From Alphaproteobacteria bacterium (GTDB lineage: Bacteria; Pseudomonadota; Alphaproteobacteria; GCA-2731375), in assembly GCA_016869175.1 (NCBI GenBank), contig VGEV01000017.1, positions 1 to 39,147 of the forward strand: a DNA stretch of 39,147 nucleotides, in the 5' to 3' direction. This document shows positions 1 to 39,147 of the stretch, in pieces. The number at the start of each line of letters is the position of its first letter. Within the stretch, counting starts at the first letter, position 1. The translations under genes and the position numbers were made by a program. Below the pieces are notes generated by a model that was given only the letters and a program-made list of their open reading frames with translations, was not told the DNA's origin and did no database searches.

Positions 1-51
1 GGCGATCTTCGCCTTGAATGCCGCATCAAACTTCCGTCTTGTCTTCGCCAT
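1..51 (-). CDS. IS3-family transposase OrfA, N-terminal fragment
   Basis: The first 17 codons read MAKTRRKFDAAFKAKIA, the usual opening of IS3-family OrfA proteins, a helix-turn-helix protein that binds the element ends. A good ribosome site (GGAGGGAGCG) lies directly upstream of the ATG at 51. The gene runs off the left edge of the window, so whether OrfA is complete and whether OrfB follows by programmed frameshift cannot be judged. No ORF-track line covers it because it is truncated by the window. Confidence 0.75.
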   Translation of the reverse strand, partial: MAKTRRKFDAAFKAKIA

Positions 52-183
52 CGCTCCCTCCGTCACAATGACGGATCAGAACGCGGCTCCACTCAAGCCC
101 CTGGTCCCAAAACCGGGGTCCACTTCTAAAAAGACTAACTCTGAACTAACATTCCACCCGGACCACTCGGTGGAGGCCGATCA
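1..183 (-). mobile_element. End of an IS3-family insertion sequence
   Basis: Read on the minus strand, this stretch begins TGATCGGCCTCC at 183, matching the TGA...TCA ends typical of IS3 elements. About 130 bases of leader follow, then the start of a transposase OrfA at 51. The element continues beyond the left edge of the window, so the other end, its length and any target duplication cannot be seen. The boundary at 183/184 is placed where similarity between the broken hydantoinase gene and its intact paralogue begins. IS3 assignment rests on the OrfA start and the terminal bases. Confidence 0.75.
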
Positions 184-459
184 ATGGGGCTCTATCCGCG
201 CAAGGGCGCGATCGCCGCCGGCAGCGACGCCGACATCACGCTGCTGGATCCCACCCGGCGCGGCAAGATCCGCAAGGAGGATCTGCACGAGACCGATTAC
301 AGTCCCTGGGAAGGCCACGACATCTTCGCTTGGCCGGTCATGGACATCCTGCGCGGCAAGGTGGAGGTCGAAAACGGCAAACTGATGGCCAGCAACCGGG
401 ATGGCCGCTTCCACAAACGCAAGAGCCCGGCGGAGATCATCGCCGGTCCGGCATTGTAG
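184..459 (+). pseudogene. Hydantoinase/dihydropyrimidinase C-terminal remnant, cut by the IS
   Basis: These 91 codons match the last part of the complete hydantoinase gene just downstream. Both contain MGLYPRKGAIAAGSDADITL and DLHETDYSPWEGHDI and both end in GPAL. The metal-binding residues would have been upstream and are lost. The ATG at 184 is an internal methionine of the ancestral protein, not a natural start. The remnant begins exactly at the IS end, so the insertion destroyed the gene. The remnant has diverged from its neighbour, so the two were older tandem paralogues rather than a recent duplication. The broken copy may once have been the first gene of the operon. Confidence 0.85.
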
Positions 460-470
460 CGGGGAGGAGC

Positions 471-1898
471 ATGCTCGATCTGCTGATCAAGGGCGGCCTG
501 GTGGTGACGCCCACCGGCGAGGCGCCACTGGACGTGGCAATCAAGGGCGAGCGCATTGTCGCGGTCGCGGCGCCGGGCGCCTTCGCTGCCGGCGAGGCCG
601 GCAGCGTCATCGACGCCAGCGGCAAGATCGTCATGCCGGGCGGCATCGACCCGCACGTGCATTGCCTGTGGCATCTGCCGCTGCCCGACGGCACGGCGAT
701 GCTGACCGACGGGCCGGAGAAGGTCAGCCGCGCGGCGCTGTTCGGCGGCACCACGACGATGATCGATTTCGCCGCCTGGTCGGTCGGTGAAAGCCTGCGG
801 CAAACTATCGAGAAGCGCGACCGCGAATGGCAGGGCCATTGCCACTGCGACTATTCCTATCACCTGATGCTGCGCGGCGCGCTGCCGCACCCCTTGATAG
901 GTGAGTTGGGCGAGGCGATCGATGCCGGCTACCCGACGGTGAAGATTTTCACCACCGACATCACGCCCAGCCGCAAGGGCCGCATGGTGGACTTCGGCGA
1001 CCTGTGGGAGGTGTTCCAGGTGCTGGCCCAGCGCCAGGGCCTTGGCGTGATCCACGCCGAGGACAACGACCTCGTCATGCATATGTACGAAAAGCTGATC
1101 CGCGAGGGCCGGGTCGGTTTCGAAAACATGGCGGAGGTGCACAGTGCCTTGTCGGAGGACCTGTCGTTCCGCCGCGTGCTGCGGCTGGCCGAAAGCGTGC
1201 CGGGCACCGCGCTCTACATGATGCATGTCAGCGCCGCGACCGGCGTTGCGGCCATCGCGGAGGCGCGCGCCAAGGGTCTGCCCGTCTATGGCGAGACGCT
1301 GCACCAGTACATGCTGTTCAGCAAGGACGACTACAAACGGCCGAACGGCCAGATCTATCACACCTATCCCTCGCTGAAGTCGGTGGCCGACCAGCGGGCG
1401 CTGTGGGCCGGCACGCTCTCTGGCGCGATCAACGCGGTGGCCACAGACGAAATCTGCTGCACGCTGAAGGTGAAGACGCTGGGCAACCGCATCGACGACA
1501 CAACCGGCGGCAACGCCGGCGTCGAGCCCCGGCTTGGCGTCATGTACACCGAGATGGTGGTACGCCGGGGCTATTCGCTGTCGCGCTATGTCGATCTCGT
1601 CTCCAGCAACGCCGCGAAGATCATGGGGCTTTATCCGCGCAAGGGCGCGATCGCCGCCGGCAGCGATGCCGACATCACGCTGCTCGACCCCCGCCTGCGG
1701 CGCCAGGTGCGCAAGCAGGACCTGCACGAGACCGACTACAGTCCCTGGGAAGGTCACGACATCTACGCTTGGCCCAGCCACACCATCCTGCGCGGCAAGC
1801 TGGTGGTGGAGAATGACAAGTTCCTTGGTAGCCCGGCGGATGGCCAATATCTGAAGCGCAAGATCCCGGCCGAGATCCGCCGCGGCCCCGCGCTCTAG
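471..1898 (+). CDS. D-hydantoinase/dihydropyrimidinase-type cyclic amidohydrolase
   Basis: This 475-aa cytoplasmic metalloenzyme should open cyclic amides such as hydantoins or dihydropyrimidines to N-carbamoyl acids. The binuclear metal set of the amidohydrolase family is visible: HxH at H62/H64 (GGIDPHVH), the lysine expected to be carboxylated at K158 (TVKIF), H195 (HAED), H252 (MMHVSA) and D326 (ATDE). Length is normal for D-hydantoinases. The track ORF starts at 330, inside the upstream remnant; the ATG at 471, with GGGGAGGAGC just before it, gives the correct family N-terminus (MLDLLIKGG). It is followed by a small unknown gene and a COG0523 GTPase that could supply its metal. No carbamoylase is nearby, so the true substrate is uncertain; the downstream amidase might act on the product. 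Confidence 0.93.
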   Translation: MLDLLIKGGLVVTPTGEAPLDVAIKGERIVAVAAPGAFAAGEAGSVIDASGKIVMPGGIDPHVHCLWHLPLPDGTAMLTDGPEKVSRAALFGGTTTMIDFAAWSVGESLRQTIEKRDREWQGHCHCDYSYHLMLRGALPHPLIGELGEAIDAGYPTVKIFTTDITPSRKGRMVDFGDLWEVFQVLAQRQGLGVIHAEDNDLVMHMYEKLIREGRVGFENMAEVHSALSEDLSFRRVLRLAESVPGTALYMMHVSAATGVAAIAEARAKGLPVYGETLHQYMLFSKDDYKRPNGQIYHTYPSLKSVADQRALWAGTLSGAINAVATDEICCTLKVKTLGNRIDDTTGGNAGVEPRLGVMYTEMVVRRGYSLSRYVDLVSSNAAKIMGLYPRKGAIAAGSDADITLLDPRLRRQVRKQDLHETDYSPWEGHDIYAWPSHTILRGKLVVENDKFLGSPADGQYLKRKIPAEIRRGPAL

Positions 1899-1903
1899 GC
1901 CGG

Positions 1904-2206
1904 GTGGTGGCGGAGGCGGGCGAGCGCCTGGTCGAACTGCTGGGCGAGAGCCTGGCGGTCTGGAGGCTGGCCGGCCGTGTCGAGCGGCAAGGCGAGGCGG
2001 TTGTCGTGTGCGTCGCCGGTGCGGCGTCCTTGCGCATCGAGCCGCCGCCGCCCGGCCTGCCCTTTCGCTGGCTGCTGCGGGTCGGCGCACGGCAGCGCGG
2101 CATTTCCGGCCTGCCGGGCCTGCTGCGGCATCTGCGCGCGGAACTGGCACCCGAACGTGCCGCCAGCCGCCTGCGCCTGACGCCGCGCCCGTTGCTGCTG
2201 CCGTGA
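1904..2206 (+). CDS. Small unknown protein between hydantoinase and CobW-type GTPase
   Basis: The 100-aa product is not recognised. It starts with GTG five bases after the hydantoinase stop and ends in a TGA that overlaps the GTG start of the next gene (GTGA), so it appears translationally coupled on both sides. It is rich in Leu, Arg and Gly, with a PPPPG turn near the middle and the repeated pattern GLPGLLRHLRAEL, suggesting a small alpha/beta fold. There is no signal peptide, membrane segment or cysteine cluster. Position suggests a role in maturing or assisting the hydantoinase together with the GTPase. That is inference from context only. Confidence 0.6.
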   Translation: MVAEAGERLVELLGESLAVWRLAGRVERQGEAVVVCVAGAASLRIEPPPPGLPFRWLLRVGARQRGISGLPGLLRHLRAELAPERAASRLRLTPRPLLLP

Positions 2207-3213
2207 TCCCCGTCGCCGTCCTGACCGGCTTTCTCGGCAGCGGCAAGACGACGCTGCTCGGCCACTTGCTGCGGCATCCCGACTTCGCGCGCACCGCCGT
2301 CATCATCAACGAGTTCGGCGAGATCGGTCTCGACCACGAACTGATTGAGGCGAGCGACGAGAGTTTCATCGAGCTGAAAACCGGCTGTGTCTGCTGCACG
2401 CTTCGCGGCGACCTGGTGCTGACGCTGGCCGATCTGCTGCGCCGGCGCGACCAGGGCGCGATCATACCGTTCGAGCGGGTGGTGGTGGAGACGACGGGCT
2501 TGGCCGATCCGGCGCCCATCCTGCATGCGCTGGCCAGCGACCCGCTCATGGCCGAGCGCACGCTGCTGCAGGGCGTCATCGTTACGGTCGACGCGCAGGC
2601 AGGTCTCGGCACGCTGGCGCGTCATGGCGAGGCGGTGAAGCAAGTGGCAGTGGCCGACCGGCTGGTGCTGACCAAGAGCGATCTCGGCGGGGCCGATCTG
2701 CCGGCATTGCGCGAGCGGCTGCGGCAGCTCAACCCGGCGGCGCCGCTGCAGGTCGCGCTTTTCGGCGCTCTCGATCCGGCAAGCTTGCTCGACATCGGCC
2801 CGGTCGATGCCGCGGGCAGGGCCGCCGACCTGACTGGCTGGTTGGCGGCAGAGGCTGTCGAGCGGCTCAACCACCATCGCAAGGGCGAGATCACGGCCTT
2901 CTGCATCACCCTCGACCGACCGGTCCGCGCTGTGACGCTGGCGCTGTTCCTGGAACTGCTGGCCGAGCATGCCGGCGAGGATCTGCTGCGCGTGAAGGGC
3001 ATCCTCGACATCGTCGAAAGCCCGGATCGGCCGGCCGTTATTCACGGCGTGCAGCACGTCTTCCATCCGCCGGCCTTCCTGCCGCGCTGGCCTTCGGCCG
3101 ACCATCGCGGCCGCATCGTCTGCATCGTGCGCTCGATCCCCCGGCGCTGGATCGAGCTGCTGCTGGCGATGCTGGAGGACGAGGTCGCCGTGGCGGAGGC
3201 GGCGCGCGGCTGA
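2203..3213 (+). CDS. COG0523/CobW-family metal-chaperone GTPase
   Basis: This 336-aa protein carries the hallmarks of COG0523 G3E GTPases: a Walker A GFLGSGKTT (residues 9-17), the metal-binding CxCC motif (GCVCC, 61-65), the switch region VVVETTGLADP and a TKSD base-recognition motif. A CobW C-terminal domain follows (around VKGILDI and FLPRWP). Such proteins use GTP to deliver zinc, cobalt or similar metals to client enzymes. The track ORF starts at 2008, but the family start is the GTG at 2203 (IPVAVLTGF), overlapping the stop of the small gene. The obvious candidate client is the metal-dependent hydantoinase two genes upstream, although specificity cannot be read from sequence. Confidence 0.92.
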   Translation: MIPVAVLTGFLGSGKTTLLGHLLRHPDFARTAVIINEFGEIGLDHELIEASDESFIELKTGCVCCTLRGDLVLTLADLLRRRDQGAIIPFERVVVETTGLADPAPILHALASDPLMAERTLLQGVIVTVDAQAGLGTLARHGEAVKQVAVADRLVLTKSDLGGADLPALRERLRQLNPAAPLQVALFGALDPASLLDIGPVDAAGRAADLTGWLAAEAVERLNHHRKGEITAFCITLDRPVRAVTLALFLELLAEHAGEDLLRVKGILDIVESPDRPAVIHGVQHVFHPPAFLPRWPSADHRGRIVCIVRSIPRRWIELLLAMLEDEVAVAEAARG

Positions 3214-3344
3214 TGCCGGCGTGCGTGGGAACCGCTTGCGCGCGGCGGTCGATTGCGCTTCGGTGTGTCGGCCGCGGCGGCAAGGCCGTTTGCGGCGATC
3301 CGCCAAGGAGCAACCTGGAATTGACCATGACGGTTTTGCGGTGA
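3213..3344 (+). CDS. Possible 43-aa micro-ORF bridging CobW-type GTPase and CaiB genes
   Basis: An ATG overlaps the GTPase stop as TGATG. The frame stays open for 43 codons and its TGA overlaps the ATG of the CaiB gene, again as TGATG. The predicted peptide has four cysteines (MPACVGTACARR, then C18 and C27). An AAGGAG at 3305-3310 lies ten bases before an in-frame TTG, so only a short leader ending MTMTVLR may be translated. The geometry fits a coupling leader, but an open frame this short can occur by chance at high GC. It is missing from the ORF track because of length. Confidence 0.25.
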   Translation: MPACVGTACARRSIALRCVGRGGKAVCGDPPRSNLELTMTVLR

Positions 3345-4549
3345 TGTCGGCCCTGCGGCCCGACGCGCGCTGCGCGCTGGACGGCGTGCGCATCCTCGAT
3401 CTGTCGCGCGTGGTGGCGGGCAACGCGCTGACCGCATGGCTGGCCGACCAGGGCGCCGAGGTGATCAAGATCGAGCCGCCGGGCCGCGGCGACGACTTGC
3501 GGGGCTGGCGGGTCAAGGGCGTTTCCACCTATTGGAAGGTCTATGCCCGCAACAAGAAGAGCGTGACGCTCAACTTGCGCGATGCCCGCGGGCGCGACCT
3601 GCTGCTGCGGTTGGTGGCCGGCGCACAGGTGCTGGTGGAGAACTTCCGTCCCGGCGTGCTGGAGGAAATGGGCCTGGCCCCGGACCGTCTGTGGCAGGAG
3701 AACTCCAGGCTTGTGGTCGTGCGCGTCTCCGGCTGGGGCCAGGACGGCCTCTTTCGCCACAAACCTGGCTTCGGCAGCCTGGTCGAAGGCATGTCGGGTT
3801 TCGCCGCGATGAACGGCTTCGCCGACCGGCCGCCGGTGCTGCCGCCGCTCGCCATGGCCGACATGATCGCCGGCCTGTCGGGGGCGGCCGCCGTCCTGGT
3901 CGCGTTGCGCGAAGTGGAAGTGAAGGCCGGCGGGGGGCAGGTGATCGACCTGCCGCTGTTCGATCCCATCTTCTCGATCCTGGGGCCGAACGCCGCCAAC
4001 TTCCGCCTGAACGGCAAGGTCGAGCCGCGCGTCGGCAACCGCTCGCACACCACCGCACCGCGCAATGTCTATGCCACCAAGGATGCCGGCTGGGTTGCGC
4101 TCTCGGCCTCGACGCAGGGCATGTTCGAGCGCCTCATGCGTTCGATCGGTCGCGCGGAGCTGATCGCCGATCCGCGTTGCCTGGCGAATGCCGATCGGGT
4201 GAAGAACGTGGAGATGCTGGACGAGGCGATCGGCGGCTTCATCGGCCAGCGCAGCCTGGCGGACAACCTGGAGCATTTCGAGCGCGAAGGCGTGACGGTG
4301 GGGCCCATCTGCGACATCGCCGACCTGATGGAACACCCCTATATCAAGAGTCGCGGCGTCATCGTCGAAATTCCTGACGACGAGATGGGTTCGCTGCCGA
4401 TGCACGCGGTGCAGCCGCGGCTCTCGGGCACGCCCGGCGCCATCCGGCTGGCGGCACCCAGGCTCGGCCAGCACAATGCCGAGATCCTGGGCGCGCTCGG
4501 CCTCGACGCGGGCGAGTTGCGGCAATTGGCCGGGGACGGCGTTCTGTAG
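3344..4549 (+). CDS. CaiB/BaiF (class III) CoA-transferase
   Basis: The 401-aa product belongs to the class III CoA-transferases, which move CoA between carboxylic acids through an aspartyl-CoA thioester. The family start ALDGVRILDLSRVVAG, the motifs AEVIKIEPPGRGDDLR and VLVENFRPGVLEEMGL, and the MADMIAG segment holding the likely catalytic aspartate are all present. The track ORF begins at 3221, but the ATG at 3344 gives the usual N-terminus. The best Shine-Dalgarno (AAGGAG) is over 30 bases away, so translation probably depends on coupling through the TGATG overlap. The substrate acid is unknown. A second transferase of this family (30664-31845) is a different, formyl-CoA-transferase-like subtype. 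Confidence 0.92.
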   Translation: MSALRPDARCALDGVRILDLSRVVAGNALTAWLADQGAEVIKIEPPGRGDDLRGWRVKGVSTYWKVYARNKKSVTLNLRDARGRDLLLRLVAGAQVLVENFRPGVLEEMGLAPDRLWQENSRLVVVRVSGWGQDGLFRHKPGFGSLVEGMSGFAAMNGFADRPPVLPPLAMADMIAGLSGAAAVLVALREVEVKAGGGQVIDLPLFDPIFSILGPNAANFRLNGKVEPRVGNRSHTTAPRNVYATKDAGWVALSASTQGMFERLMRSIGRAELIADPRCLANADRVKNVEMLDEAIGGFIGQRSLADNLEHFEREGVTVGPICDIADLMEHPYIKSRGVIVEIPDDEMGSLPMHAVQPRLSGTPGAIRLAAPRLGQHNAEILGALGLDAGELRQLAGDGVL

Positions 4550-4564
4550 CCAAGGAGAGCGGCC

Positions 4565-5644
4565 ATGGCCGGTACGGTGCTCATCGCCGGTGCAACGGGA
4601 TTGGTTGGCGCCGCCGCGGTCAAGCATTTCGATGCCCTTCCCGGCTGGCAGGTGGTCGCCCTGTCGCGCCGTCGCCCGGACTATCCGTTTCAGGCCCGCT
4701 ACCTGGCACTCGACCTGACCGACCGCGCCGCTTGTCAACGGCAGCTGAGCGAGCTGCATGAGGTGACGCACGTCGTCTACGCCGCGCTGTTCGAGAAGGG
4801 TGACGTGGTCGCCGGCTGGCGCGATCCCGAACAGATGCGCACCAACGACGCGATGCTGCGAAACTTGATGGACCCGTTGCTGGCGGCGGCCGCCGATTTC
4901 CGGCACATCAGCCTGATGCAGGGCGCCAAGGCCTATGGTGTGCATGTGCATCATTTCGCGGCGCCGGCCAAGGAGCGCTGGCCGCGCGACCCGCACGACA
5001 ACTTCTACTGGCTGCAGGAAGACTATGTCCGCCAGACTCAGGCCCGGGCCGGCGGCTGGTGCTACACCATCTTCCGCCCGCATGTGGTGGTGGGCTTCGC
5101 GCCAAGGAGCCCGATCAACATTGTTGCCGCGATGGGCGCCTACGCCGCGATCCAGCGCGAATTGGGCCAGCCGTTGACTTTCCCGGGCGGGCCGCCCTTC
5201 GTACAGCAGATGTCGGACAGCCGATTGATCGCGCGCGCCTTCGCCTGGGCGGCCGAGGCGCCCAGCGCGGCCAACCAGACCTTCAATATCGCCAACGGCG
5301 ACATTGTGATCTGGCAACATCTGTGGCCCGCCATCGTCCGGCATTTCGGCATGGCGATGGGGCCGGCCGAGCCGCGTTCGCTGGCGCAGGCCATGCCGGC
5401 CCTATCGGCGGTCTGGGAGCGCATCATCGCCCGGCACGGCCTCAGGTCAACGCCGCTCGACGCGCTCATCGGCTCGTCCTGGATCTTCGCCGACTTCGTG
5501 TTGGGCCATGGCAAGCGGCCGAGCGCCACGGTGCTGTCGACTGTCAAGCTGCAACAGGCGGGCTTCGGCGACTGCCTGGACAGCGAGGATGCGCTGATCG
5601 ACTGGTTCCGCATCCTGCAGGAGCAGCGCATCCTGCCGCGCTGA
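4565..5644 (+). CDS. PRISE-like SDR (progesterone 5-beta-reductase/iridoid synthase type enone reductase)
   Basis: A 359-aa short-chain reductase with the dinucleotide-binding N-terminus VLIAGATGLVG. Atypical SDR signatures point to the PRISE group: the lysine in MQGAKAYG (K122), the tyrosine in NFYWLQED (Y148), FRPHVVVGF, and late motifs like NQTFNIANGD. PRISE enzymes reduce activated C=C bonds of enones or enals with NADPH. It starts fifteen bases after the CaiB stop with AAGGAG upstream, so it closes the + strand operon. Its paralogue at 7635-8687 lies in the converging operon. The natural substrate is unknown; terpenoid or steroid-like enones and other alpha,beta-unsaturated carbonyls are candidates. 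The next gene converges after only seven bases. Confidence 0.85.
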   Translation: MAGTVLIAGATGLVGAAAVKHFDALPGWQVVALSRRRPDYPFQARYLALDLTDRAACQRQLSELHEVTHVVYAALFEKGDVVAGWRDPEQMRTNDAMLRNLMDPLLAAAADFRHISLMQGAKAYGVHVHHFAAPAKERWPRDPHDNFYWLQEDYVRQTQARAGGWCYTIFRPHVVVGFAPRSPINIVAAMGAYAAIQRELGQPLTFPGGPPFVQQMSDSRLIARAFAWAAEAPSAANQTFNIANGDIVIWQHLWPAIVRHFGMAMGPAEPRSLAQAMPALSAVWERIIARHGLRSTPLDALIGSSWIFADFVLGHGKRPSATVLSTVKLQQAGFGDCLDSEDALIDWFRILQEQRILPR

Positions 5645-5651
5645 AGGCGCG

Positions 5652-6830
5652 TCAGACCGGGCGGTTATGCCGGCGTTCCGGCGGGCTGTCGCTCAACAGG
5701 AAATCCGGCCCCAGGCCGTCGATGCTCGTGCAGCCCATCTGTGCCATGGTGAGCGAGATTTCGCTGGTCATGATGTCGATGGCGCGTTTGGCGCCGCCCA
5801 CTCCGCCGGCGGCGGCACCATAGAGCGTCGGCCGGCCGGCGAAGACGAACTTGGCCCCCAGGCACAAAGCGACGATGGCATCGGCCCCGCGTCGGATCCC
5901 GCCGTCCAGCATCAGCGTGACGCGATCGCCGACCGCCTCGCGGATCACCGGCAGCACTTCGAGCGGCGAAGGCGCGCGATCGAGCTGCCGTGCGCCGTGG
6001 TTTGAGACCATGATGCCATCGACGCCCAGCTCGGCCGCGCGCACCGCGTCGTCGGGATGCATGATGCCCTTGATGACGAACTTGCGCGGCCACAGCCGCC
6101 GAAAATCCTCCACGTCCTTCCAGGTTGGCGGCACCGGCATCTGCTGCTGGCTGAAATCGGCGACTTCGTCGGCACTGGCGCCGGCCGGGGCATAGGTTGC
6201 CCAATTGGGGAACATCGGGGTCCCGGTGCGCATGTATTCCGCCAGCCAGCCCGGATGCAGCAGTGCTTCCAGCCGCGTGCGCAGCGTCATCTTGAGCGGT
6301 CGGGTGAAGCCGTTGCGCAGGTTGCGTTCGCGTTTGGAATGCGCCGGCACATCGCAGGTCAGCACGAAGGTTGACAGGCCGGCATCGGCGGCGCGGCGGA
6401 TCATGTCCTCGGAAATCTTGCGATCCCGGGCCGGATAAAGCTGATACCAGCCGTGTTCGGGTGCCACCTTGCCCAGATCCTCGATCGAGGCGGTGGCGCT
6501 GCCCGACATGATGAAAGGAATATTGGCATCGCGCGCTGCGGCCGCCAGCATCAGATCGGCGCCGGGGCGGAACAGCGCGGCGATCCCCGTCGGCGCGATG
6601 CCGAACGGTGCGGCATAGCGCCGGCCAAACACTTCCTGGGTGGTGTCGCGCGTGCTGATGTCCACCATGTAGCGCGGCACGATGCGGTGGCGGCGAAACA
6701 TCGCTTCGTTGCGGGAGAGCCCGTCCTCGTCCTCAACGCCGCCTTCGATGAAGTCGAAGGCGATTTTCGGCAGCCGGCGCTTGGCCAGCTTGCGCAAGTC
6801 GTCGATGTTGATGGCGCTGTCGAGGTTCAT
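5652..6830 (-). CDS. FMN-dependent alpha-hydroxy-acid oxidase/dehydrogenase
   Basis: The 392-aa protein matches the lactate/mandelate/glycolate oxidase family, which oxidises L-2-hydroxy acids to 2-oxo acids using FMN. Visible family motifs are the flavin-site APTGIAAL, the tyrosine segment GWYQLY, the catalytic histidine motif SNHGARQLD and the FMN phosphate region LDGGIRRGADAIVAL. Start at 6830 is supported by GGAAGG upstream. It is the last gene of the amidase-PRISE-TSUP operon. Without a membrane loop it is not clear whether it uses oxygen or a quinone, and the substrate could be lactate, mandelate or a longer 2-hydroxy acid. The 3' end lies seven bases from the converging PRISE gene. Confidence 0.9.
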   Translation of the reverse strand: MNLDSAINIDDLRKLAKRRLPKIAFDFIEGGVEDEDGLSRNEAMFRRHRIVPRYMVDISTRDTTQEVFGRRYAAPFGIAPTGIAALFRPGADLMLAAAARDANIPFIMSGSATASIEDLGKVAPEHGWYQLYPARDRKISEDMIRRAADAGLSTFVLTCDVPAHSKRERNLRNGFTRPLKMTLRTRLEALLHPGWLAEYMRTGTPMFPNWATYAPAGASADEVADFSQQQMPVPPTWKDVEDFRRLWPRKFVIKGIMHPDDAVRAAELGVDGIMVSNHGARQLDRAPSPLEVLPVIREAVGDRVTLMLDGGIRRGADAIVALCLGAKFVFAGRPTLYGAAAGGVGGAKRAIDIMTSEISLTMAQMGCTSIDGLGPDFLLSDSPPERRHNRPV

Positions 6831-6870
6831 GGCCTTCCGCCGTTCGTCTTGGTCCGAGGCTACTATACCG

Positions 6871-7629
6871 TCAGGCGAGCAACGCGAGCATCCCCTTATA
6901 GAGCATCTGTAGCGCGAGCAGCGTCAAGATCGCTTGCAGGATGCGCCCGAAGCGGCGGTCACCCAGGCGGTCGAGCAGCCGGCGGCCGACGAGCGTGCCC
7001 AGAAAACCGCTGCCGATCATGGCCGCCAGCAGCGGCAGGTAGGGCCGATAGTCGAAGCCAAGCGTGCCGAAGGCCACGATCTTCAGCCCGTGCTGGGCGG
7101 TCATGCAGGCGGAAAAGGTGGCGACATAGGCGATGCTGCCGAGCCCGATCGTCTTGACCAGCGCGGCAACGAACGGGCCCGTGGCGCCGAACAGCATGGT
7201 CAGGAAACTGGAGAGCGCGCCGCCCAGGCCCAGCGCGTGGCGACCGCGCATGACCGGCGGCCGGCCCCAGGCGGCCGAGATCAGGAAGCCGCCCAGCGCC
7301 AGGTTGAACAGCCAGTCGGGAAAGCGCACGGCCAGCAGGCCGCCCGCCGTCACACCGACCAGGCTGCCTGCGACGAACGGCCCCAGCAGGTCCAGGCGCA
7401 CGTGGCGCAGCATCAGGGCGGTGCGGCCGGAATTCGAGCCGATCTGCACCACCGCATGCACCGGTATCAGCGCCGGACCTGGCATCAGCACCGCCATGAT
7501 GCCCAGCAGCACCATGCCGCCACCGATGCCAAGAGCGGCTGTGATGAACGAGGTGAGGCCACTGGCGGCGATTAGGCTGAAGGCCACCCAGGCCGGAAGG
7601 TCCGCCGGCAGCAGCGCGTAGGACGGCAT
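6871..7629 (-). CDS. TSUP (TauE/SafE) family anion permease
   Basis: A 252-aa inner-membrane protein of about seven to eight hydrophobic helices. It resembles TauE/SafE permeases, known or proposed to move sulfite, sulfoacetate or related organic anions. The first helix contains SGLTSFITAALGIGGGMVLL, the typical family opening, and a second half repeats the pattern around GGALSSFLTMLFG. The track ORF reaches 8805, but that upstream part is a shadow of the PRISE and amidase genes; the ATG at 7629 (MPSYALLP) lies five bases after the PRISE stop. In this operon it may export or import a carboxylate or sulfonate handled by the amidase and the hydroxy-acid oxidase. Substrate is not readable. Confidence 0.87.
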   Translation of the reverse strand: MPSYALLPADLPAWVAFSLIAASGLTSFITAALGIGGGMVLLGIMAVLMPGPALIPVHAVVQIGSNSGRTALMLRHVRLDLLGPFVAGSLVGVTAGGLLAVRFPDWLFNLALGGFLISAAWGRPPVMRGRHALGLGGALSSFLTMLFGATGPFVAALVKTIGLGSIAYVATFSACMTAQHGLKIVAFGTLGFDYRPYLPLLAAMIGSGFLGTLVGRRLLDRLGDRRFGRILQAILTLLALQMLYKGMLALLA

Positions 7630-7634
7630 GTTGG

Positions 7635-8687
7635 TCAGGGGATGATGCGGTCGCGGCGCAATTCGCCCAAGAGGCGCAGGTACATTTCCTCGCTGTCGAC
7701 GACGCCGGTCCAGCCGGCCTGCCTGAGCTTGGTCATGCTCGACATGATGTCGTAATCGGTACTGTAGAGCCAATCGCCGAAGGCGCCGTTGGCCAGTTCC
7801 GAGAGCCGATAGGGCTTCAGGCCGTGCTGCGCCACCATCCGATCCCAGAGCGCGGCCCGTTCGCGCATGAAGGCGGTCAAGTTGACCGGCTGCGGCGGCC
7901 CGTCGGGCACGCCGAAAAAGCGGGCGAAGCCCGGCCAAAGGTTGCGCCAGCGGACGAAATCGCCGTTGGTGAAGTTGAACGCCTGGTTGGCGCAAGCCGG
8001 GGCCTCGGCCGTCCACAGCATGCCCGCCGCCAGATGCCGGGCCTCGGTCAGCTGATAGATGGCGTGGAAGGCCCCGGGCTTGCCGGGAAAGCGCAATGGC
8101 ACCCCCAGTTCCGCCGAGATCGCGCCATAAGCCGCCAAGATGGTGAGCTGACTGATCGGGCTGCCGACCGCGAAGCCGCAGATGCCGTGCGGCCTGAGCG
8201 CCGACCAGGTCCAGCGCTTGCCGCGCTGGAAGGCTTCCAGCCAGTCCTGCTGGTCGTAGTACCAGATGGGCGAGACGATGCGTGGGTCGTCCTCGACCGC
8301 GGGCGTCTTGTAGGGGCCGAGATGGCAGCCATACCACTTGCTGCCATGCACGAGTTGCACATGTCTCAGGTTGGGCGCCACCGGCTCCAGCACCTCCATC
8401 AGGTTGACCAGTAGCGGCAGGTTGGCGGCCACATCCTCGGCTTGGCTGAGCGTGGCCTGATAGGCGGTGTGGAACACATGCGTGACGGCGGCGAGTTCGC
8501 CTGCCTGGGCCGTGAGCGTCTCGCGCTTGCCCAGGTCGATCCGCAGGAATCGAGCGCGGGTCGGAAAGTCGGGCGTCCGGCGCGACAGGCCGATCACCTG
8601 CCAGTCGGTGCGACCTTCGAGATGAGTGAGCAGCGCCCGGCCAACCACCCCCAGCGCGCCGGCGACCAGGGCAACTTTCTGGGCCAT
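7635..8687 (-). CDS. Second PRISE-like SDR enone reductase
   Basis: A 350-aa paralogue of the 4565-5644 reductase, sharing the N-terminal KVALVAGALGVVG nucleotide site, the lysine in HGSKWYG (K117), the tyrosine in IWYYDQQD (about Y143), LRPHGICGF, and the late NQAFNFTNGDF motif. NADPH-dependent reduction of an activated double bond is the expected reaction. The track start at 8735 was replaced by the ATG at 8687, which has AAGGA nine bases upstream and gives a standard N-terminus. It sits seventeen bases after the amidase and five bases before the TSUP permease. The two PRISE copies are clearly divergent, which suggests different substrates or successive steps. Confidence 0.85.
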   Translation of the reverse strand: MAQKVALVAGALGVVGRALLTHLEGRTDWQVIGLSRRTPDFPTRARFLRIDLGKRETLTAQAGELAAVTHVFHTAYQATLSQAEDVAANLPLLVNLMEVLEPVAPNLRHVQLVHGSKWYGCHLGPYKTPAVEDDPRIVSPIWYYDQQDWLEAFQRGKRWTWSALRPHGICGFAVGSPISQLTILAAYGAISAELGVPLRFPGKPGAFHAIYQLTEARHLAAGMLWTAEAPACANQAFNFTNGDFVRWRNLWPGFARFFGVPDGPPQPVNLTAFMRERAALWDRMVAQHGLKPYRLSELANGAFGDWLYSTDYDIMSSMTKLRQAGWTGVVDSEEMYLRLLGELRRDRIIP

Positions 8688-8704
8688 GACGGGGCGTCCT
8701 TGGT

Positions 8705-10060
8705 TCAGGTGGCGAGCAGCGGGGTGCGGCGGCAATGCCAGTCGGTCGCCGCTTGGTAGGCGGCGCCGATGCGCAGCAGCAGGCCCTCCCGCCAGCGGGC
8801 GGCATGCAGTTGCAGGCCGATGGGCAAGCCGTCGGCCGTGAAGCCGCAGGGTATCGCCAGCCCCGGCACCGCCGCCCAGGAAAAGGGAAACGTGAAGCGC
8901 GTCAACTGGTGCGTCGTCGCCAGCATGTTGGTGGCATCGGCGATGGGCGGCGCGGGCACCGGCGTGGTCGGCGTCAGGATCGCATCGACCTCGCTGAACG
9001 CACGGTCCATCGTGCGCAACCAGCGCTCGCGCCAGCGCATAGCGGCGGCGTAGTCCGCGCCGCTCACGTTCTTGCCCAGCAGCAAGCGGCTCAGCACGTC
9101 CTCGCCGAACATTGCCGGCTGGCGCTCGGCCCGCTCGCGGTGGAAGGCATAGAGGTCGGCCCAGACGATGGGCATCATGCGGCCGTGCGCCTCCTCGGCG
9201 CCGTCGATGTGGATGTCGCGGATCTCGGCGCCCAGGCCGGCCAGCACGTCGGCCGCCGCCCTGACCGCCTGGCCGAAGCCGGGCGCCAGGTCCTGGAGGA
9301 AGAAATTGCGTGGCAGGCCGATCCGCAAGCCGGCGATGCCGTCGTCCAGGCGCGCCAGGAACTCCTCCCAGGGGTGGGGCACCGAACTGGTATCCTCGTC
9401 GTCATAGAACGCCATCACCGCGAACATGCGGGCAAGGTCGGCCACTGTGCGGGCCATCGGCCCGACGGTGTCGATCAGCGGGCAGAGTTGCAGCTTGCTG
9501 CCGCTCATCGGAATGGCGCCAACCGTCGGCCGCAATGCCGAGACGCCATTCACCGCCGCGGGCGTGCGCACCGAGCCGCCGGTGTCGGAGCCGACCGCGC
9601 CAACGCACATCTCGGCCGCCAGGGCCACCGCCGCGCCGCCGCTCGAGCCGCTGGGGATGCGCTCCGGGTCCCAGGCGTTGCGCACGCGGCCGAAATGCGG
9701 GTTCTGCGAGGTCGAGCCGTAGCAGAATTCGTGCAGGTTGGTCTTGCCGACGATCACTGCTCCCGCCTGGCGCAGCCGTTCAACGACCGGCGCATCCGCG
9801 TTGGGCACGTAGTCGCGAAAAAACAACGAGCCGTTGGTGCAGCGCACGCCGGCAACGTCGATGCAGTCCTTGACCGATATCGGCAGGCCGGCCAGCAGCC
9901 CGGAGCAGGCGCCGCGGTCCTGCTGGGCGTCGATCCGCTCGGCTTCCGCCAGGGCCTGCTCGGCCATGACGGTGATGAAGGCGTTCAGTCTCGGATTCAG
10001 CCGGGCGATGTTGTCGAGGCAGCGGCGCGTCGCCGCCACAGCGGATGGGGTTGTCGGCAT
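8705..10060 (-). CDS. Amidase-signature family hydrolase
   Basis: A 451-aa amidase with the family's Ser-cisSer-Lys site: lysine 64 in LPISVKD, the PSGSSGG loop (around residues 136-142) and the nucleophile serine 163 in SDTGGSVR. Enzymes of this group hydrolyse amides, aryl-acylamides or carbamoyl groups to acid and ammonia. It heads a four-gene minus-strand operon with a PRISE reductase, permease and hydroxy-acid oxidase. The ATG at 10060 is preferred over the track start at 10114 because of AGGA closely upstream. A link to the hydantoinase cluster (hydrolysis of an opened ring product) is plausible but unproven. GatA is unlikely, since gatC and gatB are absent. Confidence 0.9.
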   Translation of the reverse strand: MPTTPSAVAATRRCLDNIARLNPRLNAFITVMAEQALAEAERIDAQQDRGACSGLLAGLPISVKDCIDVAGVRCTNGSLFFRDYVPNADAPVVERLRQAGAVIVGKTNLHEFCYGSTSQNPHFGRVRNAWDPERIPSGSSGGAAVALAAEMCVGAVGSDTGGSVRTPAAVNGVSALRPTVGAIPMSGSKLQLCPLIDTVGPMARTVADLARMFAVMAFYDDEDTSSVPHPWEEFLARLDDGIAGLRIGLPRNFFLQDLAPGFGQAVRAAADVLAGLGAEIRDIHIDGAEEAHGRMMPIVWADLYAFHRERAERQPAMFGEDVLSRLLLGKNVSGADYAAAMRWRERWLRTMDRAFSEVDAILTPTTPVPAPPIADATNMLATTHQLTRFTFPFSWAAVPGLAIPCGFTADGLPIGLQLHAARWREGLLLRIGAAYQAATDWHCRRTPLLAT

Positions 10061-10179
10061 GGCTTCCTGCGGATCTGCTGGGACCAGCGTTTCATGCTCG
10101 CGCCGGGCATGCAACCAGTGCCAAGCTGATGGTCTGCCGGCGGTCCGGCAGCAAGGCGATTTGGGCGACGGGGAATGCG
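10061..10179. promoter_or_regulatory. Divergent promoter gap, amidase operon/MBL hydrolase
   Basis: This 119-base gap separates two genes read outward and must hold both start regions unless they are read from elsewhere. I see a GGGGA ribosome site before the MBL start and AGGA before the amidase start. No convincing -35/-10 pair and no strong palindrome was found by eye. Confidence 0.4.
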
Positions 10180-11049
10180 ATGCGGCGGGTGGGCGAGTTC
10201 GAAGTGCGGCGGGTCGTGGAATCCGAGGGGCCGTTGCTGAAGCCGGAAGTATTCTTCCCGCAATCGACGCCGGATATCTTCGCCCAACATGCGCACTGGC
10301 TCAAGCCCCGGCATCTCGAGCCGGCCAGCGGCCTCTTGGTCTTGTGCATCCAGAGCTACCTCGTGCGCACCGGCCGCCATACCATCCTGGTCGATGCCTG
10401 CGTCGGCAACGACAAGGACCGAGCCGTGCACCGGCCAGCCTGGCACAGGCAGAACTGGCCCTATCTGGAAGACATGTGCAAGGCGGGTGTCAGGCCGGAA
10501 GAGATCGACTTCGTGCTCTGTACGCATCTGCATATCGACCATGTCGGCTGGAACACCCGCCTGCGGAACGGCCGCTGGGTGCCGACCTTTCCCAACGCGA
10601 AGTACATCTTCGCCCGCCAGGAATACGCCTTCTGGGAGGAGCGCCATCGCCAGGACGGCGGTGCGGGCCAAGGAATGGCTTTCGCCGACAGCGTGCTGCC
10701 GGTCATGGAAGCCAGGCAGGCGGTGCTGGTGGACACCGATCACGAGATCGCCGCCGGCGTCTGGTTCGAGCCGGCGCCCGGCCACACCGCCGGCAACGTG
10801 GTGGTCAACCTGCGGTCCGGGAGCGATCACGCGGTGCTGACCGGGGACGTGATCCATCATCCGATCCAACTCGTGCGGCCCGACTGGTCGAGCAGGGCCT
10901 GCGAGGATCCGGTGCAGTCGCATCGCACCCGGCGCGCCTTGTTGGAACGCTATGCCGACAGCGCAACGCTGTTCGCGCCGGCGCACTTCGCCTCGCCCAG
11001 CATCGGCCACGTGGTGCGCGCGGGCGAGCATTTCGCCTATCGCGACTAG
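10180..11049 (+). CDS. MBL-fold metallo-hydrolase
   Basis: This 289-aa protein has the metallo-beta-lactamase fold signature HLHIDH at H116-H121, which binds two metal ions, followed by GHTAGN and a late TGDVIHHP aspartate motif. It is closest in appearance to quorum-quenching lactonase-like or AttM-type hydrolases, which open lactones or thioesters, but the family is too broad to name a substrate. The track ORF starts at 10045; the ATG at 10180 (MRRVGEFEVRR) has GGGGA upstream and the usual family opening. There is no signal peptide, so it is cytoplasmic. Its TAG stop is supplied by the left end of the palindromic repeat at 11046-11108. Confidence 0.88.
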   Translation: MRRVGEFEVRRVVESEGPLLKPEVFFPQSTPDIFAQHAHWLKPRHLEPASGLLVLCIQSYLVRTGRHTILVDACVGNDKDRAVHRPAWHRQNWPYLEDMCKAGVRPEEIDFVLCTHLHIDHVGWNTRLRNGRWVPTFPNAKYIFARQEYAFWEERHRQDGGAGQGMAFADSVLPVMEARQAVLVDTDHEIAAGVWFEPAPGHTAGNVVVNLRSGSDHAVLTGDVIHHPIQLVRPDWSSRACEDPVQSHRTRRALLERYADSATLFAPAHFASPSIGHVVRAGEHFAYRD

Positions 11050-11108
11050 GGCAATTTCCGTTCAAATCGAACCGGCATGTTCGGTTTGGACGAACGCCAT
11101 CGCCCTAG
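11046..11108. repeat. Palindromic intergenic repeat, copy A
   Basis: This imperfect palindrome of about 63 bases begins and ends with CTAG; its outer arms start CTAGGGCAAT and, on the other strand, CTAGGGCGAT. An inner hairpin has arms AATCGAAC and GTTCGGTT. The first 42 bases match copy B (15184-15245, opposite orientation) at 37 positions. It lies between converging genes and contains the MBL stop codon, so it may act as a two-way transcription end. There is no clear U tract. Confidence 0.75.
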
Positions 11109-11950
11109 AGAGCGCCCGCGCCGCCGCTCGGGGCGTCAGGCCGCCAATCCGCGCGATGCGTTCGACGGTCCGCAGCCAGCCGTCGAGCTCGCGCTCCCAC
11201 GGCTCCAGCATGACGTGATCGAGGCCCCGGCGGCGTAGTCGGCAAGGCGCGTCGCCAGGCTGGCGTCGTCGCGGCCGTCCCAGCCGACGCGCATCGAGGT
11301 GACGAGATCCGGCCGGGCAGCCTTCAGGCGACGCACGATGGGGGCGCGGCCGCGGGCTCGAGCTGCGTGCCGTGCCAGCCGTCGCCCAGCGCGATGGCGC
11401 GCGCCAGCGCCGCTTCGGAGGTGCCGCCGATCCACACCGGGATCGCCGGCTGGGGCTTCGGCTGCATGCGCATGTTGGTAATTTCCGCCTCGATCCACGT
11501 CGTCTCGAAGCTGACCGGGTCGTCGTGCCACAGCGCGCGGATCAGGCGCAGACCCTCGTCCATGCGCCGGTCGCGTTCGGCGAAGGGCACACCCAGGGCG
11601 GCATATTCCTCCTTCAGCCAGCCGACCCCGGCACCGAGGATCAGCCGGCCGCCGGACAGCACCTGCAGCGTCGCCAGTTCCTTGGCCAGGGGTACCGGGT
11701 GGCGCATCGGCAAGACCAGCACGCTGGTGCCCAGCCGCACCCGCGCGGTGCAGGCCGCCGCCCAGGCAAGCGTCAGCAACGGATCGAGGAACAATGGCGA
11801 AGGCGGATAGGGCGCACCCACGGGGACGATGATGTGCTCGCTGGCCCAAACGTCGGCGAAGCCCAGCGCCTCCGCCTGCTCGGCCGCGCGGCGGATCGCC
11901 AACGGCCCCGCCTTGCGCCCGACATGCGGCAGGTGAATCCCCAGTTGCAT
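11062..11950 (-). pseudogene. Luciferase-like (LLM) F420/FMN oxidoreductase, two frameshifts
   Basis: The reading frame starts as a normal luciferase-like monooxygenase (MQLGIHLPHVGRKAGPL, then LGTSVLVLPMRHPVPLAKEL and GAGVGWLKEEY). It breaks near 11345 at a run of five C, continues in another frame (APIVRRLKAARPDLV), and breaks again near 11236 at a run of four G, then reads GLDHVMLEPWERELDGWLRTVER to a stop at 11062. Each break is explained by one missing base, giving about 296 aa if repaired. Both sites are homopolymers, so sequencing error is as likely as true decay. The last codons run into repeat copy A, so the original stop is uncertain. It follows dctM by 39 bases, suggesting co-transcription with the TRAP genes. 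Confidence 0.85.
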
Positions 11951-11989
11951 GACTTCCCCCTTGGCCCTTGTCGCCTAGGTATCACAGGC

Positions 11990-13288
11990 CTAGTAGCCGA
12001 CGGCCTTGGGCAGCCAAGTGGCGATGTCGGGAAAGGCCATGACGGTGGCGAGGCCCAGCAGCAGGACCAAGACGAACGGCAGAGAGCCGGCGGCGATGTC
12101 CCTGCTGGAAATGTGCTTTGGCACCACCCCTTTCAGCACGAACAGGTTGAGGCCGACCGGCGGGGTGATCATGCCGACTTCGACCGCGATGGTCACCAGC
12201 GCGCCCAGCCAGACCGCGTCGAAACCTAGCCGTTTCAGGCCCGGAAAGGCGATCGGCAGGGTGATGACCAGCATCGAGGCCGGGTCCATGACGCAGCCCA
12301 GGATCAGCAGCACGACGACATAGCCGATCAGCACCCAGATGGGCGCGACCTGGGCCGCCGTCAGCGCCTCGACAATGCCATACGCCACGCCGCAGGCCGC
12401 CACGACGAAGCCGAAGAACGAGCCGCAGATGATCAGCAGCAGGATCATCGCGGTCGTCTGCGCGGTGCGGATCAGCACGGTGTCGAGGCCGGCGAAGCCC
12501 ATGCCCTTGCGGGCGAAGGTCAGCACCAGCGCCACCCCGGCGCCGATCGCCGCCGCCTCGGTCGGCGCGGCGATGCCGGTATAGATGGCGCCCATCACCG
12601 CGGCGAACAGCACCATGATCGGCCAGATGCCGCGCAACGAGGCCAGCCGTGCGGGCCAGGTGACGGCCATGGACCGGCCCGTGCGATCGCCCCGCGAACG
12701 CCAGATGACATAGGCCGACAGCAGGCCGGAAAACATCAGGCCCGGCACGACGCCAGCGGTGAACAGGGCGCCGATCGCGGTCTCGGTGATGATGCCGTAG
12801 ATGATCATGACGACGCTGGGCGGGATCAGGATGCCGAGCGTGCCGCCGGCGGCGACGATGCCCACGGCCAGGCGTTTGTCGTAACCGTGGCGCAGCATCT
12901 CCGGCACCGCGGTATAGCCGATGGCGGCGGCCGTGGCGGGGCTGGAACCGGAGATGGAGGCGAACAGCGTGGCCGAGGCGACAGTGCTGACACCGAGCGA
13001 GCCCGGCAGCCAGTTCAGCCATTTCTTGGCGCCGTCGAAGGACCGCGTGGCCACATCGGACCGCGACACCGTCCCCGCCATCAGCACGAACAGCGGGGCC
13101 ACGATGAAAAGATGCGTGCTGGCCACATCGAAGCTGATGCGCGCAAGCTGCATCAGCATCGCCGGGCTGAGAAACAAGTAGACCCCCGCCATGCCCGCCA
13201 GGCCGAGACTGAACGCCACCGGCACGCCGGCGAACAACAGCAGCAACAGGATGGCGAACAGCGCCAATCCCATCTGATCCCATTCCAT
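11990..13288 (-). CDS. dctM: TRAP transporter large permease (DctM type)
   Basis: A 432-aa inner-membrane protein with many hydrophobic helices and DctM family motifs: GVPVAFSLGL near the start, SGSSPATAAAIG in the middle, GTLGILIPPSVVMIIYG, and MITPPVGLNLFVLKG near the end. It forms the ion-coupled channel of a tripartite periplasmic carboxylate transporter with DctQ and uses DctP for capture. GAGGT precedes the ATG at 13288. It lies 50 bases after dctP on the same strand, but dctQ is divergent. Substrates of TRAP systems are usually organic anions; this one cannot be specified. Confidence 0.95.
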   Translation of the reverse strand: MEWDQMGLALFAILLLLLFAGVPVAFSLGLAGMAGVYLFLSPAMLMQLARISFDVASTHLFIVAPLFVLMAGTVSRSDVATRSFDGAKKWLNWLPGSLGVSTVASATLFASISGSSPATAAAIGYTAVPEMLRHGYDKRLAVGIVAAGGTLGILIPPSVVMIIYGIITETAIGALFTAGVVPGLMFSGLLSAYVIWRSRGDRTGRSMAVTWPARLASLRGIWPIMVLFAAVMGAIYTGIAAPTEAAAIGAGVALVLTFARKGMGFAGLDTVLIRTAQTTAMILLLIICGSFFGFVVAACGVAYGIVEALTAAQVAPIWVLIGYVVVLLILGCVMDPASMLVITLPIAFPGLKRLGFDAVWLGALVTIAVEVGMITPPVGLNLFVLKGVVPKHISSRDIAAGSLPFVLVLLLGLATVMAFPDIATWLPKAVGY

Positions 13289-13338
13289 GCGACCTCGCCC
13301 GCCTGGCGGCTACCGGCGGTTGGCGATCAGCGCCCGGT

Positions 13339-14412
13339 TCAGCCCGGGCAGGCCGCAATCGGCCCGATCGCCGGCTTGGCCTTAACGTTTGGACGGTAGC
13401 GGTCTACGATGGCGAGGATCTTCGCGCCGTCGGGCGTGACGGATCCTCGGACCGAATCCAGCACCTTGTCGGCACCGGCGACCAGGCGAGCGAACTCCCG
13501 GTCCGAGGGCGTGCAGAACTGCACGCCGGCGGTTGCCAGGCGCTTGATCACATCGTCGAGGCGATTGTTGGTTTCCTGCGAGGCCCAGGCGACGATTTCG
13601 TCGCCGGCGTCGTTCATCGCCTTCTTCTCCGCGTCCGACAGCTTCGCCCAGGTCTGGCTGGCAACGTTGATGGTGCCGAACGCAATCGAATGATCGACCC
13701 GCGTCACGCGCGGAGCCACCTGGAACAGCTTTAGCGATTCCAAGCCGTTATAGACCATCAGCGTGCAGTTGGCGGTGCCGCGTTCGAGCGCGCTGTAGAG
13801 CTCGCCGGGAGGAATCACCACCGGGCTGCCGCCCCAGTTCTTGATGGTCTCAGCCTGCCAGCGCCCAGCGGTGCGCACGATGACGCCGCGCCAGGCATTG
13901 GGGCCGCTGAGGAACCGGTCGCGGCACGTCACAGGGTCCGGCAGGATGATCGGCGCGGCCGCCACCACCTGGCTGCCGAAGCGGGCGTAGATCGCCTGCA
14001 CCGGCGCCTTCACCTCCTGGTGGAAACTGGCCAGATCCTTGGCATCCAACGGGAAGCTGAAGGGAATGTCGAAGGCCGCGAGATCGACGATATCGCCCGA
14101 GACATAGGGGGTGAACTGCAGCGCCACGTCGACCGCACCGTCGCGCAGCGCGTCCAACGTCTTGTTGCCCACCAGACTGCCGGCCCAGTGATAACGGAAG
14201 GTCAGCTTGCCGCCGGCGCGCTCGGTGACCAGGCCGGCCCAGCGCTTGATCACCTCGGAGGAGAAGTCGGTCTCGGGAAATACCGTCGTCACCTGCAAGG
14301 TACGCGCCGTTTGCGCGGCCGCACCGCCGACGAACAGCGTCAAGCCCGCTCCCAGCAAGACGCCAGCGATCCATCCAGCGCCGCCAAGGCGCGCCTTCGA
14401 TTCCGTGGTCAT
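13339..14412 (-). CDS. dctP: TRAP transporter substrate-binding protein (DctP type)
   Basis: A 357-aa periplasmic protein. The N-terminus has a Sec signal peptide (hydrophobic GWIAGVLLGAGLTLFVGGAAA, cleavage near AAAQ|TA). The mature part shows DctP features: an early TVFPETDFSSEVIKRW region, GALVDVALQF-like text (GAVDVALQFTPY), and the segment WRGVIVRTAG containing the arginine that usually pairs with a substrate carboxylate. The ATG at 14412 replaces the longer track start at 14634, which would bury the signal peptide. Two cysteines (PVTCRDRF and TANCTLM) could form a disulphide. It heads the dctP-dctM unit, with dctQ divergent across a 205-base gap. Confidence 0.93.
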   Translation of the reverse strand: MTTESKARLGGAGWIAGVLLGAGLTLFVGGAAAQTARTLQVTTVFPETDFSSEVIKRWAGLVTERAGGKLTFRYHWAGSLVGNKTLDALRDGAVDVALQFTPYVSGDIVDLAAFDIPFSFPLDAKDLASFHQEVKAPVQAIYARFGSQVVAAAPIILPDPVTCRDRFLSGPNAWRGVIVRTAGRWQAETIKNWGGSPVVIPPGELYSALERGTANCTLMVYNGLESLKLFQVAPRVTRVDHSIAFGTINVASQTWAKLSDAEKKAMNDAGDEIVAWASQETNNRLDDVIKRLATAGVQFCTPSDREFARLVAGADKVLDSVRGSVTPDGAKILAIVDRYRPNVKAKPAIGPIAACPG

Positions 14413-14617
14413 GGCGGGTCCCCCGTTCGGCCGGCATGCGACGTGCCATCGGTTGGCGGCGCGCGGGCGCGGCTCGTGGCCATCATCTTGCGAGCCAACC
14501 TGTTCATCAATTTCATGACACCTGTGCGAGCCGCAACAGGAGCGCATACCACCTCGGCCCGACTTTGCTCTGCCCACCGTTGCACGGCATCGTGCAGCAG
14601 GGGCGAGTGGGGGCGGC
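14413..14617. promoter_or_regulatory. Divergent gap dctP/dctQ with small hairpin
   Basis: The 205 bases separate the two halves of the TRAP system and should hold both promoters. A perfect small inverted repeat, TGCACG-GCAT-CGTGCA (14581-14596), lies about 20 bases before the dctQ start. The phrase TGCGAGCC occurs twice in the gap. No clear -35/-10 pair was identified and no regulator gene is adjacent. Confidence 0.4.
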
Positions 14618-15151
14618 ATGCCGGACCAGCACAATCGCGCGGTGGCGGGGCTCTACGGCCTCAATCTCTGGCTCATCCGGCTGGCCGGTTGGTTGATCTT
14701 GGGCATCACCGTGGTCACCGTTTTCGGTGTGTTCATGCGCTACGCGCTGCGGGCGCCGGAGGTCTGGTCCTATCCTCTCTCCGCGTATCTCTTGTGTCTG
14801 GTGGTCTTTCTGTCCGTCGCGCATACCCATCAGGAGGGCGTGCATGTGCGGGTCGACTATTTCCTGGAACTGCTGCCACGCCGCATGGCCTTGGCGTTGC
14901 GGCTGGTCGGCGATGTGCTATCGGCCTGCTTTCTGGTGGTAATGACCTGGCTGCTCTGGAAACTATTCGCCGAGACGGTGCAGCGCGGCCGCATCGACGA
15001 GACGACGCTCGGCTGGCCGCTGGCGGCGATCCAGTGGTGCCTGCCGGCAGGCATCGCTCTGCTGCTGCTGACGCATGTCGTGGTGTCGTGGTCCGAGTTC
15101 GCCCGCGCGCGAAGGCCGCCGGCGCAAGGGCACGGCGAGCAGACATTCTGA
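14618..15151 (+). CDS. dctQ: TRAP transporter small permease (DctQ type)
   Basis: A 177-aa membrane protein with four predicted helices (roughly residues 20-40, 53-72, 88-110 and 133-155), the expected DctQ topology. Family-like text includes FGVFMRYALRAPEVWSYPLS and VAHTHQEGVHVRVDYFLELLP. DctQ holds the large permease in the complex. Normally it sits between dctP and dctM or is fused to dctM; here it is divergently transcribed, so expression of the three parts depends on two promoters. The ATG at 14618 follows GAGTGGGGGCGGC. It ends 33 bases before repeat copy B. Confidence 0.9.
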   Translation: MPDQHNRAVAGLYGLNLWLIRLAGWLILGITVVTVFGVFMRYALRAPEVWSYPLSAYLLCLVVFLSVAHTHQEGVHVRVDYFLELLPRRMALALRLVGDVLSACFLVVMTWLLWKLFAETVQRGRIDETTLGWPLAAIQWCLPAGIALLLLTHVVVSWSEFARARRPPAQGHGEQTF

Positions 15152-15183
15152 CAAGTCAGCGCAACGCGCCGCCTTCATGGTTG

Positions 15184-15245
15184 CCGGGCAATGGCTTCCG
15201 GGGAAACCGAACCTGCCGGTTCGATTGGAACGGCAGTTGGCCTAG
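15184..15245. repeat. Palindromic intergenic repeat, copy B
   Basis: Read on the minus strand from 15245, this copy begins CTAGGCCAACTGCC and holds the hairpin AATCGAACC-GGCA-GGTTCGGTT, with nine pairs including one G-U. The first 42 bases match copy A at 37 positions, and the far end (GCCATTGCCC) corresponds to GCCATCGCCC of copy A. It lies between converging dctQ and the GH127-like gene, and its CTAG supplies the latter's stop codon, exactly as copy A does for the MBL gene. Confidence 0.75.
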
Positions 15246-16921
15246 CCTAATCGAAAGTCGATCCGCGGCACAGGGCGCGGGCGCGTCGGAACGGCGCCGG
15301 GCGCGAGGCCGGTACGGCGATAGAGTGGCAGCCTGTCGCCGGCGGGCTGCATGCGCATGACGGTGTCGCCTCGCCACTCCATGCGATAGTCATCGCCCAG
15401 CACGCGTTCTTGGCTCGTGCGCGTGGCGACGGGGAAGGTCAGCTCAATGGGCTGCCCCGCTGGCAGGCGATCGAATTCGATGAAATGCCTGCTGGGCGCA
15501 AGCCAGGTTAACTCTTGCCCGGCCAGCGTTGCATTCAGCGTTCGGCGATCAACCCAACTTGGTATCCGCACGGCCAGATTGCCCGCCTGCCGCAGCGTCA
15601 CCTGCAATCGGCCTTCGTGCGGCAGCCAGCTTCTGACAACCGCCCGTTCGTCGGCATGGTTCAGCAGCAGGTTGACCTGCACGCGGCCGGGCACGGCGGT
15701 GACCGCGTTGGTCCAGGCGTTGAACAAGCCGCGCACACCTTGCGCGCAGCAGCACATGTAGAGGTCCCAGGAGTGCATGACCTTGGAGACGAGGTCGTTG
15801 GGTTGCGACCAGCCCGCGAAGCCGCCCAGCGCGCGTGCGGCGACATCAACCGTGGTCTGCCATTCATCCGCCGCACGCTCGTCCGCGCAGGCTTCCGCCC
15901 AATCGACCGAAGTGAGTTGGCTTTCCACCACATGGTTGCGCAGGAAGCGCTCGGCATCCTCCCAGCACTCATCGTGGCCCGAGCGTGCCAGCCAAATCGC
16001 GGCTTCCATCATGTCGACGATGGCGCAGGTCTCGGCGCCATGCGCGCGCTCGCGCACCAGCCGTTCGGGGAACCAGCCGAAAGTCGTGCCATAGCTCTTG
16101 GCCCGCTCGAAAACCTGGCGGCCCCAGGCCAGCGCCCGTGCGTCGCCAAACCCGTGGCCATAGCGGATCACGCCCAGCATGGTCAGCGCGCGGCTATGGA
16201 AATGGCCTTCGCGAAACTCCATGCCGGTGGCGAACCCGCCGTCCGGCAGGTAGGCGCTGGAATGATGCATCACGTGGTTGGCGTAAGCCGCCGCCAGCCG
16301 GCCCGCATTCTCGTCGCCCAGCAGTTCGTGAAGTCGGGTCAGGCCGAACAGCAGGCGGCCGTTGGTGTTGGCGGGATCGACGCCGAAACTGAGGATGCCC
16401 CAGTCGCCGCGCGGCCAGCCATCCGGCAGGCGCTCGACGCTCGGGAAGTACCAGAAGCCATCGCGTTTGATCGAAATGTCGACCAGCGCCTTCGTCAGCG
16501 CGCGCGCCTGCGCCGCCGCGCGTTCGGAGCCGCGCGCCAGAATGAGGCTCAGCAGGGCGCTGATGACCGAGCGCTGGTAATGCATGTTGGCGTGCCGGAA
16601 GCTCCACGGATTGTCCGGCGTGTAGTGCAGGCCGTCCGTGCCGAAGCCCGGCCAGAACAACGCTTCCAGCCGTTCCAGCTCGGTCTCGCCGCGACGTTCG
16701 CCGGACAGCGCCTGCGCCAGCAGCAAGGCGTCGATCAGCCGCGCGGTGTGGTCGCTGTAGTCGAACTGCGTGTGCTGCATGCGCGGTGGCGAGCCGGTCA
16801 GGTCGATCAGGCAGTAGGGCAGGTGGTGTTTCGTCGGGTTCAGGCAACGGGTCAGGCAGTTGAGCGCCAGAGCCGCGTGTTCCGGCAGGTAGAGCGTGTC
16901 GGGGAAAGACTCTGTCGGCAT
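15242..16921 (-). CDS. GH127/DUF1680-like protein (alpha/alpha barrel glycosidase-type)
   Basis: The 559-aa protein looks like an all-helical barrel (about residues 50-400) followed by a beta-rich C-terminal part. Two motifs recall the beta-L-arabinofuranosidase family GH127: ETCAIVDMMEAAIWLARSG (ETC at 297-299) and a cysteine cluster MCCCAQGVRGLF (390-392). In characterised GH127 enzymes, cysteines from these regions bind zinc and one acts as nucleophile. A later VRIPSWVDRR fits the sandwich domain. There is no signal peptide, so it would act in the cytoplasm. It lies eight bases after the TauD-type dioxygenase gene, an unusual partner. Family assignment is moderate; a related uncharacterised clade is possible. 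Confidence 0.62.
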   Translation of the reverse strand: MPTESFPDTLYLPEHAALALNCLTRCLNPTKHHLPYCLIDLTGSPPRMQHTQFDYSDHTARLIDALLLAQALSGERRGETELERLEALFWPGFGTDGLHYTPDNPWSFRHANMHYQRSVISALLSLILARGSERAAAQARALTKALVDISIKRDGFWYFPSVERLPDGWPRGDWGILSFGVDPANTNGRLLFGLTRLHELLGDENAGRLAAAYANHVMHHSSAYLPDGGFATGMEFREGHFHSRALTMLGVIRYGHGFGDARALAWGRQVFERAKSYGTTFGWFPERLVRERAHGAETCAIVDMMEAAIWLARSGHDECWEDAERFLRNHVVESQLTSVDWAEACADERAADEWQTTVDVAARALGGFAGWSQPNDLVSKVMHSWDLYMCCCAQGVRGLFNAWTNAVTAVPGRVQVNLLLNHADERAVVRSWLPHEGRLQVTLRQAGNLAVRIPSWVDRRTLNATLAGQELTWLAPSRHFIEFDRLPAGQPIELTFPVATRTSQERVLGDDYRMEWRGDTVMRMQPAGDRLPLYRRTGLAPGAVPTRPRPVPRIDFRLG

Positions 16922-16929
16922 GGCGTCGT

Positions 16930-17814
16930 TCAGGCGGCCAGCACCGGGCCGTCACCGCGCAACGTCGTGCGGTGCATGATGCGCCTGAGGCGAGCGTTGT
17001 CGTAAGGCGTCACCATGTGCATGGTGGCGCGATTGTCCCACATGATCACGTCGTCCTTGGTCCATTTGTGAGGGTAGACGAAGCGGTCCTGAGCGGCGAA
17101 GGCGTTGAGTTCGTCGAGCAGTACCCGGCTCGCTTCCGCCGACAGCCCCTCCACCAGGTCCGTGGAATGCGGGCTCAGGAACAGCGAGGCCCGACCCGTC
17201 ACCGGATGGCGGCGTACCAGCGGATGCCAGACCGGCTTCAGTTCGTCGTACTTGCCGCTGTGCTCCAGCGCCTGGCCGCGGCTCAGCACGGTGTCGTGGC
17301 TGTGCCGCGCGCGGGCCCCGGCGATGCGGCGTTTGGTCGCCTCCGGCAGGGCATCGTAGGCCGCCTGCAGGTTGCAGAACAGTGTCTCGCCGCCCTCGTC
17401 GGTGATCTCGATGCCATGCAGGATAGAGCCGTTGCTCGGCACGTCTCGGAACGAGCTGTCGGAATGCCAGAGCCACGTGATGTTCAGATAGCGCCAGGCC
17501 TCGCCGGATGGCGGCAGGATGCTGCCGGCCTCGTCAACGTTGGCGACCCGGTAGATTTCCGGGTGCCGGCTGGAGCGATGAGCCTTGGAGGGATGGATCT
17601 CCAGTTGGCCGAACTGCCGGGCGAAGGCGACCTGCTGGGCGTCGCTGATCGGCTGGTCGGGAAAGATCAGCAGCAGGTGCTCGCACCAAGCCTGCGCGAT
17701 CGCCGCGCGGTCGGCGGCGCTGAGCGGCCGCCCAAGGTCGATGCCGCGCACTTCGGCGCCGATCGCCTTGTGGCGCCGGAGGATGCGAAGCTCGCTGGGG
17801 CTGGGTCGCGGCAT
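16930..17814 (-). CDS. TauD/TfdA-family Fe(II)/2-oxoglutarate dioxygenase
   Basis: A 294-aa enzyme with the complete facial triad of the family: WHSD gives H117 and D119, and TMHMVTP gives H266, with the 2-oxoglutarate-binding arginine at R282 (MHRTTL). Known members hydroxylate taurine, 2,4-D, sulfate esters or related acids, causing C-S, C-O or similar cleavage. The N-terminus LRRHKAIGAEVRGIDLGRPL is typical. AGGAA precedes the ATG. The gene starts the two-gene unit with the GH127-like protein and is divergent from an MFS transporter that may carry the substrate. The exact substrate is unknown; TfdA-like aryloxy or alkyl acids are as plausible as taurine. Confidence 0.92.
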   Translation of the reverse strand: MPRPSPSELRILRRHKAIGAEVRGIDLGRPLSAADRAAIAQAWCEHLLLIFPDQPISDAQQVAFARQFGQLEIHPSKAHRSSRHPEIYRVANVDEAGSILPPSGEAWRYLNITWLWHSDSSFRDVPSNGSILHGIEITDEGGETLFCNLQAAYDALPEATKRRIAGARARHSHDTVLSRGQALEHSGKYDELKPVWHPLVRRHPVTGRASLFLSPHSTDLVEGLSAEASRVLLDELNAFAAQDRFVYPHKWTKDDVIMWDNRATMHMVTPYDNARLRRIMHRTTLRGDGPVLAA

Positions 17815-17870
17815 GGCGGGGTTCCTGTTGCGCCCGTCGAGTTAGGGCATGCCGCAGCCTTGCGTCAATG

Positions 17871-17890
17871 TGGCAGGGGCGCCCCTGCCA
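17871..17890. promoter_or_regulatory. Perfect 20-bp palindrome between tauD-type and MFS genes
   Basis: The sequence TGGCAGGGGCGCCCCTGCCA is its own reverse complement over all 20 bases. It lies in the 131-base divergent gap, 56 bases before the MFS start and 57 bases after the dioxygenase start. A dimeric regulator site serving both genes is the simplest reading; a hairpin in the MFS leader is the alternative. No regulator gene is adjacent. Confidence 0.55.
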
Positions 17891-17945
17891 TGCGCGCGGT
17901 TTCGCCACTTGCCGTCGGCGACGCGAACGGGCATCGCTGGCGCGC

Positions 17946-19142
17946 ATGAGCGAGCCCGGATTGGAAAGTCCCTATGCGTGGCGGCTTGCCGTCGTCTCCA
18001 TGTTGGCGATCGCGGTCGGCGTGGGCGGCCTGTACTTGCCGGTCGTGGCGATGGCGCCGATGGCGGCCGAGTTCGGCAACCAGCGGCAGATTCCATCACT
18101 CGCCTATACGCTGGCCTATATCGGCACCGGCTTCGGCGGCATCGCCATGGGCTGGCTGGCCGACCGGCTGGGGCCGCGCTGGCCGGTCATGCTGGCCGGC
18201 CTGATGATCGCGCTGGGGTGTGCGCTGGCGAGCCGCTCGGGCGCGCTGGGCCTGCTTGCCAGCTACACCCTGCTGGTCGGCCTGTTGGGCCATTCCGGCA
18301 CCTTTGCGCCGCTCGCCAACAACATCACCGGCTGGTTCGAGCGCCGCCGCGGCACGGCGCTCGCGATCGTCGCGGTCGGCAACGCCCTGGGTGGGTTCGC
18401 CTGGCCGCAGGTCTACCGCTTCCTGCTGCCGGCCTGGGGCTGGCGGCAGACGCTGCTGGCTTATGGCCTGTTCGCCGGCGCCCTGCTGCTGGCGGCCGGC
18501 CTCTATGTGCGGCCGCCGCCGGGCGGGCGGCTCGGCCGGCACGCCCCGCGCGAGGATTTCCACCGCCTGCCCTTCCGCTCGCCGTTCGTCATGGGCCTCT
18601 TGGGCGCGGCCGGGCTCGGCTGCTGCACACCGATGGCGATGCCGCTGGTGCACATGGTGGCGTTCTGCGGCGATCTCGGCCTGCCGGCGGCGCGCGGCAG
18701 CGAGGCGGTGTCGCTCATCCTGCTGGTGGCGGTGGCCAGCGCCTTCCTGGGCGGCCGGGTGATCGACCGCATCGGCCCGCTGCCGACCGTGCTCATCGGC
18801 TCCTCGATCCAGGCCTTCGCGGTGATCGGCTTTATGACCTGGGTCGACGACCTGGCCAGCCTGTGGCTGTTCTCGGCCATCATGGGCGTGCCGTTCATCG
18901 TCACCGTGCAGGGCTATGCCCTCATCCTGCGCGATTTCTATGGCCCGCATCTGGCCGGCTGGCGGCTTGGCTACATCATGCTGTTCACGCTCTGCGGCAT
19001 GGCGCTCGGCAGCTGGCTCGCGGGCGTGATCTTCGATCTCACCTTGCGCTACCAGGGGGCGTTCCTGGCAGGGCTTGCCTTCAACGTCCTCAATCTGGCC
19101 GCCGTCGGCCTGCTCTACTGGCGCTGGCAGCGGGTGAAATGA
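17946..19142 (+). CDS. MFS transporter
   Basis: A 398-aa major facilitator protein with about twelve membrane helices. The loop between helices 2 and 3 reads GWLADRLGPRW, a form of the MFS signature, and the halves are joined by a charged cytoplasmic linker (GRLGRHAPREDFHRL). The general appearance (YTLLVGLLGHSGTFAPLANNITGWFERRRGTALAI) matches monocarboxylate or oxalate/formate-type carriers. The track ORF starts at 17868 within the palindrome; the ATG at 17946 (MSEPGLESPYAWRL) gives a normal short cytoplasmic N-terminus. Divergent to the TauD-type gene, it may import that enzyme's substrate. Confidence 0.9.
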   Translation: MSEPGLESPYAWRLAVVSMLAIAVGVGGLYLPVVAMAPMAAEFGNQRQIPSLAYTLAYIGTGFGGIAMGWLADRLGPRWPVMLAGLMIALGCALASRSGALGLLASYTLLVGLLGHSGTFAPLANNITGWFERRRGTALAIVAVGNALGGFAWPQVYRFLLPAWGWRQTLLAYGLFAGALLLAAGLYVRPPPGGRLGRHAPREDFHRLPFRSPFVMGLLGAAGLGCCTPMAMPLVHMVAFCGDLGLPAARGSEAVSLILLVAVASAFLGGRVIDRIGPLPTVLIGSSIQAFAVIGFMTWVDDLASLWLFSAIMGVPFIVTVQGYALILRDFYGPHLAGWRLGYIMLFTLCGMALGSWLAGVIFDLTLRYQGAFLAGLAFNVLNLAAVGLLYWRWQRVK

Positions 19143-19150
19143 CAAGGCGT

Positions 19151-19168
19151 CGGGCGGTGGTCCGCCCG
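19151..19168. terminator. Hairpin between converging MFS and DUF2852 genes
   Basis: CGGGCGG-TGGT-CCGCCCG forms a perfect seven-pair stem with a four-base loop, nine bases after the MFS stop and 22 bases from the DUF2852 stop. There is no U tract on either strand, so it is a weak intrinsic terminator at best, but position between two gene ends fits a two-way transcript end. Confidence 0.45.
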
Positions 19169-19190
19169 GCGCCCGTCGTTCAAGGCCGCT

Positions 19191-19622
19191 TCAGGCCGCC
19201 GGCTGCGGCTCCGGCGCTTGCGGCGGACCGGCCGGCCGGTGGCGCCGGTCGGCCATGAACTGGTCGAACTCGGCCTTGTCCTTGGCATGGCGCAGCCGCT
19301 CCAGGAAGCCCTGGAATTCCTGCTGCTCCTCCTCCAGCCGCTTCAGCGTCTCATGGCGATACTCGTCGAAGGCGCGATTGCCGCTCGACGCCGGCTCGCG
19401 CTCGCGCCGGTGCCACCAGCGGCCGACCTGCTCGCGCGCCTCCTCCGCGCCCTCGAAAACCCAGCGGCCCGCGCCACGATGCTTCCTGCAACCCATGCGT
19501 CCACTCCAGATGAGAAAGGCGAGAAGGGCCAGGCCCAACGGCCAGAACAAGATGAAACTCAACACCAACAACCCGATCCAGGCCGGCTTGCCGATGTCGT
19601 CCACCTTCGCAACGAGTTCCAC
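19191..19622 (-). CDS. DUF2852-family membrane-anchored protein
   Basis: The 143-aa product matches DUF2852, found mainly in alphaproteobacteria. It has one N-terminal membrane helix (IGLLVLSFILFWPLGLALLAFLIW, about residues 16-39), a basic stretch with two cysteines absent elsewhere, and the conserved cytoplasmic helical part SSGNRAFDEYRHETLKRLEEE followed by LRHAKDKAEFDQFMADRR. Function is unknown in this family. The start is GTG at 19622, supported by GAGGAGGAA closely upstream; the nearby ATG is in another frame. A 29-bp palindrome lies 20 bases upstream, downstream of tetR on the same strand, suggesting control by that regulator. Confidence 0.88.
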   Translation of the reverse strand: MELVAKVDDIGKPAWIGLLVLSFILFWPLGLALLAFLIWSGRMGCRKHRGAGRWVFEGAEEAREQVGRWWHRREREPASSGNRAFDEYRHETLKRLEEEQQEFQGFLERLRHAKDKAEFDQFMADRRHRPAGPPQAPEPQPAA

Positions 19623-19641
19623 GGGCGTTCCTCCTCGTCCC

Positions 19642-19670
19642 CCATGTGAATGTTACTGACATTCACATGG
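19642..19670. promoter_or_regulatory. 29-bp palindrome, likely TetR-type operator
   Basis: Perfect 12-base arms CCATGTGAATGT and ACATTCACATGG flank TACTG. It lies in the 93-base gap between tetR and the DUF2852 gene, directly upstream of the latter. AT content and arm length look like a repressor site rather than a terminator. A related imperfect element covers the tetR start at 20359-20377. Confidence 0.6.
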
Positions 19671-19715
19671 ATGCGCGCGAGCCAGGCCCTTGTCAACCGG
19701 GCAGGCGAAAAAATC

Positions 19716-20360
19716 CTAGCCCTGGGCACCGAAGCCAAGGCCGCGCAGATAGCCCAGCACGGCCGCTTCCAGCAGTTCCTCCGGCGGCATGGGCAGCGCA
19801 CGGCGGGCGCCGTCGCCGCGCCCGAACAACGAGGCGATGCCGTGCGCCAGCGCCCAGACATGCAAGGCCAGCATCAGGGCGGGCGGCCGTTGTGGCCTGG
19901 GCAACAGGCCGCACAGCGTCTCCGCCGCGCCGCGCAGCACCTGGAAGGCGCGTTCGCTTGCCTGGCGCAACTCGCCGTCGAGAACGAGCGGCAGGCCCGA
20001 TTCGAACATCGCCGTATAGTAGGCCGGCTCCTCGCGCGCAAAACGCAAATAGGCCTTGCCCAGGTCCTCGAAGGCCCTGAGCGGTTCCGGCCGGCCCTCG
20101 TTCCAGGCCGCCGCCAAGGCGGCCTCGAAGCGCTGGAAGCCCTGCCGCGCCACATCGGCCATCAGCGCCTCGCGATCGCGGAAATGGCGATAGGGCGCGG
20201 CGGCACTGACCCCGGCGGCCCGCGCCGCCTCGGCGAAGGTGAAGCCGCCCGGACCTTTCTCGACGATCAGGTCCAGCGCGGCGCGGATCAGCGCCTCGCG
20301 CAGGTTGCCGTGATGATAGCCCCGCTCGCCGGGGCCACGACCATGCCGGGACCAGCTCAT
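19716..20360 (-). CDS. TetR/AcrR-family transcriptional regulator
   Basis: A 214-aa regulator with an N-terminal helix-turn-helix (GNLREALIRAALDLIVEKG, then FAEAARAAGVSAAAPYRHF at about 41-59) and a ligand-binding helical C-terminus of the WHG-like type (FEDLGKAYLRFAREEPAYYTAMFES). The track start at 20429 was shortened to the ATG at 20360, giving the typical short basic N-terminus MSWSRHGRGPGERGYHHGNL. It is divergent from the VOC/Ldh genes and upstream of DUF2852. Palindromes with TGTGAA half-sites occur at both its start and the DUF2852 start, suggesting self-control and control of neighbours. The ligand is unknown. Confidence 0.92.
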   Translation of the reverse strand: MSWSRHGRGPGERGYHHGNLREALIRAALDLIVEKGPGGFTFAEAARAAGVSAAAPYRHFRDREALMADVARQGFQRFEAALAAAWNEGRPEPLRAFEDLGKAYLRFAREEPAYYTAMFESGLPLVLDGELRQASERAFQVLRGAAETLCGLLPRPQRPPALMLALHVWALAHGIASLFGRGDGARRALPMPPEELLEAAVLGYLRGLGFGAQG

Positions 20361-20377
20361 GTGAACGGCTTTTACAT
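20359..20377. promoter_or_regulatory. Imperfect palindrome over the tetR start
   Basis: ATGTGAA-CGGCT-TTTACAT is an inverted repeat with one mismatch. It overlaps the tetR start codon and faces the divergent VOC gene. The ATGTGAA arm is also found in the perfect palindrome at 19642-19670, though arm spacing differs (5 versus 11 bases). This fits an autoregulatory TetR site of lower affinity. Confidence 0.4.
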
Positions 20378-20479
20378 CAAGCCGCCGCCCCCGGCCAGTT
20401 CCGCCAGGGTCTCTACAGCGCCCGGGCAAAGGCTTAAGCTCAGGCCGACGAGCCGATCGGCGATCCTTCGGAGGCAGGC

Positions 20480-21358
20480 ATGGACAGGCAATTCGACCGG
20501 GGCGTGGAGGATCTGGGCAATGTCGTGGGGTTGGAGCACGTCAACATCCGTGTGCCCGACCAGCGGCTGGCGACGCTGTTCTATGTGGTCGGGCTGGGCC
20601 TCACGCGCGACCCCTTTCTCATGACCGGCGTCACCAACATGTGGGTCAATGTCGGGCGCAGCCAGTTCCACTTGCCGACCGGCGAACCACAAGTGTTGCG
20701 CGGCGTGACGGGGCTGGTGTTGCCGGACCGGGAGGCCTTGCTGCGGCGGCTGGAACGGGTGCGCGAGGCGTTGGCTGGCACGCGCTTCAGCTATGAGGCC
20801 CGCAACGATTGCGTCGAAACCGTCAGCCCCTGGGGCAACCGCGTGCGCTGCCATGCGCCGCAGGCCCGGTTCGGCCGCATCGTGCTGGGCATGCCGTATG
20901 TCGAATTCGACGTGCCGACCGGCACCGCCGATGGCATCGCCCGCTTCTACCGCGAGATACTGGAGACCAGTTCCGGCGTGAACGCGGAAGATGGCGCCAC
21001 GGTCGCCCGCGCCGTGGTGGGTCAGAACCAGGAACTGGTGTTCCGCGAGACCGACCAGCCGCCGGCGGAATATGACGGCCACCACTTGCAGATCTACATC
21101 ACCAATTTCTCGCGCCCGCACGCGCGGCTGCAGGAGCACGGGCTGGTGAGCGAGGAAAGCGACCAGTACCAGTATCGCTTCAAGGACATCGTCGATCTCA
21201 AGAGCAACCGGCACCTGTTCACCATCGAGCACGAGGTGCGCTCGATGACGCATCCGCTCTATGCCCGACCGTTGGTCAACCGCAATCCGGCGCAAAGCAA
21301 CATGATGTTCGCCGGCGGTTACGAGGAGCAGGCCTACAACATGCCCTACGGCACCTGA
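20480..21358 (+). CDS. VOC-superfamily protein with two glyoxalase-like domains
   Basis: The 292-aa protein has two vicinal-oxygen-chelate modules. The first begins GLEHVNIRVPDQRLATLFY (H20 a likely metal ligand), the second around GMPYVEFDVPTGTADGIARFY. Members include extradiol dioxygenases, glyoxalases and epimerases that use a metal to bind vicinal oxygens. Later text, HHLQIYITNF and a long tail ending FAGGYEEQAYNMPYG, is not typical of catechol dioxygenases, so the reaction is open. GGAGGCAGGC precedes the ATG. It lies 119 bases from divergent tetR and 20 bases before the Ldh-type gene, so the pair is probably TetR-controlled. Confidence 0.82.
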   Translation: MDRQFDRGVEDLGNVVGLEHVNIRVPDQRLATLFYVVGLGLTRDPFLMTGVTNMWVNVGRSQFHLPTGEPQVLRGVTGLVLPDREALLRRLERVREALAGTRFSYEARNDCVETVSPWGNRVRCHAPQARFGRIVLGMPYVEFDVPTGTADGIARFYREILETSSGVNAEDGATVARAVVGQNQELVFRETDQPPAEYDGHHLQIYITNFSRPHARLQEHGLVSEESDQYQYRFKDIVDLKSNRHLFTIEHEVRSMTHPLYARPLVNRNPAQSNMMFAGGYEEQAYNMPYGT

Positions 21359-21378
21359 ACGGGGTCTGGCGGACCGCC

Positions 21379-22431
21379 ATGCCGACCGTCGCCGCCGACC
21401 GCCTGCGCGCCATCGCGCGCGAACTGCTGGTGGCGGCCGGCGCGCCGGTCGAGGAGGCGGCGATCGTCGCCAAGCACTGCGTCGCCGCCAATCTCGCCGG
21501 GCACGACAGCCACGGCGTCATCATGATCCCGACCTATATCGAGCGGGTGGGGGCCGGCCATATCGTGCCGGGCGCGCCCTGGACCATCACGCAAGAATCG
21601 CCCGCGACCACGGTGATCGACGGCCATTGGGGCTTCGGCTACGTGGTGACCGAAAAGGCAATGCGGCTCACCATCGACAAGGCCAGGCACCATAACGTGG
21701 CGGCCGCCACGGTGTTCCGGCAGGGCCATATCGGCCGCCTGGCCAGCTATCCCCTGATGGCGGTCAAGGCCGGCATGATCGGCCTCATCACCGCCGATTC
21801 CGGCCGTTCGCCCAAGGCCGTGGCTCCGTTCGGCGGGCGCGAAGCCCGGCTCGGCACCAACCCGCTCTCGATCGCCGTGCCCTCCGATCTCGACGGTCCG
21901 CTCTATCTCGACATGGCGACTTCGGCGGTGGCCGCCGGCAAGGTGGCGCTGGCGGCGGCGCGCGGCGAAACCGTGCCGGACGGCTGGATCGTTGACGCCG
22001 AAGGCCGCCCCACGACCGATCCGCGCAAGCACCGGCAGGGCGGCGCGCTGCTGCCGCTCGGCGCCAGCGAGGGCTATAAGGGCTATGGCCTGGCGGTGAT
22101 GGTGGAGATCCTGTGCGGCCTCTTGACCGGGCTCGGCTTCGGCGTGGAACCCAGCGGCCGGCACAACGACGGCTGCTTTCTCGCGGTATTCAACGTCGAA
22201 GCCTTTCGCCCGCTGGCGGCGTTCAAGCGCGAGGTGGCGGAGTTCGCGCGCTATCTCAAGGCGACCCCGCCGTCGGACGGCAGCCCGGGCGTGTTCTATC
22301 CAGGTGAACTGGAATACCGCCGCGAGGCTGAGCGCCAGCGCACCGGCATCGCGGTGGAAGAAGCAACCTGGGAGAAGCTGCGCGTGCTGGCCGCCAAGCA
22401 CGGCCTCGCGGCCAGGCTGGAGTTGGACTAG
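21379..22431 (+). CDS. Ldh-family (malate/L-lactate type) NAD(P)-dependent oxidoreductase
   Basis: A 350-aa enzyme of the malate/L-sulfolactate/ureidoglycolate dehydrogenase fold. This family is distinct from classical LDH and oxidises 2-hydroxy acids or reduces imines with NAD(P). The defining GHDSHGV motif with its catalytic histidine is at about residues 41-47, and FGGREARLGTNPLSIAVPS is the usual nucleotide/substrate region, followed by YKGYGLAVMVEILCGLLTG. It resembles the uncharacterised YbiC branch. It is coupled to the VOC gene. Its stop codon interlocks with that of the converging NtaA-type gene, both using the same CTAG. Confidence 0.9.
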   Translation: MPTVAADRLRAIARELLVAAGAPVEEAAIVAKHCVAANLAGHDSHGVIMIPTYIERVGAGHIVPGAPWTITQESPATTVIDGHWGFGYVVTEKAMRLTIDKARHHNVAAATVFRQGHIGRLASYPLMAVKAGMIGLITADSGRSPKAVAPFGGREARLGTNPLSIAVPSDLDGPLYLDMATSAVAAGKVALAAARGETVPDGWIVDAEGRPTTDPRKHRQGGALLPLGASEGYKGYGLAVMVEILCGLLTGLGFGVEPSGRHNDGCFLAVFNVEAFRPLAAFKREVAEFARYLKATPPSDGSPGVFYPGELEYRREAERQRTGIAVEEATWEKLRVLAAKHGLAARLELD

Positions 22432-23792
22432 GCGACGATCGCCGGCCGCGCCTTCCAGTCGCCGATGGTGGCCTTGGGCAGACCGAGATTTTCGCGCAAG
22501 GTGGCGCCAGCGTAGTCCCGGTGATAGAGCCCCCGGCGCTGTAATTCCGGAACGACGTGTTGCACCAGGTCGGTGTAGCCGCCCGGCACATGCGTGGCGG
22601 CCATGACGAAGCCGTCGCAGCCATGCTCGACGAACTGCCGCTCCAGCGCGTCCGCTACGTCCCCGGGGCCACCGACGATGGCGTTGTGCGGCCGGGCACG
22701 GCCGCTGAACAGCATGAAGTCGCGCACCGTCGGGTTGCGCTTGCCGCTGGACTGCAGCACGCGGTCGCGCATGGTCCGCAGGCCGGAAATGCCGGCCAGT
22801 TCCGCGTCACTGAACGGCTCGTCCAGGGCCTTGCTAGCGAAGTCGAAGTTGAGCGCTTCCGAAAGCAGCGACAGGGCGTCGATGTCGGTCGGCAAGCGCT
22901 CGATCAGGGCGTACTTGTCCTCGGCTTCAGCCTTTGTCGCGGCCGTCACCGTGTAGGTCAGCGAGCAGATGCGCAAGCGGTCGGGATCGCGGCCCGCGCT
23001 TTCGGCGTCGCCGCGCAATTGCGCATATTCCCGCTTCTGCTGTTCGAGTGTGTTGGGTGCGTTGAAGATCACCTCGGCCCAGCGGCCGGCGAAGCGCCGG
23101 CCGCGGCCGCTCTGGCCGGCCTGGATGATCACCGGATGGCCCTGCGCCGAGCGCGGCACGGTGAAGGGTCCGCGCGACTTGAAGAAGCGCCCGTGATGGT
23201 CGAGGCGACGCACCTTGGCGGGATCGGCGAACCGGCCGCTTGCCTTGTCCTGCACGATGGCGTCGTCGTCCCAGCTATCCCAATGGCCCAGCACCACTTC
23301 CATGAACTCGTCGGCGCGGTCATAGCGCAGGTCGTGCTCCATGACCGCGTCGTGGCCCATGTTGTGGGCCTCGCCCTCGTTCAACGAAGTGACGACGTTC
23401 CAGGCGGCCCGGCCGGCGGTCATCAGGTCGACCGTTGCGAACAGGCGAGCGACATGGAAGGGCTCGAAATAGGTCGTGGAACAAGTGGCACCGAGACCGA
23501 GGCGCCTGGTCGCCATGCCCATCGCCATCAGCACGGTGACCGGGTCCATCTTCACGCAGCGGATGCCGTATTCAACGGTATGCGCGTGGTCGTTGCCGTA
23601 ACGGTCCGGCATCGCCAGTCGATCGTCGAAGAAGGCGAGGTGGAACTTTCCGGCTTCCAGGATGCGGCCGATCTCCTGGTAGTAATCGGCGCTGGTCGAG
23701 TCCGGGCGCGACAGCGGATGTCGCCAGGAACTCACCAGGTTGGTGCAGTTCTGCGCCTGCAAGAAGCCAACCATGGTCATCTGTCGCGTCAT
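22428..23792 (-). CDS. NtaA/SnaA/DszA-type FMNH2-dependent monooxygenase
   Basis: The 454-aa protein is a luciferase-like monooxygenase of the NtaA/SnaA/DszA group, whose known members oxidise nitrilotriacetate, EDTA, pristinamycin or dibenzothiophene sulfone with FMNH2 from a separate reductase. Typical text: FHLAFFDDRLAMPDRYG, DPVTVLMAMGMATRRLGLGATCSTTYFEPFHVARLFATVDLMTAGRAAWN (shown here only as landmarks) and HPVIIQAGQSGRGR. Length fits. It is the last gene of the seven-gene operon and no flavin reductase is in the window. N-, S- or C-oxidation of a small organic is expected; the substrate is unknown. Confidence 0.93.
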   Translation of the reverse strand: MTRQMTMVGFLQAQNCTNLVSSWRHPLSRPDSTSADYYQEIGRILEAGKFHLAFFDDRLAMPDRYGNDHAHTVEYGIRCVKMDPVTVLMAMGMATRRLGLGATCSTTYFEPFHVARLFATVDLMTAGRAAWNVVTSLNEGEAHNMGHDAVMEHDLRYDRADEFMEVVLGHWDSWDDDAIVQDKASGRFADPAKVRRLDHHGRFFKSRGPFTVPRSAQGHPVIIQAGQSGRGRRFAGRWAEVIFNAPNTLEQQKREYAQLRGDAESAGRDPDRLRICSLTYTVTAATKAEAEDKYALIERLPTDIDALSLLSEALNFDFASKALDEPFSDAELAGISGLRTMRDRVLQSSGKRNPTVRDFMLFSGRARPHNAIVGGPGDVADALERQFVEHGCDGFVMAATHVPGGYTDLVQHVVPELQRRGLYHRDYAGATLRENLGLPKATIGDWKARPAIVA

Positions 23793-23822
23793 GCGCGCAC
23801 CCCCAGCCCGGGCAAGGATCGC

Positions 23823-24152
23823 CTATTTTCGCGCTTCGAACACATCCTTGGCCAGCAGCGCGGCGCTGACGCCGGTGGGCCAGCCGGAATAGAAGGCCAG
23901 ATGTGTGAACAGCTCGATCAGCTCGTCCTGGGTGACGCCGTTGTCCAGCGCGCGGACCAGGTGGCTGCGCAATTGCTGCTCGCGATTGAGCGCGACGAGG
24001 GCCGCCACGGTAATCAGGCTGCGGTCGCGTTTCGACAGGCCCGGGCGTTCCCAGACGTCGCCGAACAGCACGGTCTCGGTCAGTTCGATCAGCTTCGGCG
24101 CGAAGCTCCGCAGCTTGTCGCGCGGGTTCTGCGGTGGCGGCTGGGTGCTCAT
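23823..24152 (-). CDS. Carboxymuconolactone decarboxylase-like (AhpD-fold) protein
   Basis: This 109-aa helical protein matches the CMD family: LSKRDRSLITVAALVALNREQQLRSHLVRALDNGVTQDELIELFTHLAFYSGWP contains the conserved region, with the histidine in LRSHLVRA. It has no CxxC pair, so it is not an AhpD-type peroxidase and is closer to the decarboxylase branch. True enzymes of this branch decarboxylate 4-carboxymuconolactone in protocatechuate breakdown, but no other pca genes are nearby. The ATG at 24152 replaces the longer track start. It lies 23 bases after the MDR gene in the operon. Confidence 0.87.
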   Translation of the reverse strand: MSTQPPPQNPRDKLRSFAPKLIELTETVLFGDVWERPGLSKRDRSLITVAALVALNREQQLRSHLVRALDNGVTQDELIELFTHLAFYSGWPTGVSAALLAKDVFEARK

Positions 24153-24175
24153 GACGCGCTCTCCGGTGGATGGGT

Positions 24176-25111
24176 TCAATCGACGTGCAGCACGGCCTTG
24201 CCGACGATCTGCCGGCTGTACAGCCGTTCGGCCAGCTTGCCCAGGTTGCCCAGCTTGTCATCCGCATCGATATGCGGCTGCAAGCGGCCCTGGCTCATGA
24301 GGCCGGCCAGCACCGCCAAGCCGTCGCTGGCCGGCCGGCGGCCCAGTTCGCTGAACAGCATCAGGCCGTAATAGCGCACGCGGCCGGTACGGAAGAACTG
24401 ACCGACATCGATCGTGGCCGGCGCCTCGGAGGAAATGCCGTAGCTGACCAGAACGCCTCCTTGTGCGACCTGCCCCAGGCAGTCCGCCAGCACCGGGCCG
24501 CCGACCGATTCCAGCACGCAATGGAAGGGGCCATGCGCGGCCGTGCCGCCCGCGCGTTCGCCGACCACCACCTGGACGGCACCCGCGCCGCGCACCAGCG
24601 TTTCCTGTTTCGGCTGCCGGATCAGCGCCGTCGCCAAGGCCCCCGACTGGGCCGCGAGCTGGATGCCGTACAGCCCGACGCCGCCCGAGGCGCCGGTCAC
24701 CAGCACGCGGCGGCCCAGCAACTGTCCGGCCTGTTCCAGGGCGTAGAGCGCGGTCAGGCCGGCAACCGGCAGGGTCGCAGCGTGCGCGAAGGACACATTG
24801 TCCGGCAGCGCCGCCAGGGCGGCCGAGTCGACCGCTGCGCGCTCGGCCCAGGCGCCCGACGGCACCAAGCCGACGACGCGGGCTCCGGCCTTCGGACCGG
24901 AGCCGTCGGCGGCCGGCTTCTCGACGATGCCGGCCAGATCCCAGCCGAGCAGCTGCCCCGGGCTGCCGCGGCGCGCGCGCTTGACTTCGCCCAGGTTGAG
25001 CGAGATCGCCTTGATCGCGACGAGCGCCTGGCCCGGCTTCGGGTCCGGCTCCTGCGCCTCGCCGAGCTTCAGATGTCCGGCCGCGTTCGCATCCACCAAC
25101 ACCGCGCGCAT
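24176..25111 (-). CDS. MDR-family zinc-free quinone-oxidoreductase-like reductase
   Basis: A 311-aa medium-chain reductase of the NADPH:quinone/enoyl reductase type. The catalytic domain (GQALVAIKAISLNLGEVKR) is followed by the Rossmann part with VLVTGASGGVGLYGIQLA at about residues 136-153, lacking the zinc-binding cysteines of alcohol dehydrogenases. Such enzymes reduce quinones or conjugated carbonyls with NADPH. It is followed by the CMD-like gene (23-base gap) and preceded by cinA-like (23 bases). In the operon it could saturate an enoyl or quinoid intermediate made by the ligase or monooxygenases. Substrate not known. Confidence 0.9.
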   Translation of the reverse strand: MRAVLVDANAAGHLKLGEAQEPDPKPGQALVAIKAISLNLGEVKRARRGSPGQLLGWDLAGIVEKPAADGSGPKAGARVVGLVPSGAWAERAAVDSAALAALPDNVSFAHAATLPVAGLTALYALEQAGQLLGRRVLVTGASGGVGLYGIQLAAQSGALATALIRQPKQETLVRGAGAVQVVVGERAGGTAAHGPFHCVLESVGGPVLADCLGQVAQGGVLVSYGISSEAPATIDVGQFFRTGRVRYYGLMLFSELGRRPASDGLAVLAGLMSQGRLQPHIDADDKLGNLGKLAERLYSRQIVGKAVLHVD

Positions 25112-25134
25112 GCCTGTCCCCCCGTGGCCTGTCT

Positions 25135-26406
25135 TCAGGTCCGTTCGAAATCGATGCGCTCGACCACCGGCAAGCCTTGCAGATAGCGACGCAGGCAGTC
25201 GAGGCCCAACTCGGCGGCGCCCAGCCGCACCCAGTCGCGACCGCCCAGCATGCGTGCGCGGCGCGACACCACCTCATCCGGGCTGGCAACGGCAAGGCAG
25301 ATGGTGCCGCCCAGGTCGATGCGGTCGGCACCTTCGTCGAGCTCCACCAGCACCGCCAACGCGTGGCTGGCGGCGGTGGCCTTGCGCGCCGCCTCGGCCA
25401 CCGTTTCCGCCGCTTCGCAACTGACTTCGCCGTTGAGATTGCGGCCATCGAGGCCGACCGCCGAGCGTATTTGCGCCAGGTCGCGCGAAACGATCCCCCG
25501 CTTGAACACCGCCTCGGCTCCCGGCAAATGCACAAGACGGCTGGCGATGTGGCCGGCGGTGAAGGTCTCCACCACCGCCAAGGTGCTCCGCTCTACGGCA
25601 AGCGCCTTCAACACCACGCCCTCCAACGTGTTGTCGTCTTCCGCCAGGATGAAGTTGCCGAGCCGCTTGCGCACCTCCTCCTGCACCGGGGCCAGCTTCT
25701 GCTGCACCTCGTGCAGGTCACAGCCGCGCACGGTGATCTTGGTCTCCAGCTGCGGATAGTGCGCGCGAAAGCCCAGCTTCACGCCACCGCCCGGCACCAG
25801 ATCCTCGAGGCCGGCGAGCAGCGCATCGACATGCGACTCGCCAAGCCCATAGGAATGGAAGCGCTTGAGGTGGATGGCGGCCTGGGTGCCGCTCAGCGAC
25901 AGCAGCCGCGGCACGATCTCTTCTTCCAGCATGCGGCGCAGTTCGCGGGGCACGCCGGGCGTGAAGAAGAAGCGCGCGCGACCGATATCGAGCGCGAAGC
26001 CGCAAGCGGTGCCGACCGGGTTGTCCAGCACCTCGGCGCCTTCCGGCAGCATGGCCTGCTTGCGGTTGTTGGGCGGCATCACCCGCGCGCGCCGGCGGAA
26101 GAATTCCTCCATCCGGGCGAGCCAGTCCTCGTTGAGCCGCAATTCCAGGCCGGCCGCCTTGGCGGCGATCTCCTGCGACAGGTCGTCGATGGTCGGTCCC
26201 AGCCCGCCGTTGACGATCACCGCATCGGCGCGTTCGCCGGCCTCACGAAACGCGTTTAGCAGCGTCTCGCGGTCGTCGCCGACGGTCGTTCCCCAGCGCA
26301 CCGTCAGCCCGAAGTCCTCCAGCTTCTGGCTGATGCAGCTGAAATTGCTGTTGACGATCTTGCCGGTCAGCACCTCGTCGCCGGTGCAGATGATCTCGAT
26401 GAGCAT
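25135..26406 (-). CDS. CinA-like protein with altered nicotinamide-nucleotide amidase domain
   Basis: The 423-aa protein has the CinA layout. An N-terminal MoaB-like domain (TGDEVLTGKIVNSN, then NGGLGPTIDDLS at about 67-77) is followed by a linker and a PncC-like C-terminal domain. The family's ESCTGG motif, holding the catalytic serine of the NMN deamidase, is replaced by ETFTAG (residues 280-285), and the following YS pattern is VSRD. The C-terminal activity may thus be lost or changed while the N-terminal pyrophosphatase part looks intact. CinA is usually linked to recA or stress; here it lies in a catabolic operon between GST and MDR genes, suggesting a duplicate with a new role. Start ATG 26406. 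Confidence 0.87.
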   Translation of the reverse strand: MLIEIICTGDEVLTGKIVNSNFSCISQKLEDFGLTVRWGTTVGDDRETLLNAFREAGERADAVIVNGGLGPTIDDLSQEIAAKAAGLELRLNEDWLARMEEFFRRRARVMPPNNRKQAMLPEGAEVLDNPVGTACGFALDIGRARFFFTPGVPRELRRMLEEEIVPRLLSLSGTQAAIHLKRFHSYGLGESHVDALLAGLEDLVPGGGVKLGFRAHYPQLETKITVRGCDLHEVQQKLAPVQEEVRKRLGNFILAEDDNTLEGVVLKALAVERSTLAVVETFTAGHIASRLVHLPGAEAVFKRGIVSRDLAQIRSAVGLDGRNLNGEVSCEAAETVAEAARKATAASHALAVLVELDEGADRIDLGGTICLAVASPDEVVSRRARMLGGRDWVRLGAAELGLDCLRRYLQGLPVVERIDFERT

Positions 26407-26471
26407 GGTTTCGACCCGGGCGGAAAGCGCAATGCTAGTGGATGCGGCAGGCGACCGCCAGCGAGGGCCGC

Positions 26472-27389
26472 TCAGGCCGCCCGGACGGCGTAGCCCAGGC
26501 GGGGGAAGTGCACCACGACCTCGCCCGTTGCCGGGTGTTCGCGCCGCAGAGAGATGCGCCGGTCGTCAAGGCCCGCAAGTATGCCGATAACCGCGTCGCG
26601 GCCGTAATCGTCGGGCGTCACGGCGATGGAGGCGCCGGCTCGCAGGCCTAGTCCATTCTCGCCATCGACGCCCTGGCCGCCCGCCGGGCTGGCGGCGGCG
26701 GCGATGGCCAAGGCATCGCCAGACGCCAGTGGCCGGGCGTCGCCATGGCCGATGGCGGCGATGCGGTCCATCCAGGCCAACACCGCCGGTTGCGGGTCCA
26801 GCAGGGCCGCCGTCCTGGCATGCGCCTGCCGCAGGAACCAGCAATGGCCGTAGATCGCCGCGTCAGCCAGCGTCGGCCCAGCCCCCAGCAGGAAGGGGCG
26901 CTCGCGCAGCATGTCGGCCAGCCAGCGCAATTGCTCGCGCAGGCGGTCGCGATAGCGCGGCGCCGAGCGCCTGAGACGGTTGAGATCGAGCGGCACGGCC
27001 CACATCGCCGCGCGGTCGGCGTGGAACTCCATGGGAAAGGCCTCCGGCGCCGTGCCGACGATGAAGCGGCCGACATTCCAGGCCAGACCCAGACCCGCCC
27101 AGTGCTGCAACGCCAGGGCAAGGCCGCGCAGCCCCTGCGGCAGCAGCGCCGGCTCGCGATGGCGCGCTTCCAGCTCTTCGAGGATGCAGGCGGTATCGCA
27201 GTAGACGTCGGCACCGACCTGCAGCACCGGAATGCGCCGGTAGCCGCCCGTCAAGGCCAGCAGGTCGGGCTTGGGCATGATCATCGGCGCCTCGACCGAG
27301 CGCCAAGCAAGCCGCTTGATGCCGAGCGCGACCCGCACGATCTCGGCAAAAGGCGAGAGTGCGTAGTGATACAGCAGCAGTTCCGCCAT
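26472..27389 (-). CDS. Glutathione S-transferase-like protein with C-terminal extension
   Basis: A 305-aa GST-fold protein. The thioredoxin-like N-terminal domain starts LLLYHYALSPFAEIVRVALG and includes the GYRRIPVLQVGADVYCDT region that binds glutathione, followed by the helical C-terminal domain with FLLGAGPTLADAAIYG. An extra roughly 60-residue beta-rich tail (SIAVTPDDYGRDAVIG to VVHFPRLGYAVRAA) goes beyond the usual 200-230 aa. Expected roles are glutathione addition to, or removal from, electrophilic intermediates such as epoxides or halides. The track start at 27539 was cut to the ATG at 27389, five bases after the acyl-CoA ligase stop. Confidence 0.88.
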   Translation of the reverse strand: MAELLLYHYALSPFAEIVRVALGIKRLAWRSVEAPMIMPKPDLLALTGGYRRIPVLQVGADVYCDTACILEELEARHREPALLPQGLRGLALALQHWAGLGLAWNVGRFIVGTAPEAFPMEFHADRAAMWAVPLDLNRLRRSAPRYRDRLREQLRWLADMLRERPFLLGAGPTLADAAIYGHCWFLRQAHARTAALLDPQPAVLAWMDRIAAIGHGDARPLASGDALAIAAAASPAGGQGVDGENGLGLRAGASIAVTPDDYGRDAVIGILAGLDDRRISLRREHPATGEVVVHFPRLGYAVRAA

Positions 27390-27394
27390 GGCGC

Positions 27395-28945
27395 TCAGCC
27401 CCGCTGCTCTTGATCGGCCTCTCGCGACAGCTGACGGCGCAGCTCGGTCTTCAGGATCTTGTTGTAGGCGCTCTTCGGCAGGCTGTCGACGAAGCGATAG
27501 GCGCGCGGGCGCTTGTAGCGGGCAATGCGGTTCAGGCAATGCTCGTCGAGCGCGGCCTCGGTCAGGTTGCAGCCCGGGCGCGGAACCACGAAGGCCACGA
27601 CTTCCTCACCCCATTCGCGGTGTGGCCGGCCAACCACCGATACTTCCAGCACGTCGGCATGGCCCAACAACGCTTCCTCCACCTCGCGCGGATAGATGTT
27701 GGAGCCGCCGGAGATCAGCATGTCCTTGGCGCGGTCTTTGAGGGTCAGCAAGCCATCGGCCTCCAGCGTGCCCAGGTCGCCGGTGTGCAGCCAGCCGCCT
27801 TTCAGTGTCTCGAGCGTGGCCTCGGGATTATTCCAATAGCCGCGCATCACGATGTCGCCGCGCACCAGCACCTGGCCAAGCTCGCCCGGCGGTAGCGGGC
27901 GATCCGCCTCGTCGGCTACTTGGATTTCGACGCCCGTGCGGGTGTAGCCGGCGGAATTGAGCCTGGCATCGTGCCGGGGGTGCCGGGTCTCCAGGTGCTG
28001 TGCCTTGGACAGCAGGGAGATGGTGTTCGGGCTCTCGCCCTGCCCGTAGATCTGCACCAGGCGCGGCCCCAGCAGCGCCAGCGCCCGTTCCAGATCGGCC
28101 CGATACATGTGGCTGCCGCCATAGATCAGCGTGCGCAGGTTGCGGTAGTCGGCACCTTGCGCGCCGGCATCGTTGACCAGGCGGGTCAGCATGGTGGGCG
28201 CGTGATACATGGTCACGTTGCGATAGTGGCCGAGCAGCGACACCGCCTCCGCCGGCTGGTAGCTGGCGCCTTCCGGCACGACGTTGGTCGTGCCGGCCGC
28301 CAGCGCGGGGATCGACCACAGGCCGCAGCCATGCGACAGGGGGGCCGCGTGCACCATGCTGTCGCCGACCCGAAGCTGGTCGATGTCCGCCAGGAACGTC
28401 AATGTCAGCACCATCAGATTGCGATGCGTCAGCGTGGCGCCCTTGGGTCTTCCCGTCGTGCCGCTGGTGTAGAACAGCCAGGCCGGATCCTCCGGGCCGG
28501 CCTCGCTGAGCGCGAGCTCATCGCCGCGCAGCAGGCGTTGGTATTCCGCCGTCTCGACGCTGACCACCGGCAGCCGGCCTTGGCGGACCTGTGGCAGGTT
28601 GGCCAGCCGCTCCGCCAGCGCGTCGTCGGCCAGGCACGCCTTGGCGCCGGAACTTTCGACGACATAGGCGATCTCGTTCTCGTGCAGGCGGAAGTTGACG
28701 GGCACCGCCACCAGGCCGGCATGCCAAAGTCCGAACAACACCTCGAAATAGTCCGGACGATTGGCCATCGCCACCACGACGCGCTCGGTCGGCGCCAGGT
28801 TCAGCCGCGTGCGCAAGCCCCCCGCCAATCGTGCCACGCGCGCCGCGAGCCCGGCATAGTCGTAGACGGGCCGGGGGCCATGCGCCACGGCGAGCGCCCG
28901 GGGATAGGTCAAGGCGGTGTTGCGCAACAGCCGCGCCGTGTTCAT
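27395..28945 (-). CDS. AMP-forming acyl-CoA synthetase (ligase)
   Basis: A 516-aa adenylate-forming enzyme. The AMP-binding loop FYTSGTTGRPKG, the YGQGESPN motif, TGDLG, the hinge RAKDMLISGGSNIYPREVEE and the late catalytic lysine region (KSAYNKILKTELR) are all present. It should activate a carboxylic acid with ATP and load it onto CoA, starting beta-oxidation-like or ring degradation. The ATG at 28945 (MNTARLLRN) replaces the track start at 29065, which lies inside the previous gene. Gaps of 19 and 5 bases link it with an LLM oxidoreductase and a GST. No acyl-CoA dehydrogenase or hydratase is present in the window. Confidence 0.93.
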   Translation of the reverse strand: MNTARLLRNTALTYPRALAVAHGPRPVYDYAGLAARVARLAGGLRTRLNLAPTERVVVAMANRPDYFEVLFGLWHAGLVAVPVNFRLHENEIAYVVESSGAKACLADDALAERLANLPQVRQGRLPVVSVETAEYQRLLRGDELALSEAGPEDPAWLFYTSGTTGRPKGATLTHRNLMVLTLTFLADIDQLRVGDSMVHAAPLSHGCGLWSIPALAAGTTNVVPEGASYQPAEAVSLLGHYRNVTMYHAPTMLTRLVNDAGAQGADYRNLRTLIYGGSHMYRADLERALALLGPRLVQIYGQGESPNTISLLSKAQHLETRHPRHDARLNSAGYTRTGVEIQVADEADRPLPPGELGQVLVRGDIVMRGYWNNPEATLETLKGGWLHTGDLGTLEADGLLTLKDRAKDMLISGGSNIYPREVEEALLGHADVLEVSVVGRPHREWGEEVVAFVVPRPGCNLTEAALDEHCLNRIARYKRPRAYRFVDSLPKSAYNKILKTELRRQLSREADQEQRG

Positions 28946-28964
28946 GGCGAAGTCCCTTCGGTTG

Positions 28965-29903
28965 TCACCAGCCGAGTTGCCGACGCAACTCGGCCACGAG
29001 TTCGAGATGTCGTTCGTGCTCGCCGGCGAAGCGCAGCACGAGATGCGTGGCGCCGGCCTCGGCATAGCCGTTCACCCACTCGGCCGCCTGCCCGGGCGCT
29101 CCGCCGAAGCAGGCCTGGCGCTGGCGCAGCAGGTCGGGACGTTGGCCATAATAGGCCTTGAGGAAGGCGTCGATGCGGGCTTCCGCGCGGGCGCTGTCGT
29201 CGTCGATGGCAAGTGTCAGGTATATGGCGCCGGCAATGCCGGCCGGGTCGCGGCCCGCTTCGCGCGCCATCGCCTGCACCTCGGCCCACTGCGTTCCCCA
29301 TGTGCCGGCGTCGGGGCCGGTCGGGAACCAGCCGTCGAAATGCCGGGCCGCGCGTGTACGCGCCGCCTGCACCGAACCGCCGATCCAGATGGGCGGGCCG
29401 CCCGGGCGGTGCGGCGTCGGACCCAGGATGCCGCCACGCACCAGCCAGCGGCCGTCCCAGTCGACCGGCTTGCCCTGCCAGAGGAGGCGCGTCAGCCGCA
29501 GGCCTTCCAGCAAGCGGCCCACCCGCTTCTCGAAGGGCACGCCGGCGGCGGCGAATTCGGCGCGGATGTTCGGCACGTCGGTGGCGATGCCGACGCCCAG
29601 GATCAGGCGGCCTTCCGCGATCTGGTCGAGCGTCGCCAACTGGTGCGCCAGCACCACCGGATTGCGCAAGGCGGGCAGCAACACGGCGGTGCCCAGCGTC
29701 ACGCGCCGCGTGCGCGCGGCGGCCGCCGCCAGCAGCGTGACCGGATCGTGCCGCGGCCGGGCCAGCAGCGAGTCGCCCGCCCAGACGGAATCGTAGCCGA
29801 GCGCCTCCGCCCGCTCCGCCAGGCGCAGCAGCGGAGCCGCCGCGGGCCGGCCTTCCATGATCTGCTCGCGCGTTGGCAGCAGGTAACCAAGCTTGGGTGT
29901 CAT
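28965..29903 (-). CDS. Luciferase-like (LLM) flavin-dependent oxidoreductase
   Basis: A 312-aa member of the LLM group with the family's opening PKLGYLLPTREQIM and the segments LGTAVLLPALRNPVVLAHQLATLDQ and GVGIATDVPNI. Members use FMNH2 or F420 for hydroxylation, Baeyer-Villiger-like oxidation or hydride transfer. AAGGAAGC precedes the ATG at 29903. It is the first gene of the seven-gene operon; its stop is 19 bases before the ligase start. It is a relative of the frameshifted gene at 11062-11950 and of the larger NtaA-type gene at the other end of the operon, so the operon carries two flavin monooxygenase types. Confidence 0.91.
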   Translation of the reverse strand: MTPKLGYLLPTREQIMEGRPAAAPLLRLAERAEALGYDSVWAGDSLLARPRHDPVTLLAAAAARTRRVTLGTAVLLPALRNPVVLAHQLATLDQIAEGRLILGVGIATDVPNIRAEFAAAGVPFEKRVGRLLEGLRLTRLLWQGKPVDWDGRWLVRGGILGPTPHRPGGPPIWIGGSVQAARTRAARHFDGWFPTGPDAGTWGTQWAEVQAMAREAGRDPAGIAGAIYLTLAIDDDSARAEARIDAFLKAYYGQRPDLLRQRQACFGGAPGQAAEWVNGYAEAGATHLVLRFAGEHERHLELVAELRRQLGW

Positions 29904-29939
29904 CGGCCGCTTCCTTGCTGCTGGTCAGGCCCCCGGCAT

Positions 29940-30338
29940 TCAGGCGCCCAGCACAACGAAACCCGGCAGTGCCGCCGCCGCGCGATCGAAGGTCGCGGTC
30001 TCGGCGCAGCCGGCAGCCCGATTCGTGGCGCCGATCAGGCAGTCCGCAAAGTCCGCCCGAACATCGCGATAGCGCCGAAACGCCGCCCAGGCTTCCTCGG
30101 CCCCTTCGATCATGAAACTCTTGGTCCGCAGCAGGTTAGCCAGAATGCCGGCGACCTCCTGCCGACGATAGCGATACCCGCTCTCCAATACCCAGACCAA
30201 TTCCACCAGCACAACGCGGTTGATCCACAACGGAGCTTCCGCCGCGGCCCGTTCGACAAAACGCTGCGCCCGGGCCGCCTCATCGGCGTCGTCGCGCAGC
30301 AAGAGGCGCAGAAGCACGTTGGTATCGAGGCCCTTCAT
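29940..30338 (-). CDS. vapC: VapC-type PIN-domain toxin
   Basis: The 132-aa protein is a PIN ribonuclease. The acidic residues of the Mg-binding site are visible in GLDTNVLLR (D5), NRVVLVELVW (E46) and RADFADCLIGA. VapC toxins cut tRNA or rRNA when their antitoxin is lost. The start overlaps the stop of the AbrB-type antitoxin by four bases (ATGA), the normal module layout. It is 36 bases before the LLM oxidoreductase gene on the same strand, so read-through into the catabolic operon is possible. Target RNA cannot be predicted. Confidence 0.92.
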   Translation of the reverse strand: MKGLDTNVLLRLLLRDDADEAARAQRFVERAAAEAPLWINRVVLVELVWVLESGYRYRRQEVAGILANLLRTKSFMIEGAEEAWAAFRRYRDVRADFADCLIGATNRAAGCAETATFDRAAAALPGFVVLGA

Positions 30339-30586
30339 GCGCGCCGCGCCCGCTTGGCGGAACGTCGGCGGATCGTCGCTTCGATCTCTGCCAGGTCGAG
30401 CTTGGCGCGCGGCCGCGGCACCGAAGCCTGCAGCTCGGCCAGCGTGATCGTCGTCGGCACCATCAGGGCCGTGCCATCCTCCTGCAGCAGGAACTCGACC
30501 CGGTCGCCCGCCTTGAGACGCAGACGGTCGCGCACGTCCTTGGGAATGGTGGTCTGTCCCTTGCTGGTGATCGTCGCGATGGCCAT
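30335..30586 (-). CDS. vapB: VapB/AbrB-type antitoxin
   Basis: An 83-aa SpoVT/AbrB-fold protein: AIATITSKGQTTIPKDVRDRL is the standard swapped-hairpin DNA-binding start, followed by a C-terminal tail (LAELQASVPRPRAKLDLAEIEATIRRRSA) that should wrap the PIN toxin. It normally represses its own promoter together with the toxin. The gap of 77 bases upstream should hold the promoter; a small palindrome GTTCGAAC (30601-30608) lies just upstream of the start and may be part of the operator. Confidence 0.93.
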   Translation of the reverse strand: MAIATITSKGQTTIPKDVRDRLRLKAGDRVEFLLQEDGTALMVPTTITLAELQASVPRPRAKLDLAEIEATIRRRSAKRARRA

Positions 30587-30663
30587 CGCCTTGCCCTTTC
30601 GTTCGAACCTGCTCCTTGCTTTATGGTAAGGGGAACAAGTTGCGAAGGCGTGGTTGGTCCATT

Positions 30664-31845
30664 TCAGATCACGCCCTCGCCGCGCAGGCGCTGCAACTCC
30701 GCCGGCGACAGGCCGCAGAGCTCGTCCAGCAGGGCCTCGCTATGCTCGCCCAGAAGCGGCGGCCGGCTGAGGGTGGCGGGCGAGTCCGACAGCTTGATCG
30801 GGCAGCCGACGGTCTGGAAGGCCCCGCGCGGCGGATAGTCGAGTTCCACGATCATCTCGCGCGCCTTCAAGTGCGGGTCAGCCAGCACCTCGGCGGTGTC
30901 CTGGCAGGCGCCGCACGGCACGCCCGCCTCGCCCATCAGGCGCATCACCTCGTGCTTGCCGCGCGCGCTCGTCCAGGCGGTGAGCAGGGGGTCGAACGCC
31001 GCGCGGTTCTGCCAGCGGGCTTCGGGCGTGCTGAACCGCGGATCGTGGGTCAACTCCGGCTGGCCGAGCACGCGCGCCAGCGCCGGCCACATCTGCTGCT
31101 GGGCGTAGATGTAGACGTAGTCGTTGGGGCCGCCCGGCGCGCAAGGGTAGGTGCTGCCCGGCACGGTCTGGCCCAGTTGGTTGCCGGTGCGCGGACCGAC
31201 CCCGCCCCGGCGCTGGTGGTCGCGCAGGCTGATGCGGATGAGGTTGACCACGGCATCCTGCATGGAGACTTCCACATGCTGGCCACGGCCTGTCGCGTGG
31301 CGCTGTTGCAGGGCCGCCAGGATGCCGATCGTCATGTGCATGCCGGTGCCGCTGTCGCCGATCGCCGGCCAAACATAGGTCGGCGGGTTGTCGGGGAAGC
31401 CGGTGATGCACATGGCCCCGCCCATGGCCTGCGCAATGGGCTCGAAGCTCTTGAACTCGGCATAAGGGCCATGGGTGCCGAAGCCTTTGATCGTGGCGTA
31501 GATCAGCCTGGGGTTGAGCGCCTTCAGCGCGGCATAGCCCAGGCCCAGCCGGTCGAGCGCGCCGGGCCCGAAATTCTCCACCAGCACGTCGGACTTGGCG
31601 ATCACCTGGCGGAACAGCGCCTTGCCCTCCGGCTTCTTCAGGTCGAGCGTCAGGCTCCGCTTGTTGGCGTTCAGCACCAGGAAGAACAGGCTGTCGCCGG
31701 CTTGCGCGCGGGCGATGTCGCCGCCCTTCGGCTCCTCCAGCTTGATCACTTCGGCACCCAGGAAGCCCAGGATCTGCGTGCAGGCGGGCCCCGCCTGGTT
31801 GTGCGTCATGTCGATCACCCGGATACCGCTCAGCGCCTTGTCCAT
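30664..31845 (-). CDS. Formyl-CoA transferase-like class III CoA-transferase
   Basis: The 393-aa protein is a CaiB/BaiF transferase of the Frc type. Characteristic Frc text is DMTHNQAGPACTQILGFLGAEVIKLEEP, NANKRSLTLDLKKPEGK, VLVENFGPGALDRLG, and GDSGTGMHMTIGILAALQQRH, where the aspartate of GDS is the expected nucleophile. Frc moves CoA from formyl-CoA to oxalate; close relatives use other acids. No oxalyl-CoA decarboxylase is in the window, so an oxalate role is unproven. It is divergent from the epoxide-hydrolase-like gene over 68 bases. It differs clearly from the other CaiB gene at 3344-4549. Confidence 0.9.
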   Translation of the reverse strand: MDKALSGIRVIDMTHNQAGPACTQILGFLGAEVIKLEEPKGGDIARAQAGDSLFFLVLNANKRSLTLDLKKPEGKALFRQVIAKSDVLVENFGPGALDRLGLGYAALKALNPRLIYATIKGFGTHGPYAEFKSFEPIAQAMGGAMCITGFPDNPPTYVWPAIGDSGTGMHMTIGILAALQQRHATGRGQHVEVSMQDAVVNLIRISLRDHQRRGGVGPRTGNQLGQTVPGSTYPCAPGGPNDYVYIYAQQQMWPALARVLGQPELTHDPRFSTPEARWQNRAAFDPLLTAWTSARGKHEVMRLMGEAGVPCGACQDTAEVLADPHLKAREMIVELDYPPRGAFQTVGCPIKLSDSPATLSRPPLLGEHSEALLDELCGLSPAELQRLRGEGVI

Positions 31846-31913
31846 GTCGCGTCCCCCTGCTGCCGCGCCTAGCTTAGCAGCCCTGCTCCGCTATGCTGCC
31901 ATGCGGAGCGAGG

Positions 31914-33068
31914 ATGACGATGGCCGAGATCGAAGCCTTGCGGGGCGATGTGCTGCCGGCGGGCATTCGCGCCCGCTTCGTCGACGGCATCAACGGCTTG
32001 CGCATGCATGTCCTGGAGGCGGGCTACGAGACACCCGGCCGGCCTTGCCTCTTGCTGCTGCACGGCTTCCCGGAACTGGCCTATAGCTGGCGCAAGGTGA
32101 TGCTGCCCTTGGCGGCGGCCGGCTTCCACGTGGTCGCGCCCGACCAGCGCGGCTATGGCCGCACGACCGGCTGGAATGCCGACTACGACGGCGATCTGGC
32201 GCCGTTCCGCTACCTCAACATCGTGCGCGACAGTCTGGGGCTGGTCGCGGCGCTCGGCCATCGCCAAGTGGCGGCGGTGATCGGCCACGATTTCGGCTCG
32301 CCCATCGCCGCCTATTGCGGGCTGATCCGGCCGGACGTGTTTCGCAAGGTGGCATTGTTGAGCGCGCCGTTCGCCGGGCCGCCGGACCTGCCCTTCGCCA
32401 CCGATGGCCAGCCCTCGCCAGCGCCGGCCGCCGACATCCATGCCGCGCTGGCCGCCCTGCCGCGCCCGCGCAAGCACTATCATTGGTATTACTCGACGCG
32501 GGCCGCGGACGCGGACATGCGCCATTGCCGGCAAGGCATTCACGCCTTCCTGCGCGCCTACTACCATCACAAGAGCGCCGACTGGCGGGCCATCCGGCCG
32601 TTCCGGCTGCAAGCCTGGCGGGCGGACGAACTGGCCCGCATGCCGACCTACTACATCATGGACTTGGGCGAGAACATGGCCGAGACGGTGGCCAAGGAAA
32701 TGCCGGGCCCGGCCGAGGCGGCGGCCTGCCGCTGGCTCGGCGAGGCCGAGCTTGCGGTCTATTCGGCCGAGTTCGCCCGCACCGGTTTCCAGGGCGGCCT
32801 CAACTGGTATCGCTGCCGCACCAACGGCCGGTTCGCAGCGGAACTGCAGATTTTCTCGGGCCGGCGGATCGAGGTGCCGACCCTGTTCATGGCCGGCGAG
32901 GCCGACTGGGGTGTTTACCAGACGCCGGGCGATTTCGAGAAGATGCAGACCGCGGCCTGCGCCCGCATGCTGGGCTGTCACCTGCTGCCGGGCGCCGGCC
33001 ACTGGGTGCAGCAGGAGCAGCCCGAACCGGTTGCCCGGCTGCTGCGCGACTTCCTCGCAGCCGGCTGA
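31914..33068 (+). CDS. Alpha/beta hydrolase, epoxide-hydrolase type
   Basis: A 384-aa alpha/beta hydrolase. The oxyanion motif HGFPE (residues 50-54) and the nucleophile elbow GHDFG with D126 mark the epoxide hydrolase/haloalkane dehalogenase branch, where an aspartate attacks the substrate; the catalytic histidine is in GAGHWVQQEQPE near the C-terminus. A tyrosine-rich cap (HYHWYYSTRA, FLRAYYHHK) could supply the ring-opening tyrosines of epoxide hydrolases. Starts at 31914 or 31920 (MTMAEIE) are both supported by GGAG/GAGG; 31914 was chosen. Its stop lies three bases from the converging SnoaL-like gene. Epoxide opening is the best guess. Confidence 0.88.
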   Translation: MTMAEIEALRGDVLPAGIRARFVDGINGLRMHVLEAGYETPGRPCLLLLHGFPELAYSWRKVMLPLAAAGFHVVAPDQRGYGRTTGWNADYDGDLAPFRYLNIVRDSLGLVAALGHRQVAAVIGHDFGSPIAAYCGLIRPDVFRKVALLSAPFAGPPDLPFATDGQPSPAPAADIHAALAALPRPRKHYHWYYSTRAADADMRHCRQGIHAFLRAYYHHKSADWRAIRPFRLQAWRADELARMPTYYIMDLGENMAETVAKEMPGPAEAAACRWLGEAELAVYSAEFARTGFQGGLNWYRCRTNGRFAAELQIFSGRRIEVPTLFMAGEADWGVYQTPGDFEKMQTAACARMLGCHLLPGAGHWVQQEQPEPVARLLRDFLAAG

Positions 33069-33071
33069 GCC

Positions 33072-33614
33072 TCAGAGCCCGGCTTCGGCCCGCATGCGGA
33101 AGATCGGGTCGTCCTTGTCGCGGCGCTGCTGGGCCCATTCCGGCTTCAAGGGCGGCGCGTTGCCGGTGAAGGTGCGGGTCGCCTCGAACACCACGATCCG
33201 CCGGGCAATGCCCCACTTGCCGCCCCGCCGCTCCATGCGATCGACATAGCGGCCGTAAGAGGAAAGCTGGACGGGGCTGTTGCCGTCGCCGGCGCCGTAT
33301 TCCTTCTGCGCCTTGGGCCCCAGCGTGTGCGCGGTCATGAAATAGGTCTCGACGATGGCGAGATCGTTGCCGGCGAACTCGATAAGGCAGTTGCCGATGA
33401 AGTGCATGCATTGCGGCGCGCCGCCGGTGCGCGTCTTGGCGAAGGCGATGAAGCCATCCACCCCGCCTTTGTAATCGCCATGGTCGTCATAGGCGTCGGC
33501 GAAATATACCTCGCGGATGGCTTCCCAGTCCGCGCGGTCGACGGCGCGGCAATAGCGCGCCATCACGTCGCGAATCTCTTCCCGGTCGAGGATGCGGCGG
33601 GTCGCGTCGGTCAT
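33072..33614 (-). CDS. SnoaL/NTF2-like protein
   Basis: The 180-aa protein fits the NTF2-like/SnoaL-like fold family (ring dioxygenase small subunits, scytalone dehydratase, ketosteroid isomerase relatives). The N-terminal helices (LDREEIRDVMARYCRAVDRADWEAIREVYFADAYDDHGDY) are typical of the SnoaL_4 type, and the later MHFIGNCLIEF and RRIVVFEATRTF strands fit. A bound-water or isomerase reaction is possible but not assignable. The ATG at 33614, with AAGGAG upstream, replaces the track start at 33683. It follows the molybdenum hydroxylase gene by 103 bases on the same strand. Confidence 0.85.
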   Translation of the reverse strand: MTDATRRILDREEIRDVMARYCRAVDRADWEAIREVYFADAYDDHGDYKGGVDGFIAFAKTRTGGAPQCMHFIGNCLIEFAGNDLAIVETYFMTAHTLGPKAQKEYGAGDGNSPVQLSSYGRYVDRMERRGGKWGIARRIVVFEATRTFTGNAPPLKPEWAQQRRDKDDPIFRMRAEAGL

Positions 33615-33696
33615 GGCGGGCGGGCTCCTTGGCTTGGCGCCGGCAAGACTAGCAGAGGGCATGGGGCGGCGCGGGCGGCGCATACCAGGAATGCCC

Positions 33697-33720
33697 TAGC
33701 CGGCGTTGGCCGGCCGGCTA
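33697..33720. terminator. Hairpin at the 3' end of the molybdenum hydroxylase gene
   Basis: TAGCCGGC-GTTGGCCG-GCCGGCTA has perfect eight-base arms and contains the TAG stop of the large-subunit gene. No U tract follows on the minus strand, so it is only a weak terminator candidate; partial read-through to the SnoaL-like gene would be expected. Confidence 0.4.
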
Positions 33721-35967
33721 TTTCCCGTCCGGCTCCAGTGCCGCCAGCACTTTCGGCGGCGACATCGGCAGGCTGCTGAAGCGGATGCCAAGCGCACCGT
33801 AGAGGGCGTTCCTGACCGCCGCCAGCGGTGGCACGATCGGCACTTCGCCCACCCCGCGCACGCCCTGCGGGTGCTTGGGATTGGGTATCTCGATCATCAC
33901 CGCCTCGAGCTTCGGCAGGTCCGAGGCGACCGGCATGCGGTAGTCGAGGAAGCTCGGATTATCGACATGGCCGTTCTTGTCGTAAACCACTTCCTCGGTG
34001 AGCGCCCAGCCGATGCCCTGCGCCACGCCGCCCTGCATCTGGCCCTCGACATAGGCGGGGTGGATCGCACGGCCGACATCCTGAAAGGCGGTGTAGCGGG
34101 TCACCCAGACCCGGCCGGTGGCGCGGTCGACCTCGACATCGCAGATATGCGTGGCGAAGCCGCCCTCGGCGCCGGTGGTATTGAGCTGGACTCCGGCGCC
34201 GATCGGCCCGCCGGTCTCGCTCGCCTTGGCGGCGAGCTGGGCCAGCGTCAGCGGCGGGAACCTGCCGGCATTGTCGCCGGCCGGCCGTGCCTCGCCATCT
34301 TCCCAGGTGACCGCTTCGGGGTCGATCTTCCATAGCTTGGCCGCCCGCTCGCGCAAGCTCTTGATCACCTGCTCGATCGAACGGGTCACCACCATTGCGG
34401 AAGCATAGGTCACGCGGCTGCCGCCGGTCAGATTGCTGAAGCCGATCGAGCTCGTGTCGCCGATCAGCACCTGCACCTTGCGGTAGTCGATGCCCAACAA
34501 TTCGGCCGTGATGTTGGCGATGGAGGCCCGGCTGCCGCCGATGTCCGGATGCCCGGTGACGACGACAACACTGCCATCCTCGTTGATGCTGACATGCGCG
34601 CTCGACTCGCCGCCGGCGTTGAACCAGAAGCCGCTGGCCACGCCACGGCCCTGGTTGGGTCTCAGCGGGGCCTGGTAATGCGGGTGCACCAGCGCCGCCT
34701 TCAGCGTCTCCTCGTAGCCGATGATCGGAAGGACCGGGCCATAGGCCGCCTTGGTGCCCTGCTTGGCGGCGTTCTTCAGGCGCAGTTCCAAGGGGTCCAT
34801 GCCCAGCGCCGCGGCCAGCTCGTCCATCACGCATTCCACGGCATAGGCGCCGATCGGCGCACCGGGCGCCCGGTAGGCGGCGACCTTGGAGCGGTTGCTG
34901 ACGACATCGAAGCCCAGCGAATGCACGTTGGGGATGTCATAGGGGGTGAACGAGCAGCCGGCAGCGCCGCGGATGGGCGACCCGGGCATCGCGCCGGCCT
35001 GCAGGCAGAAGGTGCCTTGCGCGGCGACGATGCGGCCGTCCTTGGTGGCGCCCAGTCTGACGGTGCTGGATGAGCCCGAGGTCGGGCCGGTGGCGCGGAA
35101 CACTTCGCCGCGCGTCATCACCATTTTCACCGGGCGGCCGGACATGCGCGCCAGCACCAGGGCCAGCGGCTCCAGGTAGACGATGGTCTTGCCACCGAAG
35201 CCGCCGCCGATCTCGGCCGGGATGGCGCGGATGTCGCTCTGCGGCAGCCCGGTCAGATAGGCGCACATCGCGCGCACCATGAACTGCCCCTGGCTCGAGC
35301 TCCAGATCGTCGCCTTGCCGTCGCCGCTGACGCTGACCAGGCAGGCATGCGGCTCGATATAGCCCTGGTGCACGGGCTCGGTCTTGAAGCTGCGTTCCAC
35401 GATGACGTCCGCTTCGGCGAAGCCGGCTTCGACATCGCCCAGCTTGTGCTCCAGCCGGCCGGCGATATTGGAAGGCTTGCCGTCGAAACGAATGTGCTCG
35501 TGCAGGATCGGCGCATCGGGCCGCATGGCCGCATCGACGTCAATCACCCAGGGCAGCACCTCGTAATCGACCGCGATCAGTTTCAGGGCCTGCTCGGCGA
35601 TGGCCGCCGTGGTGGCCGCCACAGCGGCGACCGCATGGCCCGCATACAGCGCCTTGTCGCGCGCCATGACGTTGCGCGAGATCCAACGCATGTCCTGAAT
35701 GCCCAGGATGACCGGCTTGTCGAGCGGGAACTCCACCAGATCCCTGCCGGTCATCACGGCCCTCACGCCCGGTAGCGCCGCCGCCTTGCTGGTGTCGATG
35801 GAGCGGATCCGGGCGTGCGGGTGCGCGCTGCGCAGCACCCGGCCCCAGAGCATGCCGGGCATGGTGGCGTCGGCGCCATAGGCGGCGCGTCCCGTCACCT
35901 TGTCGGCACCATCGGGCCTGAGGGTGCTCTGGCCGATCCACTTGTTGTTCGACTTGGCGATGTTCAT
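33718..35967 (-). CDS. Xanthine-dehydrogenase-family molybdenum hydroxylase, large subunit
   Basis: A 749-aa molybdopterin-binding subunit. The N-terminal part (DGADKVTGRAAYGAD...MLWGRVLRSAHPHARI) and the long Mo domain are typical, with QGYIEPHACL, GGGFGGKTIVYLEP, AYRAPGAP and the late GVRGVGEVP whose glutamate acts as the base. Enzymes of this group hydroxylate aromatic N-heterocycles, aldehydes or aromatic CoA esters with water as oxygen source. The [2Fe-2S] and FAD subunits that complete the electron chain are absent from the window, so they must be elsewhere. GGAG precedes the ATG. It lies 124 bases after the AtuA-type genes. Confidence 0.93.
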   Translation of the reverse strand: MNIAKSNNKWIGQSTLRPDGADKVTGRAAYGADATMPGMLWGRVLRSAHPHARIRSIDTSKAAALPGVRAVMTGRDLVEFPLDKPVILGIQDMRWISRNVMARDKALYAGHAVAAVAATTAAIAEQALKLIAVDYEVLPWVIDVDAAMRPDAPILHEHIRFDGKPSNIAGRLEHKLGDVEAGFAEADVIVERSFKTEPVHQGYIEPHACLVSVSGDGKATIWSSSQGQFMVRAMCAYLTGLPQSDIRAIPAEIGGGFGGKTIVYLEPLALVLARMSGRPVKMVMTRGEVFRATGPTSGSSSTVRLGATKDGRIVAAQGTFCLQAGAMPGSPIRGAAGCSFTPYDIPNVHSLGFDVVSNRSKVAAYRAPGAPIGAYAVECVMDELAAALGMDPLELRLKNAAKQGTKAAYGPVLPIIGYEETLKAALVHPHYQAPLRPNQGRGVASGFWFNAGGESSAHVSINEDGSVVVVTGHPDIGGSRASIANITAELLGIDYRKVQVLIGDTSSIGFSNLTGGSRVTYASAMVVTRSIEQVIKSLRERAAKLWKIDPEAVTWEDGEARPAGDNAGRFPPLTLAQLAAKASETGGPIGAGVQLNTTGAEGGFATHICDVEVDRATGRVWVTRYTAFQDVGRAIHPAYVEGQMQGGVAQGIGWALTEEVVYDKNGHVDNPSFLDYRMPVASDLPKLEAVMIEIPNPKHPQGVRGVGEVPIVPPLAAVRNALYGALGIRFSSLPMSPPKVLAALEPDGK

Positions 35968-36075
35968 GGCTGTCTACTCCGAAACCAATGGCCGGCGTTC
36001 CGCTGGGCCCAGTCTAGCAAACCTCGGCGATGTCTCGAGGAAGGAAGCTCGGCGCCTGCTGGGGCGGCCTGCCGT

Positions 36076-36092
36076 GCCGGCGTCGCGCCGGC
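36076..36092. terminator. GC hairpin after the AtuA-type operon
   Basis: GCCGGCG-TCG-CGCCGGC forms a perfect seven-pair stem directly at the 3' end of the small AtuA gene, in the 124-base gap before the molybdenum hydroxylase start. It lacks a U tract, so it is a weak terminator or processing-site candidate. Confidence 0.35.
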
Positions 36093-36397
36093 TAATCCAG
36101 TTCGAGGTCCAACAACACCCAGATCGCCGCCTTCTGCCAGTGCAGGCCGGCATGCAAGGTGGCATACACCCCGCCCGGCAGCGCACCGCTCACCACGAAT
36201 TTCAGCGCGCGCAGCCCGGGCACCGCGTAGCGCTTGGCCTGGCCCGGCATCACCCGCGCGAGCGCGGCCTGCGCCACCGCCTCGGTCAGGCGCGATTCCA
36301 GCCAGCGGTAGCCGGCATCGTCGAGCGCCACCAGCGTCAAGTCCAGCGTGCCGCCCTTGTCGCCGGAACGGCCGATGGCGAGCGAACCGACCCTCAC
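36092..36397 (-). CDS. AtuA-associated C-terminal (ferredoxin-fold) domain protein
   Basis: A 101-aa protein equal to the C-terminal domain of AtuA-type proteins: RVGSLAIGRSGDKGGTLDLTLVALDDAGYRWL, then RYAVPGLRALKFVVSGALPGGV. It starts with GTG at 36397, overlapping the stop of the large AtuA gene by four bases (GTGA), so the two products are made together. The long track ORF in this frame (start 37603) is a shadow of the large gene. In Pseudomonas, AtuA is one long protein of the acyclic terpene (citronellol/geraniol) pathway with unproven chemistry; here the domains are separate. Confidence 0.9.
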   Translation of the reverse strand: MRVGSLAIGRSGDKGGTLDLTLVALDDAGYRWLESRLTEAVAQAALARVMPGQAKRYAVPGLRALKFVVSGALPGGVYATLHAGLHWQKAAIWVLLDLELD

Positions 36398-37707
36398 GGC
36401 GCCTGCTCCCAAACGGTCTCGGTCCTGACCAGCTCGCGGGGAATGAGGCCGTCCACCACCGCCAGGCTCGGCCGCCGTTCGCTGCGCACGCTGCCGCCGC
36501 CGGCCGGCCCCGACAGCGTCAGGGAATAGACCTCGTCCTCGACGATCTGCGCCATTTCCGCGTCGGCACAGCGGGCCGAGACATGCACGCGAACTTCCGG
36601 CGCGCGGTTGGGCGCCGGCAGCGAGGCGGGTCCCAATGTCGAGTCGACACCGACCAGGTCGATGCGCAAGTCCTCCGGCTGCCAGTCGTCCAGCCGCAGG
36701 CGCAGCGCGTCCGCCGCGATCCGGCCGCGCTGCAGCGCATGCGTGCCGGCATAGCCGATTTCGACATCGGCAACGAAGCCCGGCTGCTCGACGAAGCCCG
36801 ATACCTTGAGTTTCCTGGGCCGGCCGCGTGCACGCGCCCCGCTCATGCGCACAAGGTTTCGGCCGATCTGCTCGAACTTGACGCCGGTGAAATCCAGGAT
36901 CACGTCCGGAGTGATGTAGCTGCCGGGGTCGTGCACCTCGTAGAGCAGTTGCAGCGTGCAGGTGAGGGCGTCCACCCGGCCCGATGCGCCATCGAGCAGG
37001 CCGATCTCGGCGCTGCCGTCGGCGAACACGCGGGCCAGCGGGAAGCCGAGTTCCGCGAACTCCCGCGCCGACAGGCTGTCGCCGTCCGGCATTTCGAAAT
37101 TGCCGCCGGTGACCTGGCCCGAGCATTCCAGCAGATGGCCAACCGTCGTGGCGCCGGCCAGCGCGTCGGCCTCGTCCAACAGGATCGGAAGCAGTTCGGC
37201 CGAGAACAGGGCCGAATCCGCGACCCGCCCTGTGACGATGACGTCCGCGCCCTCGACCACCGCCTCGCGCAACGCGTCGGCGCCAAGATAGGCATGCGCG
37301 CCCAGCAGCTCGCCGCTGAACGGTTCCTGCCATTCGACCTGCGCCGCCAGCGCCATCACGTCGTCGCCCAGGACGGCGGCCACGCGCAGGCCCGAGCAGC
37401 CGCAGGCGCCGGCGAGCCGGGCGATCTGGAGGCCCGCGGCGCGCGGATTGGCGGCGCCCAGATTGGAAATCACCCGGCAACCGTTGGCCCGGGCAACCGG
37501 CAGCAGCGGGCGCAGCCGGCGTCGCAGTCGCGGATCGGCGCCCGCCTGCGGATCGCTGCGACGCGCCCTGAGCCCTGGCACCAGCGTGCGTTCGGCCAGA
37601 CATTCCAGGGCAACGGCATGCACCCGACCGGAGGCCGCCAGCGCAACCGCCGGTTCGGTCCGGTCGCCTGCGAAACCGGCGCCACAGGCCACCACGCGCT
37701 CATTCAT
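36394..37707 (-). CDS. AtuA-family (DUF1446) protein, large part
   Basis: A 437-aa DUF1446/AtuA-type protein. Typical segments are NLGAANPRAAGLQIARLA near the start, GADVIVTGRVADSALF, CSGQVTGGNFE and FTGVKFEQIGRNLVRMSGARARGRPRKLKVSGFVEQ. AtuA in pseudomonads belongs to acyclic terpene use, but related proteins are widespread in catabolic islands and the reaction is unknown. The ATG at 37707 has GGAGGT six bases upstream; the track start at 37854 lies in non-coding DNA. It is coupled to the small domain by GTGA. The usual atu partners (geranyl-CoA carboxylase, AtuH ligase) are absent, so a terpene role is only a hint. Confidence 0.9.
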   Translation of the reverse strand: MNERVVACGAGFAGDRTEPAVALAASGRVHAVALECLAERTLVPGLRARRSDPQAGADPRLRRRLRPLLPVARANGCRVISNLGAANPRAAGLQIARLAGACGCSGLRVAAVLGDDVMALAAQVEWQEPFSGELLGAHAYLGADALREAVVEGADVIVTGRVADSALFSAELLPILLDEADALAGATTVGHLLECSGQVTGGNFEMPDGDSLSAREFAELGFPLARVFADGSAEIGLLDGASGRVDALTCTLQLLYEVHDPGSYITPDVILDFTGVKFEQIGRNLVRMSGARARGRPRKLKVSGFVEQPGFVADVEIGYAGTHALQRGRIAADALRLRLDDWQPEDLRIDLVGVDSTLGPASLPAPNRAPEVRVHVSARCADAEMAQIVEDEVYSLTLSGPAGGGSVRSERRPSLAVVDGLIPRELVRTETVWEQAP

Positions 37708-38005
37708 CCGTTGACCTCCAGACAGCCGATCCGGTGGCTGGGCGTTCCCACTCGGTCCACACGGGGGCAAGACGCTGGGAGCCAAGCCGGAAGGCGCGCC
37801 CGACTGTTGCGCCACCCTTCCAGCCGGCCGCCAAGCGGCGGGCAACACGGCCAATTCGGCGAAAAGTGAGATTTGGCTGCCGTTCCTGAAGACCTATCGC
37901 ACCATGTGCCTTGCGCCCAAGCCCGAATTTCGGCGAGTCCTTGAGGAAATCCGCGAGTTGCGGCTGGCGGCCTGAACGTCCGGGCGACAAGTGTTTAGCG
38001 GATAG
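37708..38005. other. Gene-free gap with a possible C-terminal gene remnant
   Basis: The roughly 360 bases between the AtuA gene and the XRE gene hold no complete gene. On the + strand, a frame open from about 37802 to the stop at 37973-37975 ends in FLKTYRTMCLAPKPEFRRVLEEI and then RELRLAA. This looks like a real protein C-terminus, but the frame has no start and no ribosome site. I do not recognise the family. It may be the tail of a gene lost when the right-end cassette arrived. Confidence 0.4.
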
Positions 38006-38035
38006 TTGACAGCCGGCGCGAATCGACTGTAGAGT
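38006..38035 (+). promoter_or_regulatory. Sigma-70-type promoter of the XRE gene, with flanking inverted repeat
   Basis: TTGACA (38006-38011) and TAGAGT (38030-38035) are spaced by 18 bases, the best promoter pair in the window, and lie about 30 bases before the XRE start. A perfect seven-base inverted repeat, TGTTTAG (37992-37998) and CTAAACA (38041-38047), flanks it, a likely operator pair for self-repression by the XRE protein. Confidence 0.65.
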
Positions 38036-38067
38036 GACACCTAAACAGCAGACGGGAGTGAGGAACG

Positions 38068-38421
38068 ATGACCGGTGCGAGGGAGAAGTTCGGGGCGTTC
38101 ATCCGCCGCGAACGCGAAGGCAAGGAGATCGGATTGCGCGAAATGGCGAAGATGATCGGGGTGAGCCCCACCTACCTGTCGAAGGTCGAGCGGGACGAGT
38201 TCCCGCCGCCGGCCGAGGACAAGGTCCGGGCGATCGCCGGGATCATCGGGTGCGACACAGACGATCTGCTGGCGCGGGCCGGGCGCGTCTCGACCGACAT
38301 CACCGACATCATCAAGCGCCATCCGGTCGAGTTGGCGGCGCTCCTGCGCACCACCAAGGGCCTGACGGCTGATGATATCGCCCGGCTGGCGCGGCAGGCG
38401 CAAAAGGCGAAGGACGACTGA
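38068..38421 (+). CDS. XRE-family helix-turn-helix regulator
   Basis: A 117-aa repressor-like protein. The N-terminal helix-turn-helix lies in LREMAKMIGVSPTYLSKVERDEFPPPAE (about residues 24-50), matching the XRE/Cro type often paired with ImmA/IrrE proteases. The C-terminus (LLRTTKGLTADDIARLARQ) may mediate dimer or partner contacts. GAGTGAGGA precedes the ATG. The gene is followed by the ImmA-like chimera after 50 bases, so the pair resembles a mobile-element or stress module. Likely autoregulated through the repeat around its promoter. Confidence 0.92.
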   Translation: MTGAREKFGAFIRREREGKEIGLREMAKMIGVSPTYLSKVERDEFPPPAEDKVRAIAGIIGCDTDDLLARAGRVSTDITDIIKRHPVELAALLRTTKGLTADDIARLARQAQKAKDD

Positions 38422-38471
38422 CGGCCCGCCGACCCGGGCTTCAACGATGCAGATGAAAGGCTGACGATCCG

Positions 38472-39107
38472 ATGGCAAAGCGAGTTCCCTACCTTCACGA
38501 GGAGCAGATCGAACGCGACGCTGCGGCGCTGCTGGCCGAGTACGAGCAAGCGCTCGGCGTGACGATCCTCCGAGTTGTCCCGATCGAGGACATCGTCGAG
38601 AAGCATCTGAAGCTCGGCATCGAGTTCGACGACATGCACCAACTGCTCCGCGTGCCGCGTTCCGGCCTTGGCCTCGATCCCGACATTCTTGGAACAATGT
38701 TCTTCGACGAGGCCATGACCCGCCGCGCGCTCGACCTGCTCGGCTCGCGCCGCAACGATCGCTACGAGGCCGCGCTGGCGGCGCTGCGGGAGGATGCGCG
38801 GGACCGGTGGACGGACAGGCTGGCCCGCGATCCCGACGAGTTGGACGAGGGCGAGGAGGCGGCCACGCCCGACGAAGACGGCTTGCGCCGCTTCCTCGAA
38901 GGGACGGTGATGCCGTGGTTCGATGGGCGCAAGAAAGAACTCGCCAACCGCCCGCTGATCCGCGAACAGGCGTTCGGCGAGGCGCTCGACCCCGACAAGC
39001 TGGAGCGGCTCGGCCGCTACGAGGTGCACCTCGACCGCAAGCTCGAACGCATGCTGGCCATGCTGCTGCGCCTCAAGGACCTGCGGGCGGGCGCCGTTCC
39101 CGGGTGA
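38472..39107 (+). CDS. ImmA/IrrE-like N-terminus joined to unrelated helical tail, no HExxH
   Basis: The 211-aa product starts like ImmA/IrrE proteins paired with XRE regulators (VPYLHEEQIERDAAALLAEY, PIEDIVEKHLKLGIEFDD, then DILGTMFFDE at about 75-84). At this point the family normally continues to ...LAHEIGHW, but here it changes to MTRRALDLLGSRRNDRYEAAL and a charged helical tail ending RYEVHLDRKLERMLAMLLRLKDL. No HExxH is present anywhere, so peptidase activity is not expected. The joint near 38715 falls at an ATG, as if a deletion joined two genes in frame. Alternatively it is a distinct family. The tail type is reminiscent of small proteins common in alphaproteobacteria, but I cannot name it. 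Confidence 0.75.
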   Translation: MAKRVPYLHEEQIERDAAALLAEYEQALGVTILRVVPIEDIVEKHLKLGIEFDDMHQLLRVPRSGLGLDPDILGTMFFDEAMTRRALDLLGSRRNDRYEAALAALREDARDRWTDRLARDPDELDEGEEAATPDEDGLRRFLEGTVMPWFDGRKKELANRPLIREQAFGEALDPDKLERLGRYEVHLDRKLERMLAMLLRLKDLRAGAVPG

Positions 39108-39147
39108 TCCGTTTGGCAAAACAGCGCCCAAGAGCCCGGGTCCTTCC
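39108..39147. other. Window end, no feature seen
   Basis: The last 40 bases after the ImmA-like stop contain no recognisable start, hairpin or repeat. Confidence 0.5.

Follow-up and report, generated by a model that had tools for sequence, protein, structure and literature searches.

The described repeats closest to the element reported here are probably the CIR (Caulobacter CcrM-associated intergenic repeats, Chen and Shapiro 2003) of Caulobacter and Brucella, to which it is likened by description. CIR are about 110 bp long (PMC2229807) and, like the present element, consist of two long inverted-repeat arms joined by a linker, have TA termini and occupy intergenic positions in several Alphaproteobacteria. 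Unlike for the present element, that review (PMC2229807) describes no targeting of stop codons or CTAG for CIR and enters the target duplication as "?". CIR also carry GANTC, the CcrM site, at the tip of one arm; this apex is kept in only 16 of the 55 full copies in the genome analysed here and was rejected as a conserved core for this genome. RIME of Rhizobium and Bru-RS of Brucella are, again by description, similar: both are palindromic repeats from Alphaproteobacteria, 100-odd bp in length and scattered between genes. IS711 uses Bru-RS as a landing site, which parallels the use of the element's CTAG ends as a landing site by several insertion sequences (ISs). The MITEs RUP, Correia and ERIC share with the element a length of 100–150 bp, TA termini and a target duplication (PMC2229807), but they are built of one long end-to-end stem instead of two arms, and no stop-codon bias is reported for them there.

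Two ISs are similar in their choice of target. IS630 has a preference for 5'-CTAG-3', in which it selects the TA (Tenzen and Ohtsubo 1991, cited in PMC2170065), and IS630-family copies in a relative described below (CP030885.1) share the YTAR target of the element; unlike the element, IS630 encodes a transposase and its ends are not paired arms. IS870 requires CTAG and makes its own stop codon with it (Fournier 1993, cited in PMC6471742); there the target completes the gene of the IS itself, whereas the element rebuilds the stop of a host gene. REP/RAYT families, in turn, carry a GTAG or CGTC tag beside a palindrome of 20–40 bp (PMC3733652). A literature search found no description of miniature elements that land in and rebuild stop codons, which is a weak absence because the primary CIR and RIME papers lay outside the search.

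Two incomplete copies in the window

The window is a stretch of 39,147 nucleotides (contig C17, VGEV01000017.1) of a draft alphaproteobacterial genome (GCA_016869175.1; 3.97 Mb, 285 contigs). It carries two copies of what the first-pass annotation called a 62-bp palindromic repeat. The repeat itself is real: the copies run in opposite orientation, are identical at 37 of 42 bases in their left part, as had been observed, and in a repeat search no other inverted pair in the window is as long (60 nt, 82%). The length of 62 bp is not that of the element, however, as it covers only the left half of a unit of about 140 bp of which both window copies are incomplete versions.

Copy 1 (11046–11108, plus strand, 63 bp) is a single-hairpin derivative with CTAG at both ends. 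The element proper extends from G11049 to C11105 and is bordered by TA at 11047–11048 and 11106–11107. The gene that ends in it (10045–11049, plus strand) codes for a protein with a metallo-beta-lactamase fold (Pfam Lactamase_B), and its TAG stop (11047–11049) is composed of the target TA and the first G of the element. The convergent neighbour of copy 1 stops at a TGA (11138–11136) and not in the right terminal CTAG (11105–11108, plus strand). Copy 2 (15160–15245, minus strand), the delineation of which rests in part on comparison with the consensus, starts with CTAG at 15245 and contains the left hairpin (15241–15186) followed by the linker (about 15185–15160), while the right hairpin is missing. 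Its terminal CTAG (15242–15245) includes the TAG stop (15242–15244) of the minus-strand gene 15242–16921, which encodes 559 amino acids and has no Pfam hit. A convergent gene for a DctQ-type TRAP transporter protein (14618–15151, plus strand, TGA stop at 15149–15151) lies on the truncated side.

Both copies, then, sit between convergent genes, and in both the stop codon of an adjoining gene (10045–11049 on the plus strand, 15242–16921 on the minus strand) falls in the terminal CTAG, just as the first-pass annotation stated. The hairpin it placed in each is pronounced in copy 1, which folds far better than shuffled sequences on both strands (z −5.1 and −4.6), and is not strong in copy 2 (z −1.2 and −0.7).

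The window has two further features of note. In the luciferase-like monooxygenase gene at 11136–11950 (minus strand), a frameshift or a sequencing error around 11324–11345 leaves two frames that overlap, and a 152-bp direct repeat (184–335 and 1623–1774, 89%) in adjacent dihydropyrimidinase-like reading frames is a partial tandem gene duplication.

A two-arm element dispersed in the genome and in the class

The idea that these repeats belong to a dispersed family could have failed for want of further copies, but about 96 distinct covariance-model matches are found in the window genome. BLAST searches of the same genome returned 40 scored copies with the left half as query (E down to 4e-11) and 40 with the right half. 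This copy number is far beyond chance. When aligned, the copies show a sharp left end at CTAG, and their conservation continues for about 80 bp beyond the palindrome first noticed, up to a second CTAG. The full element of about 140 bp (CTAGGGCAATTTCCGTTCAAATCGAACCGGCATGTTCGGTTTGAACGGAAGCCATTGCCCTGCAACCATGACCGCAGCGCGGTGGGCTCCGATCAGATGGATCGCTGATCGCGATTCCATCTGATCGGACACCGCGCTAG) consists of a CTAG, a hairpin, a linker (TGCAACCATGACCGCA), a second hairpin and another CTAG. Other derivatives retain the outer ends and have lost one arm or parts of both arms. Short, dispersed, non-coding and sharing sharp ends, these sequences look as MITEs do, and the two repeats of the window are very probably worn fragments of a parasitic two-arm miniature transposon of this kind.

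Rfam 15 contains no match above gathering score, an exact 23-mer of the element occurs in none of 84,980 species genomes besides its own, no copy was found in 14 genomes of other genera of the same family, and distant BLAST searches of plasmids with three element types gave no match. Elements of the same architecture with different stem sequences are present in other families of the class. One carrier is a relative with a complete sequence, CP030885.1 ("MAG: Rhodospirillaceae bacterium isolate ECT2AJA-110-B"), which has 18 near-identical full copies, 8–9 near-identical 62-bp single-hairpin copies comparable to copy 1 of the window, and a second element family as well. The terminal inverted repeats, rather weak in the consensus of the window genome (8/12), are 16 bp long in CP030885.1 (CTAGAGCgcGATCGTC vs CTAGAGCagGATCGTC), and the elements there look recently active. 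Two genus mates of CP030885.1 also carry the element. Near both ends of the deposited chromosome of CP030885.1 there are identical stretches (about 25972–27317 and 4619308–4620653) that resemble an untrimmed terminal redundancy of a circular assembly.

With a wider model (R2; short calibrations were used for the models), at least 10 of 398 genomes of the phylum are matched, all of them in the same class and spread over six families; the scan scored eight candidates per genome, so that class-wide counts are lower bounds. The matched sequences keep the CTAG...CTAG frame and the two arms, usually with GATTC or GAATC at the arm tip, and GANTC occupies this position in most elements of other genera. 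With two inverted-repeat arms and a linker, such elements measure 115–145 bp.

Insertion at stop codons

The target of the element is best seen in CP030885.1, for which the joined flanks of eight insertions were searched in two genus mates (G061 and G062), that is, within the genus of this relative and not that of the window genome. In the porin gene, the empty site of G061 reads CTTCTAGGTCCG (in a longer stretch, CTGGACTTCTAGGTCCGGCACGGCC), and the filled site of CP030885.1 reads CTTCTA[G...C]TAGGTCCG (with flanks, CTGGACTTCTA[element]CTAGGTCCGCGACGGC). The CTAG at the stop of the bcp gene is empty in G062 (AAGGAGCTCTAGGAGG) and filled at that very TAG in CP030885.1. For smpB and for an esterase gene, the sister copies stop at the corresponding position, using TAG, TGA or TAA, and a sister lacks the insert; the esterase site is filled in G062 too. 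The change between orthologous sites is from CTAG to C-TA-[G…C]-TA-G. As the sister genes end at the same place without the insert, the stop codon must have been there beforehand. The first-pass annotation, which had the repeat supply stop codons, thus took the insertion target for a product of the insertion, whereas its alternative suggestion, a small mobile element that is non-autonomous and prefers CTAG, is right and is borne out by the empty porin and bcp sites.

The length of the duplication follows from imperfect junctions in the window genome. Some copies have different left and right junctions (ATAG/CTAA, CTAG/CTAA and TTAG/CTAG), and the inner G and the inner C are conserved in 51 and 54 of 55 cases, respectively. 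This shows a duplication of TA alone, not of the whole CTAG, in a YTAR target. We are confident that insertion takes place at YTAR, in most cases CTAG, and duplicates the TA. YTAR amounts to a TAR stop codon read on both strands, and since G is the first and C the last base of the element, TAG is rebuilt at both junctions on both strands.

Gene ends around the copies conform to this. Coding frames were assigned with a home-made codon-preference score trained on the window genes in place of a standard gene finder, so the counts are approximate. Of the genes that extend to the element, 44 of 47 on the left side and about 46 of 52 on the right have their stop in the terminal TAG/TAA (TAA once); a random frame would give one third (P about 1e-16 to 1e-18). 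At least one exact flanking stop is present in 65 of 96 copies, as opposed to 32 of the 123 CTAG sites elsewhere (P 9e-10, Fisher test), and 12 copies have exact stops on both sides, so a lack of any relation to gene ends, with copies inside genes, is not what is found. Convergent gene pairs flank 43 of the 85 scorable copies, and ten copies are in divergent contexts. In CP030885.1, a gene stops exactly in the terminal TAG at 18 of 26 copies, the 20 gene ends extending to the element are exact without exception, and the background frequency of CTAG serving as a stop is 10/43.

Much of this pattern is explained by the choice of target, because CTAG is rare: the roughly 336 kb sampled contain 123 CTAG sites outside elements, of which 32 are stops and 38 are inside genes. 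The excess of exact stops that is left, with odds ratios of 6.0 against all CTAGs and 3.5 against the non-interior ones, suggests that harmful insertions have been purged as well.

The element thus inserts at the TA of YTAR, mostly CTAG, and duplicates this TA, so that a gene entering the element from either side meets TAG at the junction; the protein is unchanged and the gene little harmed, and a pre-existing TAA stop is converted to TAG. In this GC-rich genome, where CTAG is rare and in good part represents stop codons, insertions accordingly sit at the 3' ends of genes, a bias that removal of harmful insertions would sharpen further. Single hairpins bounded by CTAG might derive from internal deletion and be able to spread on their own. 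Stop-codon-preserving insertion would be a simple way of life for a parasite in a gene-dense genome. Both the window genome (C70:4066-4206) and CP030885.1 (1587373–1587435), which belong to different families, have an element in the stop of a bcp-type peroxiredoxin gene, apparently through independent insertions.

Candidate transposases and the role of the arms

An IS630-type transposase is the probable mover. As proposed, an IS630-family (Tc1/mariner-type) enzyme would act in trans on TAGAGC-type ends. IS630-family (DDE_3) genes are present in both the window genome and CP030885.1, and in the latter all eight IS630-type copies whose boundaries were examined are located at YTAR; those seen at both ends are bounded by GAGC...GCTC. 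One IS630 type of CP030885.1 has an end (TAGAGCGGTTTCC) in common with a resident element family at 16 of 20 positions; its start, TAGAGCGGTTTCCAGCCG, is to be compared with TAGAGCGGTTTCCGACCG of the second element family. Shuffling puts the chance of such a match at about 0.001, and no other element end exceeds 12 against this IS end. In another genome (G147) the IS630 end matches the element at 16/20, and the same IS end matches other lineages at 15/20. In the window genome, an IS630 copy occupies the TAG stop of a further gene (L260), with a loose end match of 11–13/20, and a complete IS whose two ends equal those of the element was not found there. G061 and G384 both carry the element yet gave no DDE_3 hit, although ISs are easily lost from draft assemblies. 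Given the missing full-length IS with element ends and the weak end matches, the transposase step is one that we infer. A search of CP030885.1 for an autonomous copy with the pattern TAGAGCNNGATCGTC, allowing 1 mismatch, matched almost only the ends of elements, and the candidate units of 1 kb proved to consist of IS481- or IS5-type insertions adjoining the element.

A CTAG-requiring transposase of the IS5 family (IS427/IS870-type) is an unlikely alternative mover. The dependence of IS870 on CTAG speaks for it, MITEPsy1 of Pseudomonas syringae targets CTAG or YTAA (PMC3189936), and in both genomes IS4/5-type (DUF4096) ISs directly adjoin the element at its CTAG. The ends of these ISs (GGTCATGAACTC, GGTTCTGTGGAC, GGCCATACACTC) are nevertheless unlike those of the element, to which some IS630 ends are similar, and the mismatched ATAG/CTAA junctions fit a duplication of TA and not one of 4 bp. 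The ends of the element also act as IS landing sites. At the ends of eleven contigs of the window genome (C18, C26, C30, C49, C86, C89, C146, C175, C176, C184 and C200), where ISs abut the element's CTAG, these ISs are of the IS630, IS4/5-like and probably IS1380 types, and many contigs break there.

The arms may be understood as parts required for movement. Between lineages, 165 of 760 cells are changed on both sides of the arm and still paired, whereas shuffles give 62 and slid controls no more than 36, and 0/500 shuffles reach 165. Among resident copies, covariation is weak but above shuffles. In the resident stems of the window genome, 213 of 326 changed cells are unpaired. Pairing that is strongly kept between lineages and weakly among residents points to a need during movement, and hairpin pairing would accordingly be a requirement of transposition: selection on moving copies, and not a host function, would maintain the end hairpins, and resident copies would mostly decay. 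Resident stem columns are somewhat less diverged than unpaired columns (10% vs 16%), which leaves room for some host-level constraint.

It is an even bet that the CIR-type two-arm repeats across Alphaproteobacteria are one superfamily of IS630-driven, stop-codon-homing miniature transposons, in which the G...C ends are kept for rebuilding TAG and the arms for transposition. If true, this would explain why such repeats crowd at gene 3' ends. TA at YTAR stop codons offers a concrete answer to the missing target duplication of CIR-like two-arm repeats, and IS630 is named as a testable mover where the review calls for more information on the mechanism of mobility (PMC2229807).

The arms might instead belong to a two-way transcription terminator or 3' mRNA stabiliser maintained by the host, but this is very improbable. 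The strong hairpins of copy 1 on both strands and the many convergent gene pairs speak for it, and the first-pass annotation considered a two-way transcript end. Aligned flank columns, however, contain no U-tract or T-run beside the hairpins, and three CP030885.1 sites (bcp, an hsp20-like gene and the porin gene) have a separate G+C-rich hairpin with a T-run downstream of the element. In addition, departures of resident stems from the consensus mostly break a pair, the orthologous genes of sister species manage without the element, and some copies are in divergent contexts, as counted above. The 3'-end bias that invites terminator or regulatory readings is explained by target choice and TAG regeneration.

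Movement as a REP/BIME or REPIN by a RAYT tyrosine transposase is exceedingly improbable: the two palindromes are in an inverted arrangement and the suggested check for a REP-associated transposase did reveal one Y1_Tnp gene in the window genome, but the tag, found at either end of a 140-bp unit, is CTAG and not GTAG or CGTC (cf. PMC3733652), TA is duplicated, and the Y1 gene scores below the RAYT cut-off (71 vs 80 bits) and sits amid different repeats containing CTGTCACCGG. Short direct repeats around CTGTCACCGGTTT are found on both sides of the RAYT-like gene on contig C92 of the window genome (L031:1250-2480) and constitute a separate small repeat system.
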